64,000 nt of DNA from an uncultured Alphaproteobacteria bacterium (GTDB taxonomy: Bacteria > Pseudomonadota > Alphaproteobacteria > UBA2966): positions 3,196,365 to 3,260,364 of the forward strand of contig OY282368.1 of assembly GCA_958295725.1 (NCBI GenBank). The letters are read 5' to 3'. Shown in pieces: positions 1 through 64,000 of the stretch. A program made the translations under genes and the position numbers. Each line of letters begins with the position of its first letter. The first letter of the stretch is position 1. The notes under the pieces were generated by a model. It was not told the origin of the DNA. It was given only the letters and a program-made list of their open reading frames with translations, and ran no database searches.

Positions 1-829
1 GCAATCCGGGTGCCGCGAGTTCGCCCAACCAAGCGACGCGTCCGCCCCGACCGGTCGAACCAAAGCAGGAGAATTCGGCCCTCACGTCCGCGCGGGCGGC
101 GCCGTCACCCACGATGACGAGCTGCCAGTCGTCTCCTGGCAGCATCGCCAAGGCGCGCGACAGCAGGCGATAGGATTGGAGTTTGTCCCCCTGCCGCATC
201 ATCGCGACGGCCAGGAGCCAGCTCTTGGCACCATCGAGAGCGTGCCGCTCGACGAGAGCGGCCCGGCGAGAGTCCCGATCCGCATCGCCGGACACACCGT
301 CGGCGTCCGCCGCGGGATCGAGGAACGGCGGCAGACGGAGCAACTCGGCCCCCGCGCGCAGCAGGGGCCGAATACAGGGAATGTCTCGTTCCGCGAGAGC
401 CAGTACGGAGTCCGCCGCGCCGAGGGCGTTCGCCACCGCCTCGTGGCCCGACGCCCATGGCCCGTTCGCGCGTTTGGGCGCATAGCTCGCCTCGGCGATG
501 ACGTACCCCAGTCCGAGTGCCCGCGACGCCCTGGGTCCGATCCAGTCGGGAGCCTTGTAGTACAGGTGATAGGTGAACCAGACTTCCGGTCTCCGGCTCT
601 CGGAACGGGCCCGATAGTCGCGAACGATTCGATCCGCCTCGGCCTCGGCGATGTCTCGGACCGCGTCTTGCCGCGCGGGATTCCCATCGAAACTTCTGAA
701 CGTCGATGCGACATCGACGGTATGCCCCGCGAACCGCAGAGCCGAGACGAGCTGGCGGGCCATTCGGCGATCGCCCGACGGCGCCGGATGGGTCGGCGCC
801 TTCAGGGGTGCGTAAAACGCTATCCGCAA
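1..829 (-). CDS. Glycosyltransferase (GT4-like), 3' part cut by window edge
   Basis: This frame is open to the first base of the window, so the C-terminal part is missing; 276 residues are visible. It begins MRIAFYAPLKAP at a TTG codon (827-829), a typical glycosyltransferase N-terminus, followed by PSGDRRMARQLVSALRFAGH, the usual donor-side start of a GT-B fold. The TTG start overlaps the end of the upstream glycosyltransferase by 10 nt, which indicates translational coupling. It probably transfers a sugar from a nucleotide donor during cell-surface polysaccharide synthesis; donor and acceptor are unknown. The nucleotide-binding C-terminal domain lies outside the window. Confidence 0.75.
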   Translation of the reverse strand, partial: MRIAFYAPLKAPTHPAPSGDRRMARQLVSALRFAGHTVDVASTFRSFDGNPARQDAVRDIAEAEADRIVRDYRARSESRRPEVWFTYHLYYKAPDWIGPRASRALGLGYVIAEASYAPKRANGPWASGHEAVANALGAADSVLALAERDIPCIRPLLRAGAELLRLPPFLDPAADADGVSGDADRDSRRAALVERHALDGAKSWLLAVAMMRQGDKLQSYRLLSRALAMLPGDDWQLVIVGDGAARADVRAEFSCFGSTGRGGRVAWLGELAAPGL

Positions 830-2070
830 CGGGCGTTTTCCTCGTTCACGGGCGACAGCCCGAACAACGACGCGAGCCGCCCGATGTGTCCGGTCAGGGC
901 GAATCGTTCATGGACACGCTCCAGCGCGGCGGCGCCCAACCGTTGGCGGCGCCGGGGGTCCCGTGCGAGGCCGGAGATGGCGCCGGCAAGCGCCGCGATA
1001 TCGCCGGGCTCGATCAGGACGCCGGTCGCTCCGTCGGAGATCAACTCGGCAATGCCCGGCAGGTTGCTGGAGATACAGGCGAGACCCTGGCTTTGCGCCT
1101 CGAGCAGGACGTTGGGGAGGCCGTCACGATCGCCGTCCCTGGCGACGACGCTGGGCAGGACGAACAGATCCGCCGATCCGTAGTGCTTGAGAACGACCTC
1201 TTGCGGTTGAGGGCCGAGCCATTGGATCCGATCAGCCAACCCCGACCGCGTCGCCTTGCTCTTCAGACGATCCAGGTGGGGACCGCCCCCGATATGCACG
1301 AATCGCCACGCGATATGCGTCGGCAACTGCGCGAGTGCCTCGACAAGCGTGTCGAGGCCTTTCTTTTCGACCGCTCGACAGACGGACACCAGAACGACCG
1401 GACGATCCGGATCCGAACCGTCCCGGTCCGAGGCACAGGATGGTGGAGGCGGAAATCGATCAAGGTCGAGACCATGATAGACGAGATGCAGGCGGCCCGG
1501 CGGCGCGAGATCCTGAAGGTGGCGGAATGCCGTCTCCGTACAGGCGACGGCCCAATCGCACCCGGCGAGCCTTTCCCGTTTCTCCCATGCCGGCGTCGTC
1601 CAGATGTCCTTGGCATGAGCGGAAAGACTCCAGCCCAATCCCGTCAATATCGAGGCGTAGCGGGCCACCGAGGCCGGGGTATGAAGAAAGTGCGCATGCA
1701 ACCGGCTTACCCGGGGCGGAAGCTCGTGCGCCAGGACGACAGCCTGGCCGAACCGGCGGATCCTGTTCGGGGTCGGGTCACGAACGAAGTCCTTCCACCA
1801 AGTCGCGAGCGCGGCCCGGAACCGGCGGCGGCGCACGACCGCTGCGAGGGCGCGGAAGACCCGCGGCGACTCTCGATACAGATACTCCGGGAGATAGGTT
1901 ACGGGAGCGCCGATCTCGCGCTGAACCGGGTGCGTTGAAACGTCGGTGGGATACCGAAGGCTGACGATTTCGACGACGAGACCCAACCGTTCCAGGGAGA
2001 GGATTTCCTGGGCGATGAACGTCTCGGAGAGGCGTGGATAGCCCTTCAGAATGAAGGCGACCGTCTTCAT
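820..2070 (-). CDS. Glycosyltransferase family 4 (WcaL-like)
   Basis: A 416-residue GT-B enzyme. The N-terminus MKTVAFILKGYPRLSETFI is characteristic of the colanic-acid/exopolysaccharide glycosyltransferase group (established family knowledge). The C-terminal half holds the donor-binding segment: SVCRAVEKKGLDTLVEAL, then HIGGGPHLDRL, then GLPNVLLEAQSQGLACISS with the conserved EAQ(A/S)xG pattern. It is likely cytoplasmic or peripheral on the inner membrane and adds a sugar to a lipid-linked glycan. It lies between two other glycosyltransferases on the same strand and overlaps the downstream one. Substrate unknown. Confidence 0.85.
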   Translation of the reverse strand: MKTVAFILKGYPRLSETFIAQEILSLERLGLVVEIVSLRYPTDVSTHPVQREIGAPVTYLPEYLYRESPRVFRALAAVVRRRRFRAALATWWKDFVRDPTPNRIRRFGQAVVLAHELPPRVSRLHAHFLHTPASVARYASILTGLGWSLSAHAKDIWTTPAWEKRERLAGCDWAVACTETAFRHLQDLAPPGRLHLVYHGLDLDRFPPPPSCASDRDGSDPDRPVVLVSVCRAVEKKGLDTLVEALAQLPTHIAWRFVHIGGGPHLDRLKSKATRSGLADRIQWLGPQPQEVVLKHYGSADLFVLPSVVARDGDRDGLPNVLLEAQSQGLACISSNLPGIAELISDGATGVLIEPGDIAALAGAISGLARDPRRRQRLGAAALERVHERFALTGHIGRLASLFGLSPVNEENARCG

Positions 2071-2096
2071 GCCGCGCCAAATCTAACAGGTTTGGC

Positions 2097-3359
2097 TCAG
2101 GCGGGGCGAAACGCCGTAACGGTATCCCCCATTTCGGGTGTCGGTCGGCGATCGAGCCAGGGACCGATCAACCGGTTCACGTTGATGAGTCCTTCCAGCA
2201 AACCGGGCACAATCGTTTCCGAAGGCCTCGGCTGGCGCGGCAGATCCCGCAACGCCTGGGCCATCTCCTCCGGGTCCATACGACCGTCGTCCTCGAGCAT
2301 ACGCATGAGGCCGAGTTCCTGCGCCCGAGATGTTCGGATCAACTGTTCCCGACGCGGAGCCGTCCGGGGAACGACGACCGCCCGCTTGTCGAGCGACAGG
2401 ATCTCGCAGAAAGTATTGTATCCTCCCATGGCGACGATCCCCGCCGCGTTTTCTTCAAGCCGCTCGATATACGGATTGAAAACGATCGCCTCGATGGCAT
2501 CGAGCTCGGCGGCGCGCGCCATGAACTGCAATTGCTTTTCCGGCTGAAGGAACGGTCCCAGGACAAGCAGCGCCGGATAGGGCAGCATCCGTTCCGACTC
2601 GTAGGCGCGCAACACCCACTCGATCAAGACGTCTCCGTCTCCGCCGCCGCCCGTCGTGACCAGCAGGAACGGACGGTTGGTGATCTCCGGAACCTCGGCG
2701 GGGAACACGGTCTCGGGAACGGCGATCGGCAGGTAGCCCGTATAGGTGACCTTGCGCCGTATGTCCTCGGTCAGCGGCAGACCCTCCAGGGGCTCGCACA
2801 TCTGCGGCAAGCCGTAGACCCAGACCTCGTCGTAGAACTCCTCGAGCGCGGGAAGGACGTTCTTGCGTTCCCACTCGACAGACAAGGTGCCCGGGTCGTC
2901 GAGCACGTCCCGCAACCCGAGCACGAGGCGCTTCCCTCGGGCGCGCAGCATTTCCAGGGTGCCCTGCATCTCTCCGCGCAGCCCCAGCGGCTCCTTATCC
3001 ACGATGAGCACGTCGGGATCGAAAATGTCGGCGGTGTGCCTGATGATGGAGGACCGCATCGAGAGGGTTTCCTCCAGTTGCAACTGGAGATTGAGCGATG
3101 TGTATTCTCCGTTGCGCAGCTTGATGACGCCCGGCACGCGGACGAAATCCACGCGACGTCGGAAATCGAAGCTGCCGAGGATGGGCGATCCGGACAGTAT
3201 CAGTACGGACAGATCCTCGTGGGTCTCGACCAGCGAGTGGGCGATCGTTCGACAGCGGCGCAGATGGCCCAGCCCGAAGGTATCGTGGCTGTAAATCAAC
3301 ACCCGGGCGCCACGACCGGCTCGCGAAGCCATCACGGGATCATGGGCTTTCCGCGACAT
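2097..3359 (-). CDS. MurG-like (GT28-type) glycosyltransferase family protein
   Basis: About 420 residues from the ATG at 3357-3359. I chose this start because a purine-rich CGAGAG lies upstream and the recognisable fold begins soon after, at ARVLIYSHDTFGLGHLRRC. The GLGH motif and the C-terminal GGGGDGDVL and GIVAMGGYNTFCEIL segments match GT28/MurG-type UDP-sugar transferases, where the last is the donor-binding GGxxT/N region. Its frame stays open for a further 186 nt upstream, but that part is low-complexity and unconvincing. It is the first gene of the three-gene glycosyltransferase run, which suggests a shared surface-glycan role. The acceptor cannot be told. Confidence 0.8.
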   Translation of the reverse strand: MSRKAHDPVMASRAGRGARVLIYSHDTFGLGHLRRCRTIAHSLVETHEDLSVLILSGSPILGSFDFRRRVDFVRVPGVIKLRNGEYTSLNLQLQLEETLSMRSSIIRHTADIFDPDVLIVDKEPLGLRGEMQGTLEMLRARGKRLVLGLRDVLDDPGTLSVEWERKNVLPALEEFYDEVWVYGLPQMCEPLEGLPLTEDIRRKVTYTGYLPIAVPETVFPAEVPEITNRPFLLVTTGGGGDGDVLIEWVLRAYESERMLPYPALLVLGPFLQPEKQLQFMARAAELDAIEAIVFNPYIERLEENAAGIVAMGGYNTFCEILSLDKRAVVVPRTAPRREQLIRTSRAQELGLMRMLEDDGRMDPEEMAQALRDLPRQPRPSETIVPGLLEGLINVNRLIGPWLDRRPTPEMGDTVTAFRPA

Positions 3360-3742
3360 GGCAGCGACTCTCGCACACGGACCGCTGGCGAGAAAGCGCG
3401 AATCGCACCACGCGCCGACTTTCCGGTTGCCTTGGCTCCACGTTTTCCGGCACGGTCGAAGGCGGGGTTTGCCGAACCCCCCGAACTGGCGATTCCGGTG
3501 TCCGGGATCGTCCTTTGGTTCGCTGTCTGGCGATATGCAGGTCATATGGAAATCTGTTTATCCATGAAAGTCCGCCAATGGAGCGCGGGGTTTCCTTGAT
3601 GTTTCCGACCGGAATGTCATGGCGGCACCGATCGGCATGGCTCGTCCGGCGAGTTCGGAGGCTATGTCGCGGCTCGGCAGCGCGCTCTCGCCGACGGGAC
3701 GTGTCCGATTCGCCATTCCTCCCCTTGTGAAGGAGGAGGAGT
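3360..3742. other. Intergenic region between divergent glycan genes
   Basis: This gap separates the minus-strand glycosyltransferases from the plus-strand leader/ABC gene, so promoters for both should lie here. I see no convincing -35/-10 pair. A small inverted repeat, ATATG-caggt-CATAT, sits at 3533-3547 in the most AT-rich part and could be a regulator site. No gene is supported except the short frame described next. Confidence 0.35.
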
Positions 3743-3820
3743 ATGAACGGACCCGGCAGCGACGAAGCCCGTGACCCATCGCATACGGAACTCCCATCGC
3801 GGGATGAATCTCACGGATAA
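3743..3820 (+). CDS. Putative 25-residue leader peptide of the ABC gene
   Basis: The ATG at 3743 is preceded by an unusually strong Shine-Dalgarno run, AAGGAGGAGGAG (about 3730-3741), the best in the region. The frame encodes 25 hydrophilic residues (MNGPGSDEARDP...) and stops with TAA at 3818-3820, six bases before the ABC start at 3827, which itself has only a weak GCAGG. The arrangement suggests a leader whose translation couples to, or gates, the ABC gene. The alternative is that the strong site is fortuitous. Peptide function unknown. Confidence 0.4.
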   Translation: MNGPGSDEARDPSHTELPSRDESHG

Positions 3821-3826
3821 GCAGGT

Positions 3827-6484
3827 ATGGAAAAAACCATCTATAGATACCTGACTCGCCACAGTCTGCGGCAGCAGATCTGGCTCACCGCGCTCGCCGC
3901 CCTGTCGTTTCCCTTCCTGTACGCCTTTTACGAGCTTCCGAAGCGCATCATAAATGGCGCGATCCAGGGGAACCCGGAAGATTTCCCCGTCGGCCTTCTG
4001 GGAACCGAGTTCGACCGGACCGGCTACTTGTTCCTCCTGTGCACGATCTTTCTGATCCTCGTCCTGATAAACCAAGCCTTCAAATATTACATCAATGTCT
4101 ACCAGGGCCTGACCGGCGAGCGAATGTTGCGCCGGCTGCGTTATCAACTGTTCAGCCGGGTGCTTCGCTTCCCACAGCCGACCTTCAAGAACGTGTCCCA
4201 GGGCGAGATCATCCCGATGATCACCTCGGAAGTGGAGCCTCTGGGCGGATTCATCGGCGAGGCCTTCGCACTGCCGGTGTTTCAGGGAGGCACGCTCATC
4301 GTCATCCTGACGTTCCTGTTCTACCAGAACTGGATCATGGCGGCGGCGGCCGTCGCGCTCTACCCCATTCAGCTATACCTGATCCCGCGCCTGCAAATGC
4401 GCGTGAATGCCTTGGGCAAGGAAAGGGTGCGTCTGGTACGTCGCCTGTCGGACCGTATCGGCGAGACGGTCCAGGGAGCACCCGAGATCCACATCCACGA
4501 CACGTCGCGGTTCGTGCTGGCCGATTTCTCCGATCGGCTGGGACACATCTTCCATGTGCGGTATCGCATCTATCGCCAGAAGTTCGTCATCAAATTCATC
4601 AACAACTTCATCCAGCAACTCGGACCGTTCTTCTTCTATTCGTTGGGTGGTTACCTCGTCATCGTCGGATCGCTGGAAATGGGGACGCTGGTCGCCGCGA
4701 TCGCGGCGCACAAGGATCTGGGGGCGCCCTGGAAGGAGCTCCTTGCGTTCTATCAGAGGCGGGAGGACGCGAAGATCAAATACGAACAGGTTGTCAGTCA
4801 GTTCGCCCCGGTCGGCATGCCGGACGAGAGCGTGCAGACGGAGGAACCGGGGTCTATCGATCCGCTGACCGGCGACCTGGCGACCGCCAACCTGACGCTG
4901 ACCGACGAGATCGGGGACAATGTCGTCGACCGTATTTCGTTGAAGCTGTCGATGCCGTCGCGAGTCGCCGTTGTCGGCGAGCCCGGAAGTGGCGCGACCG
5001 ATCTGGCGCAGCTGCTGAGCCGGCTCCTGTATCCGACACGAGGGGGTGTTTCGATCGGCGGACTGGAGCTCGCGGGTCTGCCGGAGGCGATCACGGGGCG
5101 TCGCCTCGCCTATGTGGGCCAGCAAGGGTACGTCTTCGCTGGCTCCTTGGGATCCAATCTGTTTTACGGCTTGAAGCACCGTCCCGTACGCGAGTTCGAG
5201 TACGACGACGACGCTATGCGCCAACGCCGCTGGCACGAGAACGAAGCGAGGGCCGCCGGCAATACGACCCTCGATATCAAGGCGGACTGGATGGACATGG
5301 AGTCCGCTGGCGCCGGCACGCCCGAGGCCCTTCGGGCGCGGGGACTTCGCGTCCTCGAAATGGTGGATCTGGACGACGAGGTGTACCGGCTGGGACTCCG
5401 GGGAACGATCGATCCCGAGACACGCGGCGACACGGCGGCCGCGATTCTTCGCGCCCGTGCGACATTCCGCAAACGCCTGATCGACGACGAGGGCATGGCG
5501 GACCTGGTCGAAGTATTCGACCGGTCCGCCTATAACGCCAACGCGACCGTCGGGGAGAACCTTCTATTCGGCAATGTCGGCGGCGGCGCCTTCGACATGA
5601 ACCGGCTTGGCGAAGATCCGTACGTCCTGGAAGTTCTGAAAAAGGTCGGCCTGACGGAGTCCATCCTGCGGATCGGGTACGATACGGCTGCCACCATGGT
5701 CGAAATTTTCGCCGACGTGCCGCCTGACCACGAACTGTTCCAACGGTACAGCTTCGTGTCGGCGGAGGAGTTGGGCGAGCTCCAGCAGTGGCTCACGCGA
5801 ATCGACCGTGAGAAGCTGGAGGACTTGTCGGTCGGGGAGCGCGCTCCAATCATGTCGCTGCCGTTCAAGCTCGTTCCCGCGCGGCATCGCCTGGGCATGA
5901 TCGACGACGACATCCAAGCCAAGCTGCTGGACGCCCGCGAAGTGTTCGCCAGGGACCTTCCCGAGGAGATTGGAACCTCCGTGGAATTCCTGGACCCCGA
6001 CGCCTACGCGAGCACGGCGAGCATTCAGGACAACATCCTTTTCGGGAAGATCGTCTACGGACGGCCCGAAGCCGCGGACCGTATCGGTGCGCTGATCACG
6101 GAAGTCATCTCGGAACTCGGCCTCAGGAACACGATCGTCGAGGTCGGATTGGGGTATGACGTCGGCGTATCCGGTTCGCGACTGTCTTCGGGACAGCGAC
6201 AGAAACTCGCGATCGCGCGCAGCGTCCTGAAGCGACCCGACATACTGTTTCTCGCGGAGGCAACGGTCGCGCTGGACACTGTGAGCCAGGGGCTGATAAT
6301 GGGCAATCTGCTTGAGGAGTTCGCCGGTCGCGGGTTGATCTGGGTGCTGCACAAGGCGGATCTGGCGAAAGGTTTCGATCACGTGCTCGTCATGCGATCG
6401 GGAAGGATCGTGGAGGAGGGCACGTTCGAGGAGCTCGATCGGGACGGGTCGCGTTTCAGGCAACTGCTCGACAGCGCTCGATAG
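3827..6484 (+). CDS. ABC exporter-like protein with degenerate ATPase motifs and a long insertion
   Basis: 885 residues. Residues 1-310 form an exporter-type membrane domain with hydrophobic stretches near 18-36, 66-82, 150-166, 168-186 and 265-295. The nucleotide-binding domain follows, but Walker A reads GEPGSGAT (384-391) with Ala replacing the essential Lys. Walker B reads ILFLAE (806-811) with Ala replacing Asp. The signature LSSGQ (786-790), the catalytic Glu and the H-loop His842 are intact. Walker A and signature lie about 400 residues apart, against roughly 110 in normal domains. The insert repeats a Q-loop-following motif three times: SLGSNLFYG (440), TVGENLLFG (574), SIQDNILFG (732). 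It probably acts at the inner membrane with the nearby glycan genes and is followed 17 nt later by a cyclic-nucleotide-binding protein. ATP hydrolysis is doubtful. Substrate unknown. Confidence 0.85.
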   Translation: MEKTIYRYLTRHSLRQQIWLTALAALSFPFLYAFYELPKRIINGAIQGNPEDFPVGLLGTEFDRTGYLFLLCTIFLILVLINQAFKYYINVYQGLTGERMLRRLRYQLFSRVLRFPQPTFKNVSQGEIIPMITSEVEPLGGFIGEAFALPVFQGGTLIVILTFLFYQNWIMAAAAVALYPIQLYLIPRLQMRVNALGKERVRLVRRLSDRIGETVQGAPEIHIHDTSRFVLADFSDRLGHIFHVRYRIYRQKFVIKFINNFIQQLGPFFFYSLGGYLVIVGSLEMGTLVAAIAAHKDLGAPWKELLAFYQRREDAKIKYEQVVSQFAPVGMPDESVQTEEPGSIDPLTGDLATANLTLTDEIGDNVVDRISLKLSMPSRVAVVGEPGSGATDLAQLLSRLLYPTRGGVSIGGLELAGLPEAITGRRLAYVGQQGYVFAGSLGSNLFYGLKHRPVREFEYDDDAMRQRRWHENEARAAGNTTLDIKADWMDMESAGAGTPEALRARGLRVLEMVDLDDEVYRLGLRGTIDPETRGDTAAAILRARATFRKRLIDDEGMADLVEVFDRSAYNANATVGENLLFGNVGGGAFDMNRLGEDPYVLEVLKKVGLTESILRIGYDTAATMVEIFADVPPDHELFQRYSFVSAEELGELQQWLTRIDREKLEDLSVGERAPIMSLPFKLVPARHRLGMIDDDIQAKLLDAREVFARDLPEEIGTSVEFLDPDAYASTASIQDNILFGKIVYGRPEAADRIGALITEVISELGLRNTIVEVGLGYDVGVSGSRLSSGQRQKLAIARSVLKRPDILFLAEATVALDTVSQGLIMGNLLEEFAGRGLIWVLHKADLAKGFDHVLVMRSGRIVEEGTFEELDRDGSRFRQLLDSAR

Positions 6485-6501
6485 CCGGTGGGACGGAAAC
6501 G

Positions 6502-6948
6502 ATGAGCCTGAACGAGGAAGTCGATCTTCTGCGGCGAATCCCGTTGTTTTCGAATATCGAGCCGTCGAAGCTCAAGCTCCTGGCTTTCGCGAGTGAACGC
6601 CTGACCTTCAGGGAAGGCACCGAGCTTTGCCGCCAGGGTGACGTGGGCGATTCCGCCTACATCATCATCGAGGGTTCCGTCGGGATCGTGGTCTCGACAC
6701 CCAACGGCGACGCGAGGGTCGCCGAGGCGCGAGAGAACGACATTGTGGGTGAGATCGCCATTCTCTGCGATGTCCCGCGGACGGCCACGGTGGTCGCGGA
6801 CCGGGACGTCGAAGTCCTGAAGATTTCCAAGGAACTGTTCTTCCGCATGGTGGAGGAATTCCCGCGGATGGCGGTCGAAATCATGCGCGAGCTCGCGACC
6901 CGTCTCGAGAGGACGACCGGCCAGTTGACCCGGACACTCAACTCCTGA
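6502..6948 (+). CDS. Cyclic-nucleotide-binding domain protein
   Basis: 148 residues made almost wholly of one CAP-ED beta-roll: LFSNIEPSKLKLLAF, then FREGTELCRQGDVGDSAYII, then NDIVGEIAILCDVPRTATV, with the phosphate-binding cassette GEIAILCDVPRTATV. No DNA-binding helix-turn-helix follows, so it is a stand-alone sensor or adaptor, not a Crp-type regulator. It starts 17 nt after the ABC gene and is probably cotranscribed. The likely role is ligand-dependent control of that transporter-like protein, which is inference from context. The nucleotide bound is unknown. Confidence 0.85.
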   Translation: MSLNEEVDLLRRIPLFSNIEPSKLKLLAFASERLTFREGTELCRQGDVGDSAYIIIEGSVGIVVSTPNGDARVAEARENDIVGEIAILCDVPRTATVVADRDVEVLKISKELFFRMVEEFPRMAVEIMRELATRLERTTGQLTRTLNS

Positions 6949-6952
6949 GCCG

Positions 6953-6981
6953 TCTGGACTTCTCTCTACCGGGCGTCCAGA
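6953..6981. terminator. Hairpin between convergent genes
   Basis: A perfect 7-bp inverted repeat, TCTGGAC / GTCCAGA, encloses a 15-nt loop exactly between two convergent genes. There is no T-tract, so it is at best a bidirectional, weak or Rho-assisted terminator. Confidence 0.4.
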
Positions 6982-6996
6982 GAGAGCGGCCCGGAA

Positions 6997-7596
6997 TCAG
7001 AATATGTTGAAGGTGCTGCCGATGACGCCGAGGGGCCAGTGGCCGCTTTCGAACAGCCGGTACTTGAAGGCCACGGCGTGATCCTCGTCTCCGCCACCGG
7101 CCAGCAGCAGGGCCGTCTGGTAACAGGCTTTCGTTGCGGCACCCGCAGCTGCGTCGAGAAGCACGCGATCGGAGTAGCCGGCGCGCGCGGCCGCTTCCTC
7201 TATCGCCAGCTTCGCGGCATCGCCCGCGGCCGCCGAGACATGCGTGAGCGCGATCGTCAACTCCTCCCGCTCGACAATAACGAGGGCCTCGTCCATGAGC
7301 CCCGCGGTAAGCTGCTCCTCGGCCTCCCACGAGGGCTCGTCGAAGCCGGAATCCTCGGTGGCGGCGGCGGCCTCTTCCCAGTCGCCAACGGCGGCGACCG
7401 CGCAATCGGGAAATCCCAAGGCGTGAACATAGGAATCGCCGATCCGGCGAACCTCTTCCGTCAACGGCTCGCCGAGGCGCAGGAACCACGAAACATGCGG
7501 CACCGTTCGCGCGAACCGCGCCACCGCCCGAAGCGTGGGAAAGTCGTCGAGACCCGACGACCCGAGATCGTCGAGGTCCTTGATGTCGGCGCTCAT
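6997..7596 (-). CDS. Hypothetical protein, coupled to amidotransferase-like gene
   Basis: 199 residues starting MSADIKDLDDLG at the ATG 7594-7596, which overlaps the stop of the upstream gene (ATGA). I do not recognise the family. It is soluble and acidic, with no signal peptide or membrane segment. It contains helical stretches rich in Ala and Glu (AAAATEDSGFDEPSWEAEEQ; AKLAIEEAAARAGYSD). The overlap makes it very likely a partner of the preceding peptidase C26-type protein. A longer frame runs upstream but only as a shadow of that gene. Confidence 0.7.
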   Translation of the reverse strand: MSADIKDLDDLGSSGLDDFPTLRAVARFARTVPHVSWFLRLGEPLTEEVRRIGDSYVHALGFPDCAVAAVGDWEEAAAATEDSGFDEPSWEAEEQLTAGLMDEALVIVEREELTIALTHVSAAAGDAAKLAIEEAAARAGYSDRVLLDAAAGAATKACYQTALLLAGGGDEDHAVAFKYRLFESGHWPLGVIGSTFNIF

Positions 7597-8357
7597 TGAC
7601 GGACGAGAGCCCGTTCCTTGACGGCGGCGCCGAAGGCGCCGAACAGAACGCCGTAGTGGGACGTTTCTTCCGTGCGCCACTCCGGATGCCACTGGACGCC
7701 CAGCGCGAACGCTTCCGCGCCGTCCACTCGAAATCCCTCGACGGTGCCATCGTCGGCGATGGCCTCGACGCGCAGACCACGTCCCAAGCGATCGACGCCT
7801 TGACCGTGGAGCGAATTCACCACGATCCGCGACGACCCCGCGAGGTCGGCGAGCCGGCCCCCCGGCGTCAGGGAAACGTGATGCCGGGGGGCGAACCGCT
7901 CGGCCAGCGGCTTGTCGCGGCCGCCCCGGTGGTCCCACTTCCCGGGAACTTCGTGCAGAAGCTGGTGGAGGCTGCCGCCGAGCGCGACGTTCAACTCCTG
8001 GAAGCCCCGGCAGATGGCGAACAGGGGAACGGCGTTGGCAAGCGCGAACCGGATCAACGGCAGGGTCGTGGCGTCGCGGTCGGGATCGCGCTTGTCGGGG
8101 GTAAGGTTGACGGGTTCGTCGTAGTGATGGGGCTCGACGTTGGACGGACACCCGGTGAAGAGGAAGCCGTCGACCCGCCGCGTCAGGTCCTCGAGGTCGA
8201 GACGGTCCCCGATGGCGGGAATGAGGATCGGTTCCGCCCCCGTATTGCGGACGATCGCCTCGACATAGCGGGTCGAGACCGCATGAAACTCGTTTTCGTT
8301 CACGTGCCGGATACTCGCGGGGATGCCCACGACCGCGGGCCGGTTTTTTCGCGCCAT
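7593..8357 (-). CDS. Class I glutamine amidotransferase-like hydrolase (peptidase C26, PuuD-like)
   Basis: 254 residues. The nucleophile elbow AICRGFQELNVALGGSLHQ carries the catalytic Cys, and GVQWHPEW carries the catalytic His near the C-terminus, as in gamma-glutamyl-gamma-aminobutyrate hydrolases. Known members hydrolyse gamma-glutamyl amides in polyamine catabolism, but the family is broad. No other putrescine-pathway gene is adjacent, so the substrate is uncertain. It is the first gene of a two-gene operon with the hypothetical protein that overlaps its stop codon. Cytoplasmic. Confidence 0.85.
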   Translation of the reverse strand: MARKNRPAVVGIPASIRHVNENEFHAVSTRYVEAIVRNTGAEPILIPAIGDRLDLEDLTRRVDGFLFTGCPSNVEPHHYDEPVNLTPDKRDPDRDATTLPLIRFALANAVPLFAICRGFQELNVALGGSLHQLLHEVPGKWDHRGGRDKPLAERFAPRHHVSLTPGGRLADLAGSSRIVVNSLHGQGVDRLGRGLRVEAIADDGTVEGFRVDGAEAFALGVQWHPEWRTEETSHYGVLFGAFGAAVKERALVRQ

Positions 8358-8484
8358 CTGTCGCTATACCTCGCCTCGCCGGCTCCCGAATCTCCCGAGC
8401 GCCGATAATCGACGACACGTTATTTAGACGCGCCGTTCACTCCCGTCCAGCTTGATCGCGAGGCAACGCGCTCCGGGCCGATCC

Positions 8485-9120
8485 TCAATCGCCGCCCCGG
8501 CCGTCCTCGACGCCGGGTTGTCGAAAGACGAACAGTTCCGGATCGAGATCGGGATTGATCGACAGGTTGTCGAGGACGATCGTGGTCGTCAGCCCCTGGG
8601 AGTCGATCACTTCCCATTTCCTGAGTTCGAGAGGACGTTCGCTGAATATCAGGGTCAGCGTTCCGCGGTCCGGTTCCTCGGTGTCGATGGTCCGCAGCGA
8701 GATGACGGCGGACCCGCGTTCGACCGAGGTGACCGCGATCCTGCCGCTCAGATGGACTTCCCGGGCGACGACCGCGCCGAGCGGGGTGGAATAAACCCCG
8801 ATCTGGCTGAGTTGGCCCAGTTCGACGTCGAAGTAGTTCACGTAGGTGCCGTCGGCGACAACCAGGACGGGCGCGGGCGGCTCGTATTCGAAACGCAGAC
8901 GACCGGGGCGTTTGAGATAGAAGCGCCCACGGCCGATGGAGCCGTCCGGAGCGACCTGGATGAAGTCGGCGGAGAGTGTACGAATATCGTTGAGGTACGT
9001 CTCGATTCGGCGGATATCCCGCCGATCCTGGGACGAGAGCTCCGCCGCCCCGGCGTCGCGCGCACAAACGGCGGCGGCCAGAAGGATAACCGCGAGGGGC
9101 AAACGGAGTCCTGTGGCCAT
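8485..9120 (-). CDS. lolA: Outer-membrane lipoprotein carrier protein LolA
   Basis: 211 residues with a Sec signal peptide (hydrophobic LPLAVILLAAAVCARDAGAA, cleavage near residue 25). The mature part has the LolA pattern: LNDIRTLSADFIQVAPDGS, GRFYLKRPGRLRFEYEPP, and TTTIVLDNLSINPDLDPELF. LolA carries lipoproteins across the periplasm from LolCDE to the outer membrane. It follows ftsK on the same strand by 47 nt, an order common in alphaproteobacteria, and is probably cotranscribed with it. Confidence 0.92.
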   Translation of the reverse strand: MATGLRLPLAVILLAAAVCARDAGAAELSSQDRRDIRRIETYLNDIRTLSADFIQVAPDGSIGRGRFYLKRPGRLRFEYEPPAPVLVVADGTYVNYFDVELGQLSQIGVYSTPLGAVVAREVHLSGRIAVTSVERGSAVISLRTIDTEEPDRGTLTLIFSERPLELRKWEVIDSQGLTTTIVLDNLSINPDLDPELFVFRQPGVEDGRGGD

Positions 9121-9167
9121 CGGGTGCCGGGCGACAGCAGAGGGGCGGTTCGCCGCGGGACCCGAGA

Positions 9168-11549
9168 CTATTCGAAACCGCCGCCGTCGGGCAGCAGAAC
9201 CTCGCGTTTCCCCACGCGGTCCGCCGGCGACACGACGCCCTGCGCCTCCATCTGTTCGATGATGCGCGCCGCCCGGTTGTAGCCGATCTGCAAATGGCGC
9301 TGGATGAAGCTGGTGGAGGCGCGGTGTTCCCGCCTCACGAACGCCACGGCCTGCTCGTAGAGCTCATCGCCGTTCGCGCCGCTTTCCGGCGACTCGAAGC
9401 TGGCCTCGATGTCCTCCGTCACGGCGTCGAGGTACTCGGGACTACCTTGCTTTTTCAACGCCGCGGCGACTTTCTCGACCTCTTCGTCGGAGACGAAAGG
9501 ACCGTGCACCCGTTGCACGCGGCCGCCGCTCGCCTGGTAGAGCATGTCGCCGGCACCCAGCAATTGCTCGGCGCCCTGCTCGTCGAGGATCGTTCGGCTG
9601 TCGATCTTCGAGGTGACCTGGAAACTTATCCGCGAGGGGAAGTTCGCCTTGATCGTTCCGGTGATGACGTCCACCGATGGCCGCTGCGTGGCCATGATCA
9701 GGTGGATTCCCGCGGCGCGCGCCATCTGCGCCAGACGGCGGATCGCTCCTTCGATCTCCTTTCCCGCCACCAGCATCAGATCGGCCATCTCGTCGACCAC
9801 GACGACGACATAGGGAAACGGCTGGAGGTCGAGTTCCTGGTCCTCGAACACCGGCGCGCCACTTTCGGTGTCGAAGCCGGTCTGCACGGTGCGCTTGAGC
9901 CCGTCGCCCTTGGCGAGGATCTCCGTCAGGCGCTGGTTGTAACCCGTGATGTTCCGAACCCCGAGTTGGGACATGGCGCGATAGCGGTTCTCCATCTCGC
10001 GCACGGCCCACTTCAGGGCGATGACGGCCTTTCCGGGTTCCGTGACGACGGGCGTCAGCAGATGAGGGATATCGTCGTAAACGGAGAGCTCGAGCATCTT
10101 CGGATCGATCAGGATCAGCCTGCACCGGTCCGGAGGGAGGCGATACAGCAACGACAGGATCATCGAATTGATCCCGACCGATTTGCCGGACCCGGTCGTG
10201 CCGGCGACCAACAGGTGCGGCATACGCGCCAGATCGACGATCACCGGGGCACCGGCGATATCCTTTCCCAGAGCGAGGGTCAGGTTCGCCGCCGTACTCT
10301 CGTAGGCCGCCGAGGAGAGAAGCTCACGGAGGTGAACGGTCTCCCGATCGCTGTTCGGAAGCTCGATCCCGATGGCATTCTTGCCTTGGACCACGGCGAT
10401 CCGGGCCGAGACGGCGCTCATAGACCGCGCGATGTCGTCGGCGAGACCGATGACGCGCGAGGTCTTCGTGCCCGGCGCCGGCTCGAGCTCGTAAAGCGTC
10501 ACGACCGGCCCCGGCCGAACCTCGCTGATCTGCCCCTTGACCCCGAATTCCTCCAGAACGGACTCGAGCAGGCGCGCATTCTGTTCGAGCGCCTCGTCGC
10601 TCACGGCGCGGGAAGACTTGCCCGCCGGCGGCGAGGACAGCAGCGACAGGGCGGGCAACTGATATTCGTTCGTCGGGACCAGATCCAGCGTCGGCTGGCG
10701 TTCGGTGTCGGTGCGCCTGCCTTGCCTGGGTCTGGCCATCCGCTTGCGCACGCGCTGCGGCGGCACGGCTCCATCTTCCCGATCGCCGGCTCCAGACCGC
10801 GTATCGTCCGCGGCCCCGCGTTCCAAAACCGGCTCGCTCCGTTCGAGGGGGTTGTTCCGCGCCCCGCGCGACCGGCGACGGAGGTTCAGCCGTTCTCCGG
10901 CGCGTCCGAGGGCGCTGACCGCCCGTAGCGTGCCCACCGCGACGAGACCCCCCCGACGCCACATCGCGCGCCACTCGGCGACGGTCAGGCCCATGACGAA
11001 GACGAGCGAGAACAGCGCCAGAAGTCCGAACACGATCGCATGGAAACCCGATGGCAAGGCCGGAAGATACGCATGGCCGGCCTCTGCGACCCGGACATTG
11101 TTTTCCCCTCCAATCACTCCGCCCAAGCCGGCCGGGAGCGGCCAGACGTCAGGCGGCTCGACGTTGGCGGCCGCGATCGCGGAAAAAATCAACACGACGG
11201 GCAGCAGGGTCAGACGCAACCAGAATCGGGGAATACGGTGCTCGGAAACGAGGCGCCACGACCAGCAGACGAGGACAAGCACTACCAACCCGGCCATGAC
11301 GCCGAGTGTCTGCAACGAGAAATCGGCCACGTGGGCACCGGGAAGACCGAGAAGGTTCTCAGGAGCTCTTGCCGTCGCATGGTTGAAACTCGGGTCTTCG
11401 GGCGCATAGGAGAGCAACGACACCGCGAAACCGATGGCGACGATCAACAAGCCCAGACCGGCGGCTTCCACGGCGCGCCGCCAGACGATGTCGGCCAACC
11501 CCCGAGGCAGGATCGGGGCCTTGCCGTGGACGTTGGATGTTTGCGTCAT
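9168..11549 (-). CDS. ftsK: DNA translocase FtsK
   Basis: 793 residues. The first 200 hold about four membrane segments, followed by a short basic linker (residues roughly 230-290). The motor domain contains Walker A GTTGSGKSVGINSMI near residue 453, Walker B YVVVVVDEMADLM, and IHLIMATQRPSVDVITG. The C-terminus is the winged-helix gamma domain (TSFIQRHLQIGYNRAARIIEQME) that reads KOPS polarity sequences. It pumps terminal chromosome DNA at the septum and activates XerCD. The linker is short compared with E. coli, as is normal in alphaproteobacteria. lolA follows downstream. Confidence 0.95.
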   Translation of the reverse strand: MTQTSNVHGKAPILPRGLADIVWRRAVEAAGLGLLIVAIGFAVSLLSYAPEDPSFNHATARAPENLLGLPGAHVADFSLQTLGVMAGLVVLVLVCWSWRLVSEHRIPRFWLRLTLLPVVLIFSAIAAANVEPPDVWPLPAGLGGVIGGENNVRVAEAGHAYLPALPSGFHAIVFGLLALFSLVFVMGLTVAEWRAMWRRGGLVAVGTLRAVSALGRAGERLNLRRRSRGARNNPLERSEPVLERGAADDTRSGAGDREDGAVPPQRVRKRMARPRQGRRTDTERQPTLDLVPTNEYQLPALSLLSSPPAGKSSRAVSDEALEQNARLLESVLEEFGVKGQISEVRPGPVVTLYELEPAPGTKTSRVIGLADDIARSMSAVSARIAVVQGKNAIGIELPNSDRETVHLRELLSSAAYESTAANLTLALGKDIAGAPVIVDLARMPHLLVAGTTGSGKSVGINSMILSLLYRLPPDRCRLILIDPKMLELSVYDDIPHLLTPVVTEPGKAVIALKWAVREMENRYRAMSQLGVRNITGYNQRLTEILAKGDGLKRTVQTGFDTESGAPVFEDQELDLQPFPYVVVVVDEMADLMLVAGKEIEGAIRRLAQMARAAGIHLIMATQRPSVDVITGTIKANFPSRISFQVTSKIDSRTILDEQGAEQLLGAGDMLYQASGGRVQRVHGPFVSDEEVEKVAAALKKQGSPEYLDAVTEDIEASFESPESGANGDELYEQAVAFVRREHRASTSFIQRHLQIGYNRAARIIEQMEAQGVVSPADRVGKREVLLPDGGGFE

Positions 11550-11806
11550 GGTCGAATTACGTCGGCGACCGAGTATCGACGACGCGCCCGGGTGCTTCGG
11601 TCATGATCCCCAACAAGCGTGCGCGTTGGCGCGTCATGGCGAACCCAAGGCGCACAGCGCAAGGTTTGGTCTCAAATTTTTCTGAACCTACAGGATATTG
11701 AAACGCGATTGTAGGTGAAATATTCCGATCCAGTCCATTCCCGGAGAAATTCGAAGAGTGCGTTCCCGGCCGCCGAGGCGGCGCGAGGCCGTCCCAAGCG
11801 CCGGGG
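11550..11806. other. ftsK upstream region
   Basis: Non-coding as far as I can see; it should carry the ftsK promoter. A 7-bp inverted repeat ACCTACA / TGTAGGT with a 17-nt spacer lies at 11686-11716 in an AT-richer patch. No gene is supported. Confidence 0.35.
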
Positions 11807-11828
11807 AGGCCCGGGAAAGCCCGGGCCT
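11807..11828 (-). terminator. Hairpin after the amt relic
   Basis: A perfect 9-bp stem (AGGCCCGGG / CCCGGGCCT) with a 4-nt loop starts at the last base of the relic's stop codon. There is no T-run, but position and strength suggest it was the terminator of the former ammonium-transporter gene. Confidence 0.5.
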
Positions 11829-12082
11829 CACGAGACGCTTTCGCCGTGGAGAGCGATATCCAGACCTTCCCGCTCCCGCTCCTCGTCGACGCGGAGACCG
11901 ATCGTCACGTCGATGACCTTGAGCAAGACCAGAGAGACCACGGCGCAATAGACGATCGTCGCGACGATCCCGTATATCTGCGTACCGACTTGCGCGACAT
12001 TGCCTTCAAGCGCTCCTAGCGTGCCGCCGACCGCCTCGACGGCGAAGACGCCTGTCAGGACCGCCCCCGCAATATGGTGGTA
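11828..12082 (-). pseudogene. 3' relic of an ammonium transporter (amt)
   Basis: The frame encodes about 83 residues that match the last transmembrane helix and cytoplasmic tail of Amt proteins: GAVLTGVFAVEAVGGTLGAL, GTQIYGIVATIVYCAVVS, and the diagnostic tail VTIGLRVDEEREREGLDIAL followed by HGESVS. An in-frame stop lies immediately upstream (12083-12085) and the remaining roughly 350 N-terminal residues are absent. Sequence between 12083 and 12223 shows no Amt similarity. This is a truncated, dead gene, probably cut by a deletion or insertion that joined it to the amidase. Confidence 0.8.
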
Positions 12083-12223
12083 TCAAGGTCGTGGGCGAAG
12101 GTCTGTCGCCAGCAAGTGGAATTGTCCGCTTCGGTTGTGGTCGTGTCGCGCCTCAAGCCGCCGGTTCACCTCCCCCGGAAGCAACTCCCACAGGTCATGC
12201 CCCACAAGACGGGCTCGGAACCG

Positions 12224-13582
12224 TCAGGCGGTACGAAACGCTTCTTCCACCCCCTTCGCCACCCGCAGGACGTAGCGGTCCCGGTCGGGCGGACCGTAGA
12301 TCATCAGGCCTGCGGGGAGACCGTTCGCGAGGCCGGCCGGCACCGTCGCCGCGCACAGCCGCAACAGGTTTCCGATTCTGGTATTGACCGGGATCCGCCG
12401 CTGCGCCTCGGCGTAGGCCTCGGCGTCGTTCTCCACCTCGGAGATGGCCGGCGGCGAGATCGTGCTGGTCGGGCACAGCACCGCGGTATAGGGGGCCACC
12501 CGGGCGCGATACGCCGCGGCGCGGCGATCGATCTCCGACCAAGCGTGAATGACGTCGACGGCCGTCGCGCCGACGGACAGATGGAGGCGCCGGAGAATCT
12601 GCTCGTAGACCAAGTCGGGTTGGGCATCGACCTTCTCGCGGAGCTCGGCGTACGCGCTCGCGCTGAACAGGTCGCCGAAAGAGAGGAATATATCCGTCAC
12701 CTCGTCGAGCTCCGGGATCTCTTCGCGGACGATCCGGGCGCCGGCGGCTTCGATGCGCTCGATCGCCCGCGCCATGACTTCGGCAATGTCGTCGTCGACG
12801 TCGCGCCACAGCATCTCCGGGAGCAGAAAGCGCGCGTTCCGGATGGAGGCGCCCCGAAGATCGACCGGATCCTCCGCCGCGAGAACCGCGAAGATCGCCG
12901 CGGCGTCAGCGACGTCCCTGGTCAGGGGGCCGACGGTGTCGAGGTGGCGAACCAGCGACAACACGCCGTCGTTCGACAGGACGCCGGCGGTCGTCTTGAG
13001 GCCGACCAGACCGTTCCAGGCAGCGGGAACGCGCACCGAACCGCCGGTATCGGACCCGATCGCGGCTGGCGCCAATCCGCGTGAGACCGAGACGGCCGCG
13101 CCGGAAGACGAACCGCCGGGCAGGCGGGCAGTCTCCGGATCGAAGGGATTCGGGGGCGTTCCGAAATGGGGGTTGATCCCCATGGCCGAGAACGCGAATT
13201 CGGGCAGGTTGGTCCGCCCCAGGCACACCATCCCCGCGCGGGTGGCGCGCGACAGGAGCGGCGCGTCCCGGGCCGCCGGCGGCCGTTGCGCGAGCAGGGG
13301 AGATCCGCCGGTCGTGGGTTCGCCCGCCATGGCGACCAAGTCCTTCCAGGACATGGGGACCCCGTCGAGCGGACCCCGACGCAGCCCGGCTCGCGCGCGA
13401 CTCCGGGCCGCGGTCGCCTCCGCGACCGCGCGCTCGCGAGTCGCCCGGATGTAGATGTCATGGTCCGTATCCTCCCGCCCGATCCTGTCGAGGAAGTGCT
13501 CGGCGAGTTCGACCGCGTCGATCTCGCCACCCGCGATACCGGCCCCCAGCTCCAGGGCGGTCATCTCGTGCCATGCATTCAC
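12224..13582 (-). CDS. Amidase signature family enzyme
   Basis: About 452 residues from the GTG at 13580-13582 (then NAWHEMTALELG, matching amidase N-termini); the ATG at 13562-13564 is an alternative. The Ser-cisSer-Lys triad is visible: Lys in GVPMSWKDLVAM, cis-Ser in PGGSSSGAAVSVSRG, and nucleophile Ser in IGSDTGGSVRVPAAW. It hydrolyses an amide to acid plus ammonia; the substrate is not predictable from sequence. It sits between the amt relic and the nitric-oxide reductase, so an earlier link to ammonium uptake is possible but unproven. Confidence 0.88.
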   Translation of the reverse strand: MNAWHEMTALELGAGIAGGEIDAVELAEHFLDRIGREDTDHDIYIRATRERAVAEATAARSRARAGLRRGPLDGVPMSWKDLVAMAGEPTTGGSPLLAQRPPAARDAPLLSRATRAGMVCLGRTNLPEFAFSAMGINPHFGTPPNPFDPETARLPGGSSSGAAVSVSRGLAPAAIGSDTGGSVRVPAAWNGLVGLKTTAGVLSNDGVLSLVRHLDTVGPLTRDVADAAAIFAVLAAEDPVDLRGASIRNARFLLPEMLWRDVDDDIAEVMARAIERIEAAGARIVREEIPELDEVTDIFLSFGDLFSASAYAELREKVDAQPDLVYEQILRRLHLSVGATAVDVIHAWSEIDRRAAAYRARVAPYTAVLCPTSTISPPAISEVENDAEAYAEAQRRIPVNTRIGNLLRLCAATVPAGLANGLPAGLMIYGPPDRDRYVLRVAKGVEEAFRTA

Positions 13583-13823
13583 AATGTCGCGAGCGTACCC
13601 GGCCGGCCTGACGCCGACAACGACTCGCGGACGCGGCGCGTCCCCGCGACCGTCGACCCGGAACCCCGTGTGCGGGAAACGACGCCAGGGAACGCCCGCC
13701 GCGCCCGCGAAGATGGCGACCCGAACGCGTGCCCGGTACACGCACGCCTCCTCACGGCACCGCAGGCCGGACCGTGGGCGTTTCTCCTCTCCAGCCCCGG
13801 CGCCCGTGCCGTACGGACGAACT

Positions 13824-16115
13824 TCAGAGGTCGCGCGCCGCGCGCGGACCGAACTCGACCCGCGCCAGGAAGAAAAGCAGCAGCAGCGCCCCGAGCGCGA
13901 ACACGACATCACCCGGCACGCGCAGCCAGACCAGCGTCTCCATGAGCGGCGAATGCAGGAGGTCGGGCGCGCGCGCGTGCCAGTAACCCTGGTCGAACGA
14001 GACCAGCGCCTGGACGATGCCCTGCGGCAGCAGCGAACCGAAGACCATCAGGGCGAGCCCGCCATTGAACAGCCAGAACACGCACCGCAGGGTCCTGTCG
14101 GACCATGCCCCCACGGCCTGCGGCAGGTCGCGGCGGCACAGCAGGACGAGGCCGATGCCGAGCATGCCGTAAACCCCGAACAGCGCCGCATGGCCGTGCG
14201 CCGGGGTGGTCAACAGCCCCTGCAGATAGTAGAGAGACAACGGCGGGTTGATCAGGAAACCGAGCACCCCCGCGCCGACCAGATTCCAAAACGCGACCGC
14301 CAGGAAGAACATTAGCGGCATGTGGTAGCGTCGCACCCAGGGCGCTTCCCGTTCCGCCCGCCAATGGTCGTGAGCCTCGAAGGCGATCAGCGCCAGCGGC
14401 ACGACCTCGAGCGCCGAAAACACCGCGCCGAGCGCTAGCACCGATTCCGGCATACCGGCGAAATACAGATGGTGGAAAGTTCCGAGAACTCCGCCGCCGA
14501 GGAAGATCATCGCCGAGAACATGGTGTAGATCGCGGCCGCCGAGGGCCGCAGCAGCCGCATGTGCACGAAGACCCACGCCACCCATGCGGTCGCGAATAC
14601 CTCGAACATGCCCTCCACCCACAGGTGCACGACCCACCACCGCCAGTATTCGGCTATCGTGAGATGGGTATCCCTCTCGTAGAGAAATCCGGCCCCGAAC
14701 AGCAGGGCGATGCCGGCCGAAGAAAACAACAGCAGGATGAGCAGATGCCGGTCGTCGCCCGCCCTGCGGATGGCGGGCACGAGGCAACGCATCATCAGGG
14801 CCAGCCAGATAAGCAGGCCGACGAAGATCAGCGCCTGCCAGAAGCGCCCCATGTCGAGGAACTCGTAGCCCTGATGCCCGAACCAGTAGACCAGCGTCGG
14901 ATCGGTCAGGCGCCCGGTCAGGGCGAGCCACTCGCCGGACAGGGAGCCCAGAACCGCGATAACGAGCGCCACCCACAGCGCGTCCACGCCGAACCGCTGC
15001 CAGCGCGGCTCGAACCCCGCGATCATCGGCGCGAGGTAGAGCCCCGCGCCGAGCCACGCGGTCGCGATCCACAGCACCGCGAGCTGTACATGCCACGTAC
15101 GGGTCAGCGCGTAGGGAGCGATCTCGGACAGCGGCAGGCCGTAGAAGTCTTGGCCTTCGACGGCGAAATGCGCGGTTACCGCTCCGAGCGCGATTTGCAG
15201 GGTGAGCAGAACGGCGACGATCCAGACGTACTTGACCACGCCCCGCATCGAAGCGGTGGGACGCACCGCATCGATCGGGTTGGCCTCCGGATAGCCCACC
15301 GGAGGTTCGGTGTCCTTTCGCCATTCGTCGCGTTCGCGCAGGAAGAACCAGCACAGCGCGCCCGTCGCGGCGATCAACAGGACCACCGACACGAACGTCC
15401 AGATGAACGTCGCGGCGCTCGGCCGGTTGCCGACCAACGGCTCGTGCGGCCAATTGTTGGTATAGGTGACGCTGTCGTCGGGACGCAGCGTCACCGCCGC
15501 CCAAGCCGTCCACCACCACCAGGCGACGAGCTTGCGAATCTCGGCGTCGGGTCGAGGGCCGAGCGGCTGTTCCGGGATCGCGTAAGCCTCGCGCAGGGCC
15601 GCCGCCTCGGGGCCGTCACCGGCTCCGCCGAACAGCGCCGTGTAATGGGCCACCACGGTTTCGATAGCCCGCGCGCGATCCGGCGAAACCGCGATCCGCC
15701 CGCTCTCGGCATCGTAGGTGTTGACGCGGATGCGCGCGGCGAGAGCCGCGATCCGCGCCGCCCGGTCCGGCGGAGAGAGCGCGTCGAAATCGCCGTCCGC
15801 GTCGAGCATGGCCAGCGCTTCGCGATGCAGCACGTCGGCCGTCCAGTCGGGAGCCAGATAGCCACCGTGCCCCCATATCGACCCCAACTGCATGCCACCC
15901 AGGCGGCGCCAGACGTCGCGCCCGTCGTGAATGTCGTCGGCGTCGAACAGCCTGGAGGACGTCTCGCCATCCACCACCGCCACCGTCGCGGGCAGAGGCG
16001 GTGCTTCCTGGAACGCCCGTCCGCCGACCAGCAGCAGGACTCCGAACGTCGCGGCGAGCAAGGCGCCGAACAAAATCCAGAGCCTCTTGAGTGTGAAAAC
16101 TTCACGGTAGGTCAT
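13824..16115 (-). CDS. norZ: Quinol-dependent nitric oxide reductase (qNOR, NorZ type)
   Basis: 763 residues. The N-terminal extension, with a first helix (LWILFGALLAATFGVLLLVG) and a periplasmic domain ending NNWPHEPLVGNRP, replaces the NorC subunit and marks the single-subunit quinol type. The catalytic core has about 12 helices with histidine-bearing segments such as RTWHVQLAVLWIATAW, VVHLWVEGMFEVFATAWV, GTFHHLYFAGMP and TTPAHGHAALFGVYGM. It reduces 2 NO to N2O at the inner membrane using quinol, as detoxification or denitrification. The start has a GGGGAG ribosome site. Its regulator lies just upstream, with an Fnr/Dnr box between them. No nitrite or N2O reductase is in the window. Confidence 0.93.
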   Translation of the reverse strand: MTYREVFTLKRLWILFGALLAATFGVLLLVGGRAFQEAPPLPATVAVVDGETSSRLFDADDIHDGRDVWRRLGGMQLGSIWGHGGYLAPDWTADVLHREALAMLDADGDFDALSPPDRAARIAALAARIRVNTYDAESGRIAVSPDRARAIETVVAHYTALFGGAGDGPEAAALREAYAIPEQPLGPRPDAEIRKLVAWWWWTAWAAVTLRPDDSVTYTNNWPHEPLVGNRPSAATFIWTFVSVVLLIAATGALCWFFLRERDEWRKDTEPPVGYPEANPIDAVRPTASMRGVVKYVWIVAVLLTLQIALGAVTAHFAVEGQDFYGLPLSEIAPYALTRTWHVQLAVLWIATAWLGAGLYLAPMIAGFEPRWQRFGVDALWVALVIAVLGSLSGEWLALTGRLTDPTLVYWFGHQGYEFLDMGRFWQALIFVGLLIWLALMMRCLVPAIRRAGDDRHLLILLLFSSAGIALLFGAGFLYERDTHLTIAEYWRWWVVHLWVEGMFEVFATAWVAWVFVHMRLLRPSAAAIYTMFSAMIFLGGGVLGTFHHLYFAGMPESVLALGAVFSALEVVPLALIAFEAHDHWRAEREAPWVRRYHMPLMFFLAVAFWNLVGAGVLGFLINPPLSLYYLQGLLTTPAHGHAALFGVYGMLGIGLVLLCRRDLPQAVGAWSDRTLRCVFWLFNGGLALMVFGSLLPQGIVQALVSFDQGYWHARAPDLLHSPLMETLVWLRVPGDVVFALGALLLLFFLARVEFGPRAARDL

Positions 16116-16170
16116 GACGCGTCTCCCCGGATCCGTCCCGGTTTCGTAGACCCGCGGTCATGTCCTCGCC

Positions 16171-16184
16171 TTGATCGTGGTCAA
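16171..16184 (-). promoter_or_regulatory. Fnr/Dnr-type operator upstream of norZ
   Basis: TTGATCGTGGTCAA matches the Fnr/Anr/Dnr consensus TTGAT-N4-ATCAA at 9 of 10 positions. It overlaps the stop codon of the regulator gene and is centred about 62 nt upstream of the norZ ATG, a position suited to activation. It implies NO- or anoxia-dependent transcription of norZ. Confidence 0.7.
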
Positions 16185-16936
16185 GACGAGAGGAAACGCG
16201 GCCGGTCGGCGCCGATGGGTTCGCCTTCGGCGTAGCGGCGCAGCGCGCCGACATCGGAAACCGCGACCCGGCGGTCGCGGGTGGACACCCCGACCGCCCG
16301 GAGTTTCCCGAGAGCGCGCGAGAGCGTTTCCGGCCGCATTCCCAGACGCGCCGCGACCAGACCCTTGTCGGTGGGAAGGTCGATCATGGCCGCCTCGCGT
16401 CCGTCGGGGCACCGTTTCAGCAGGAACGCGCCGAGCCGCTGCACAGCGGACTTGACGGTCCGCTGCTCGATTTCCTCCACCAGGCCACGCAGATGGCGGG
16501 ACATACCGGCCAGCATGTTGACCGCCAACATCGGGTTTCGCTTCAACTGGTCGGTGAACGAGAGCGTGGGAACGACCAGCAGGCGCGCCTCCTCGGCGAC
16601 CTGCGCCCCGACGGGAAAGACTCCTTCGGCGAAACTCGCGGCTTCGGCGAAGGATTCGCCGCGCGCGACCGCGGCGATAACCGTCTCCTGTCCGTCCGAC
16701 GTCGTGCGGAACAACTTCACCCACCCGTCCAACACCACGTAGAAGTGCCCGGCGGGCTCCCCTTGCAGGAACAGCACGGCGTGGCGCGGATGGCTGCAAA
16801 CCCGGGCATCGGCGAGCAGCATCCGCAAGGATTCGAGCGAGACACCCGAGAATAGCGGAACGCCAGCCAGCAGCGCCTCGTCTTCCGCCGCGATTCCGAC
16901 ATGCCGCGCGAAGCCGGCAACGGGTGGATCCTGCAT
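16181..16936 (-). CDS. Crp/Fnr family regulator (Dnr-like)
   Basis: About 251 residues from the ATG at 16934-16936; an ATG at 16966 is also in frame, and neither has a clear ribosome site. The N-terminal effector roll (LFSGVSLESLRMLLADARV, FLQGEPAGHFYVVLDGWVKL) lacks the Cys cluster of Fnr. The C-terminal helix-turn-helix is DKGLVAARLGMRPETLSRAL. The lack of Fe-S cysteines and the position directly upstream of norZ suggest a Dnr/NnrR-type NO sensor that binds haem; this is inference. Its own target box overlaps its stop codon. Confidence 0.88.
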   Translation of the reverse strand: MQDPPVAGFARHVGIAAEDEALLAGVPLFSGVSLESLRMLLADARVCSHPRHAVLFLQGEPAGHFYVVLDGWVKLFRTTSDGQETVIAAVARGESFAEAASFAEGVFPVGAQVAEEARLLVVPTLSFTDQLKRNPMLAVNMLAGMSRHLRGLVEEIEQRTVKSAVQRLGAFLLKRCPDGREAAMIDLPTDKGLVAARLGMRPETLSRALGKLRAVGVSTRDRRVAVSDVGALRRYAEGEPIGADRPRFLSS

Positions 16937-17083
16937 GTCGTTTCGACGGGCTCCACGGGACGGCATCCGTTTACCGGCAGGAAGACTATCTTACGGACCG
17001 GACCTCGACCAAGCGTCCGGACTCGGGACACGACTCGTCCGGACGAGTTGGACATCGCGCGCCGGGAGCGCGATGCTGGATTC

Positions 17084-18319
17084 ATGGCCGCGACGAAGCG
17101 CAATACGACCGGACGGGATTTCGATGTCGTCATCGTCGGGAGCGGGCTGATCGGGTCCACGCTCGCCGTGGCGCTGGGCGGGGCCGGGCTCCGCGTGGCG
17201 TTGATGGATCGGTTGGATCCGGCCACGATGGTCGACGAGCCGTTCGACGGACGGGCATCGGCCGTTTCCCATGCGAGCCGCCGCGCCCTGGACGCGATCG
17301 GAGTCTGGAGACATCTGGCGGACGACGCGCAACCCATCCTCGACATTCGGGTCAGCGAGGGCGACTCGCCCCTGTTCCTGCATTACGACCACAACGAGTT
17401 GGGCGATGGTCCCCTGGGGTTCATGCTGGAGAACCGCCATCTGCGGCGGGGACTGGGCGCCGCGATCTCGACAACCGCGAACATCGAGCTGTTCGCGCCC
17501 GCCGAACTGAGTGCCCTGGATCGGTCCGGGACAGCCGCGGTCGTCCGTCTCGCCGGTGGCGAAGTCCTGCGCGGCCGTCTGGTGGCCGCGGCCGACGGAC
17601 GCGCCTCACCGCTCCGCCAAGCGGCGGGCATCCGCGTCCATGGCTGGTCCTACGCGCAGTCCGGGATCGTCTGCACGGTGACCCACGAACGCCCCCACCG
17701 CGGCATCGCGCACGAACGGTTCTTCCCCGCCGGGCCGCTCGCCATTCTGCCCCTGACCGGCGATCGTTCGTCCCTCGTGTGGACCGAACCCTCGGCCGTG
17801 GCCGGCCGACTGATCGAGCTGGACAAACCCGCCTTCGACGACGAAATGCGAGACAGGTTCGGAGATTTCCTCGGATACGTCGTGAGCGTCGGCCCACGCT
17901 GGAGCTATCCGCTCGCGCTGCATAATGCCAAAACCTATCGCAGCCGACGATTGGCGCTCGTCGGAGACGCCGCGCACGCGATGCACCCCATTGCCGGGCA
18001 GGGTCTCAATCTCGGGTTTCGCGACGTCGCGGCGTTGGCGGAAGTCGTCGTCGACGCCGCCCGTCTCGGACTCGATATCGGCGGCACCGACATCCTCTCC
18101 CGTTACGAGACCTGGCGGCGGTTCGATTCCATGGTGCTCCTCGCCGTGACCGACGGACTCAACCGTCTGTTCTCCAACGACATCAGCGCGGCCAGGGTAG
18201 CGCGGGACGCGGGTCTCGCCGCCGTGAACCGGATGCCGCCGCTGAAGAGATTATTTATGCGCCACGCGCGAGGCACGGTGGGCAAGCTGCCGCGGATGCT
18301 TCGCGGGATGGCCCCATGA
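17084..18319 (+). CDS. UbiH/UbiF/VisC-type FAD monooxygenase
   Basis: 411 residues from the ATG at 17084; upstream in-frame sequence overlaps the divergent regulator and is not credible. The Rossmann FAD motif is DVVIVGSGLIGSTLAVALGG, followed by the class-A hydroxylase motif around LVAAADGRASPLRQAAGI and the second FAD motif ALVGDAAHAMHPIAGQGLNL. These enzymes hydroxylate the ubiquinone ring at the inner membrane. Which ring carbon (UbiH, UbiF, UbiI or UbiL) cannot be assigned by eye. It is divergent from the norZ regulator and convergent with the DUF971 gene. Confidence 0.88.
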   Translation: MAATKRNTTGRDFDVVIVGSGLIGSTLAVALGGAGLRVALMDRLDPATMVDEPFDGRASAVSHASRRALDAIGVWRHLADDAQPILDIRVSEGDSPLFLHYDHNELGDGPLGFMLENRHLRRGLGAAISTTANIELFAPAELSALDRSGTAAVVRLAGGEVLRGRLVAAADGRASPLRQAAGIRVHGWSYAQSGIVCTVTHERPHRGIAHERFFPAGPLAILPLTGDRSSLVWTEPSAVAGRLIELDKPAFDDEMRDRFGDFLGYVVSVGPRWSYPLALHNAKTYRSRRLALVGDAAHAMHPIAGQGLNLGFRDVAALAEVVVDAARLGLDIGGTDILSRYETWRRFDSMVLLAVTDGLNRLFSNDISAARVARDAGLAAVNRMPPLKRLFMRHARGTVGKLPRMLRGMAP

Positions 18320-18347
18320 GACCCCTTCGCGAGACCGGATCCTCGAT

Positions 18348-18722
18348 TCAGGGATCGCGGTCGAGGCCCCGGGATTCCAGGGCGTCCAGATAACGTCGCC
18401 AGATCCCGTCCCGGTCGCGGCCCAGGCTGTAGAGGTATTCCCACGAATAGATGCCGGTATCGTGCAGGTCGTCGAACCTTATTCTCAGTGCGTAGCGGCC
18501 GACCGGCTCCAGTTCGAGAATCCCCACGTGCCGACGGCCGGAGACGACGATTTTCCCGTCGGGACCATGCCCCCGGACTTCCGCAGACGGGCTTTCGACG
18601 CGAAGGAACTCCGCCGGGTAGCGGAATGAACTCCCGTCGTCGAAATCGATCTCGAGCGCCTTTTCCTCCTTCCTGAGCCGGACCTCGGTGGGTCTCGGAA
18701 CCGGCCTCGATCGCCCGTTCAT
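18348..18722 (-). CDS. DUF971 (GBBH-like N-terminal domain) protein
   Basis: 124 residues that fit one GBBH-like domain: [40 protein letters not shown], and [19 protein letters not shown]. In eukaryotes the domain occurs in gamma-butyrobetaine hydroxylase; bacterial stand-alone versions occur near Fe-S maintenance genes and have no firmly known function. It overlaps the Trm112-like gene by 4 nt (ATGA), so the two are translated together. Confidence 0.88.
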
Positions 18723-18940
18723 CGTTCACGGGACGGGCTTCGGACATCCTCCCCGTCGTCGAGCCGTCGGGCCTCGTCGACGAGCATGATGGGAATGCCG
18801 TCGCGGATGGGATAAGCCAGCCCCGCCTGCTCGCTGACGAGCTCCTGTGCTGCGTGATCGTAACGCAAGGGCCCCTTGGTCAATGGACAAACCAGGATTT
18901 CCAGGAGCTTGGGGTCGACCGTGCCCTTACTATCGTCCAT
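18719..18940 (-). CDS. Trm112 family protein
   Basis: 73 residues from the ATG at 18938-18940, chosen over the ATG at 18955 because GGAG lies 7 nt upstream. The sequence [20 protein letters not shown] then [17 protein letters not shown] is the Trm112/YcaR signature. Only one Cys of the usual zinc ribbon remains (CPLTKG), as in many bacterial members. Such proteins activate methyltransferases in other systems. It lies in a minus-strand run with a Lon-N protein and CnoX. Confidence 0.88.
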
Positions 18941-18992
18941 CGTGCGCTCCGGCATCCCGCGGGCGTGGTTCGACCATGCGTCCCGACGCGGG

Positions 18993-19655
18993 TTATTGCA
19001 TGGAAGACGGCGCCGTTCCGCGCGCGGCGAGACCGCCCATCGTGAACAGGGACGTCAGGATCTCGGAACGCTCGCGGATATCCGCCGCCTCCAGAAGCGC
19101 CTGCTTCTCACGGGGATCGAACGGGCACATCATGGCCAGCGCGTTGACGAGCGTTTCCTCGTCGACCCGGTACAACCGGTCCCAGTCCGTTTCCATGTCC
19201 TGCGCGTCGAGATAGCTCCGCAAGGCGGAAAGAAGTTTCTCGCGATCCATGACGGCCGGTTCGGCCGGGTCGACGTCGGAGAGATATCGCCGATAGTCCG
19301 CGACGACCTCGCGATAGGCATGCGTCATCGGAAGCTCTTCCGCGACATCGTATCGGCACAGCCCGATCAGCGTCAGGTAGTACCGACCGTCGTCCGTTCG
19401 GCGCAGACCGGACATGCGGCCCACGCAACCGGTCCCGTAGAGGTCGGAACGGTTCACCGTCGATTCGGGTCGCGTCGGTTGGATCATGCCGATAAGACCG
19501 TGGCTGGAGGCGCTGTCGCGCACCATGTCGCGGTAGCGCTGCTCGAAGACGTGAAGGGGAAGCTCGCCGCGCGGCAACAACAGCGCGCCGGACAACGGAA
19601 ACACCGGAATGGTGGGTGACAGCGTGTCCGGCGCAATAGCCGTCGACGTGTTCAC
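18993..19655 (-). CDS. LON substrate-binding domain protein
   Basis: 220 residues starting at a GTG (19653-19655) that overlaps the upstream cnoX stop (GTGA). It consists of a Lon N-terminal (PUA-like) domain only: [20 protein letters not shown], then [12 protein letters not shown]. There is no AAA or protease domain. It is a peripheral quality-control protein of unknown mechanism, common in alphaproteobacteria directly after the thioredoxin-TPR gene. Coupling to cnoX supports a shared proteostasis role. Confidence 0.9.
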
Positions 19656-20569
19656 GAGAACAGGAGGGACGACAGCTGGCGGCGTCCGCCGACGGAGAGC
19701 TCGTCCGTCGGCCCGAACGCCTCGAAGAGCGTGACGAGCTGCTTTCTGGCCGCCTCGTCGTTCCAGTTGCGATCCCGGCGGACGAGCTCGAGAAGCTCGT
19801 TCACCGCTTCTTCTCGCCGCCCCGCCGCGACCAGCGCCTCCGACAGCTCGAAGCGCGTCCGATGGTCTGCCGGGTCGGCATCGAGCCGAGCGCGCAGCTC
19901 CTGGACGTCGCCCGTATCCCCGGCATTCTCCACCAGTTTCAGCGCCGCCTCGACGCCGCGGATCTCGGTGTGGTTACGATGCTCCGGCACCACCACCGAC
20001 AGGGTCTGGCGCGCTCGTTCAGGATCACCGTTCTCCAGATGGCACTTGGCCAGTCCGGCCGCCGCGCCGGGATTTCCGGGCTCGGCTTTCAACGCCTCGC
20101 CGAACAGTCCCGCCGCGGACGCGGTATCGCCGCCCTCGAGAAGCGCCCGCGCCCGGGCGACCGCTTCTTCCACGGGGGACGGGCCGATCCTGCCGGCGAG
20201 ACGCTCGACAAACGCCTTGATCTGGCTCTCGGGCAGGGCGCCGACGAAGCCATCGACCGGCCTTCCGTCCTTGAAGGCGAACACCGCCGGAATGGATTGC
20301 ACTCGCAGTTGCCCGGCGAGTTGCTGGTTCTCGTCGACGTTGACCTTGACGAGCTTCACGGCGCCCGCGGCGGCCCTCACCACCTTTTCGATCGCCGGCC
20401 CGAGCTGTTTACAGGGGCCGCACCAGGGCGCCCAGAAATCGACGATGACGGGCACCGCCATCGAGGCCTGGATGACGTCCTCGCCGAAGGATGCGGTGTC
20501 GCCGTCCCTGATCAGCGGCCCGTTCCCGCCCGGACCGGGCGGTCCTTCGCCCCCGATGATCTGTTCCAT
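19652..20569 (-). CDS. cnoX: Thioredoxin-TPR co-chaperone (CnoX/YbbN-like)
   Basis: About 305 residues from the ATG at 20567-20569, chosen for the AAGGGA site 6 nt upstream. Residues around 45-130 form a thioredoxin domain with an intact WCGPC active site (DFWAPWCGPCKQLGP). Tetratricopeptide repeats follow (LFGEALKAEPGNPGAAAGLA; ALVAAGRREEAVNELLELV). CnoX protects chlorine-damaged clients and passes them to GroEL/DnaK; E. coli CnoX has lost the CGPC centre, so this version may also be redox active. It overlaps the LON-domain gene. Confidence 0.9.
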   Translation of the reverse strand: MEQIIGGEGPPGPGGNGPLIRDGDTASFGEDVIQASMAVPVIVDFWAPWCGPCKQLGPAIEKVVRAAAGAVKLVKVNVDENQQLAGQLRVQSIPAVFAFKDGRPVDGFVGALPESQIKAFVERLAGRIGPSPVEEAVARARALLEGGDTASAAGLFGEALKAEPGNPGAAAGLAKCHLENGDPERARQTLSVVVPEHRNHTEIRGVEAALKLVENAGDTGDVQELRARLDADPADHRTRFELSEALVAAGRREEAVNELLELVRRDRNWNDEAARKQLVTLFEAFGPTDELSVGGRRQLSSLLFS

Positions 20570-20662
20570 GATGTCCCTTCGGCTCGTCGGTGGTGCGCGG
20601 CTCCGAAACCACGGTTCGCCAACCATGATAGCACGCCCGGCGCGAGCGGAGGCGGAATCGTC

Positions 20663-21175
20663 TCAGCCTCCGGCGTCGTCCGGTGTCCCGAAATCCAGTA
20701 TCCGCGGTTCGTGGCCGCAGGCGCGGATGAATTTCAACAGGTCGTCTGGCGCGATGGCCGTCGTCGCCTCGTTGGTCAACGGGTGGTAGTTGAGCGGGTC
20801 CCGTTCCAGCATCTCCCTGTCGAGAACCACGCGCACCTGGGCGTTCACGTCGTTGATCAGCCCGAACGGCGTGACGGCCCCGGGGATCACGCCGAGCATC
20901 TCCATCAGCAATTCGGGCCGTCCGAACGAGAGCGGCGCCGCCCCGATCGGCCCGCGCAGCCGCTTCAGGTCGATCTCGCGATCCTCCAGAGCGACCATGA
21001 GGTACGTCGCGCCCCTCTTGTCCTTCAGGAACAGGCTCTTGCAGTGGCCGCCGGGCAGGTCGCCGCGCAACCGCTTGCTCTCCTCGACCGTCCACAACGC
21101 GGGATGGCGGTACGTCGCGCATGCGATGCCGAGTTCCGCGAGGCGTTCGTACAGGTCTTGCCTGGTCGCGGGCAT
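20663..21175 (-). CDS. YbaK/ProX-type aminoacyl-tRNA deacylase
   Basis: 170 residues from the ATG at 21173-21175. The fold is that of the ProRS editing domain: HPALWTVEESKRLRGDLPGG, then CKSLFLKDKRGATYLMVAL, then GVIPGAVTPFGLIND, with the conserved catalytic-site Lys (CKSLFLKDK). It clears mischarged Ala- or Cys-tRNA(Pro) in the cytoplasm. The frame remains open far upstream, but that part is a shadow of hemJ/hemH. Confidence 0.88.
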   Translation of the reverse strand: MPATRQDLYERLAELGIACATYRHPALWTVEESKRLRGDLPGGHCKSLFLKDKRGATYLMVALEDREIDLKRLRGPIGAAPLSFGRPELLMEMLGVIPGAVTPFGLINDVNAQVRVVLDREMLERDPLNYHPLTNEATTAIAPDDLLKFIRACGHEPRILDFGTPDDAGG

Positions 21176-21234
21176 GGTCCCCTCGTCGGCGGGCGACGGA
21201 GCGGGCGGACGATAACCGACACGGAGAGGCGATC

Positions 21235-21255
21235 CAAGCGTTTGTCCTGGTTCAG
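21235..21255 (+). repeat. Short sequence shared with the IS481-like left end
   Basis: CAAGCGttTGTCCTGGTTCAG matches 34794-34814 at 19 of 21 bases, the latter being the outer edge of the IS481-like element. It lies about 90 bp beyond the hemJ stop. It may be an element footprint or part of a rearrangement junction. Confidence 0.5.
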
Positions 21256-21342
21256 TAAGACGCCGTGTGGAGGGCAGACATGGCATAAGCGGACTTCTGG
21301 CCATGGCAGGATCGGATTGCCCACTGGCCCGACAGGCCGTGT

Positions 21343-21789
21343 TCACCAGGGTTTTACGACGACGACGACGACGATCACGATCAAAAGCAACATGGGGATC
21401 TCGTTCATCGCGCGGTAGAAGTTTCGCGAATGGCGATTGGCGTCGTCCGCGAAGCGCCTCCGCCACCGGGCGAAGAGCCCGTGAACGGCCGTCATGGCGA
21501 CGATCAGTGCCGCCTTCGCCCAAGGCCACGCGTCCGACCAGTCGACGACCCCCGGAGTCACGACCAGCGCGCCGCCGAACAGGAAGGCGCAGAGCATTGC
21601 CGGGTTCACGATGCCCCGCAACAACCTTCGCTCCATCACCTTGAAGGTTTCCGACTGCGCCGACCCCGCCTCCGCGTCGCAGTGATAGACGTAAAGACGT
21701 GGCAGGTAGAGCATGCCCGCCATCCACGCGACCACCGAAACGATGTGGAAAGCCTTGATCCACAAGTAGGCATCGACGAGCCAGGTCAC
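21343..21789 (-). CDS. hemJ: Protoporphyrinogen IX oxidase HemJ
   Basis: 148 residues starting at a GTG (21787-21789) that overlaps the hemH stop. There are four membrane helices; the first holds the conserved His and the motif WIKAFHIVSVVAWMAGMLYL. RLYVYH, VMERRLLRGIVNPAML and FYRAMNEIPMLLLI follow. HemJ oxidises protoporphyrinogen IX in the inner membrane, the step before ferrochelatase. It is the last gene of hemE-hemH-hemJ here. In many relatives rho follows directly, but here it does not. Confidence 0.93.
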   Translation of the reverse strand: MTWLVDAYLWIKAFHIVSVVAWMAGMLYLPRLYVYHCDAEAGSAQSETFKVMERRLLRGIVNPAMLCAFLFGGALVVTPGVVDWSDAWPWAKAALIVAMTAVHGLFARWRRRFADDANRHSRNFYRAMNEIPMLLLIVIVVVVVVKPW

Positions 21790-22865
21790 GCGCCGCCCTC
21801 CTCGCCGGTCGCGGCCATGGCGCAATGGATGAAAGCCTCGGGGCATTGCCGGCCGCCGGTCGCCGACCGAATCCGACGGGTCGAGCCGGTCGGGCCGGCA
21901 TCCTCCCCCCGCAGCCCGACGACCAGCGCGGCCAGCCCTTCCATGAACCCGGGACGGGTCCGTACCGTGGCCGCCCGCTCGTAGGCTGGCACGCCAGCCG
22001 ATTCGGCCGTCTGCCGATACCGGATGTCGAGTTCCACGAGAGTTTCCGAATGCTCGGAGACGAACGCGATGGGAACGACGACGATCGGCAGGCCTTCCAC
22101 TCCGGCCCGTTCGATCTCCTCCGCCGTTTCCGGTCCGGTCCACCGCAACGGACCCACGCGGCTCTGGTAGCACACGACCCAGGATCCCGCCTCGAGATTC
22201 GCCTTCTCGGCCACCGCCTCCGCCGTCCGCTCGACCTGCCACTGGTACGGGTCACCGCTATCGACGATCCGACGCGGCAGGCCGTGCGCCGAGAACAGGA
22301 CACGCGGTTTCCGCCCGCCGCTCGCCGAGACGCAACGTGACATCGCTTCCACGAGGGTCTCCGTCTGGGCCGAGACGAAGGCCTCGTCGGTCGGGTAGCA
22401 GCACACGGCCGTCGTGGGTGCGTCGATTCCCGCGACCCGCGCGGCCCGCCGCCACGCGTCCAGAGACGACGCCGTCGTCGTCGTCGAGAACTGCGGATAG
22501 AGGGGCAACAGGCATACCCGGTCGGGCGCGTAGCGGGCCACGTCGCGCGCCGCCTCCTCGCTGAAAGGATGCCAATGGCGCATCGCGATGAAGACACGAT
22601 ACTCCCCGCGCTCGTCCAGAATGTCCCGCAGCGCTTCCGCCTGCGCCCGGGTCTCCTCGAGGATCGGCGACGCGCCACCCAGCTCGGCGTAGAGCCGCAT
22701 CGCCTCGGGCGTCCTGCGCCTCGCGATCCACCGCGCGAGCGGAAACCGCAGAGGACCCGGCACCCGCAAGATCGCGGGATCACCGAAGAGGTTGGTCAGG
22801 AAAGAACGCACGGCCGCGGGACCGTCCGGCCCACCAAGGTTGAACAAGACCACCGCCGTCTTCAA
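21786..22865 (-). CDS. hemH: Ferrochelatase HemH
   Basis: 359 residues. Conserved segments: VVLFNLGGPDGPAAVRSFL, IAMRHWHPFSEEA, LLPLYPQFSTTTTASSL, VLFSAHGLPRRIVDSGDPY (catalytic His), and PIAFVSEHSETLVELD. It inserts Fe2+ into protoporphyrin IX at the inner membrane face. It overlaps hemE upstream by 4 nt and hemJ downstream by 4 nt, giving a tightly coupled haem operon. The last 35 residues or so are a low-conservation tail. Confidence 0.95.
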   Translation of the reverse strand: MKTAVVLFNLGGPDGPAAVRSFLTNLFGDPAILRVPGPLRFPLARWIARRRTPEAMRLYAELGGASPILEETRAQAEALRDILDERGEYRVFIAMRHWHPFSEEAARDVARYAPDRVCLLPLYPQFSTTTTASSLDAWRRAARVAGIDAPTTAVCCYPTDEAFVSAQTETLVEAMSRCVSASGGRKPRVLFSAHGLPRRIVDSGDPYQWQVERTAEAVAEKANLEAGSWVVCYQSRVGPLRWTGPETAEEIERAGVEGLPIVVVPIAFVSEHSETLVELDIRYRQTAESAGVPAYERAATVRTRPGFMEGLAALVVGLRGEDAGPTGSTRRIRSATGGRQCPEAFIHCAMAATGEEGGA

Positions 22866-23926
22866 AGTGCGCGCACCGTTGCCACCAGGGCGGCAACATT
22901 ATCGGGCGGCGTCGTCTTCAGCACGCCATGTCCCAGATTGAAGACGAACGGCCCCTTACCGAGAACGGACACGATCTCCCGGGCGTGTGCGACCATCGCA
23001 TCTCCTCCCACAAGCAACGAAACGGGATCAAGGTTTCCCTGTACGGCACAGACGCTCTGAAGGTCGCTCGCCGCCCAATACAGTGGGACTGAACTGTCGA
23101 TGCCGACCGCGTCGACACCCGTCGCCCTGGCATAGATCTCATACCCGACCCCGGCGCCGCGCGGGAACCCGATGATGGGAATTCCGGGGTGCCGTCGGCG
23201 AACACGCGAAACGATCTCCTCGACCGGCCCCACGCACCAGCGGATAAACTGCGCCCGCGGCAGGACTCCCGCCCAAGTGTCGAATATCTGCAGGACATCG
23301 GCCCCGGCATCGACCTGGGCGGCGAGGTGCTCGGCAATCGCGTCGACGAGGATGTCGATGAGCTCGCCGAATCCCCTTTCATCGGAGAACGCCCAACCCT
23401 TCGCGACGGCGAAGTCGCGGCTGCTTCCCCCTTCCACCATATAGGTCGCGACGGTCCATGGAGCGCCGGCGAAACCGATCAGCGAAACCGCGTCGGGCAA
23501 CGCGAGAGACACCCGCGCCAGCGCGGCGTATACGGACGACAAGCGCTCGTCGAGACCGGCCTTGTCGAGACTCTTCAACTGTTCCCTCGCGCGGATGGCG
23601 TCCAGGATCGGACCTTTCCCCTCCTCGAACCTTATGCCCTGTCCCAGGGCGTGAGGGACGACCAGAATGTCGGAAAAGACGATCGCGGCATCCAGCCCGA
23701 ACCGCCGTACGGGTTGAAGCGTCGCCTCGGCCGCGAGATCCGGTGTATGGCACAGCGCGAGGAAATCGCCGGCCGCCTTCCTGACCTCCCGGTATTCGGG
23801 CAGATACCGACCGGCCTGTCGCATCAACCAGATGGGCGGTGGCGAAACGATCTCGCCGTCAAGTGCTTTCAGGAGCGGCTTGTCCCGGCTTCCGATATGT
23901 GTGCTCGAGCGAGTCGTCATGTTCAT
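22862..23926 (-). CDS. hemE: Uroporphyrinogen decarboxylase HemE
   Basis: About 354 residues from the ATG at 23924-23926; the ATG at 23918-23920 with GGATGA upstream is equally possible. Motifs: PPIWLMRQAGRYLPEYR, with the substrate-binding Arg residues, and GFAGAPWTVATYMVEGG. It decarboxylates uroporphyrinogen III to coproporphyrinogen III in the cytoplasm. First gene of hemE-hemH-hemJ, it borders the candidate replication origin, as in Caulobacter. Confidence 0.95.
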   Translation of the reverse strand: MNMTTRSSTHIGSRDKPLLKALDGEIVSPPPIWLMRQAGRYLPEYREVRKAAGDFLALCHTPDLAAEATLQPVRRFGLDAAIVFSDILVVPHALGQGIRFEEGKGPILDAIRAREQLKSLDKAGLDERLSSVYAALARVSLALPDAVSLIGFAGAPWTVATYMVEGGSSRDFAVAKGWAFSDERGFGELIDILVDAIAEHLAAQVDAGADVLQIFDTWAGVLPRAQFIRWCVGPVEEIVSRVRRRHPGIPIIGFPRGAGVGYEIYARATGVDAVGIDSSVPLYWAASDLQSVCAVQGNLDPVSLLVGGDAMVAHAREIVSVLGKGPFVFNLGHGVLKTTPPDNVAALVATVRAL

Positions 23927-24335
23927 CCGTGTTCGGCAAACGACATACAACTACTTAATATAGGTAAAGAAGGATGTAGTTGTGGTTGTACGGTGATCCA
24001 TGGGGATCCTTTTCTCTCTGCAGCTTGTCCAGCGCCGGGAGAGGATGTGGTTTGTCATGGCGAACTCCACGGAGGCTTGCGTGGGTATCTCCCGGGAGCC
24101 GCGGAACGGGAGACAGGAGCCAGCGTATGAAATCCGGTGATAACATGAGCATGATTCGTGGTCCGGCAGGTTGTCCACGTATTTCGACGCATATGGAATG
24201 TCTCGTTCACAGCTTGATGAACCGTGGAAAGGCTTCGTGTGTCCGTGGATCGATTCGCCGATGAGTCGGTCCGGCGGAGTTATCCCGATTCCTGGAGCTG
24301 GTTATCCCCGGGGATATTGCGCATAGGGAGTCGTG
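23927..24335. other. Candidate chromosomal replication origin (oriC)
   Basis: This 0.4-kb gap lies between divergent hemE and ppsR, the position of the mapped Caulobacter origin. It holds DnaA-box-like sequences: TTGTCCACG (24171), TTATCCCGA (24280), TTATCCCCG (24302) and TTGTCCAGC (24025), each two or three mismatches from TTATCCACA. Five GANTC (CcrM-type) sites fall at 24153, 24252, 24263, 24287 and 24328. An AT-rich stretch at 23944-23990 contains an 8-bp inverted repeat ACAACTAC / GTAGTTGT (23947-23983). Flanking genes mostly run away from it. I see no protein gene; the hemE and ppsR promoters must also be here. Strong by synteny, moderate by motif. Confidence 0.7.
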
Positions 24336-25148
24336 GTGACGGCGTTCCATCTGCATCTGGTGTCCGACGCGACCGGCGAGACGCTCATCGGCATCGCCCA
24401 GGCCGTGGTCGCGCAGTTCGACGGTGCGCGGCCGACACAGCACCTGTCGACGCTGGTCAGGAGCACCGAGCAGGTCGACAGGGTACTTGTGGAGGTGAGC
24501 GCCAATCCGGGGATTGTCCTGTTCACCCTGGTCGACGTCGGGATGCGAGATGCCTTGATCGAGGGCTGTCAGAGGCTTCAGGCGCCGTGCATACCGGTCT
24601 TGGAGCCGTTGTTCGCGGCGTTCAGTCAATTCCTCGGCCAGCAGCCCCGACACTTGCCGGGTCTTCAGCATGCGCTCGACTCGATCTACTTCGACCGTAT
24701 CGCCGCAATGGGTTTCTGTCTTGCGCACGATGACGGACAGTCGCTTGAAACGTTGCGGGAGGCGGATGTCGTCCTGGTGGGTGTTTCCAGGACTTCCAAG
24801 ACGCCCACGTCGGTGTATCTGGCCAACCGGGGGCTGAAGGTCGCGAACGTTCCCCTGGTTCCTGGTATCCCGGAGCCGCCGGAGCTCGTGGCGCTCGACG
24901 GGCCCGTCGTCATCGGCCTGACGACCAATCCCGACCGCTTGGTCCAGTTGCGCCTGAACCGGCTCTCGGTGCTCAATCAGGACGAGGAGACGGATTACGT
25001 CGCGCTGGATTCGGTCCGGGAGGAAGTGTTGCGGGCGCGGAGGATATTTGCTCGTCACGGCTGGCCGGGCATCGACGTGACGCGACGGTCTATCGAGGAA
25101 ACGGCGGCCGCGATCCTCAATATCTACAACGAGCGGCGGTCGGTATGA
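24336..25148 (+). CDS. ppsR: PPDK/PEP synthase regulatory kinase-phosphorylase (DUF299)
   Basis: 270 residues from the GTG at 24336, preferred over the GTG at 24333 because AGGGAG (24325-24330) is then 5 nt away. The N-terminus FHLHLVSDATGETLIGIA and the P-loop-like GVSRTSKTPTSVYLANRG are the family hallmarks. The enzyme both phosphorylates (ADP-dependent) and dephosphorylates (Pi-dependent) pyruvate phosphate dikinase or PEP synthase. It is the first plus-strand gene beside the candidate origin and overlaps maf by 4 nt. Confidence 0.93.
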   Translation: MTAFHLHLVSDATGETLIGIAQAVVAQFDGARPTQHLSTLVRSTEQVDRVLVEVSANPGIVLFTLVDVGMRDALIEGCQRLQAPCIPVLEPLFAAFSQFLGQQPRHLPGLQHALDSIYFDRIAAMGFCLAHDDGQSLETLREADVVLVGVSRTSKTPTSVYLANRGLKVANVPLVPGIPEPPELVALDGPVVIGLTTNPDRLVQLRLNRLSVLNQDEETDYVALDSVREEVLRARRIFARHGWPGIDVTRRSIEETAAAILNIYNERRSV

Positions 25149-25750
25149 GCGCGCGCCGTGTCCTCGTACTCGCCAGCGCGAGCGAGATCAGGAGCCGTGT
25201 CCTTGGAAACGCGGGTCTCGCCTTCGAGGTCGATCCCGCGGGGATCGACGAGTCCGGGATCAAGATGGAACACCGCACGACGGCCGCGTCGGCGGCGGGA
25301 GTCGCGAAGGCCCTCGCCGAGGCCAAGGCGTTGGCCGTGTCGCGCCGCCGGCCGGAGGCCTGGGTGGTCGGCGCCGATCAGATTCTGACGTTCCAGGGAA
25401 CCTTCTTCGACAAGCCCAGGAGCATGGCGGAGGCCGTATCCCGTCTGCGCCGGTTTCGAGGCCGTTCCCACGATCTCGTCAGCGCGGTCTGCGTGGCGTT
25501 CGAGGGGCGGTCGCAGTGGTTGTATTCGGAGGCCGCCGTGCTGCATGTTCGGGACTTCTCGGATGCCTTTCTCGATTCGTACATTGCCGCCGCCGGCGAG
25601 AGCATTCTCGCCTCGGTCGGCGCCTATCGGCTGGAGGGGCTGGGCGCGCAGTTGTTCTCCGGAATCGACGGAGATTATTTCACCGTGATGGGACTTCCGC
25701 TCCTGCCGCTCCTCGGATTCCTGCGTGACGTGGGGGCAGTTGCGGCATGA
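25145..25750 (+). CDS. maf: Maf family nucleotide pyrophosphatase
   Basis: 201 residues. The N-terminal LVLASASEIRSRVLGNAGL aligns with the LASxSxxR motif, and the catalytic region reads VVGADQILTFQGTFFDKPRS, with SILASVGAYRLEGLGAQLF later. Maf proteins hydrolyse non-canonical or pyrimidine NTPs to NMP plus PPi, preventing misincorporation. It overlaps ppsR and aroE by 4 nt each. The exact substrate group (dTTP/UTP versus m7GTP) is not assigned. Confidence 0.92.
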   Translation: MSARRVLVLASASEIRSRVLGNAGLAFEVDPAGIDESGIKMEHRTTAASAAGVAKALAEAKALAVSRRRPEAWVVGADQILTFQGTFFDKPRSMAEAVSRLRRFRGRSHDLVSAVCVAFEGRSQWLYSEAAVLHVRDFSDAFLDSYIAAAGESILASVGAYRLEGLGAQLFSGIDGDYFTVMGLPLLPLLGFLRDVGAVAA

Positions 25751-26607
25751 GGAACTCCGCCGCGGGACGGATCGTCGGTATCTTCGGTTGGCCCGTCGCG
25801 CATTCGCGCTCGCCGCTCCTTCATGGATTCTGGCTGGATCTCCATGGCATCGACGGTGCCTACGTGCCGTTGACCGTCGCTCCGGAGCACTTCGAACAGG
25901 CGCTCCGTATCCTGCCGCGGCTGGGGTTCGTCGGCGCCAACGTCACCGTCCCGCACAAGGAAGCGGCCTTGGAAGCCGTGGACGAGGCGGACGAGCTGGC
26001 CCGGAGGATCGGTGCCGTCAATACCGTCGTGGTCCGTGGGGATGGCAGCCTTCATGGATCGAATACCGACGCCTTCGGGTTCCTTGAGAACCTGCGCGAG
26101 TCGGTGCCGGACTGGACGCCGGCCGGTGATCCCGCGGTCGTCGTCGGTGCCGGCGGCGCCGCGCGGGCCATCGCGTTCGCGCTCGCCGACAGCGGCGCGC
26201 CCGAGATCAGAATCGTCAACCGGACAGCGGCGCGGGCCAAGGCCCTGGCTGGCGAATTGGGACCCGTGGCGCAGGCATGGCCATGGGCCGACCGCGCTGG
26301 ATCGCTGAACGAAGCCGGGTTGCTGGTCAACACGACGAAGCTCGGCATGGAGGGCGAAGCGCCCCTCGGCCTGCCGCTCGACGCCCTGCCACGGGAGGCT
26401 GTCGTCACGGATGCCGTCTACGTGCCCCTGCATACCGCTCTTCTCGTCGAGGCGGCGGCGCGCGGCAATCGTGTCGTCGACGGATTGGGGATGTTGTTGC
26501 ACCAGGCGCGGCCGGGATTCGAAGCCTGGTTCGGGGTAGCGCCCGCGGTCACCGACGAGCTGCGCGCCCGTATCGAGGCCGATCTGAAGGGCCTGTCGCG
26601 ACCGTGA
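25747..26607 (+). CDS. aroE: Shikimate dehydrogenase AroE
   Basis: 286 residues. Substrate-site segments: WPVAHSRSPLLHGFWLDLHG, GANVTVPHKEAAL with catalytic Lys, and GSNTDAFGF with catalytic Asp. The NADP-binding loop is VVGAGGAARAIAFAL and NRTAARA. It reduces 3-dehydroshikimate to shikimate with NADPH. It sits within ppsR-maf-aroE-coaE-dnaQ with 4-nt overlaps. Confidence 0.95.
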   Translation: MRNSAAGRIVGIFGWPVAHSRSPLLHGFWLDLHGIDGAYVPLTVAPEHFEQALRILPRLGFVGANVTVPHKEAALEAVDEADELARRIGAVNTVVVRGDGSLHGSNTDAFGFLENLRESVPDWTPAGDPAVVVGAGGAARAIAFALADSGAPEIRIVNRTAARAKALAGELGPVAQAWPWADRAGSLNEAGLLVNTTKLGMEGEAPLGLPLDALPREAVVTDAVYVPLHTALLVEAAARGNRVVDGLGMLLHQARPGFEAWFGVAPAVTDELRARIEADLKGLSRP

Positions 26608-27266
26608 TCGCGCTCGGCCTTACCGGCTCGATCGGCATGGGTAAGACCACTGCCGCCGTTTCCTTCCGTCGGGTCGGAGTGCCCGTGTTCGACGCGGACG
26701 CGGCGGTTCACCGCCTGTTGGCCAGGGGCGGTGCCGCCATGGAGGAGGTGGAGACCGCGTTCCCGGGCGTCGTTCGCGGCGACGGCGTCGACCGCGAGGA
26801 GCTGGGACGGCGGGTGTTCGGCGATGCGGGCGCTCTCGAGAAGCTCGAGGGCATCGTCCACCCGAAGGTCGGAGCGGCGCGGGCCCGGTTCATCCGTCTG
26901 GCCGGTTCCCGTGGCGAACGTCTGGTCGTGCTCGATATTCCGTTGCTGTTCGAGACTGGCGGAGAGGCGGAGTGCGATTTCATCTGCGTGGTGAGCGCCC
27001 CGCGATTCGTGCAGGCGAGCCGCGTGCTGGGGCGTCCCGGAATGACGCCGGAGAAACTCGCGAGTGTCCTGGCGCGTCAGATGCCGGACGCCGAGAAGCG
27101 GCGGCGGGCCGATTTCGTCGTTCAGACCGGAAACGGAAAGTGCCATTCCTTGCGGCGGATCGGATCCATCGTCACAATGCTGCGTCGGCGCGCCGGGGAC
27201 GGACGCGCGCGGTTCCGCTCGAACGAATGCGTGAAATCGTCGTTGATACCGAAACCACGGGGTTGA
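26604..27266 (+). CDS. coaE: Dephospho-CoA kinase CoaE
   Basis: 220 residues starting at GTG 26604, overlapping the aroE stop (GTGA). P-loop GLTGSIGMGKTTAA, then FDADAAVHRLL (DxD motif), HPKVGAARARF and LDIPLLFETGGE. It phosphorylates the 3'-OH of dephospho-CoA, the last step of CoA synthesis. Its 3' end overlaps the dnaQ start by 40 nt in a different frame, an unusually long overlap; the C-terminal 15 residues or so are therefore probably unconserved. Confidence 0.92.
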   Translation: MIALGLTGSIGMGKTTAAVSFRRVGVPVFDADAAVHRLLARGGAAMEEVETAFPGVVRGDGVDREELGRRVFGDAGALEKLEGIVHPKVGAARARFIRLAGSRGERLVVLDIPLLFETGGEAECDFICVVSAPRFVQASRVLGRPGMTPEKLASVLARQMPDAEKRRRADFVVQTGNGKCHSLRRIGSIVTMLRRRAGDGRARFRSNECVKSSLIPKPRG

Positions 27267-27889
27267 GCCCCGGATCCGGGCACCGGGTCATCGAGATCGG
27301 TTGTCTTGAGCTCGTCAATCACGTGCCCACAGGCTCGGTATTCCACGAGTACCTGAATCCGGAACGGGACGTGCCGGAAGAGGTCGTGCGGATCCATGGC
27401 CTTACAGACGAGTTCCTGGTCGGGAAGCCGCTGTTCGAGTCGGTCGCCGACGTCTTCCTGAAATTCGTGAGCGACTCCCGGTTGATTATTCACAACGCCG
27501 AATTCGATCTCGGTTTCCTGAACGCCGAGCTGGCGCGCGCGGGCCGAAGCGCCCTGCGGAACGGCGTGGTCGACACCGTCGCCCTGGCGCGCAAGAAGTA
27601 CCCCGGGGCGCCGGCCAATCTGGACGCGCTGTGCCGGCGATTCGGCATCGACAACACGGAACGGGTCAAGCACGGAGCCTTGTTGGACGCCGAGCTGCTC
27701 GCGGAAGTGTACCTGGAACTGGTCGGCGGGCGGCAACCGGGCCTGACGTTCGGAACCCGTGCGGCCGTCGCGCCGGACGGCGGCGCCACGGCGGCGTGGA
27801 CGCCGCGCCGGCATGAGCCGACGGCGGACGAGACCGCGGCTCACGAGGCGTTCCTGGATACGCTGCCGAACCCGATCTGGCGCCGGTAG
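27227..27889 (+). CDS. dnaQ: DNA polymerase III epsilon subunit DnaQ
   Basis: 220 residues from the ATG at 27227. Exo I motif VVDTETTGLSPGSGHRVIEI, Exo II LIIHNAEFDLGFLNAEL, and Exo III VKHGALLDAELLAEVYLEL. It is the 3'-5' proofreading exonuclease of the replicative polymerase. The start lies inside coaE. It is the last gene of the origin-proximal housekeeping operon. secB, often next in relatives, is not here. Confidence 0.95.
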   Translation: MREIVVDTETTGLSPGSGHRVIEIGCLELVNHVPTGSVFHEYLNPERDVPEEVVRIHGLTDEFLVGKPLFESVADVFLKFVSDSRLIIHNAEFDLGFLNAELARAGRSALRNGVVDTVALARKKYPGAPANLDALCRRFGIDNTERVKHGALLDAELLAEVYLELVGGRQPGLTFGTRAAVAPDGGATAAWTPRRHEPTADETAAHEAFLDTLPNPIWRR

Positions 27890-28202
27890 CCCGTCGGACG
27901 AGACCCCGTCGCGCCGGACGCGCGTGCTCATGAACTGTCTGGATTATGCGGGGCAGGGCGCTGCGCGCACGCTCGCCGGCGGACTGGATCGGGTCGATTC
28001 GTTGAGCGCGGTCATCGCTTCGGCGCGGTGCTGTTCGACATGATTCCCGATTTCCGGGATTCGGGGGGTGCAAGAGGCGAAGAACATGCATAGAGTGGGG
28101 GGATCGATCGGAGCGGTCGGCCATCCGCCGGAACGACGGCAGGGCCGGCGACGCTTATTCATCGCCCGGAGTCGTCCGGAGCGCATGAGGGGAGGAATAC
28201 GG
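27890..28202. other. Intergenic region before the TRAP operon
   Basis: No gene is supported. A 37-codon frame from the ATG at 27930 lacks a ribosome site and family resemblance. A weak hairpin (TCCCG / CGGGA near 28045-28062) could end dnaQ transcription. The promoter of the TRAP operon should lie here. Confidence 0.35.
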
Positions 28203-29447
28203 ATGTTGAAATTCAAGGATCTCCGCAAGAAGGAGAGAAGGAGAGAAGGAGAGAAGGAGAGAAGGAGAGAAGGAGAGAAGGAGAGAAGGAGAGAAGGAGA
28301 GAAGGAGAGAAGCCAGTCCACGCCCGCGGGCGGGGATCGTCGCCGTTTTCTGAAGGGCGGCGCGACGGCCGCCGCGGCGGCGACCGCGGCCGTGGCGTTC
28401 CCGCAGGTCTCCAGGGCCCAGACGGCGACCCTGAAGTTGCAGTCGTCATGGGGCGCGACCAGTCCGTTCCAGGAAATGGCCAAGCAGTACGTCGACCGCG
28501 TCGAGGCGATGGCCGGCGGCCGGCTGAAGATCGATCTGTTGCCGGCGGGCTCCGTCGTCAAGGCGTTCCAGGTGCAGGACGCCTGCCACAGCGGCGTGCT
28601 CGACGCCGCCCACACGGTGACGGCCTACTGGTACTCGAAGAACAAGGCCGCGTCCCTGTTCGGCACCGGCCCCGTGTTCGGTGCCAACGCCGCGCAGATA
28701 CTGGCCTGGATCCACTTCGGCGGCGGCAAGGAGCTGCTGACGGAGCTGCAGCGGGACATCCTCAAGCTCGATATCCTCAGCTTCTTCGCCATGCCCATGC
28801 CGACGCAGCCGCTGGGCTGGTTCAAGGAGCACATCGAGAGCGTCGATCAGCTCAAGGGCCTCAAGTACCGCACGGTGGGCCTCGCCACCGACATCATGCA
28901 AGGCATGGGCCTCAAGGTGACCCAGCTCCCCGGCGGGGAGATCATGCCGGCCCTGGAGAAGGGCGTGATCGAAGCGTTCGAGTTCAACAACCCGACGGCC
29001 GACAGCCGCTTCGGGGCGCAGGATGTCTCCAAGCACTACCATATGGGCAGCTACCATCAGGCGGCGGAGTTCTTCGAGCTCATCTTCAACAAGACGAAGT
29101 TCGACTCGCTGCCGAAGGAGCACCAGGCGATCCTCGAGTACGGCGCCGAGGCCGCGAACACGGCCAACTACGGCTGGGCCATGGACCAGTACTCCAAGGA
29201 CCTCCAGTGGCTCATGGCCGACCCGCAGAATGTCAACGTCTATCGCACCGATCAGTCGATCATGAATGCCCAGCTCGACTCCTGGGACAAGGTGCTCGGC
29301 AAGCTCATGGGCCAGGACCCCTTCTTCAAGAAGGTGGTCGAGAGCCAGAGGGTGTGGTCGGAGCGGGTGGCGTTCTACGACCTCGTGAACTCGGCCGATT
29401 ACAAGCTTGCCTACGAGCATTACTTCCCGGGCAAGCTGCCCTTCTAG
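28203..29447 (+). CDS. TRAP transporter substrate-binding protein (DctP/TakP type)
   Basis: 414 residues from the ATG at 28203, fixed by the strong GGGGAGGAA site 7-8 nt upstream. Codons 10-36 are an 8-bp tandem repeat encoding Arg/Glu/Lys-rich RREGEKER units. A twin-arginine signal follows (RRRFLKGG, residues about 46-53) with a hydrophobic Ala-rich core and cleavage after VSRAQ. The mature domain begins TLKLQSSWGATSPFQEMA and contains GLKYRTVGLATDIMQGMG and EAFEFNNPTADSRFG, typical of the TakP-like group that binds 2-oxo or related carboxylates. Periplasmic. No alternative start exists between repeat and signal, so repeat-number changes would switch expression. Ligand unproven. Confidence 0.92.
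   Translation: MLKFKDLRKKERRREGEKERRREGEKERRREGEKERSQSTPAGGDRRRFLKGGATAAAAATAAVAFPQVSRAQTATLKLQSSWGATSPFQEMAKQYVDRVEAMAGGRLKIDLLPAGSVVKAFQVQDACHSGVLDAAHTVTAYWYSKNKAASLFGTGPVFGANAAQILAWIHFGGGKELLTELQRDILKLDILSFFAMPMPTQPLGWFKEHIESVDQLKGLKYRTVGLATDIMQGMGLKVTQLPGGEIMPALEKGVIEAFEFNNPTADSRFGAQDVSKHYHMGSYHQAAEFFELIFNKTKFDSLPKEHQAILEYGAEAANTANYGWAMDQYSKDLQWLMADPQNVNVYRTDQSIMNAQLDSWDKVLGKLMGQDPFFKKVVESQRVWSERVAFYDLVNSADYKLAYEHYFPGKLPF
28231..28310 (+). repeat. Ten perfect copies of an 8-bp unit inside the dctP leader
   Basis: AGGAGAGA is repeated ten times without error. Eight is not divisible by three, so losing or gaining one or two copies shifts the frame, while three copies (24 bp) restore it. 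Such tracts mutate by slipped-strand mispairing in phase-variable genes. Confidence 0.9.
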
Positions 29448-29591
29448 CGCGGCGGGAAGGAATCACGCCGGGTTCGCTCGACCGCGGGGCGGGACCCCGG
29501 TAGCGGCGTCGCCCCATCCGCGCCCGTGCCGCGGACCGCGAGCGGGCGCGGATGGGTGCTTGTCGCCTCCCGCGACGGGCGCCGCCGGCCC

Positions 29592-30227
29592 ATGAGCGGG
29601 CGTCTTCGGGACTTCGGCATGGACCGGTTCATCTTTTTCGTGGACAGCTTCACCGCCTGGGTGGGCAAGGTCTTCGCCTGGTGCATCCTCATCCTGACGT
29701 TCGGCGTCGCCTACGAGGTCTTCGTGCGCTACGCGCTGCGCGATCCGACGTCGTGGGCGTTCGACCTCAGCTACATGATGTACGGCACCCTGTTCATGAT
29801 CGGCGGTGCCTACACGCTGGCGCGCGACGGCCACGTGCGGGGCGACGTCCTGTTCCGGCTGTGGAAGCCGAAGGTCCAGGCGACCATCGAGATCGTCCTC
29901 TATTTCATGTTCTTCTTTCCCGGCATCCTCGCGTTCATCATCGCTGGCGCCGATTACGCGGGCGAGTCCTGGTCCTACAACTACGGAAGGGGCGAGGTCA
30001 GCATCAACAGCCCGGCCAACGTGCCGATCTCGCAGTTCAAGACGATCATCCCCGTGGCCGGCGCGCTGTTGCTCGTGCAGGGCATCGCCCAAGTGCTCCG
30101 CTGCATCGTCTGTCTGCGCACGGGGGCGTGGCCGACCCATCTCGAGGACGTCGAGGAGCTCGAGAGGGTGCTACAGGAACGGCATGAGGAAGAGCTGCGC
30201 GAAGCGGCCGACGGAGGCGCCCGATGA
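29592..30227 (+). CDS. TRAP transporter small permease (DctQ type)
   Basis: 211 residues from the ATG at 29592; the ATG at 29619 is possible, and neither has a clear ribosome site. Four membrane helices are visible: FIFFVDSFTAWVGKVFAWCI, WAFDLSYMMYGTLFMIGGAY, TIEIVLYFMFFFPGILAFII and IPVAGALLLVQGIAQVLRCI. The motif EVFVRYALRDPTSWAFDLSY is the family signature. It forms the membrane complex with DctM. A charged C-terminal tail (EELERVLQERHEEELREA) overlaps the dctM start by 4 nt. Confidence 0.9.
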   Translation: MSGRLRDFGMDRFIFFVDSFTAWVGKVFAWCILILTFGVAYEVFVRYALRDPTSWAFDLSYMMYGTLFMIGGAYTLARDGHVRGDVLFRLWKPKVQATIEIVLYFMFFFPGILAFIIAGADYAGESWSYNYGRGEVSINSPANVPISQFKTIIPVAGALLLVQGIAQVLRCIVCLRTGAWPTHLEDVEELERVLQERHEEELREAADGGAR

Positions 30228-32065
30228 GCAATCCCGAAGTCGCGGTGCTCATGCTCGGCATCTTCATCCTGACCATCATGCTGGGTTTTCCCATCTGCTT
30301 CACCCTGATGGCGATGGGCATCTTCTTCGGCTACTACGCCTACTACGAGCCGGAGCGGATGCAGACCGTCTTCGACAACCGGGTCTTCGACCTGCTCGTC
30401 AACCAGACCTACTCGGTGATGGCCAACGACGTGCTGGTGGCCGTGCCCCTGTTCCTGTTCATGGGTTACATCGTCGAGCGGGCGAACCTCGTCGACCGCC
30501 TGTTCTCCACCTTGCAGATCGCCGCCCGCCACATGCCGGGATCCATGGCGATCGCGGCGCTCGTCACCTGCACGCTGTTCGCCACGGCCTCGGGCATCAT
30601 CGGCGCGGTGGTGACGCTGATGGGCCTGCTGGCCTTCCCGGCGATGCTGAAGGCGCGGTACGACACCAGCTTCTCCTCCGGGGTGATCTGCGCTGGCGGC
30701 TGCCTCGGCATTCTCATTCCGCCGTCGATCATGCTGATCGTCTATGCCGCGGCCGCCAGCATGTCGGTCGTGCGACTCTACGCAGGCGCCATCCTGCCGG
30801 GCCTGCTGCTGGCCGGACTCTACATTCTCTACGTCTCGGGACGGGCCATGCTGAACCCGAGGATCGCTCCGCCGCCGCGCCGGGAGGACGTCGAGGCCAT
30901 GCACACCGGCAACATCGTCGTCATGATGGTGACCTCGTTCTTCCCGCTCGCCTTTCTCATCCTTTCGGTTCTCGGTGCCATCCTGTTCGGACTGGCGACG
31001 CCGACCGAGGCGGCTTCGATGGGGGCGGCCGGCGGGCTCGTCCTGGCGGCCGGGTACCGCATCGCCGAGATCCGCACGGGGAAGACCAGACCCGAGTGGG
31101 TGGACGCCGACGGCGACCCGCGGCCCGGTAACCCGTGGCACTACGCTATCGGCGCCGGCGGGATTCTGACCGTCGTCCTGTACGTGTCTTATTTCCTGAT
31201 CCGGTTCCTGGCCAACTGGGCGTTCGACGCACCGCTGCCGGCGGAGCGGACGCTGCCCTTCGCGCCCGGCGTCGCCGTGGGCATCGCCCTCGCCCTCGCC
31301 GCGGTCGTCCGTCATGGCGGCGAGCGCTGGCCTCTGGTCGCGGTCCTGCACCCCCGGACCCCGGCGCTGAAACCCCTCTACGCCCACGGCGGACAGGGTG
31401 CCCTGTTCGGGCTGGCGCTGGGCGCGGTCTACCTGTTGATGTTTCCGATCCTGGGCCTGAACGAGGCCTTCGCCGAGCACGAGCACAGCTACTGGGCCCT
31501 GGACGTGGGCTTCTTCACGGTCCTGATCGGCTACATGGCCTGGCACGGCATCGACAAGGGGGCACTCAAGGAGTCCGTCTACCTGACGGTCCGCACGTCG
31601 GCCATGGTGTGCTGGCTGTTCGTGGGTTCCTGGACCTTCTCCTCGGTGTTCTCGTACCTCGGCGGACACGCACTGATCGAGGAGTTCGTGCTCGGGCTGA
31701 ATCTCTCCCCGATCACGTTCCTGATCCTCGCCCAGGTCATCATCTTCCTGCTCGGCTGGCCGCTCGAGTGGTCGGAGATCATCATCATCTTCGTGCCGAT
31801 CTTCTTGCCCCTGCTGCCCCACTTCGGCATCGACCCGCTTTTCTTCGGTATCCTGGTGGCGCTCAACCTGCAAACGTCGTTCCTGACACCGCCTATGGCG
31901 ATGGCGGCGTACTACCTCAAGGGGGTGGCGCCGCCGCACGTCCAGTTGGTCCAGATTTTCAAGGGTTGCATGCCGTTCCTGTCGATGGTCTTCCTGGCGA
32001 TGATCATCCTCTACGTGTTTCCGGAGATCGCCCTGTGGCTGCCCAAGATCGTCTACGGCAGGTAA
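30224..32065 (+). CDS. TRAP transporter large permease (DctM type), long variant
   Basis: 613 residues, compared with about 430 in standard DctM. The N-terminal half has FILTIMLGFPICFTLMAMGI and LFATASGIIGAVVTLMG; GGCLGILIPPSIMLIVYAAA follows. An insertion of about 150 residues (roughly 280-430) adds two or three further helices and a loop. The C-terminal half resumes with LILAQVIIFLLGWPLEWSEI and LQTSFLTPPMAMAAYYLKG. The subunit carries the Na+-coupled transport path. The long form is known from TakP-like systems. Confidence 0.9.
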   Translation: MSNPEVAVLMLGIFILTIMLGFPICFTLMAMGIFFGYYAYYEPERMQTVFDNRVFDLLVNQTYSVMANDVLVAVPLFLFMGYIVERANLVDRLFSTLQIAARHMPGSMAIAALVTCTLFATASGIIGAVVTLMGLLAFPAMLKARYDTSFSSGVICAGGCLGILIPPSIMLIVYAAAASMSVVRLYAGAILPGLLLAGLYILYVSGRAMLNPRIAPPPRREDVEAMHTGNIVVMMVTSFFPLAFLILSVLGAILFGLATPTEAASMGAAGGLVLAAGYRIAEIRTGKTRPEWVDADGDPRPGNPWHYAIGAGGILTVVLYVSYFLIRFLANWAFDAPLPAERTLPFAPGVAVGIALALAAVVRHGGERWPLVAVLHPRTPALKPLYAHGGQGALFGLALGAVYLLMFPILGLNEAFAEHEHSYWALDVGFFTVLIGYMAWHGIDKGALKESVYLTVRTSAMVCWLFVGSWTFSSVFSYLGGHALIEEFVLGLNLSPITFLILAQVIIFLLGWPLEWSEIIIIFVPIFLPLLPHFGIDPLFFGILVALNLQTSFLTPPMAMAAYYLKGVAPPHVQLVQIFKGCMPFLSMVFLAMIILYVFPEIALWLPKIVYGR

Positions 32066-32114
32066 CCGGAAAGGGCTGCCGGCGAGCCTCGCCAACGGCG
32101 GCGGCGCGGCAGGC

Positions 32115-33452
32115 ATGAGCCTCGCGGACCTCGACGCCGCCGAGGCCATCGCCGGCATCGCCAGCGGCGAGTTCGCCGCCGTCGAACTCGTCGAGGCCTG
32201 CCTCGAACGGGTGGCGGTGCGCGACGGCGACATCGGGGCGTGGGCGCATCTCGACCCGGACTACGCTCTCGCGCAGGCGCGCGAGCGCGATGCCGACCGC
32301 GCCGCCGGCCGGGCCCTGGGGCCGCTCCATGGGGTTCCCGTCGGCATCAAGGACATCGTCGACACCCGCGATCTGCCGACGGAGAACGGCACCGTTCTCG
32401 ACGCCGGGCGGCGGCCGTCGCGCGACGCCCACGTCGTCGCCCTGCTCAGGGAGGCCGGCGCCGTGATCATGGGTAAGACCGTGACCACGGAGCTCGCCGT
32501 CCTGGCGCCGGGCAAGACCCGAAATCCGCACGACCGGGAGCGCACGCCGGGCGGCTCGTCCAGCGGCTCGGCGGCGGCGGTGGCTGCCGGCATGGTCCCG
32601 CTCGCCGTCGGTACGCAGACGAACGGCTCCGTCGTCCGTCCGGCCGCCTATTGCGGCGTCGTCGGGCTTAAGCCCACCCACGGGACGATATCCCGCCGTG
32701 GCGTGCTGGCCCAGTCGCGCCCGCTCGACACCGTCGGCGTCATGGCGCGCACGGTGACGGACGCGGCGCTCATCGCCGACGCGCTCGCGGTCTACGACGA
32801 CGACGACCCCGACATGACCGTCCGCGCGCGTCCGCGGCTGGCCGAGACGGCCGCCGCGGACCCGCCGCTGCCGCCCACGTTCGCCTTCGTCCGCACCCCC
32901 GTCTGGGACGAGGCCGACGAGGAAACCCGCGCCGCCTTCGGGGAACTCGCCGCGTTCCTGGGGGAAGCCTGCGACGAGGTGTCCCTGCCCGAGCCGTTCG
33001 ACCGCGCCGTCGGCTGGCATCGCGCGATGATGTGCGCGGACCAGGCGAAGAGCTATGCCGTCTATTACGAACGCGGCAAGGCGGAGTTGAGCGACACCCT
33101 GTGCGGCATGATCGAGGAGGGGCGGGAGACGACAGCGGTCGATTACAACCGTGCCGTCGAATGGCGCGACGTGTTGAGTGCGGGCCTCGACAGGATCTTC
33201 GACCGCTACGACGCGATTCTGACGCCGGCCACGACCGGCGTCGCGCCCGTCGGCCTCGACTCGACGGGGAGCCCCGTCTTCTGCACGCTCTGGACCTTCT
33301 GCGGCGTGCCCGCGGTCTCGCTGCCGCTCCTCGAGGGACGCGACGGGTTGCCGCTCGGCGTGCAGCTCGCGGGACGTCGCGACGACGACGCCCGGCTGTC
33401 GCGGACCGCCCGCTGGCTGGTCGATCGAATCGCCGGGGAGGCGGACGAGTGA
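32115..33452 (+). CDS. Amidase signature family enzyme (second)
   Basis: 445 residues. Catalytic Lys in GVPVGIKDIVDTRDLPTENG, cis-Ser in TPGGSSSGSAAAVAAGMVPL, and nucleophile Ser in VGTQTNGSVVRPAAYCG, which is Ser in the same place as in glutamyl-amidotransferase A. It hydrolyses an unknown amide. It lies 49 nt after dctM in the same direction, so the transported compound or a product of it may be its substrate. It is not a close duplicate of the amidase at 12.2-13.6 kb. Confidence 0.88.
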   Translation: MSLADLDAAEAIAGIASGEFAAVELVEACLERVAVRDGDIGAWAHLDPDYALAQARERDADRAAGRALGPLHGVPVGIKDIVDTRDLPTENGTVLDAGRRPSRDAHVVALLREAGAVIMGKTVTTELAVLAPGKTRNPHDRERTPGGSSSGSAAAVAAGMVPLAVGTQTNGSVVRPAAYCGVVGLKPTHGTISRRGVLAQSRPLDTVGVMARTVTDAALIADALAVYDDDDPDMTVRARPRLAETAAADPPLPPTFAFVRTPVWDEADEETRAAFGELAAFLGEACDEVSLPEPFDRAVGWHRAMMCADQAKSYAVYYERGKAELSDTLCGMIEEGRETTAVDYNRAVEWRDVLSAGLDRIFDRYDAILTPATTGVAPVGLDSTGSPVFCTLWTFCGVPAVSLPLLEGRDGLPLGVQLAGRRDDDARLSRTARWLVDRIAGEADE

Positions 33453-33479
33453 GGGTTCCCATGGACGGTGGAGGCTGAC

Positions 33480-33680
33480 ATGCTGGACAAGATATTCGCC
33501 GCGGCCGGGATGCTGGGCCTTGTCGCCTTCATGGGCATCGTCGCCGTTTACGTGATGGAGCCGGCCCTCTGGCTCGTCGTCTTCGTCGGGGTGTTCATCG
33601 CTGCCTTCTTCATCTGGCGCGATGTCGCGGCGGCGGGGAACGGACCCGGCGGGTCGCGCGGGGATGGGGGCGGCGCGTGA
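33480..33680 (+). CDS. Small membrane protein, unknown
   Basis: 66 residues from the ATG at 33480, supported by GGAGG five bases upstream. There are two adjacent hydrophobic segments (AAGMLGLVAFMGIVAVYV and ALWLVVFVGVFIAAFFIW) and a Gly-rich tail. It overlaps the next gene by 4 nt (GTGA). I do not recognise the family. Position in the TRAP/amidase/monooxygenase block suggests an accessory to it. Confidence 0.65.
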   Translation: MLDKIFAAAGMLGLVAFMGIVAVYVMEPALWLVVFVGVFIAAFFIWRDVAAAGNGPGGSRGDGGGA

Positions 33681-34615
33681 GCGTTGGAATCGGAGTCGGT
33701 CTGAGCGAGCTTCCGTTCGAGACGGCGCGGGGGTTCTGGCGCTGGATCGAGGCGTGCGAGGACTCGACCGTCGATTCGGTCTGGCAGACCGACCGGCTGA
33801 TCACCGACGTCCCGATGCTGGAGAGCCTGACCACGATGGCCGCCGTCGCTGGTGCGACCGGGCGCCTCAAGTTCGGCATGAACGTCGTCGCGCTTGGCTG
33901 GCGCGACCCGCTGGTCGTCGCCAAGCAGTGCGCCTCGATCGACTTCCTCAGCGGAGGCCGCCTGTTGCCCGCCTTTGGGATCGGCACCCCCCTCGGCGAG
34001 GAGTGGCGGGCGACGGGCCGCGGCACCGGGGGGCGCGGCGCGCGGACCGACGAGGCGCTCGACATCATCGCCCGTCTGTGGGCCGGGGAGAGTGTGGACC
34101 ATGACGGCGAGCACTTCCGCTACCGCGGAGTCCGGATCTCGCCGTTGCCGGTCCAGAAGCGCCTGCCGCTGTGGATCGGCGGCGACAGCAAGGCCGCCGT
34201 CCGCCGCGCCGCCCGCGTCGGTACCGGCTGGCTGGGCGGATTCCAGTCCCCGGACGGGGTAGCGCCGGTGGTGGCCGCCGTCAAGGCCGCCGCCAGGGAG
34301 GCGGGGCGGCGCATCCCCGACGACCATTACGGGGCCGGCTTCCACTTCCGCTTCGGCTCCTGGGACGACGCTCCCGTGGTGTCGCGGGCGGAGACCGTCG
34401 TCAGACGCAATGCGCGGAAGCCCGAGGACTGCATGGTCGTCGGCGGAGCCGCCGACATCGTGGAGAGGCTCCGGCGGTTCATCGCCGGCGGGGTCTCGAA
34501 GTTCGTGCTCCAGCCGGTCGCGGCCGGCGACGACGACACCCTCGGTCAGACCCGCCGCCTGATCGACGAGGTGCTGCCCGAGACACCGGGCCTCGGCGAA
34601 CTGGCGCGAAGTTGA
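33677..34615 (+). CDS. LLM-class F420/flavin-dependent oxidoreductase
   Basis: 312 residues starting at GTG 33677. Bacterial luciferase-like barrel: DSVWQTDRLITDVPMLESLT, LKFGMNVVALGWRDPLVVAK, ASIDFLSGGRLLPAFGIG, then RTDEALDIIARLWAGESVDH and RISPLPVQKRLPLWIGGDSK. Members use FMNH2 or F420 to oxidise organic substrates. As the last gene of the TRAP-amidase block it probably acts on the imported compound; the substrate is unknown. Confidence 0.9.
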   Translation: MSVGIGVGLSELPFETARGFWRWIEACEDSTVDSVWQTDRLITDVPMLESLTTMAAVAGATGRLKFGMNVVALGWRDPLVVAKQCASIDFLSGGRLLPAFGIGTPLGEEWRATGRGTGGRGARTDEALDIIARLWAGESVDHDGEHFRYRGVRISPLPVQKRLPLWIGGDSKAAVRRAARVGTGWLGGFQSPDGVAPVVAAVKAAAREAGRRIPDDHYGAGFHFRFGSWDDAPVVSRAETVVRRNARKPEDCMVVGGAADIVERLRRFIAGGVSKFVLQPVAAGDDDTLGQTRRLIDEVLPETPGLGELARS

Positions 34616-34653
34616 TCCCGGTACGGGAACGTCAGCGCGGATCCCGGAAGGAC

Positions 34654-34728
34654 TGGAGCGGGCGAAGGGATTCGAACCCTCGACTTCGACCTTGGCAAGG
34701 TCGCGCTCTACCCCTGAGCTACGCCCGC
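34654..34728 (-). tRNA. tRNA-Gly (anticodon GCC)
   Basis: The reverse strand folds as a full cloverleaf: acceptor GCGGGCG / CGCCCGC, D-arm GCTC-AGGGGTA-GAGC, anticodon stem CGACC / GGTCG with loop TTGCCAA, and T-loop TTCGAAT. Discriminator T and an encoded CCA end it at 34654. It marks the end of the TRAP-amidase block and lies 73 bp from the IS481-like element. Confidence 0.96.
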
Positions 34729-34801
34729 ATCCGGGAAACGGCGGTTGCCACGGTATCGATGATGCACGATCATAGCTATAGTCGGGCGCAGCGCAAGCGG
34801 C

Positions 34802-35969
34802 TGTCCTGGTTCAGGACATTCGTTGACCTCGTTCAGACAGATGTGAGACACGGCCCTTGATGTAAGGGCGGGGGTCTCCGACGCTGTTGGTGCTGAACAA
34901 CCAGCGTGAAGGAGAACCCCCATGCAGACCTTCGGCCTGCCCCGGCAGATTACACGAGGAGCCGCCCTGGCGTCGCGCCTGTGCGGCAAGGAGCGGAGCG
35001 ACGAAGCGCACAGGCGCGACGCCCTTGAGCGCTGGCGCCAAGCCCGGGCCGACGGCCTGACCGCACGAGCGGCCGCCAACGCCGTCGGCGTGCCGAGATC
35101 GACCCTCTACCGGTGGCAGAGGCTGGCGGACCGCAACCGCCTCAAGCCGTGCTCGCGCCGCCCGCACACCCCGCGCCGGCCCACTTGGTCGGCGGCGCTG
35201 GTGACGGCGGTCCGGGAGACACGCGCCGACTACCCCATGTGGGGCAAGGCCAAGATCGCCGTCCTGCTCCGACGCAACGGGCACGCGGTAAGCGAGAGCA
35301 CCACGGGCCGCATCCTCAAGACCCTCATGGAGCGCGGCGCCGTCACCCCGGTCCCGACCTTGCGCCGCAACGGACCGCGCGCCGCCCGGCGCCTCAGACC
35401 ATACGCCAGACGCCTGCCCAGGGGCCGCAAGCCCACAAGTCCCGGCGAGATCGTCCAACTCGACACCCTCACCGTCTCACCACACACAGCCCGGCCCGCC
35501 ATCAAGCAGTTCACCGCCCATGACCCCGTCGCAAAGTGGACCTGCGTACAGGCCTGGAGACGCGCAACCGCACACAACGCCAAGCGCTTCCTCGACAAGC
35601 TCCAGGCCGACATGCCCTTCCCCATCGAAGCCATCCAGGTCGATGGAGGCTCCGAGTTCAAGGCCGACTTCGAGACCGAATGCCAGCGCCGCGGCATCGA
35701 CCTGTTCGAACTCCCGCCACGCTCGCCCAAGCTCAACGGACACGTCGAGCGCAACAACGGCGCATGGCGATACGAGTTCTACGCCACATGGGACCTGCCC
35801 GACGACAACCTCGACCACATCAACCGATGGATCGACGCCTTCGCCGACGAATTCAACACCTTCAGACCGCACCAGGCCCTTGGCGGACACACCCCCGCCC
35901 AGTACCTTCACTCACTGACAGCCAAAGAGACCCCCGTGTCTCATATGTCCTGAACCAGGACATTCGTTT
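34802..35969 (+). mobile_element. IS481-like insertion sequence
   Basis: The single transposase gene is flanked by imperfect inner inverted repeats, ATGTGAGACACGG (34841-34853) and CCGTGTCTCATAT (35934-35946). Outside them both ends carry TGTCCTG-nnn-CAGGACA (34802-34818 and 35946-35962), in the same orientation and followed by ATTCGTTGAC or ATTCGTTTGAC. The central triplet is GTT on the left and AAC on the right. The outer sequences may be a duplicated palindromic target or the true ends. It lies between tRNA-Gly and rho, where an ancestral hemJ-rho junction appears broken. Confidence 0.8.
34922..35953 (+). CDS. IS481-like transposase (DDE integrase core)
   Basis: 343 residues. An N-terminal helix-turn-helix (TARAAANAVGVPRSTLYRWQ) is followed by an rve catalytic core with Asp in GEIVQLDTLTV, Asp in IQVDGGSEFKADF, and Glu in KLNGHVERNNGAWRYEFY. 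FNTFRPHQALGGHTPAQYL at the end is typical of IS481 and IS3 relatives. A GGAGAA ribosome site precedes the ATG. The last codons run into the right inverted repeat. No frameshift or stop is seen, so it looks active. Confidence 0.93.
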   Translation: MQTFGLPRQITRGAALASRLCGKERSDEAHRRDALERWRQARADGLTARAAANAVGVPRSTLYRWQRLADRNRLKPCSRRPHTPRRPTWSAALVTAVRETRADYPMWGKAKIAVLLRRNGHAVSESTTGRILKTLMERGAVTPVPTLRRNGPRAARRLRPYARRLPRGRKPTSPGEIVQLDTLTVSPHTARPAIKQFTAHDPVAKWTCVQAWRRATAHNAKRFLDKLQADMPFPIEAIQVDGGSEFKADFETECQRRGIDLFELPPRSPKLNGHVERNNGAWRYEFYATWDLPDDNLDHINRWIDAFADEFNTFRPHQALGGHTPAQYLHSLTAKETPVSHMS

Positions 35970-36144
35970 GACTTCCATGTTTTCTTGGGTAACCCTGTCG
36001 AGGCCGATTTCGGCGGGATGGTCGGGTAGTCCGCTCCCGCTTGGAATCTCTCAAGACATCCGCCCGTCCCGGCGCCGATTGGCGCGTATCCTGTCATCGA
36101 ACCCGAGGCCTCGCGCGTGATCGTCGAGTCCGAATAGGCTGGCC

Positions 36145-37401
36145 ATGCATCTACAAGAGTTGAAGAAGAAATCGCCCACCGATCTTCTCGAGTTCGCGGA
36201 AGAGCTCGAGGTCGAGAACGCGAATGCGATGCGGACGCAGGACATGATGTTCGCGATCCTCAAGCAGCTCGCGGACAAGGACGAAGAGATTTCGGGGGGA
36301 GGGGTGCTCGAGATCCTGCAGGACGGTTTCGGGTTTCTTCGGTCGCCGGAGGCCAACTACCTTCCCGGCCCCGACGACATCTACGTTTCGCCCAGCCAGA
36401 TCCGGCGTTTCGCCCTGCGGACGGGGGACACGGTGACGGGGTCCATCAGGGCCCCGAAGGACGGCGAGCGTTACTTCGCGCTGCTGAAGGTCAACGACGT
36501 CAACTTCGAGGCCCCGGAGAAGGGTCGGCAGAAGGTCAACTTCGATAATCTTACGCCGCTGTATCCGGAAGAAAAGATCAACCTGGAGATCGACGACCCC
36601 ACGGGTCAGGATATGAGCTCGCGGGTGATCGACCTGATCACGCCGTTGGGAAAGGGGCAGCGGGCACTCATCGTGGCGCCGCCCCGGACGGGCAAGACGA
36701 TGATGTTGCAGAACATCGCCCACTCGATCACGGCCAGCCATCCGGAGGTCTATCTCATCGTCCTCCTCATAGACGAGCGGCCCGAGGAGGTGACCGACAT
36801 GCAGCGGTCGGTCGACGGCGAGGTGATCAGTTCGACCTTCGACGAGCCGGCGTCCCGGCACGTGCAGGTGACGGAGATGGTGATCTCCAAGGCCAAGCGT
36901 CTGGTCGAGCACAAGCGGGATGTGGTGATCCTGCTGGATTCGATCACCCGTCTGGCCCGCGCCTACAACACGGTCGTTCCCTCGTCGGGCAAGGTATTGA
37001 CCGGTGGCGTGGACGCCAACGCCTTGCAGCGGCCGAAGCGGTTCTTCGGCGCGGCCCGCAACATCGAGCAGGGTGGCTCGCTGACCATCATCGCCACTGC
37101 GCTGGTTGATACCGGAAGCCGGATGGACGAGGTCATCTTCGAGGAATTCAAGGGAACGGGGAATTCAGAGATCATCCTCGACCGCAAGCTCTCCGACAAG
37201 CGGACGTGGCCGGCGATGGACGTCACCAAGTCCGGCACCCGCAAGGAGGAGCTGCTCGTCGACAAGGCGACGCTCTCGAAGATGTGGGTGTTGCGGCGCA
37301 TCCTGATGCCGATGGGAGTTACCGACGCCATGGAATTTCTGCTCGACAAGCTCAAGCCGACGAAGAACAACTCGGACTTCTTCGATTCGATGAATACCTG
37401 A
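36145..37401 (+). CDS. rho: Transcription termination factor Rho
   Basis: 418 residues, the normal length. N-terminal [20 protein letters not shown], then cold-shock-type RNA-binding residues in [20 protein letters not shown]. Walker A is [17 protein letters not shown] near residue 178, with [15 protein letters not shown] and the Q-loop/R-loop [20 protein letters not shown]. It is a hexameric RNA helicase that ends transcription. In relatives it often follows hemJ; here the IS481-like element lies directly upstream. Confidence 0.96.
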
Positions 37402-37430
37402 CGTTCCTTCCCGCGCCCCGCGGGCCATCC

Positions 37431-37468
37431 CCTCCCGGCCTCCGCCCTCACGAGGGGAAGCCGGGAGG
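37431..37468 (+). terminator. Hairpin after rho
   Basis: A 9-bp perfect stem CCTCCCGGC / GCCGGGAGG encloses a 20-nt loop that itself pairs CCCTC with GAGGG. It lies between convergent rho and the quinone reductase gene. No T-tract follows. Confidence 0.5.
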
Positions 37469-37522
37469 AGGGGGGTGCATGGATATGCGACCGCGGGCTC
37501 GTCGGCGGCCGGGGACGGGCCC

Positions 37523-38500
37523 TTACCTCGCCCGGAACACCGTGGAGCCGGTGGTCTTGCGTCCCTCCAGGTCCTTGTGCGCGCGGACGGCGTCCTTGAG
37601 GGGATAGGTCTGGTTGACCTTGATCTTGACGGCGCCCGACTCCACCACGTCGAAAAGGGCCTTGGCGCTGGCTTCGTATTCGCGGCGCGAGGCGTTGTAG
37701 GCCATCAGCGACGGCCGGGTGACGTAGAGCGATCCCTTGGCGGAAAGAACCGCCGGGTCGAGCGGCGCCACGGGTCCGGAGGACTGTCCGAACAGCACCA
37801 TGACGCCCCGCGGGCGAAGGCAGTCGAGGGAGGCGTCGAAAGTCGATTTACCCACCGAGTCGTAGACGACGGGGACGCCCTTGCCGCCGGTGATGTCCAT
37901 CACCGCCTCCTTGAAGTTCTCCCTGGTGTAGTCGATTGGATGATCGCACCCGTGACGCTTGGCGAGGCGCGCCTTCGCGTCCGAGCCGACGGTCCCGATC
38001 ACCGTCGCCCCGAGATGCTTCAACCACTGGCAGGCGATGAGGCCGACCCCGCCGGCGGCGGCGTGGAACAGGACGGTGTCGCCGCGCTTCACCCGGTAGG
38101 TGCGGCGGACGAGGTACTCCACGGTCGTTCCCTTCAGCATCATCGCGGCCGCTGTCTTGTCGGAGATCGCCGGCGGGACCTTGACGATCTTGTCCGCCGG
38201 GATGTTGCGTTTCTGGGCGTAGGCGCCGAGCGTCAGCGCGTAGGCGACCCGGTCGCCCTCTCCGAAGTTTCCGACCCCGGGGCCGATGGCTTCCACGACG
38301 CCGGCGCCTTCCATGCCGATAACGGCCGGGAATCCGGCCAGCGGATACAGGCCGGCGCGGAAATAGCAGTCGATGTAGTTGAGCCCGACGTAGGTATGCC
38401 TGATCCGGACTTCTCCGCGGTCCGGGGCGGGGAGATCGATATCCCGCCATTTCATCACTGCCGGTCCGCCAGCCTTGCTGATCTGAATCGCCTTGACCAT
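37523..38500 (-). CDS. NADPH:quinone oxidoreductase (zinc-free MDR family)
   Basis: 325 residues from the ATG at 38498-38500, supported by AGGAAGGAA upstream. GroES-like domain: VGLNYIDCYFRAGLYPLAGF and GMEGAGVVEAIGPGV. Rossmann segment: VLFHAAAGGVGLIACQWLKH. The structural and catalytic zinc Cys residues of alcohol dehydrogenases are absent, as in QorA. It reduces quinones with NADPH; the physiological substrate is uncertain. Cytoplasmic. Confidence 0.9.
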   Translation of the reverse strand: MVKAIQISKAGGPAVMKWRDIDLPAPDRGEVRIRHTYVGLNYIDCYFRAGLYPLAGFPAVIGMEGAGVVEAIGPGVGNFGEGDRVAYALTLGAYAQKRNIPADKIVKVPPAISDKTAAAMMLKGTTVEYLVRRTYRVKRGDTVLFHAAAGGVGLIACQWLKHLGATVIGTVGSDAKARLAKRHGCDHPIDYTRENFKEAVMDITGGKGVPVVYDSVGKSTFDASLDCLRPRGVMVLFGQSSGPVAPLDPAVLSAKGSLYVTRPSLMAYNASRREYEASAKALFDVVESGAVKIKVNQTYPLKDAVRAHKDLEGRKTTGSTVFRAR

Positions 38501-38645
38501 GGGTTCCTTCCTGTTCTCTGGGGGTCTCGACCTCGCGCCGGGAGCGGCGTCCCGGCCGGTTCGACCGGCAGTTTGTCCCAAGGCGCGACGGCCCCGCAAC
38601 CGTCCGGCGCGGCGAACCCGTCGGGCTCGCCGGGAATCGGGAGCG

Positions 38646-40697
38646 TCAGGGTCGCGCCGCCGCGGTCAACGCCCCGACCGGGTCGGCCAGGGCCGCGCGC
38701 AGGCTCACGGGGTCCGTGATGGGCAGGGAGCAGGAAGTCCCCGAGCAGACGTAGGCGGTAGCCCTCCCGTCGACCAGGCCCTTGCCGGACGCCGGGTGGC
38801 TCTCCGGGAGACGGGCGTCCGGTTCGATCACTTGCAGCACGCCGGTCGGAACGGGGCTTTCGAAGTACGTCCGCGTCAGGGCCCGGGTCTCGTCGCCGCC
38901 GCGCTCTCCGATCACCGCGACCTGGACGGCCGCCGCCAGGAGCTCGAAACCGCCGAGCAGCGACGTAATGCCCAGGAGATTGCGCCGCGTCTCTCCCGAG
39001 AAGGCCGAGCAGACGGCTTCGGCGCGCCGCCGGTAGGCGTCGTCTCCCGTGAGGTGGTGAAGACGCGCCAGAACGTGCGCCATGACGCCGTTTCCCGACG
39101 GCGTCGCGTTGTCGACGGCGGTTCGTGGCCGGGTGATCAGGGCTTCGGCGTCGGCGGCGGTGAAGAAGTAACCGCCGTTGTCGGCATCCAGGTAGTGGGC
39201 CTCGACCGTATCCGCCCAGGCGCGGGCGCGTTCCAGGTACGAGGGGTTGCCGGTGACCTCGAACAGGGCGAGGGCGCCCTTCGACATGTTGGCGTAATCG
39301 TCCAGGAACGCCACTTCGGTCGCGCGGCCGTCGCGGTGGCAATGGAAGAGCCGGTCGCCGTCGCTCATCCCGCCGTCGATGAAGGCGAAGGCGCGCTCCG
39401 CCGCCACGACCCATTCCGGCGTCTGGAACGCGGCGCCGGCGCCGGCCAGCGCCGAGATCATCAGCCCGTTCCAGTCGGCCAGGACCTTGTCGTCCCATCC
39501 GGGTTTGATCCTCTTGTCGCGCGCGGCGAAGAGGATCTCGCGCGACCGCGCCAGACTCGCCTCGGCCGCGTCGTCGAGCGGGTCGGGATGGGCGGAGCGG
39601 TTGAGGATGTTGCGTCCCTCCCAGTTGCCGCCCGGCGAGACGTCGTAGACGTTCTTGAACAGGGCGGCGTCGTCGAGGAGCGAGTCGATCTCCCGTTCGC
39701 TCCAGACGTAGTAGCGTCCCTCCTCGCCCTCCGAGTCGGCGTCCTGGGAGGCGGCGAAGGCGCCGCCCCCCGCCAGCATCTCGCGCAACGTCCAGCCGAC
39801 GGTCTCGCGGATGCGGTCGGCGTAGAGCGGGCTTCCCGTCTTGCGCCAGACGTGCGTCATCAATTCGATCAGTTGCGCGTTGTCGTACAGCATTTTCTCG
39901 AAGTGCGGCGCCAGCCAGATCTCGTCCGTCGAGTAGCGGGCGAATCCCCCGCCGAGATGATCGTAGATGCCTCCTTGGCACATGCGGTCGAGAGTGAGCG
40001 AGACGGCGTGCCCGAATATCTTCTCGCCGCCGCGAACGTGCGCCCGCCACAGGAAATCGAAGATCGACGGCTGGGGAAACTTGGGAGCGCCGACGAGGCC
40101 GCCGTTGTCGGGATCGAGGGCGCGGAGGAATTGGGTGGCGGCGTGGTCGAGGACGGCCATGGACAACCGCGCGGAGCCGTCGTCGCCGGGCGGCCGGGAG
40201 AGCTTGTCGAGGGCGGATTTGACGGACTCCGAGCTCTCCGCGACCTTGTCGCGCCGGTTCTTGTAGATCGTGTGCATCTGCCGCAGGACGTCCGGGAACC
40301 CCGGCCGTCCGTACCGCGACTCCGGCGGAAAGTAGGTGCCCCCCCAGAAAGGGGCGCCCTGGGGCGTGAGGAACATGGTGAGCGGCCAGCCGCCATGCTG
40401 GCCCAGAAGCTGCAACGTCTGCTGGTAGATGGTGTCGACGTCGGGACGTTCCTCCCGGTCGACCTTGATGTTGACGAAGAGCTCGTTCATCAGCGCCGCG
40501 ATGTCGGTGTTCTCGAAGCTCTCGTGGGCCATGACGTGACACCAGTGGCAAGCCGCGTATCCGACGCTGAGGAGGATGGGTTTGTCGCGCCGGGCCGCCG
40601 CCTCGAAGGCTTCGGGTCCCCATGTCTGCCAGTGCACGGGGTTGTCCTTGTGCTGGATGAGGTACGGGCTGGCGGCGGTGTCGAGGACGTTGCGCAT
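38646..40697 (-). CDS. Thioredoxin-domain / six-hairpin protein (DUF255, YyaL-like)
   Basis: 683 residues, the usual length. The N-terminus SPYLIQHKDNPVHWQTWGPE and the CxxC-bearing VGYAACHWCHVMAHESFEN form the DUF255 thioredoxin-like domain, followed by KVDREERPDVDTIYQ. The rest is an alpha/alpha toroid related to N-acylglucosamine epimerases (GGFARYSTDEIWLAPHFEKM, FLDDYANMSKGALALFEVT). Eukaryotic relatives are called SPATA20. Function unproven; redox or carbohydrate-related roles have been proposed. Confidence 0.9.
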   Translation of the reverse strand: MRNVLDTAASPYLIQHKDNPVHWQTWGPEAFEAAARRDKPILLSVGYAACHWCHVMAHESFENTDIAALMNELFVNIKVDREERPDVDTIYQQTLQLLGQHGGWPLTMFLTPQGAPFWGGTYFPPESRYGRPGFPDVLRQMHTIYKNRRDKVAESSESVKSALDKLSRPPGDDGSARLSMAVLDHAATQFLRALDPDNGGLVGAPKFPQPSIFDFLWRAHVRGGEKIFGHAVSLTLDRMCQGGIYDHLGGGFARYSTDEIWLAPHFEKMLYDNAQLIELMTHVWRKTGSPLYADRIRETVGWTLREMLAGGGAFAASQDADSEGEEGRYYVWSEREIDSLLDDAALFKNVYDVSPGGNWEGRNILNRSAHPDPLDDAAEASLARSREILFAARDKRIKPGWDDKVLADWNGLMISALAGAGAAFQTPEWVVAAERAFAFIDGGMSDGDRLFHCHRDGRATEVAFLDDYANMSKGALALFEVTGNPSYLERARAWADTVEAHYLDADNGGYFFTAADAEALITRPRTAVDNATPSGNGVMAHVLARLHHLTGDDAYRRRAEAVCSAFSGETRRNLLGITSLLGGFELLAAAVQVAVIGERGGDETRALTRTYFESPVPTGVLQVIEPDARLPESHPASGKGLVDGRATAYVCSGTSCSLPITDPVSLRAALADPVGALTAAARP

Positions 40698-40763
40698 GGG
40701 CGTTCCTTGCGTTATTGCACGGGTCCGGTTTCAAGGCGGAAACAGGAACGAGGTCCAGACCCG

Positions 40764-41144
40764 ATGAACGGCGTTAACGACAACGATGTCAATGGCGATC
40801 CGCCCCTGTTCTACCGGCGTCACGTGTTCTGCTGCGTCAACGAGCGCGCGGCCGATCATCCGCGGGGGTGCTGCAAGGCGAAGGGTTCCCAGGCGCTGCG
40901 CGACTACATGAAGAACCGGGCGAAGGAGCTCGGTATCAAGCGCGTACGGATCAACAATTCGGGTTGTCTCGACCGGTGCGAGCTGGGTCCGACCATGGTC
41001 GTCTATCCGGAGGGTGTCTGGTACAGCTGCGCGACCGAGGAGGAGATCGACGAGGTGCTGCGGGTCCACCTGATCGAAGGCGGGCGCGTCGAGCGTCTCC
41101 GGTTGCGGCCGGGCCAATCGGTGCGCGGAGAGCCGGAAGCGTGA
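40764..41144 (+). CDS. Thioredoxin-like [2Fe-2S] ferredoxin
   Basis: 126 residues from the ATG at 40764. Cluster ligands are in HVFCCVNERAADHPRGCCKA and NNSGCLDRCELGPTMVVYPE, the pattern of the thioredoxin-like 2Fe-2S family (also the NuoE C-terminal type). VWYSCATEEEIDEVLRVHL follows. It is an electron carrier with unknown partner. Convergent with pyrE, 12 nt apart. Confidence 0.9.
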   Translation: MNGVNDNDVNGDPPLFYRRHVFCCVNERAADHPRGCCKAKGSQALRDYMKNRAKELGIKRVRINNSGCLDRCELGPTMVVYPEGVWYSCATEEEIDEVLRVHLIEGGRVERLRLRPGQSVRGEPEA

Positions 41145-41156
41145 TTCGGAATGGCC

Positions 41157-41753
41157 CTACAGCTCGAAGTCCCGGGATGTGAGGATCGCCCGCAGGGCGA
41201 CGTTCTCCCTCTTCAGGGTGTCCGCGGCGCCTTCCATGCGGTCGAGGACGGTGACGACCACGGGCGCGGACGCGCCTTCGTCGCGCGCGGCGGCCACCGC
41301 CCTGAGCGCCGAACCTCCGGTGGTCGTCACGTCCTCGAGCAACGCCACGGTCTTGCCGGCGAGGGAGTCCTTCGGACCCAGCCCCTCGATCAGGCGGCGC
41401 GTGCCGTGGTCCTTCGGCCGCTTGCGGACGAAGAACCCGTGCAGGCGGCGGCCGGAAAGACTCCGCTGGACCGCGCAGGCGACGAGCGGCACGGCGCCCA
41501 TCTCGAGGCCGCCCACGTAGTCGGCATCGATGTCGGCGAGCTCGTCGAGGATGAGCCGGGCCATGAGGCTCGCGCCCTCGGGGTGGAAGGCGGTGCGCTT
41601 CATGTCGAAATAGAAGGTGCTGCTGGTTCCGGAGGCGAGCTCGACCTCCGTGTCCCGGAGCAGCGATCTCTCGGACACGATCCGAACCAGCCGGCGGCGG
41701 TCGCGTGATCGGGCGGCGGGCGACCTGGGTCGCCGGGTGTTCGGTATCGGCAT
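41157..41753 (-). CDS. pyrE: Orotate phosphoribosyltransferase PyrE
   Basis: 198 residues from the ATG at 41751-41753 with GGAGA five bases upstream. The PRPP-binding loop is VALLEDVTTTGGSALRAV, and the substrate side shows LASGTSSTFYFDMKR and GLEMGAVPLVACAV. It joins orotate to PRPP to make OMP. An AT-rich region with an inverted repeat lies upstream, shared with divergent mnmE. Confidence 0.93.
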   Translation of the reverse strand: MPIPNTRRPRSPAARSRDRRRLVRIVSERSLLRDTEVELASGTSSTFYFDMKRTAFHPEGASLMARLILDELADIDADYVGGLEMGAVPLVACAVQRSLSGRRLHGFFVRKRPKDHGTRRLIEGLGPKDSLAGKTVALLEDVTTTGGSALRAVAAARDEGASAPVVVTVLDRMEGAADTLKRENVALRAILTSRDFEL

Positions 41754-41774
41754 CGTGTCTCCGTCGTTTTCTAT

Positions 41775-41808
41775 ATTTAGTATAACTGAGCGGATCAATC
41801 TACTAAAT
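41775..41808. promoter_or_regulatory. AT-rich inverted repeat in the pyrE/mnmE promoter region
   Basis: ATTTAGTA (41775-41782) and TACTAAAT (41801-41808) form a perfect 8-bp inverted repeat with an 18-nt spacer, in a roughly 60-bp AT-rich island of a high-GC sequence. Half-site centres are 26 bp apart, about 2.5 helical turns, which suits a dimeric regulator. The promoter of pyrE and possibly mnmE is probably here. Confidence 0.45.
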
Positions 41809-41948
41809 GTTGTATTCAGGGACGAAGTCGTCTTTACCGGTGGACATGCCGGGTCCCCGCGTGACTGTAGCGTGAGGAGCCCGGATTGGGAATCTCGCCG
41901 CCCGTGCGGATGAAGGTCGGCCGCCGCCTTCCCGCCCCCCATTCCGAC

Positions 41949-43295
41949 ATGACGATCGTCGCCCTCGCGAGCGGGCGCGGCCGGGCCGGAGTCGCCGTCG
42001 TCCGCATCTCGGGGCCGGCCGCGGGAAGCCTGCTGGCGGAGGTGGCGGGCGCGGTCCCGGCGCCTCGCGTGGCGACCCGCGCGGCGCTGCGCGACCCCGG
42101 GGACGGACGGGTGCTCGACGACGGTCTTGTCCTGTGGTTCCCGGCGCCGGCCAGCTGCACCGGCGAGGACGTCGCCGAGCTGCACGTCCACGGTGGCATG
42201 GCGGTGGTGTCCGGCGTGCTGAGCGCGCTTCGCGCCCGGCGGGACGTCCGCGTCGCGGAACCGGGAGAGTTCACGCGCCGCGCGTTCCTCAACGGCAAGC
42301 TGGACCTCGTTCAGGCCGAGGCCGTGGCCGACCTCGTCGATGCCGAGACGGAAGCGCAGCGCCGTCAGGCCGTCGATCAGCTCGAAGGGCGCCTCGGCGC
42401 TGTCTACGACTCGTGGCGGGTCCGTTTACGGGACGCCTTGGCGCGCTTGGAGGCCGTCATCGATTTCCCCGACGAGGAATTGCCCGCGGATCTGATATTC
42501 TTCATCCGCCGGGACGCCGGCGATTTGCTCGGCGAGCTCGTCGCGCACCTCGATGACGGCCGGCGCGGCGAGCGCCTGCGGAACGGCCTGTATGTCGTGA
42601 TCGCGGGCGCTCCCAACGTGGGCAAGTCGAGTTTGCTGAACGCCTTGGCGCGGCGGGACGCGGCCATCGTCTCGGAGCGCGCGGGAACGACCCGGGACGT
42701 CGTGGAGGTTCGCCTCGACCTCGGCGGCTTCCCGGTGACCGTCGCGGACACGGCGGGCCTGCGGGAAAGCCGCGACGAGATCGAGGACGAGGGGATCCGG
42801 CGCGCGCTGGCGACGGCCGCGGCGGCGGACCTCAGGATCGTCATGGTGGAGGCGGCGCCGGTCGTCGAGATGGAGGCGCGGATCGAATCCCTGCTGGACG
42901 AGAATGCCATGGTCGTCGTCAACAAGATCGACCTGCACGAGGTCGCGGCGGGAATCCGGGTGAGGGGTCTCCGGGCGTGGCCCGTATCCGTGACCACCGG
43001 CAGGGGCCTCGGCGGTTTTCTGGAGGCGCTCGAAAGGGAGGTCGAGCGGCGCGTGGGCCGCGGCGAGGCGCCGCCGCTCACGCGGGAACGCCATCGGTCG
43101 GCCGTCGAGGAGACCGCGGCGTGCCTGCGGAGGTTCCTGGCCGGATCGGAAAACGGCGGCGCGGCGGACGTCCGCGTCGAGCTCCTGGCGGAGGATTTGA
43201 GGCTTGGCGCGCGAGCGCTCGGCCGAATTACCGGGAGGATCGACGTCGAGGAGCTCCTCGACGTCGTGTTCCGGGACTTCTGCATCGGAAAGTGA
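41949..43295 (+). CDS. mnmE: tRNA modification GTPase MnmE
   Basis: 448 residues from the ATG at 41949 (MTIVALASGRGRAGVAVVR), which matches the family start; the ATG at 41910 is also in frame. N-terminal THF-binding domain, then G1 GAPNVGKSSLLNAL near residue 219, G2/G3 AGTTRDVVEVR and DTAGLRES, and G4 NKID. It ends in the invariant CIGK with the catalytic Cys. With MnmG it makes 5-carboxymethylaminomethyluridine at tRNA wobble U34. mnmG follows within 33 nt. Confidence 0.94.
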   Translation: MTIVALASGRGRAGVAVVRISGPAAGSLLAEVAGAVPAPRVATRAALRDPGDGRVLDDGLVLWFPAPASCTGEDVAELHVHGGMAVVSGVLSALRARRDVRVAEPGEFTRRAFLNGKLDLVQAEAVADLVDAETEAQRRQAVDQLEGRLGAVYDSWRVRLRDALARLEAVIDFPDEELPADLIFFIRRDAGDLLGELVAHLDDGRRGERLRNGLYVVIAGAPNVGKSSLLNALARRDAAIVSERAGTTRDVVEVRLDLGGFPVTVADTAGLRESRDEIEDEGIRRALATAAAADLRIVMVEAAPVVEMEARIESLLDENAMVVVNKIDLHEVAAGIRVRGLRAWPVSVTTGRGLGGFLEALEREVERRVGRGEAPPLTRERHRSAVEETAACLRRFLAGSENGGAADVRVELLAEDLRLGARALGRITGRIDVEELLDVVFRDFCIGK

Positions 43296-43328
43296 TCGGA
43301 CGGGCTTCGATACCGGGGTAGGGGAACG

Positions 43329-45308
43329 ATGGATGTTTCACGTGAAACACGGCCGGGTTCCGGGCGCCCGGCGGCGGCGGTCGACGTCGCTCGGGTGCCC
43401 GACGGCGCGGTCTTCGACGTCGTCGTGATCGGGGGCGGCCACGCCGGGTGCGAGGCGGCGGCGGCGGCGGCGCGCCTCGGCGCCGCGACCCTGCTGGTGA
43501 CGCACAAGGCGGGCACTATCGGTGAGATGTCGTGCAATCCGGCGATCGGCGGTCTCGGGAAGGGGCACCTCGTCCGCGAGATCGACGCGCTGGACGGGCT
43601 CATGGGCCGGGTGGCGGACGCCGCCGGGATACAGTTCCGTCTCCTGAACCGGCGCAAGGGTCCGGCGGTCCGGGGCCCCAGGGCCCAGGCGGACCGCGCC
43701 CTGTATCGGCGGGCGATGCAGGGCGCGCTGGGCCGGATCGAGAACCTGACGGTCGCCGAAGCCGCGGTCGAGGACCTCGGGATCGTCGGCCGGGGCCGGA
43801 TCTCGGAGGCGCGATCGGTGACGCTCGCCGACGGGCGGCACATCCGCGCGGGCGCCGTGGTCCTGACGACTGGCACCTTCCTGCGGGGCCTGATCCACGT
43901 GGGCGAGGAGCGGACGCCGGCGGGGCGCGTCGGCGACGCGCCGGCGTTGGGTCTCGCCGATACGCTCGGGCGGCTGGGGTTCCGTCGCGGGCGCCTGAAG
44001 ACGGGCACGCCGCCGCGCCTCGACGGGAGGACCATCGACTACGCCCGCCTGGAGGCGCAGCCGGGCGACGACCCGCCGGTGCCGTTCTCTTTCCTGACCC
44101 GGGAGATCGCGACGCCCCAGGTAAGTTGTCACGTCACCGCGACGACGCCGGCGTCGCACGCGCTGATCCGGGCCAACCTCGACAGGTCCCCCCTGTATTC
44201 GGGCCGCATCGAGAGCGTGGGTCCCCGCTATTGTCCCTCCATCGAGGACAAGGTCGTGCGCTTCGGCGACCGGAGCGCGCATCGGATCTTCCTCGAGCCG
44301 GAGGGGCTGGACGACGACACGGTCTATCCCAACGGGATATCCACCTCCCTTCCCAGGGACGTGCAATCGGCGCTGTTGAAGACCGTTCCGGGGCTCGAGA
44401 GGGCGGAGATGACGCGACCGGGATACGCCATCGAGTACGACTTCGTCGATCCGCGGGAGCTGTTCCCGACCCTGGAGACCCGCAAGGCGCGACGTCTGTT
44501 CTTCGCGGGCCAGATCAACGGCACCACCGGCTACGAGGAAGCGGCCGCCCAGGGACTGATGGCCGGATTGAACGCGGCGTGCCGGGTGTCCGGCGCCGCC
44601 GCCGTCACCGTCGATCGCGCCGACGGCTATATTGGCGTGCTGATCGACGATCTGGTCACCCGCGGCGTCGACGAGCCTTACCGGATGTTCACCTCGAGGG
44701 CGGAATATCGCTTGACCCTGCGGGCCGACAACGCGGACCGACGGTTGACGCCGTTGGGGATCGGGAGAGGGTTCGTGCGCGCCGAGCGGATCGCGGCGTT
44801 CGAGGCCGGATCGCAAGCCCTTGAGGCGGCTCGCGGGCGGCTCGAAACGTTGTCGTTGACCCCTGGCGAGGCGCGTCGGCACGGGATCCCGGCGACCCGC
44901 GACGGCGCGCGGCGCGGCGCCTTCGATCTGCTCGGCGGCTACCGCATGACGGTCGCCGATCTGGCGCGGATCTGGCCCGAGCTCGAAGGGATGCCGGCCC
45001 ACGTCGCCGAGCGGCTGGAGTGCGAGGCCCATTACCGTGGATACCTGGCTCGGCAGGAGGCGGACATCCGGGCCTTCCGGCGCGAGGAGGCGTTGCGCGT
45101 CCCGCCGGACCTGGACTTCCGCCGGGTGGACGGCCTGTCGAACGAGCAGCGCGAGAAACTGGCGGCCGCGCGGCCCACGACGCTCGGCGCGGCCGCCCGG
45201 GTGCCCGGCGTCACCTCGGCGGCGGTGAACCTGCTCCTCGTCCATGTTCGCCGCCACGGCGGGACGGGCGGGCGGAGGTCGCCGAAGAGCGCCCCGGTCG
45301 GCGCCTGA
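43329..45308 (+). CDS. mnmG: tRNA uridine modification enzyme MnmG (GidA)
   Basis: 659 residues with a GGGGAA ribosome site. FAD motif [20 protein letters not shown], then [34 protein letters not shown] and [20 protein letters not shown]. It works with MnmE on tRNA U34. The extreme 5' codons contain a perfect parS site, which forces residues VSRET, so the N-terminal extension of about 27 residues before the FAD fold partly serves DNA segregation. The C-terminal tail is unconserved. Confidence 0.95.
43334..43349. promoter_or_regulatory. parS centromere site 1
   Basis: TGTTTCACGTGAAACA is a perfect 16-bp palindrome identical to the ParB-binding consensus. It lies within codons 2-7 of mnmG, about 3.5 kb before parB and some 19 kb from the candidate origin. 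Confidence 0.95.
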
Positions 45309-45325
45309 GTCGGCGAGGACGGGGC

Positions 45326-45997
45326 ATGGCCGGGGTCGGGACCGGGACCGGGGCGTACGACGCCGGCGCCTTTCGCCGCGATACCGGTGTTTCACGTGAA
45401 ACATTGGAGCGCCTGGAGGCGTATGCCGCGCTGGTGACCAGGTGGCAACGCCGGATGAACCTCGTGGGCCCCCGCTCGCTCGCGAACATCTGGCGCCGCC
45501 ACATGCTCGACTCCGCCCAGCTGGCGGACCTGGCCCCGGCGGGCGCGCGGGTGTGGGTCGACGCGGGAAGCGGCGCCGGGTTTCCGGGTCTGGTATTGGC
45601 CATTCTCGGCCGCGGCCGGATGTTCCTCGTCGAGAAGGACGCGCGGAAGTGCGCCTTTCTCAGGGAGGCGGTCCGGCTGACGGAAGCGGAGGCCGAGGTG
45701 GTGGAATCCCGGATGGAGGAGATCGGCGCGGCGCGCCCGGAGGAGCGGCCGTTCCCGCCGCCCCGGGTCGTCACGGCGAGGGCCTTGGCACCGCTCGACA
45801 GGCTGTTGGCGATGGTAGCCCCGCTGTGCGGCCCGGAAACGGTGTGTCTTTTTCCGAAGGGCCAAGATGTTGGGTCTGAGTTGGGGAGAATTACAAAATA
45901 TGCTAATATCGATATAGACAGGTTACCGAGCCGGACGGCGGCGGGCGCGGCGATCTTGCGGGTCGGGGGGCTGGGAACCGAGGGGATTGGCGGATGA
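45326..45997 (+). CDS. rsmG: 16S rRNA m7G527 methyltransferase RsmG (GidB)
   Basis: 223 residues from the ATG at 45326, with GAGGAC upstream. SAM-binding VWVDAGSGAGFPGLVLAI and the preceding RHMLDSAQLADLAP are family hallmarks. It methylates G527 of 16S rRNA. A second parS site lies in codons 21-26 (residues VSRET). Near the 3' end a 60-bp stretch is notably AT-rich and uses codons unlike the rest. It overlaps parA by 4 nt. Confidence 0.94.
   Translation: MAGVGTGTGAYDAGAFRRDTGVSRETLERLEAYAALVTRWQRRMNLVGPRSLANIWRRHMLDSAQLADLAPAGARVWVDAGSGAGFPGLVLAILGRGRMFLVEKDARKCAFLREAVRLTEAEAEVVESRMEEIGAARPEERPFPPPRVVTARALAPLDRLLAMVAPLCGPETVCLFPKGQDVGSELGRITKYANIDIDRLPSRTAAGAAILRVGGLGTEGIGG
45388..45403. 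promoter_or_regulatory. parS centromere site 2
   Basis: A second perfect TGTTTCACGTGAAACA, inside the 5' part of rsmG and 2,054 bp from site 1. Both sites are read in the same frame and encode VSRET. Confidence 0.95.
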
Positions 45998-46827
45998 GGA
46001 GCGGTGACGGAGGGCCGGTGGGCGGCACGCCGCGGTCTCGCCCGGACGGGAAGGGCAGGGTCATCGCGGTGGCGAACCAGAAGGGCGGCGTCGGCAAGAC
46101 GACGACCGCCATAAACCTGGCGACCGCCCTCGCCGCCACGGGCCGTCGGCTGCTGGTCGTCGATCTGGACCCCCAGGGGAACGCGAGCACCGGCTTCGGG
46201 ATCGACCGGAACGACCGGTCCCCGAGCACCTACGACGTCCTGGTGGACGCGGCGACGGTGGGGGAGGCGGCCGTGGCGAGCGATATTCCCGGGCTCGACA
46301 TCGTCCCGGCGACGGTCGACCTTTCCGGGGCCGAGCTGGAGCTCGCGCACGTGGGGCGGCGCGGTCACCGGTTGCGCGACGCCATCGGCGGCGCGGTCGC
46401 GGAGTACGATTACGTCCTGATCGACTGTCCCCCCGCGCTCGGACTCCTGACGTTGAACGCCCTGGTCGCCGCGGACGCCGTGCTCGTGCCGTTGCAGTGC
46501 GAATTCCTGCCGCTCGAGGGGTTGAGCCATCTCATGCGGACGATCGAGCGGGTGCGCGCCGGGTTCAACCCGACGCTGGATATCGAGGGCGTGGTGCTCA
46601 CCATGTTCGACCGGCGGAACAGCCTGTCGGACCAGGTCGCGACGGACGTGCGCGGCGTGCTGGGCGACAAGGTGTACGACACGGTGATCCCGAGGAACGT
46701 CCGGGTCTCCGAGGCTCCGTCCCATGGAAAGCCCGCGCTCCTGTACGATTTCCGGTGCGCCGGCAGCCGCGCCTACATCAGCCTCGCCGGCGAGGTGCTG
46801 CGGCGCGAAGGGACCCTCGTCGCATGA
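45994..46827 (+). CDS. parA: Chromosome-partition ATPase ParA
   Basis: 277 residues. The deviant Walker A is AVANQKGGVGKTTTAINLAT near residues 25-44, then VVDLDPQGNASTGFG and YVLIDCPPALGLLTLNAL. No N-terminal DNA-binding domain is present, as expected for a chromosomal (type Ib-like, Soj) ParA. It moves ParB-parS complexes after replication. Overlaps rsmG and parB by 4 nt each. Confidence 0.95.
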   Translation: MRSGDGGPVGGTPRSRPDGKGRVIAVANQKGGVGKTTTAINLATALAATGRRLLVVDLDPQGNASTGFGIDRNDRSPSTYDVLVDAATVGEAAVASDIPGLDIVPATVDLSGAELELAHVGRRGHRLRDAIGGAVAEYDYVLIDCPPALGLLTLNALVAADAVLVPLQCEFLPLEGLSHLMRTIERVRAGFNPTLDIEGVVLTMFDRRNSLSDQVATDVRGVLGDKVYDTVIPRNVRVSEAPSHGKPALLYDFRCAGSRAYISLAGEVLRREGTLVA

Positions 46828-47723
46828 CCGGGGATATCCAGGACCGGCGCCGCGGTCTGGGCCGGGGACTGTCGGCGCTTTTCGACGACGGCGGAGACGA
46901 GCGCGCGGACCCCGACCGGGCGCGGTCGCCGAGGGTCGTTCCCATCGAACGGCTGCGGCCCAGCGCGTTCCAGCCCAGGCGGCGGTTCGACGAGACGGAG
47001 ATGGAGGCCCTGGCCGCCTCCGTCGGCGACGTCGGCGTGTTGCAGCCGATACTCGCGCGGCCCGTCGGCGGCGACGGGGAGACGTTCGAGATCGTCGCCG
47101 GGGAGCGCCGGTGGCGCGCCGCCCAGCGGGCGCGATTGCATCGGGTTCCCGTCGTCGTCAGGGAGCTCGACGACGCCCAGGCGCTGAAGATCGCGCTGGT
47201 GGAGAACGTCCAGCGCGAGGATCTGAACGCGATCGAGGAGGCGGAGGGATACCGCCGCCTGACGGAGGAGTTCGGGCTCACGCAGGAGGCCGTTTCCCAC
47301 GCCGTCGGCAAGAGCCGCAGCCACGTGGCGAATACCTTGCGCCTGTTGGGCCTGCCCGACCGCGTGAGGCGGCTCGTGGAGGACGGGCGACTGTCGGCGG
47401 GGCACGCGAGGGCCCTGCTGGCGGCGCGGGATCCGGAAGGGCTCGCGACACGCGCCGCGAGCGAGCGGCTGACGGTCCGCGAGGTGGAAGCCTTGGCGAA
47501 GCGACGGACGGAGGACGAGAGTCGGGGGGGCGGCGGGAAACGGCGCGTCGTCGGGAAGGACGCGGACACGCTGGCGCTGGAGCGCGATCTCTCCGCGGCC
47601 CTCGGTCTTCGCGTCGACATCCGCCACAAGGGAGAGGCCGGCGGGACGATCGGCATCGGCTACGGGACGCTCGAGCAGCTGGACGACGTGTGCCGGCGCC
47701 TGCGCCGTCGCGAGGAGACATAG
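46824..47723 (+). CDS. parB: Chromosome-partition protein ParB
   Basis: 299 residues from the ATG at 46824. N-terminal LGRGLSALFDDG (ParA-stimulating region), then the CTP-binding fold with FQPRRRFDETEMEALAAS and VAGERRWRAAQRARL. The HTH segment is GLTQEAVSHAVGKSRSHVAN and the C-terminal dimer domain ends near LRRREET. It loads at parS and spreads. The methyltransferase starts one base after its stop. Confidence 0.95.
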   Translation: MTGDIQDRRRGLGRGLSALFDDGGDERADPDRARSPRVVPIERLRPSAFQPRRRFDETEMEALAASVGDVGVLQPILARPVGGDGETFEIVAGERRWRAAQRARLHRVPVVVRELDDAQALKIALVENVQREDLNAIEEAEGYRRLTEEFGLTQEAVSHAVGKSRSHVANTLRLLGLPDRVRRLVEDGRLSAGHARALLAARDPEGLATRAASERLTVREVEALAKRRTEDESRGGGGKRRVVGKDADTLALERDLSAALGLRVDIRHKGEAGGTIGIGYGTLEQLDDVCRRLRRREET

Positions 47724-47724
47724 G

Positions 47725-48435
47725 GTGTCGACCTCGGCGGCCGGCGTGTTCTCGGGCGAGCGCGCCGTGGAGGCGCCGCCGTTCCGTCCGCCGCGGCGGT
47801 TGAGACCGAACGCGCGGCTCGCCATGGACGGGCTCGAGTTCCTGTCGCTCCTGCCCGGCGAGGCCGTGCCCGTGGCGTTCCTCGATCCGCAGTATCGCGG
47901 GGTTCTGGACAAGCTGGCTTACGGCAACGAGGGCGTGGCCCGCGGGCGGCGGCGTTCCGCGCTCCGGCAGATGCCGGAGGCGACGATCGCGGAGTTCGTT
48001 CGCGACGTCGACCGCGTGCTGGCGCCGTCCGGCCACCTGTTCCTGTGGGTCGACAAGTTCCACCTGTGCGAGGGGTTCGAGGCCTGGCTGGAGGGAACGG
48101 CCCTCGACGTCGTCGACCTCGTGACCTGGGACAAGGGCAGGATGGGGATGGGTTACCGCACCCGACGGACGGCGGAATACTGCGCTGTCCTGCAGAAGGA
48201 ACCGCGTAAGGCGAAGGGCGTGTGGAAGGCCCACGACATTCCCGACGTGTGGCGCGAGAAGGCGCCGCGGACGGGCCATCCGCACGGCAAGCCCGTCGAG
48301 TTGCAGGGCGCGTTGATGGCCGCCGTGTCGAACGAGGGCGATTACGTGATCGACCCGGCGGCCGGTTCGTTCTCCGTCCTGCGCGCGGCGCGGAACCGCG
48401 GCCGCGCGTTCCTGGGTTGCGACCTGGAGGGATGA
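47725..48435 (+). CDS. Orphan beta-class DNA methyltransferase in the par operon
   Basis: 236 residues from the GTG at 47725, supported by AGGAG about 7 nt upstream. The catalytic motif IV is DPQY (AFLDPQYRG) near the N-terminus and the SAM motif I is DPAAGSFSVLRAARNRGRAF near the C-terminus. This order defines beta-class amino-methyltransferases (N6-adenine or N4-cytosine), the class of CcrM. GHLFLWVDKFHLCEGFEAWL and GMGYRTRRTAEY lie between. No restriction gene adjoins it. Starting one base after parB, it is almost surely cotranscribed with parAB. Target sequence unknown. Confidence 0.88.
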   Translation: MSTSAAGVFSGERAVEAPPFRPPRRLRPNARLAMDGLEFLSLLPGEAVPVAFLDPQYRGVLDKLAYGNEGVARGRRRSALRQMPEATIAEFVRDVDRVLAPSGHLFLWVDKFHLCEGFEAWLEGTALDVVDLVTWDKGRMGMGYRTRRTAEYCAVLQKEPRKAKGVWKAHDIPDVWREKAPRTGHPHGKPVELQGALMAAVSNEGDYVIDPAAGSFSVLRAARNRGRAFLGCDLEG

Positions 48436-48660
48436 CCCTTGGCGCGGTCTCGGCGCTTTCGTCTCCGGCGGGAGATGGCGTCGGACGCCGGATTTCGTCC
48501 GTCGCGGAACTTGTCGCGCATGGTCGATCGGGACGGGGAACCGACGCCACGACCGGGTTCGAGCAGGCCACGCTCGCCTACCGGACCGCCGCGACCGGTC
48601 TTCCCGCCGCCGCGTCCGCGCTCGGCCGCGGAACGGTCGCGGCCCGGCCGGGGCCCTGGC

Positions 48661-49686
48661 TCAGCCGCGCCGCGCCGCGCCGGCGATGCGGAAGAGCGTC
48701 CGTTCGCAGACGAGGCCGCCGGGCGTCCCTGTGGTCTTGCACGACCGTTCGGCGCGCAACGCGATGTCCAGCGCCTCCTCGACGCGGACGGTCGTCCATC
48801 TGGCGACCTGCGCCGCGAACGCCGCCTTGCTCTTGAAGAACACGGGTGGCCGCAGCGACGACATCGCCCTCTCGATGCTGCCGCCCGAATCGCGGGCCAC
48901 CGATACCGCGTGCAGTCTCTGGAGGTGGCGGGCGAGCGCCCGCAGCACCGCGACGTCCCGCTGCCCCGCCGCCACGACGCGGTCCCAGGCCCGCGCCAGT
49001 TCCGAAACGCCGCCCGCCGCGGCGGCGAAGGCCACGTCCTCCAGAGCGCGTTCCGCTTCGTCGCCGACGCAAGCCGCCGCCATCTCCCGGGTCACCGCGC
49101 CGTCGCGGTCCAGGGCGTAGAGAACCAGCTTGTCCAGCTCCCGGCGGGCGAGCGCGCGGTCGCCGCCCAGGCGCCGCGACAGATACTCCAGAGCCGGCGG
49201 TTCGATCTCCTTTCCGTCCGCGCGCAACGTTTCCCGGATCAGCCGCGCGCGTGCGTCGTCGTCGTCCGGGTAGCACGGAACCGCGGCGCCCCGGGCCGCG
49301 TCCTCGAACAGGCGGCGCACCCGGGAACGAGGCCCGAGGTCCCCCGCCTCGATCACGACGAACGCGCCTTCGGGCGGACGCTCGAGAAGCGCGGACAGCG
49401 CCGGCGCGAGGGCGTCCGACGCGCCCCGGACCCGGACGACCCGGATTCCGCCGCCCCAGGGAATGGCCGCGGCCTCGTCGAGCAGGCGTCCGGGCGATCC
49501 GGCGAGGTCTTCTCCCCGCAGCGCCGTCGCGGCGAACGGATCCTCGGGATCGACGCCGCTGGCCCGCGCGAGCGTCGCCGCGCGCTCGCCGACCAGCCCG
49601 GAATCCGGCCCGTAGACCAGAACGGCGCGGACGTTCGGGTCGGGGTCGCGCGCGAACGAGTCCGCGTTCCTGCCGCTGATCTTCAC
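48661..49686 (-). CDS. holA: DNA polymerase III delta subunit HolA
   Basis: 341 residues. N-terminal MKISGRNADSFARDPDPNVR then VLVYGPDSGLVGERAATLAR, and later YLSRRLGGDRALARRELDKL with C-terminal FFKSKAAFAAQVARWTTVRV. It is the clamp-loader subunit that opens the beta ring. It is convergent with the par operon; in many relatives holA lies beside parB. lptE and leuS are upstream on the same strand. Confidence 0.93.
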   Translation of the reverse strand: MKISGRNADSFARDPDPNVRAVLVYGPDSGLVGERAATLARASGVDPEDPFAATALRGEDLAGSPGRLLDEAAAIPWGGGIRVVRVRGASDALAPALSALLERPPEGAFVVIEAGDLGPRSRVRRLFEDAARGAAVPCYPDDDDARARLIRETLRADGKEIEPPALEYLSRRLGGDRALARRELDKLVLYALDRDGAVTREMAAACVGDEAERALEDVAFAAAAGGVSELARAWDRVVAAGQRDVAVLRALARHLQRLHAVSVARDSGGSIERAMSSLRPPVFFKSKAAFAAQVARWTTVRVEEALDIALRAERSCKTTGTPGGLVCERTLFRIAGAARRG

Positions 49687-49713
49687 GACGGTCCTCCGGG
49701 TATCGCCGGGTCG

Positions 49714-50214
49714 CTACCGGGCGTTCCGCGCCAGGAAGGCGGCGACGCGCGTCTTCAGCTCGTCGGCGATTTCCCCGGCGGCCCGCCGTTCCGCGTCGCG
49801 CTCGGCGACCACGTTGGCGTAGTCCGAGGCGACGACGTTGTAGGCGGTGACCGACCTCGCCCGGCCCCGCGACACCGCTTCCCCGGTCGCGGTCGACGAG
49901 AGAACGTAATCCGCCTCCAGGGACACGTTGAAACGCGTCGCCGCCACTTCCCTCGTGATCGCGAGGGCCTCTCTGGACACGTGCAACGAGACGGTCAGCT
50001 TGTAGGCCGGTGCGGCGGAGGGACCCCGGGGGGTCAGGCGGTCCAGCAGGCGGTTCCGCACGATTTGCCCCAGGCGGTCCGGTATGTGGGCGATCTCGAT
50101 TCCCGCGAGAACCTCGGGCGCGCCGCCGCCGGGCGCGTGGAGCGGGCGGAACCCGCACGCGGCGACCGAGGCCGATATCAGCGCCGCGGCGACGGCCGGC
50201 CTAGAGAACCACAT
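49714..50214 (-). CDS. lptE: LPS-assembly lipoprotein LptE
   Basis: 166 residues. Signal peptide with lipobox SVAACGF, so Cys at about residue 20 is lipidated. The mature part begins RPLHAP and includes [17 protein letters not shown] and [16 protein letters not shown], followed by [20 protein letters not shown]. It is the plug partner of LptD in the outer membrane. Overlaps leuS by 14 nt, with holA next, giving the conserved leuS-lptE-holA order. Confidence 0.92.
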
Positions 50215-52807
50215 TGACGATCCGGTTGGGGATCACGATCACCTTCCGCACGGCGCGGTCGCCGACGCTTCGCCGCACGTTGGCGTGCGCCAGCGCCGCT
50301 TCCCGGATCGCCGCCTCGTCGGAATCGCGCGCCATCTCGATGGCGCCGCGCAGTTTTCCGCCCACCTGGACGCCGATGACGACGCTCTCCTCCGCGACCA
50401 GCTCGGGATCCGCGACGGGCCAGGCCGCGTCGGCCAGCAGCGTCTCGTGACCGAGATGCCGCCACAGCTCCTCGGCGATATGGGGCATCATGGGTCCGAT
50501 CAGCCGGACCAGGGTCTCCAGGGCCTCCCGGAGCGCGGCGGCGGCGTCCGGCCGTCCCTCCCCGTCCGGCGGCGTCCACGTGCCCAGGACGTTGACGAAC
50601 TCGTGGATCCGCGCCACCGCCTTGTTGAAGCGGAACGCCTCGATATCGTCGCCGACCGCCGCGACCGTCCGGTGGGCGGCGCGGCGCAGCTCGCCGTCGG
50701 GGCCGTCCCCGTCGGCCGTCGGCCGGCCGCTCCCGGCCTCGCCGGCGTGGATGCTCAGTTCCCGCGCCAGCCGCCACACCCGCCGGACGAAGCGCCAGGC
50801 TCCGGACACCCCGGCGTCCGTCCATTCCAGGTCGCGCTCCGGGGGGCTGTCGGACAGCATGAACCAGCGGGCCGTGTCGGCGCCGTACCGGCCGATGATG
50901 GAGCCCGGGTCGACGACGTTCTTCCTGGACTTGCTCATCGACTCCGAGCGGCCGACCTCGACGGGCGATCCCGACTCCGCGAGCACCGTCCGGCCGTCCG
51001 GGTTCCGCGTCACCTCCTCGGGATAGCGCCAGTTCCCGTCCCCGTCCCGATAGGTCTCGTGGCAGACCATGCCCTGGGTGAACAGCCCCGCGAAGGGTTC
51101 GTCGAACCCGAGATGGCCGCGGTCCTTCATGGCCCGCATGAAGAATCGGGAATACAGCAGGTGGAGGATGGCGTGCTCGATCCCGCCGATGTACTGGTCC
51201 ACCGGCATCCAGTAGCGGATCGCGTCCCGGTCGACGGGAGCGTCGGCGCGCGGGCTGCAGAAGCGGGCGAAGTACCACGACGAATCCACGAAGGTGTCGA
51301 GGGTGTCCGTTTCGCGCAGGGCCGGCTTCCCGCACGCCGGGCAGCCCACCCGCCGCCAGGCCATGTGGTCGTCGAGGGGGTTCCCGGGCCTGTCGAAGGT
51401 GACGTCCTCCGGCAGGGCGACGGGCAGATCCTCCTCGGGGACCGGAACGACGCCGCAGCCGTCGCAGTGGATCATGGGGATCGGGCAGCCCCAGTATCGC
51501 TGCCGGGACACTCCCCAGTCGCGGAGGCGGTAGTTGACCGCGCGCCGCCCCTTGCCCGTCCGTTCGAGCCTTTCGGCGACCGCCGTCTTCGCCGCGTCCA
51601 CGGAGAGGCCGTCGAGGAACCGCGAATTGGCGAGAACGACATCGCCGGTCTCGAGGAAGGCTTCGTCGTCGACCCGGAACCGGGCGGCGTCCGCGTCCCT
51701 GGGAACGACGACCGGCAGCACGGGGAGCCCGTACGCGCGCGCGAAGTCGAGGTCCCGCTGGTCGTGCGCGGGACAGCCGAAGATGGCCCCCGTACCGTAC
51801 TCCATCAGCACGAAATTGGCGATGTAGACGGGCAGCTCCCTGCCTTCGTCGAAGGGGTGGCGGACCCGGAGGCCGGTGTCGTGGCCCTTCTTCTCGGCGG
51901 TTTCGACGGCTTCCTCGCTGGTTCCCGTGCGGCGGCATTCGGCGACGAACGCCGCCGCTTCGGGGTCGCGCCCCGCCGCCTCGGAGGCGAGCGGATGGTC
52001 GGCCGACAGGGCCATGAAGCTGGCGCCGAAGATCGTGTCGTGCCGCGTCGTGTAGACGTCGAGGCCGTCGTCCCGCCCGACGATCTCGAAGGACATGGCG
52101 AGTCCCTCGGAACGGCCGATCCAGTTCCGCTGCATGGTCCGCACCTGGGGCGGCCAGCGGTCGAGCGTGTTCAGGGCCTCCAGGAGATCGTCGGCGAACG
52201 CGGTGATCCTGAAGAACCACTGGCTCAGCTTGCGTTTCTCGACGGGAGCGCCGGACCTCCAGCCGCGGCCGTCGATCACTTGCTCGTTCGCCAGCACCGT
52301 GTGGTCCACCGGATCCCAGTTCACCCACGATTCCCCCCGGTACGCGAGACCGGCCTCGTACATGTCGAGGAACAGCTTCTGCTGGCGCGCGTAGTACCCG
52401 GGATGACAGGTGGCCAGCTCCCGCGACCAGTCGAGCGACAGCCCCATCGCCTTGAGCTCGTCCCGCATGTTGGCGATGTTGCCGTAGGTCCACGCCGCCG
52501 GATGGACGTTCTGCTCCCGCGCCGCGTTCTCGGCGGGCAGGCCGAAGGCGTCCCAGCCCATGGGGTGCAGGACGCTGAATCCCCTGGCCCGCTTGTACCG
52601 CGCGACCACGTCCCCCAGCGTGTAGTTGCGGACGTGTCCCATGTGGATGCGTCCGGAGGGGTACGGAAACATCTCGAGGACGTAGTACTTCGGCTTGCCG
52701 GGGTCTTCGCGGGCCTCGAACGTACGGCGCTCGGCCCAGATCCGTTGCCATTTCGCCTCCGTTCTCTGGGCGTCGTACGGGGCGTCGTGTGGGGCGGGCG
52801 GGTTCAT
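50201..52807 (-). CDS. leuS: Leucyl-tRNA synthetase LeuS
   Basis: 868 residues, full length. Class I signatures HMGH (in [20 protein letters not shown], near residue 56) and MSKS ([15 protein letters not shown], near residue 625). The CP1 editing domain includes [17 protein letters not shown]. It charges tRNA-Leu. First gene of leuS-lptE-holA. Confidence 0.96.
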
Positions 52808-53012
52808 GGCGTCGGTCGGCGGGGCGTTGGCGGTCGCGGTTTCGGAGAGCGTCGCGCCGCCTCCCGGTCGCGAGGGGCGGCGCGAACCGTCACGGGGGGA
52901 AACGTTCCGCGGGCACGTCCCCGGAGACGGGCGCGTCGGGGCGGGCCGTCATCGCCCCGCGCCCGGGCGTCCGACGAGACGCGCTGCGGTCGTCGTCATG
53001 CCGGTTTCCCGT

Positions 53013-53210
53013 TCACGCCGCGTCCTTTCGGCCGGTCACGGAGTCGCGCAGACCGTCGATCGGGCCTTCGAGGCGGGCCATCCGTTGCTCGAGGCCGTCC
53101 ATGCGCCGTCCGAGGCGTTGCTCGATCTTGCCCATGTCCGCCCGCAGCCGGGCGAAGACGACGACGATCAGCGCCGCCAGACCGATGAATCCGCCTGGTT
53201 CCGGGGTCAT
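53013..53210 (-). CDS. Small membrane-anchored coiled-coil protein
   Basis: 65 residues from the ATG at 53208-53210 (MTPEPGGFIGLAALIVVVFA), with GGGAG upstream. One N-terminal membrane helix is followed by a heptad-rich coil (MGKIEQRLGRRMDGLEQRMA). The design resembles the tandem array at 54.0-57.3 kb, but the sequence is not a close copy. Function unknown; such proteins are often membrane-tethered trimers or dimers. Confidence 0.7.
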   Translation of the reverse strand: MTPEPGGFIGLAALIVVVFARLRADMGKIEQRLGRRMDGLEQRMARLEGPIDGLRDSVTGRKDAA

Positions 53211-53282
53211 GACGACGTCTCCCGTTCGAGGCCGCAAGCGGCGGCGGGCGTGTCGAATGCGGCGCCGGTCATGACGGCTTCG

Positions 53283-53825
53283 CTACTCCGGAACGGCATT
53301 CGCGCGCAGCTCGCGCGCGCGGGTGAGGATCGCGTTCTCCAGTTCCGTCGCCGTTCCGTCGCCCACGTCGCCGTCGACCCAGCGGTCGCCCGCCGCGAGC
53401 CGTTGCCGGAACACCGATACCTTCACGCCGTCCGCGCGCAGCCGGCGGTCGAGGATGTAGACCGTCATCTTGAAGCGCTCCGAGGGCGTCTCGAGAGGCG
53501 AGTACCAGTCGGTGATGATCACGCCGCCGAAGGGGTCGGCGGACGAGAGCGGCATGAACGAGACGGTGTCGAGCGAGGCCCGCCAGAGGAACGCGTTGAC
53601 GCCGATGCCCCCGCCGTCCGACGGCCGGGCGTCCGGACCTCCGAGGAGGGGAATCCCGCCGCCGAACAGCCCGCCGCTGTCGTCGCCCTCGAACGGGGCC
53701 TTCCTGGGGTCGTAGTCGACGTCGCCGACTTCCTCGATCCTCGGGTTCTCGCATCCGACGGCGAGCAGCAGGACGCCGCCGAGAACGCCGGTCAGCAGGA
53801 GGCGCTTGCGCCGGGGTCCGGACAT
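53283..53825 (-). CDS. DUF3576 lipoprotein
   Basis: 180 residues from the ATG at 53823-53825, with GGAGGAG upstream; earlier in-frame codons are unsupported. The lipobox is LLAVGCEN. The conserved core GIGVNAFLWRASLDTVSFMP, then SADPFGGVIITDWYSPLETP, is the DUF3576 signature found mainly in alphaproteobacteria. Probably an outer-membrane or periplasmic lipoprotein. It often neighbours leuS-lptE in relatives, consistent with an envelope role. Function unknown. Confidence 0.9.
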   Translation of the reverse strand: MSGPRRKRLLLTGVLGGVLLLAVGCENPRIEEVGDVDYDPRKAPFEGDDSGGLFGGGIPLLGGPDARPSDGGGIGVNAFLWRASLDTVSFMPLSSADPFGGVIITDWYSPLETPSERFKMTVYILDRRLRADGVKVSVFRQRLAAGDRWVDGDVGDGTATELENAILTRARELRANAVPE

Positions 53826-54001
53826 CTTCGAGGGCTCCTCCCGTTCCTGGGTTTCCGAATCCGTCGGCGGACGGCCTGTTTCGCAGGTTCCGATTGTGCG
53901 ACGGCCGGCCCCGACGCGCAACGTCGAATCTCGCGCGGTGTCGGTAAACACGGGATACGACCCGCCTTGCGCCAGGATCCGCGACGACCTATCCTCGTCC
54001 C

Positions 54002-54355
54002 ATGACCGATTTCGAGACCGCCAGCCTGGTTGTCGCGGCCGCCGGAGCCGCCGCCGCGTTCGTATCGGCCGGCGCCGCCACCGTCGCGGCCGTCGGCATC
54101 TGGCACGGTATCCGCGCGATGGTCCGGGGCAACGACGAACGCGGGCGCCAGCAAGGCGAAGCGTTGCGGCAGCAAGGCGAGGCGTTGAAGCAGCAACGAG
54201 AAGCCGACGACCAGCGCCACGAAGAAGCCATGACCAGGGCGGACAAGCACCACGAGGCCACCATGACGGCGCTGAACGAACTGATCCGGACCGGCCAGCG
54301 CCAGACGGCCGCTCTCGACGAACTGCTCCGCCGCCCCGCGTCCGCTACTCACTGA
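54002..54355 (+). CDS. Array protein 1 (membrane/coiled-coil, unknown family)
   Basis: 117 residues. N-terminal type I: MTDFETASLVVAAAGAAAAF then VSAGAATVAAVGIWHGIRAM, one or two membrane passes. The coil has ALRQQGEALKQQREADDQRH, EEAMTRADKHHEATM and TALNELIRTGQRQTAALDEL, ending LRRPASATH. I do not recognise the family. No signal-peptide cleavage site or enzymatic motif is visible. The C-terminus is predicted to be a long amphipathic coiled coil. It is the promoter-proximal copy, 29 nt before copy 2. Confidence 0.8.
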   Translation: MTDFETASLVVAAAGAAAAFVSAGAATVAAVGIWHGIRAMVRGNDERGRQQGEALRQQGEALKQQREADDQRHEEAMTRADKHHEATMTALNELIRTGQRQTAALDELLRRPASATH

Positions 54356-54384
54356 TATCGACAACCGGCCGGGGGACCGCCGCC

Positions 54385-54765
54385 ATGACCGATTTCGAGA
54401 CCGCCAGCCTGGTTGTCGCGGCCGCCGGAGCCGCCGCCGCGTTCGTATCGGCCGCTGCCGCCACCGTCGCGGCCGTCGGCATCTGGCACGGTATCCGCGC
54501 GATGGTCCGGGGCAATGACGAACGCGGGCGCCAGCAAGGCGAGGCGTTGCGGCAGCAACGCGAGGCGTTGAAGCAGCAACGCGAAGCCGACGACCAGCGC
54601 CACGAAGAAGCCATGACCAGGGCGGACCAGCGTCACGAAGAAACCATGACGGCGCTCCGACACCAGGCCGCCGCCCTCGACGAACTGATCCGGGCCGGCC
54701 AGCGCCAGACGGCCGCCCTCGACGAACTGCTCCGCCGCCCCGCGTCCGCGCCCGGCGCCGGGTGA
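54385..54765 (+). CDS. Array protein 2
   Basis: 126 residues, N-terminal type I, nearly identical to copy 1 over the first 80 residues. The coil reads READDQRHEEAMTRADQRHE then ETMTALRHQAAALDELIRAG, ending QRQTAALDELLRRPASAPGA. It starts 29 nt after copy 1 with a short GGGGGA-containing spacer that lacks the palindrome and -10-like box found before later copies, so it probably shares a transcript with copy 1. The start is the ATG at 54385; the longer upstream frame is a shadow of copy 1. Confidence 0.8.
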   Translation: MTDFETASLVVAAAGAAAAFVSAAAATVAAVGIWHGIRAMVRGNDERGRQQGEALRQQREALKQQREADDQRHEEAMTRADQRHEETMTALRHQAAALDELIRAGQRQTAALDELLRRPASAPGAG

Positions 54766-54837
54766 ATCCCGCGCGCCCGGCGATGTCGCTATGATCGCAC
54801 CTGACCGATACCGACGACCGGCCGGAGAACCGCCGCC

Positions 54838-55248
54838 ATGACCGACTTCGAGATCGCTTCCCTCGCCATCGCCGCCGCCAACGCCACGGCCGCCATCGTC
54901 GCCGCCGTCGGCATCTGGCACGGTATCCGCGCGATGGTCCGCGCCAACAAGGAACGCGCCGTTATCCTCGATCAACAACGCGAAGCCGACGACCAGCGCC
55001 ACGCCGAAGCCATGACCAGGGCGGACAAGCAACACGAAGAAGCCATGACCAGGGCGGACAAGCACCACGCCGAGACCATGACGGCACTCGACGAATTGAT
55101 CCGGGGCGGACGCCGCCAGCACGAGGCCACCATGACGGCGCTCCGACACCAGGCCGCTGCCCTCGACGAACTGATCCGGGCCGGCCAGCGCCAGACGGCC
55201 GCTCTCGACGAACTGCTCCGCCGCCCCGCGTCCGCGCCCGCCGGGTGA
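54838..55248 (+). CDS. Array protein 3
   Basis: 136 residues, the longest copy, N-terminal type II: MTDFEIASLAIAAANATAAI then VAAVGIWHGIRAMVRANKER. The coil carries AVILDQQREADDQRHAEAMT, two successive ADKQHEEAMT/ADKHHAETMT units, TALDELIRGGRRQHEATM, and the shared LRHQAAALDELIRAGQRQTA. It is preceded by a full 72-bp spacer with GCGAT-N9-ATCGC. Confidence 0.8.
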   Translation: MTDFEIASLAIAAANATAAIVAAVGIWHGIRAMVRANKERAVILDQQREADDQRHAEAMTRADKQHEEAMTRADKHHAETMTALDELIRGGRRQHEATMTALRHQAAALDELIRAGQRQTAALDELLRRPASAPAG

Positions 55249-55319
55249 ATCCCGCGCGCCCGGCGATGTCGCTATAATCGCATCTGACCGATACCGACGA
55301 CCGCCGGGGGACCGCCGCC

Positions 55320-55649
55320 ATGACCGTGTTCGAGATCGCTTCCCTCGCCATCGCCGCCGCCAACGCCACGGCCGCCATCGTCGCTGCCGTCGGAATCTGG
55401 CACGGCATCCGCGCGATGGTCCGCGCCAACAAGGAACGCGCCGTTATCCTCGATCGACAACGCGAAGCCGACGAACGCCGCCACGAAGAAACCATGACCA
55501 GGGCGGACCAGCGTCACGAAGAAACCATGACGGCGCTCCGACACCAGGCCGCCGCCCTCGACGAACTGATCCGGGCCGGCCAGCGCCAGACGGCCGCTCT
55601 CGACGAACTGCTCCGCCGCCCCGCGTCCGCGCCCGGACCCGCCGGGTGA
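55320..55649 (+). CDS. Array protein 4
   Basis: 109 residues, N-terminal type II but beginning MTVFEIASLAIAAANATAAI. The coil is shorter: AVILDRQREADERRHEETMT, RADQRHEETMTALRHQAAAL, and the common DELIRAGQRQTAALDELLRR tail. The spacer upstream has TATAAT inside the palindrome. A length change relative to copy 3 is explained by loss of whole coil modules. Confidence 0.8.
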   Translation: MTVFEIASLAIAAANATAAIVAAVGIWHGIRAMVRANKERAVILDRQREADERRHEETMTRADQRHEETMTALRHQAAALDELIRAGQRQTAALDELLRRPASAPGPAG

Positions 55650-55721
55650 ATCCCGCGCGCCCGGCGATGTTGCTATGATCGCACCTGACCGATACCGACG
55701 ACCGGCCGGGAGACCGCCGCC

Positions 55722-56051
55722 ATGACCGTGTTCGAGATCGCTTCCCTCGCCATCGCTGCCGCCAACGCCACGGCTGCCATCGTCGCCGCCGTCGGCATCT
55801 GGCACGGTATCCGCGCGATGGTCCGCGCCAACAAGGAACGCGCCGTTATCCTCGATCGACAACGCGAAGCCGACGAACGCCGTCATGAAGAAACCATGAC
55901 GGCGCTGAACGAACTGATCCGGGACGGACGCCGCCAGCACGAGGCCACCATGACGGCGCTGAACGAACTGATCCGGGCCGGCCAGCGCCAGACGGCCGCT
56001 CTCGACGAACTGCTCCGCCGCCCCGCGCCCGCGCCCGGACCCGCCGGGTGA
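55722..56051 (+). CDS. Array protein 5
   Basis: 109 residues, the same length as copy 4 and the same type II N-terminus, but with a different middle: ETMTALNELIRDGRRQHEAT then MTALNELIRAGQRQTAALDE. The duplicated TALNELIR segments show module shuffling. Preceded by a 72-bp spacer with TATGAT in place of TATAAT. Confidence 0.8.
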   Translation: MTVFEIASLAIAAANATAAIVAAVGIWHGIRAMVRANKERAVILDRQREADERRHEETMTALNELIRDGRRQHEATMTALNELIRAGQRQTAALDELLRRPAPAPGPAG

Positions 56052-56122
56052 ATCCCGCGCGCCCGGCGATGTCGCTATAATCGCATCTGACCGATACCGA
56101 CGACCGCCGGGGGACCGCCGCC

Positions 56123-56398
56123 ATGACCGTGTTCGAGATCGCTTCCCTCGCCATCGCTGCCGCCAACGCCACGGCCGCCATCGCCGCCGCCGCCGGCATC
56201 TGGCACGGCATCCGCGCGATGGTCCGCGTCAACGACGAACGCGGGCAACAGCAACGCGAGGCGTTGAAGCAGCAACGCGAAGCCGACGAACGCCGCCACG
56301 AAGAAAGCATGACGGCGCTGAACGAACTGATCCGGGCCGGCCAGCGCCAGACGGCCGCTCTCGACGAACTGCTCCGCCGCCCCGCGTCCGCCGGGTGA
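56123..56398 (+). CDS. Array protein 6
   Basis: 91 residues, the shortest copy. It is a hybrid: a type II membrane segment (ANATAAIAAAAGIWHGIRAM) joined to a type I-like linker (VRVNDERGQQQREALKQQRE). One TALNELIRAGQRQTAALDEL unit completes it. The chimera supports recombination between the two subfamilies. Confidence 0.8.
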   Translation: MTVFEIASLAIAAANATAAIAAAAGIWHGIRAMVRVNDERGQQQREALKQQREADERRHEESMTALNELIRAGQRQTAALDELLRRPASAG

Positions 56399-56472
56399 AC
56401 CCCGCGCGCGCCCGGCGATGTCGCTATGATCGCACCTGACCGATACCGACGACCGGCCGGGGGACCGCCGCC

Positions 56473-56859
56473 ATGACCGACTTCGAGATCGCTTCCCTCG
56501 TCATCGCTTTCGCGAACGCCACGGCCGCCACCGTCGCGGCCGTCGGCATCTGGCACGGCATCCGCGCGATGGTCCGCGCCAACAAGGAACGCGCCGTTAT
56601 CCTCGATCAACAACGCGAAGCCGACGAACGCCGTCACGCCGAAACCATGACGGCACTCGACGAATTGATCCGGGACGGACGCCGCCAGCACGAGGCCACC
56701 ATGACGGCGCTCCAGCACCAGGCCGCCGCCCTCGACGAACTGATCCGGGCCGGCCAGCGCCAGGCCGTCGCCCTCGACGAACTGATCCGGGCCGGCCAGC
56801 GCCAGACGGCCGCTCTCGACGAACTGCTCCGCCGCCCCGCGTCCGCGCCCGCCGGGTGA
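56473..56859 (+). CDS. Array protein 7
   Basis: 128 residues. The membrane segment is a type II variant, FEIASLVIAFANATAATVAA. The coil includes RHAETMTALDELIRDGRRQH, EATMTALQHQAAALDELIRA and a tandem GQRQAVALDELIRAGQRQTA, that is, two copies of the ALDELIRAGQRQ unit. Upstream spacer 74 bp. Confidence 0.8.
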   Translation: MTDFEIASLVIAFANATAATVAAVGIWHGIRAMVRANKERAVILDQQREADERRHAETMTALDELIRDGRRQHEATMTALQHQAAALDELIRAGQRQAVALDELIRAGQRQTAALDELLRRPASAPAG

Positions 56860-56930
56860 ATCCCGTGCGCCCGGCGATGTTGCTATAATCGCATTCGCCG
56901 ATTCCGACGACCGGCCGGGGGACCGCCGCC

Positions 56931-57302
56931 ATGACCGACTTCGAGACTGCCAGCTTGGTTGTCGCGGCCGCCGGAGCCGCCGCCGCCTTCGTATCGGCCG
57001 GCGCCGCCACCGTCGCGGCCGTCGGAATCTGGCACGGCATCCGCGCGATGATCCGCGCCAACAAGGAACGCGCCGTTATCCTCGATCAACAACGCGAAGC
57101 CGACGACCAGCGCCACGAAGAAACCATGACCAGGGCGGACCAGCACCACGCCGAAACCATGACGGCGCTGAACGAACTGATCCGGGCCGGCCAGCGCCAG
57201 GCCGCCGCCCTCGACGAACTGATCCGGGCTGGCCAGCGCCAGACGGCCGCTCTCGGCGAACTGCTCCGCCGCCCCGCGTCCGCGCCCGAACCCGCCGGGT
57301 GA
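56931..57302 (+). CDS. Array protein 8
   Basis: 123 residues. It returns to the type I N-terminus (FETASLVVAAAGAAAAFVSA) but has the type II linker (IRANKERAVILDQQREADDQ), a second chimera. The coil ends with a doubled ALDELIRAGQRQ unit and ALGELLRRPASAPEPAG. It is the last copy; an inverted repeat and the porin gene follow. Confidence 0.8.
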   Translation: MTDFETASLVVAAAGAAAAFVSAGAATVAAVGIWHGIRAMIRANKERAVILDQQREADDQRHEETMTRADQHHAETMTALNELIRAGQRQAAALDELIRAGQRQTAALGELLRRPASAPEPAG

Positions 57303-57374
57303 ACCCCGCGCCCGCCGGAACCGCCGGTGTGGCGAAAAGGTCACATATCGTGTCGTTCTTGCCCGCGGCGCGCG

Positions 57375-57407
57375 GTTCCGCCGTCAAACGCATTGATTCG
57401 GCGGAAC
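57375..57407. promoter_or_regulatory. Inverted repeat upstream of the porin gene
   Basis: GTTCCGCC (57375-57382) and GGCGGAAC (57400-57407) form a perfect 8-bp inverted repeat with a 17-nt spacer, about 70 nt before the porin start. A possible -35 (TTGATT, 57393) overlaps it. It could be a porin operator or an end-of-array hairpin. Confidence 0.4.
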
Positions 57408-57475
57408 GGAGCGTGTTTACACTCCGCGGCGCAAACGGTTTTTGGCCAATCAACACCGTATACGGAGGATCACGA

Positions 57476-58624
57476 ATGAAAGCGCACAAACACCAGCTTC
57501 TCGCCACCAGCGCCCTGGCGACCGCCGCGATGGCGATTCCGGGTGTCGCCGCGGCCGAGATGATGAAGCCGACCCTCTCGCTGGGCGGGTTCTTCTACCA
57601 CGACACCCACTTCGCCAGCCAGGACATGGACAAGGACAAAAGCTCCGTCCTGCACCACATCGACTCCGAGGTCCACTTCAAGCTGGGCGCCGAGCTCGAC
57701 AACGGCCTCAAGATCGGCGGGCGGATCGAACTCGAGGGTCTCAATTCCGGCGGCGATGACATCGACGAAACGCGTCTCGACCTCTCGGGCGCGTGGGGGA
57801 TGGTCAGGCTCGGCACGACCAACTCCGGCCGCTACGGCGACACCTGGTCGGTGTGGGGCCCGAACGTGGCCCACGGCGTCTCGTCGGGCGTGACGACCGA
57901 GTGGCTGGTCATGCCCGGGGGAACAGGCGGCTTCGCGTTCCGCAAGCCGCTCGGCTCGGCCAATGTCGACGTCTCGAACGACGACCCGGCCATCACCTAC
58001 TTCACGCCCCGCTTCAACGGCTTCCGGCTCTCGCTGACCCACCGTCCCGAAATCCAGGACACGGGCGGAAAGAACATCGGGTCAAGCGGTTCGGACGAGA
58101 CGGCGAACTACACCAACGCGCTCGACGGCTCGGTCCAGTACTCGGGCGACGTGGGCGGCATGAAGGTCGCCCTCCTGCTCGGCGGGGCCACGGCGGACGC
58201 TCCGGGGGTCATGGACGACTACAAGATCGTGAACGGCGGCGCCACGCTCGGCGCGCATGGCTTCAAGATCGGCGGCCATGTGGCCGACGTGGAAGACGAG
58301 ATGAACAAGGGCAGCGGCACGGCGTACAACGTCGGCGCGAGCTACGGGCAGGGGCCCTGGGCGGTGAGCGCGACGTTCCACGACGGCGAGGTCTCGCACA
58401 AAGTGCCGTCAGGAACTCCGCCGGGCGCGAAACCCAACTACGGGGACGGCCCCGCCGCGGCCGAGATGTCGGTGTGGGCTCTGGGCACGAGCTACACCCT
58501 CGGTCCGGGCGTGCGCGTCCTGGCGTCGTACCAGAACGCGGAGGTGACCGTGAATCCCGTCGTGGGCGACAGCACGAGCAACGAGGGTTCGGCCTTCACC
58601 CTCGGTCTCGCGGTCAACTTCTGA
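57476..58624 (+). CDS. Outer-membrane porin
   Basis: 382 residues from the ATG at 57476, with GGAGG 8-12 nt upstream. Signal peptide with cleavage after PGVAAAE. The mature sequence begins KPTLSLGGFFYHDTHFAS and contains alternating beta strands such as FKLGAELDNGLKIGGRIELE and LSGAWGMVRLGTTNSGRYGD, the latter typical of general Gram-negative porins (loop 3 constriction). It ends in Phe (GLAVNF), the outer-membrane targeting residue. A trimeric 16-strand barrel is likely. A strong terminator follows. Confidence 0.9.
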   Translation: MKAHKHQLLATSALATAAMAIPGVAAAEMMKPTLSLGGFFYHDTHFASQDMDKDKSSVLHHIDSEVHFKLGAELDNGLKIGGRIELEGLNSGGDDIDETRLDLSGAWGMVRLGTTNSGRYGDTWSVWGPNVAHGVSSGVTTEWLVMPGGTGGFAFRKPLGSANVDVSNDDPAITYFTPRFNGFRLSLTHRPEIQDTGGKNIGSSGSDETANYTNALDGSVQYSGDVGGMKVALLLGGATADAPGVMDDYKIVNGGATLGAHGFKIGGHVADVEDEMNKGSGTAYNVGASYGQGPWAVSATFHDGEVSHKVPSGTPPGAKPNYGDGPAAAEMSVWALGTSYTLGPGVRVLASYQNAEVTVNPVVGDSTSNEGSAFTLGLAVNF

Positions 58625-58649
58625 TCCGGCTTCCGACGGGAGCCGTCAA

Positions 58650-58677
58650 GGGCGGGGGTCATCCCCGCCCTTTTTTT
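58650..58677 (+). terminator. Rho-independent terminator of the porin gene
   Basis: GGGCGGGG / CCCCGCCC, an 8-bp GC stem with a 5-nt loop, is followed directly by seven T. It starts 26 nt after the porin stop. It is the clearest intrinsic terminator in the window. Confidence 0.93.
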
Positions 58678-58747
58678 CGTGCCATTCATACCCCCCCGTC
58701 AGGATCGTGGGAAACGGACTCGCGCCGGAAACCCCCGAAACGGAGGG

Positions 58748-58776
58748 TTGACATCGATACAAGTATGCCAATGCTG
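58748..58776 (+). promoter_or_regulatory. Possible sigma-70 promoter
   Basis: A perfect -35 hexamer TTGACA (58748-58753) lies in the gap after the porin terminator, with a poor -10 (AATGCT or ATGCTG) 16-17 nt later. It would serve the small gene at 58823. Confidence 0.3.
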
Positions 58777-58822
58777 ATTCGGCGTCGTTGTGGCGCGACC
58801 TGAAGCATGGGGGGAGAATCGC

Positions 58823-59113
58823 ATGGGCGCATCGACGAGCATGGTGCGAATTGTCCGCGTTCGGGTCAGGGAGGGGAACACCGGTTTGTTCCATGCCGAG
58901 AGCTCGGACTTGAGGGGCCTCCTGGTCCCCGCGCCGGACATGGACTCCTTGTGGGCGAGAGTGCCCGGCGCGATCAGGGACCTCTACGCGGCGGTGGGAG
59001 AGAAGGTCATCGTGACCCGCGTGGAGGATTCGGACCCGGACACCTATCCGTTCGCGGCCATTCCGGAGCGGGTCCTCGCCGAACAGGCCGGGCCGGAGAC
59101 GGCGCATCACTAG
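58823..59113 (+). CDS. DUF1902/HicB-like small protein
   Basis: 96 residues from the ATG at 58823, supported by GGGGAG 7 nt upstream. The segment VREGNTGLFHAESSDLRGLL then VPAPDMDSLWARVPGAIRDL resembles the DUF1902/HicB antitoxin fold. No HicA-type toxin gene adjoins it. Its stop codon TAG uses the TA of the IS630 target plus the first base of the element; without the element the codon would still be TAG, so the protein is not truncated. Confidence 0.6.
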   Translation: MGASTSMVRIVRVRVREGNTGLFHAESSDLRGLLVPAPDMDSLWARVPGAIRDLYAAVGEKVIVTRVEDSDPDTYPFAAIPERVLAEQAGPETAHH

Positions 59114-60261
59114 TGTTATGACCCAAAAGTAACTGGTATATTTGTGGCTGGTTTCCCATCAGGGGTCTGGCCATGCCCCGCGGTCGTCCAATCGAACCCA
59201 TCGTTCTGAACCACGAGCAGAGGTCTCAACTCCTCAGCCTCGCCAACTCCCGCTCCCTGCCCCACGGGCTGGTCCGGCGCGCGCAAATCGTTCTCGCCTG
59301 CGCCGACGGCGAGCCCAACGCTTCCATCGCCAAACGGATGCGCCTGACCCCCACCACCGTCGGCAAATGGCGCAAGCGCTACCGCTTGCAAGGAATCGAG
59401 GGCTTGCACGACGAACTGCGACCGGGACGGCCCCGAACCCACGAAGACGAACGCCTCGCCGAAGTCATCAACGCCGCCCTGCAAACCACCCCACCCGACG
59501 GCGCCACCCACTGGAGCACACGCGCCATGGCCGGGAACGCCGGCGTCTCCAAGTCCACCGTGCAACGCTGGTTCAGCCTGTTCGGCATTCAGCCCCACCG
59601 CCAGCGCCACTTCAAGCTGTCCAACGACCCCTTCTTCGCCGAGAAGGTCCGCGATATCGCCGGGCTCTACCTCAACCCGCCCGATCACGCCGTCGTGTTG
59701 TGCGTCGACGAGAAAACCCAAGTCCAGGCGCTCAGCCGAACCCAACCCATCCTGCCGATGGGATTGGGCTATGTCGAAGGCTTCACCCACGATTACGTCC
59801 GCCACGGCACCACGACCCTGTTCGCAGCCCTCGACATCGCCACCGGCAAGGTCCTCACCCAGTGCAAGCGGCGCCATCGCCACCAGGAGTTCCTCGCCTT
59901 CCTGCACCACATCGACGCCAATGTCCCCGAACCCCTCGACATCCATCTCATCGTCGACAACTACGCCACCCACAAGCATCCCAAGGTCAAAGCCTGGCTC
60001 GCCGCCCGCGCCCGCTACCACGTCCACCACACCCCCACCTATGCCTCCTGGCTCAACCAGGTCGAACGCTGGTTCGGCATCATCACCCAGAAGGCCATCC
60101 GACGCGGCTCGTTCTCCAGCGTCAAGGAACCGGTCAACAAAATCGAACGCTTCGTCGAGCACTACAACGCCAATGCAACCCCCTTCATGTGGACCGCAAC
60201 CCCCGAATCAATACTCGCCAAAATCCAACGACTTTGCGCATGTATCTCCGGGATACAACAC
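59113..60261 (+). mobile_element. IS630-family insertion sequence
   Basis: Terminal inverted repeats GTGTTATGACCC (left, 59113) and GGGATACAACAC (right, ending 60261) match at most positions and are bounded by the TA dinucleotide at 59111-59112 and 60262-60263, the duplicated target typical of IS630/Tc1. It appears complete. It inserted exactly at the stop codon of the DUF1902-like gene. Confidence 0.92.
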
Positions 60262-60264
60262 TAG
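59173..60264 (+). CDS. IS630-family transposase
   Basis: 363 residues. N-terminal helix-turn-helix domain (NASIAKRMRLTPTTVGKWRK) with a linker GRPRTHEDERLAEVI. DDE residues lie in VVLCVDEKTQVQALSRTQP, LHLIVDNYATHKHPKVKAWL and YASWLNQVERWFGIITQKAI. Continuous, without stops, so probably active. Its stop codon straddles the right element boundary and uses the duplicated TA. Confidence 0.93.
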   Translation: MPRGRPIEPIVLNHEQRSQLLSLANSRSLPHGLVRRAQIVLACADGEPNASIAKRMRLTPTTVGKWRKRYRLQGIEGLHDELRPGRPRTHEDERLAEVINAALQTTPPDGATHWSTRAMAGNAGVSKSTVQRWFSLFGIQPHRQRHFKLSNDPFFAEKVRDIAGLYLNPPDHAVVLCVDEKTQVQALSRTQPILPMGLGYVEGFTHDYVRHGTTTLFAALDIATGKVLTQCKRRHRHQEFLAFLHHIDANVPEPLDIHLIVDNYATHKHPKVKAWLAARARYHVHHTPTYASWLNQVERWFGIITQKAIRRGSFSSVKEPVNKIERFVEHYNANATPFMWTATPESILAKIQRLCACISGIQH

Positions 60265-60278
60265 GGAAATCGCGATTT

Positions 60279-60802
60279 TCACGGAATGAAGCCAGAGAAA
60301 TTGGCTCGATTAGCGAATTGCAGGCATGTCCTGGCCATTGCCGTCTCGAGACACGCTCTCGGGGGTGGCCGATCGCCGAGTTCGATCGGATGGAACCACC
60401 CGAGACAGCTGTCGAGGCACTTGGTGGCGATGCCGCCTCGGGCGCGCTCGATACGGCGCGAAAGACCCCCTTTTCGAGCAGACCGGCCACAGTCCGGTAC
60501 GCCTTCAAGTGAGTGCTGTCGATCATCGCCGCGCCCGTCGCCTAGCTGTCCGCAGCCAGGTCCTCGAAGATACGGTTGAAGACGCCGGCCTTGCTCCAGC
60601 GCACGAAGCGGTTGTAGAGGGTCTTGCGCGGGCCGTATTCGGGCGGCGCGTCGCGCCACCCGAGGCCGTTACGCAGAACATGGACGATGCCGGAAATGAC
60701 GCGCCGGTCATCGATCCTGGGTACGCCGCGAACCTTGTTGGGCAGCAGCGGCCGGATACGGTCGAACCGGGCGTCGGATAGCCAGAAGTGGTGGTCGGAC
60801 AT
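60279..60802 (-). pseudogene. IS5-type (IS427-like) transposase relic
   Basis: The 5' part (60542-60802) encodes 86 residues of the first transposase frame: WLSDARFDRIRPLLPNKVRG then WRDAPPEYGPRKTLYNRFVR, a classic DUF4096 start. A second frame resumes at MIDSTHLKAYRTVAGLLEKG, then shifts frame (SRRIERARGG) and loses similarity. The catalytic C-terminus is missing, so it is dead. It lies directly next to the IS630 element; no clear ends are visible. Confidence 0.8.
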
Positions 60803-60877
60803 GGTAGCCTCCCCTATATCTGGGGAATTTGAACCGCACGCCGCCCGAATACTGAAGACCGCTTATAGATCCCGAGT

Positions 60878-62731
60878 CTAGTGGATACGTTTCGAAGTGG
60901 CCGGCCCCGTGAACTGGGGGTCCTCGTCGAACAGCTCGGCGAGCTTGTCCATCATCGCCCCGCCCAGTTGCTCGGCATCGACGATTGTTACGGCCCTCCG
61001 GTAGTAGCGCGTCACGTCATGGCCGATACCGATCGCCACGAGCTCGACAGTGGAGCGCGTCTCGATCCAGTGAATGATTTGCCTCAGGTGCCGATCGAGA
61101 TAGTTGCCGGGATTGATCGAGAGGGTCGAGTCGTCGACCGGTGCGCCGTCCGATATGACCATCAGGATTCGACGCTGCTCATGACGTCCCAGAAGACGAT
61201 GGTGCGCCCACAGCAGAGCTTCCCCGTCGATATTCTCCTTGAGAATGCCCTCGCGCAACATCAGGCCCAGGCTCTTCCGGGCGCGTCGCCAAGGCTCGTC
61301 GGCCCCCTTGTAGACGATGTGCCGGAGATCGTTGAGGCGTCCGGGGTTCGGCGGCTTGCCCCGCGAAAGCCAGAGCTCCCGTGCCTGCCCCCCTTTCCAG
61401 GCCCGGGTCGTGAAGCCGAGGATCTCGACCTTGACTCCGCAGCGCTCCAGAGTGCGGGCAAGAATGTCGGCGCAAGTCGCCGCGACGCTTATGGGACGCC
61501 CGCGCATGGAGCCGGAATTGTCGATCAGCAGCGTCACGACCGTATCGCGGAAATTCGTTTCCTTCTCCTGTTTGTAGGACAAGGAATGCAGCGGATTGGC
61601 GACTACCCGCGCCAGCCGGGCGGCGTCGAGCAACCCTTCGTCGAGGTCGAACTCCCACGAGCGCTGTTGCTTGGCGAGGAGTCGGCGCTGTAAACGGTTG
61701 GCGAGCCGGCCGATGACCGTCTGGAGATGCTGGACCTGCCGGTCGAGTTGCGCGCGAAGGCGCGCCAGCTCCTCTGCATCGCAGAGCTCGACGGCTTCGA
61801 CGATCTCGTCGAACTGGGTGGCGTATGCCCGATACGGCGGTTCGATGGCGTTGTCTCCATGGAATCCGTCCGGCCACCAAGGATGTTCTGACTCTCCCGG
61901 ATCCTCCTCCCCATCGCCCATCGGCTGCATTTGATCGGACGCGACAAAGTCGGTTTCGCCGGAACTCTCACCCTCCGCCACCTCTTCCGTCTCGGCGGAC
62001 ATGCCGTCGGGAGGTGCGCCGTCGCCCTCGTCTTCCCGACCCTCCTGATCCGACCGATCTTCGCTGGATGTCTGTTCCTGCTCCTCGTCCCCACCATCCC
62101 AATCCTCCGCCAGATCGAGATGGGCGATGAGCCGCCGCGCCGCGGCGGCAAACGCCGCTTGATCGTCGACGGTTGCGGCGAGCTCCCGAAAGTCGGTGCC
62201 CGCCTTGTTCTCGATCTCGTCCCGCCACAACTCGACGATCCGCCGACCGAGTTCCGGCGTCGTCGCGCCAGTGAATCGCTCCCGCAGCATGAGTCGCACG
62301 GCGTCGGCCAGGGGCGCCTGCTCGCGATGCTCCATCTTGGCGAAGCCACGCGTTTCGCATTCCTTTTCAAGCGCATCGCTCAGGTTCCGCGCGACGCCGA
62401 CCATGCGCCGGGCACCGAGCGCCTCGATCCGAGCAAGCTCCACAGCGTTGAAAAGGGCGCGCGCGTCCTGCCCCTTGGGCGCTCTCGCGGCGTGTAACCG
62501 TTCATCGTGGTGCCGGACACGCAGCGCCAGAGAGTCCGCCATGCCGCGAATCTGGCCGACTTCCTTCGGGGGCAGCTCCCGCGACGGCAGTGGCAGCCTG
62601 GCCCGAGAGCCGTTGATGCCGGCACCTTCCGAGCCGTAGGAGACCTCGATCTCGTCGTTCTCGGCGATGGCGCGCAGTGTCGCGGTGACGGCCCGCTTGA
62701 ACGGTTCGACGGGATTCTCTGGCTGGCTCAT
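60878..62731 (-). CDS. cobT: Aerobic cobaltochelatase subunit CobT
   Basis: 617 residues from the ATG at 62729-62731; GTG at 62737 is an alternative. N-terminal [20 protein letters not shown], then a very acidic middle ([20 protein letters not shown]), and a C-terminal von Willebrand A domain with MIDAS motif DNSGSMRG near residue 403. It also has [20 protein letters not shown]. With CobS it forms the AAA+ motor that drives CobN to insert Co2+ into hydrogenobyrinate diamide. cobN is not in the window. Cytoplasmic. Confidence 0.93.
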
Positions 62732-62762
62732 GGTCACGGGGCGGCCGACTCCGTTGGCGCGC

Positions 62763-63767
62763 CTACATCAACCGGATGTTCGCCGCCGATTCTGGAAGTT
62801 CCTCGCCAATGCAGCGCTGGTAGTACTCGGCCACGGTCGTGCGTTCCACTTCGTCGCACTTGTTCAGAAACGTGAGCCGGAACGCGAAGCCGATATCGTC
62901 GAAGATGTCGGCGTTCTCCGCCCAGGTGATCACCGTCCGTGGGGACATCACCGTGGACACATCCCCATTCATGAATCCGGCGCGCGTCAGGTCCGCGAGA
63001 TTGACCATGTTCGAGACGATCTTCCGGCCCTCCTCGGTATTGTAGGCCGGGGTCTTGGCCAGGACGATCTCGAGTTCGGCCTCGTGAGGCAAGTAGTTGA
63101 GAGTCGAGACGATGTTCCATCGATCCATCTGGCCCTGGTTGATCTGCTGGGTGCCGTGGTAGAGGCCGGTCGTATCGCCGAGCCCGATGGTGTTGGTCGT
63201 GGAGAACAGTCGGAACGCCGGATGCGGGCGGATGACCTTGTTCTGGTCGAGCAGCGTCAGTTTACCCTCCGCTTCCAGCGCCCGCTGGATGACGAACATC
63301 ACGTCGGGCCGGCCGGCGTCGTATTCGTCGAACACGAGCGCGGTCGCGGATTGCAGCGCCCACGGAAGCATTCCCTCTCTGAATTCCGTGATCTGCTTGC
63401 CGTCCCGGATCACGATCGCGTCCTTTCCGATGAGGTCGATACGGCTTATGTGCGAGTCCAGATTGACCCGAATACACGGCCAGTTGAGCCGCGCCGCGAC
63501 CTGTTCGATGTGGGTCGATTTTCCCGTGCCGTGGTAGCCCTGGATCATGACGCGGCGGTTGTAGGCGAAACCCGCCAGGATCGCGAGGGTCGTCTCGCGG
63601 TCGAAGCAGTAGGCCTCGTCGATGTCGGGCACCAGTTCGTGCGTCCACGAGAACGCCGGCGCCTGGAGCTCCGTGTCGAGGCCGAACACCTGGTTGACCG
63701 ACACCGTGATGTCGGGAACGGCCAACGGCTTTTCAGCCCCTTCGACTACGGTATCCGTGGTTTCCAT
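62763..63767 (-). CDS. cobS: Aerobic cobaltochelatase subunit CobS
   Basis: 334 residues. AAA+ ATPase: Walker [21 protein letters not shown] near residue 78, Walker [18 protein letters not shown], sensor 1 [20 protein letters not shown]. The N-terminal extension ([10 protein letters not shown]) is typical of CobS. It assembles hexameric rings with CobT for cobalt insertion. 31 nt before cobT, probably cotranscribed with the preceding J-domain gene. Confidence 0.95.
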
Positions 63768-63797
63768 GAATTACGTCCGTGTTTCTGGGGCTATGTT

Positions 63798-64000
63798 TCA
63801 AACGTAGCCGGAAGACAGCAAGTAACCGTAAGCTCGATTGACGACCTTCAGCTTTTCTTCGGCTTGCCTGCTGCCGCCGTTGGCGTCGGGGTGGAATTTC
63901 TTGACGAGTTCCTTGTACCGGTCCTTGATTTGTTGCAAGTCCGCATCCGAGTCAAGGTTCAGTTCAGCCAGCGCGCATCTTTCTGCGGGCATTGTACGCT
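63798..64000 (-). CDS. J-domain protein, N-terminus beyond window edge
   Basis: The frame is open to the last base; at least 66 residues are visible. They form the end of a C-terminal J domain: DADLQQIKDRYKELVKKFHP then DANGGSRQAEEKLKVVNRAY, with the HPD triad intact. Proteins of this kind (a DnaJ domain at the C-terminus, about 200 residues) commonly precede cobS in alphaproteobacteria. It probably recruits DnaK; a link to cobaltochelatase assembly is only suggested by position. The ATG at 63992 is probably internal. Confidence 0.8.
   Translation of the reverse strand, partial: RTMPAERCALAELNLDSDADLQQIKDRYKELVKKFHPDANGGSRQAEEKLKVVNRAYGYLLSSGYV

Follow-up and report, generated by a model that had tools for sequence, protein, structure and literature searches.

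A mosaic tandem array of eight genes encoding predicted membrane-tethered helical proteins in an uncultured alphaproteobacterium

Eight complete genes, lying head to tail within the 64,000-nucleotide stretch of alphaproteobacterial DNA analysed here (the window), encode length variants of a small protein that has no accepted match in Pfam, NCBIfam, PHROGs or the sequences of the PDB, in keeping with the earlier note on this DNA, which had called the family unrecognised. The array would be best explained if a single gene, from a family of small inner-membrane proteins that cross the membrane once and have yet to be described, had lately been duplicated in tandem where it stood; in each product an alanine-rich N-terminal transmembrane helix, oriented N-out, would run into a long cytoplasmic alpha-helical rod. 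Unequal crossing-over in a shared GIWHGIRAM stretch and in the spacers between genes would raise the number of copies and reshuffle them, and rod length would shift by slippage of 7-, 11- and 14-residue units, which disturb neither the reading frame nor the register of the helix. We hold this evolutionary account, comprising tandem expansion, recombination and register-preserving length change, with considerable confidence. On the functional side, the rods may bundle side by side as homo- and hetero-oligomers, which would act as membrane-tethered scaffolds or spacers, and to this we give about an even chance. The explanation taken as a whole (tethered helical rods, register-preserving length evolution and expansion by unequal crossing-over) is likewise evenly poised. 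It would describe an unnamed protein family whose length evolution is apparently constrained by helical register, as seen among the tandem copies and again among orthologues whose neighbours have not changed, and would make the array a compact natural experiment in how helical rods acquire and drop modules.

Layout of the array

The genes and spacers of the array, its flanks and the further family members of the same genome are collected in Table 1. The eight consecutive paralogues of 91 to 136 residues that had been described beforehand are borne out as open reading frames, as is their position between an envelope lipoprotein gene (DUF3576) and a porin gene (Porin_4). An N-terminal hydrophobic segment, the GIWHGIRAM stretch and a helical body are common to all eight proteins; the ALDELLRRP tail, previously taken as fixed, is found in seven, copy 8 ending in ALGELLRRP. 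The copies are mutually different and are embedded in a contig of 3.52 Mb, both of which argue against reading the array as an assembly artefact.

Table 1. Positions of the array (window 54002-57302), its flanks and other family members of the genome
Feature	Position	Strand	Description
DUF3576 lipoprotein gene (flank)	53283..53825	-	PF12100, E 2.5e-43; conserved neighbour of LeuS
Copy 1	54002..54355	+	type I N-terminus, 117 aa
Copy 2	54385..54765	+	type I, 126 aa; 29 bp past copy 1, without promoter-like spacer
Promoter-like spacer before copy 3	54766..54837	+	TATGAT; first of six near-identical 71-74 bp spacers
Copy 3	54838..55248	+	type II, 136 aa, longest; additional 11-residue ADKQHEEAMTR module
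Promoter-like spacer before copy 4	55249..55319	+	TATAAT; identical to copy 6 spacer
Copy 4	55320..55649	+	type II, 109 aa; protein modelled
Promoter-like spacer before copy 5	55650..55721	+	
Copy 5	55722..56051	+	type II, 109 aa
Promoter-like spacer before copy 6	56052..56122	+	
Copy 6	56123..56398	+	chimera: type II N-terminus, type I linker; 91 aa, shortest
Promoter-like spacer before copy 7	56399..56472	+	
Copy 7	56473..56859	+	type II, 128 aa; 14-residue module duplicated
Promoter-like spacer before copy 8	56860..56930	+	
Copy 8	56931..57302	+	chimera: type I N-terminus, type II body; 123 aa
Porin gene (flank)	57476..58624	+	Porin_4, PF13609, E 2.5e-35; further-upstream GTG/ATG starts possible
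Family member (L023)	C1:1046 kb		directly after tRNA-Ser gene
Family member (L021)	C1:1248 kb		directly after tRNA-Ser gene
Family member	C1:1408 kb		beside transposase and CRISPR-like repeats
Short family member	C1:2465 kb		
Tandem pair of family members	C1:2602 kb		

A codon-usage caller trained on the neighbouring genes picks exactly these eight reading frames; long antisense reading frames exist, and antisense coding was set aside, the caller not choosing them. Among the type II N-terminal heads, substitutions fall mainly at third codon positions (6/24/47 by position), and pairwise dN/dS among the array copies lies between 0.24 and 0.64, so that on substitution pattern the eight copies are real genes under purifying selection.

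The spacers before copies 3 to 8 share 94% mean identity and each carries TATGAT or TATAAT, a TATRAT motif that occurs in the array and nowhere else in the genome at up to two mismatches. Given six near-identical spacers with an array-unique box, it is likely that copies 3 to 8 are transcribed individually from their own predicted promoters; a simple two-box promoter scanner returned no sigma-70 site passing its threshold. Divergence among the spacers (0.062) is lower than synonymous divergence (0.217), which suggests that they are constrained or recently converted. The idea of a wider regulon was dropped, the single other match to the motif in the genome having three mismatches, and so was that of an RNA hairpin or attenuator in the spacers, the predicted folding of which is no better than that of shuffles.

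A predicted helical rod and its topology

Modelled by AlphaFold as a single chain with 22 family sequences, the protein of copy 4 forms one helix of 97 residues (3-99) with a mean pLDDT of 92 and a pTM of 0.47, and a single-chain model of a polar helix of this kind says nothing about assembly. The proteins had been proposed to be membrane-tethered oligomers with variable coils; the tether and the variable helical body stand, the model being one long helix. In Fourier analysis the hydrophobic residues show only a weak heptad or hendecad period, so the case for a coiled coil comes from the helix model and the lengths of the units, and helical rod is the term used here.

The N-terminal hydrophobic segment is present in all 14 members examined. 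Its N-terminal flank has a charge of -1 or lower in every one of them, and the C-terminal flank is neutral or positive in 13, for which reason the positive-inside rule places the body of the protein in the cytoplasm, with a predicted N-out/C-in topology.

Recombination among the copies and the quanta of rod length

The two N-terminal types, and the chimeric nature of copies 6 and 8, were confirmed at informative DNA sites, with type I represented by copies 1-2 and type II by copies 3, 4, 5 and 7. Copy 8 changes type once and cleanly, at a single crossover, 31 type I sites being followed by 45 type II sites. Copy 6 is its reverse: the N-terminus is type II throughout, the linker is type I, and one small patch separates the two. 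The points of exchange lie within the strongly shared GIWHGIRAM stretch or close to it.

Modules of the coil had been said to come and go as units with the frame preserved, and stepped coil lengths agree with this, as do the tandem repeats of 21, 33 and 42 bp within the array genes, units which Tandem Repeats Finder recovers independently. From QREAD to LLRRP the copies measure 32, 43, 50, 50, 50, 57, 71 and 79 residues, that is 0, 11, 18, 18, 18, 25, 39 and 47 residues more than the shortest, and every excess is a sum of the form 7a+11b. Roughly two-fifths of all integers no greater than 47 have this form, and with five distinct non-zero values the probability of a chance fit is roughly 1-2%, an estimate of our own for a comparison chosen post hoc. 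Other parts of the array proteins also vary in length, the membrane segment being 33 or 40 residues long and the linker 13, 17 or 24. Slippage on pre-existing periodic repeats could by itself produce lengths of this kind with no selection for register.

Relatives in the genome and beyond

The genome holds 14 family copies at six loci, of which the array is the local peak; the six further members are spread over five loci (Table 1). A second setting is an orthologous site in five species of a distantly related alphaproteobacterial genus (L156, L157, L159, L160 and L161), whose MAGs are among those returned by the second contig scan described below; there one or two tandem family genes lie between an FAD-monooxygenase gene and HIG1 and PduO genes, these identities, like those of the mobile-backbone genes below, having been read by eye from the sequence. 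The orthologues measure 86, 93, 100, 97 and 86 residues, differing from the shortest by 0, 7, 14, 11 and 0, and the PduO and HIG1 neighbours are constant in length, the FAD-monooxygenase being off by 9 residues in one species only. The site shows, independently of the array, both copy-number change and length change in units of 7 and 11 residues. Here the family gene evolves faster than its neighbours, with a dS of 0.44 against 0.27-0.38 and a dN/dS of 0.23 against 0.09-0.11. The first copy of L157 has an isoleucine codon at the aligned ATG position and an in-frame stop in that region, suggesting that some copies may be decaying. Its second copy resembles the single copy of L160, and the assignment of orthology among the tandem copies is uncertain.

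The company kept by other members raises the prospect that the family is accessory cargo of conjugative or other mobile elements, serving for example in inner-membrane exclusion, mating or maintenance, which settled in the chromosome and was amplified there. Several members in genus g228, a genus of sponge symbionts, lie in apparent mobile-element backbones, beside genes for a Toprim primase, a MoxR-type ATPase, a VWA protein and SSB (L138, L139, L142, L143 and L147) or on a contig (L141) with a MobF-like relaxase, a tyrosine recombinase and HipA. The two positions behind tRNA-Ser genes and the patchy distribution of the family point the same way. The array itself, however, adjoins no conjugation genes, other members stand alone between housekeeping or metabolic genes (L022, L140, L144, L145 and L148), and the housekeeping-flanked site just described is kept across five species; nor did public plasmids, phages and viral contigs yield a family match with the queries tried. 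On balance we consider an origin as mobile cargo unlikely.

Comparable in standing, and likewise unlikely, is the suggestion that this is a nearly neutral birth-and-death family, spreading and duplicating easily under weak constraint, with no selected collective function for the array. The elevated dN/dS and the one or two copies at the orthologous site fit such a history, as do the range of one to nine copies per genome, seen in eight genomes of g228, in-frame stops in some copies (in G398 and G396) and the presence of genus-mates that have no family member. The eight array copies, on the other hand, are all intact with dN/dS below 1, and their spacers diverge less than synonymous sites do, an outcome that recent gene conversion could also yield.

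Beyond the genome, the family is patchy. No significant match was found in two genus-mates and four family-mates; among 385 genomes sampled across the class, G000, G273, G299 and G376 matched clearly, and there were four further weak matches (0.0007 to 0.007). In G273, which belongs to another family, a homologue occupies the same DUF3576-porin interval in the opposite orientation, as either shared ancestry or independent arrival would have it. The first contig profile scan, made with a profile from this genome, found no relatives; the second returned eight loci with distant homologues, in seven Alphaproteobacteria MAGs and one Candidatus Binatia MAG, whose family protein reads MTEYETASL...ALRALIERTAPPA and whose contig may conceivably be mis-binned. 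Isolate names of the form jk18x..bins match a study of Ircinia sponge symbionts that also reports Binatia MAGs (PMC9531527), and the p16x bins, the Binatia one included, probably share that origin, to judge by naming and accession style. The family is apparently horizontally mobile, and its patchy spread, with homologues in Ircinia metagenomes and in one MAG of another phylum, points to exchange among the microbes of sponges. A bolder extension, which we think quite unlikely, would have a horizontally shared sponge-symbiont family of membrane-tethered rods tuned in length in quanta of 7 and 11 residues, the array providing a series of rods graded in length (91 to 136 residues) and in interface, to be mixed in many combinations at the inner membrane.

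The earlier note likened the array to a diversifying surface or envelope system. In such a system the coil would face outwards or into the periplasm, and the mosaic copies and the envelope-gene neighbours would fit it, but it is very unlikely given the predicted C-in topology, the failure to find a lipobox or any export feature besides the single membrane helix, the completeness of all eight reading frames, with copies 3-8 each behind its own spacer and no silent-cassette layout, switch or expression site found, and a DUF3576-porin interval that is short and empty in G001 and holds a different gene in G002, so that within the genus the link to these envelope neighbours is not a constant one.

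Comparison with known systems

Searches of the family libraries gave sub-threshold and mutually inconsistent matches only, and the search of PDB sequences gave none. Weak matches from PADLOC (best E 0.0003, LeoBC) were judged to be noise of helix composition. The array is compared below with four kinds of system.

The CCDC90-like or DUF1640 proteins (PF07798; MCUR1, CCDC90B and bacterial homologues) are, like the array proteins, small membrane-anchored helical stalks. Their anchor, however, is C-terminal, with an N-terminal head and an ATK beta-layer motif, the neck motif A-T-K-[polar]-[DE] being defined in PMC4786415 and displayed by the DUF1640-like proteins of this genome, whereas the array proteins have an N-terminal anchor and sequences without the ATK motif. 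PF07798 gave no row for the array proteins tested, even at E 5, and is absent from the families displayed for the 22 family members. In this genome the CCDC90-like type is present in some ten copies or more, three of which pass the Pfam cut-off and contain runs of 11-residue repeats in variable number. A gene resembling this type lies directly upstream of the family members at the 2602-kb (L022) and 1046-kb loci, and a truncated one was identified by eye at L021.

The Rz-like spanins of phages resemble the array proteins in that a membrane helix at the N-terminus leads into a polar helix. The helix of spanins is periplasmic, and their genes form part of a lysis cassette. They are N-in/C-out, opposite to the C-in topology predicted from charge for the array; PHROG matches are weak (best E 0.0019), and no holin or endolysin genes were recognised near the array, the neighbours being DUF3576, LeuS and the porin.

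Antigenic variation from silent cassettes needs one expressed copy and incomplete donors, an arrangement that eight complete reading frames do not fit. A further parallel is with tandem multigene families shaped by unequal crossing-over and gene conversion, which share with the array head-to-tail copies, chimeras and variable copy number. The array itself shows the head-to-tail copies and the chimeras, and a changing copy number is seen at the orthologous site in a distantly related genus. What sets the array apart from such families is that it belongs to an undescribed protein family and that its members change in length by units of 7 and 11 residues.

Repeats and neighbours of the array

The boxes in the spacers that precede copies 3 to 8 read, in order, TATGAT, TATAAT, TATGAT, TATAAT, TATGAT and TATAAT, and this alternation of variants is the pattern that duplication of gene pairs within the array would leave. 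The stalks of three CCDC90-like paralogues in the same genome carry an 11-residue repeat, SLRSDLEKVET, in unequal copy number among the three.

Features near the array and elsewhere
Feature	Position	Strand	Assignment
IS630-like transposase gene	59173-60264	+	by eye
IS5-like transposase fragment	60542-60802	-	by eye
Macrodomain-like gene	L139 8947-9402		by eye
CCDC90-like paralogue L085	C1:1278 kb
CCDC90-like paralogue L086	C1:1038 kb
CCDC90-like paralogue L087	C1:1272 kb
TRAP-type solute-binding protein gene	28203-29447

Both transposase features lie shortly 3' of the porin gene; an IS5-like copy, assigned by eye, also adjoins the member of the array's family at L024. On the mobile-element-like contig of a sponge symbiont (L139), the macrodomain-like gene adjoins an SSB gene. 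Adjoining the DUF3576 gene, 53013-53210 (-) encodes a second kind of small membrane-plus-helix protein, with heptad-like repeats, and a weak relative was found near a porin in the genus-mate genome G002.

A perfect tandem repeat (8-bp unit AGAAGGAG, 10.6 copies, 28228-28312) begins a few codons past the start of the TRAP-type gene, the near-start position at which phase-variable genes typically show a repeat unit not divisible by three, as this one is.
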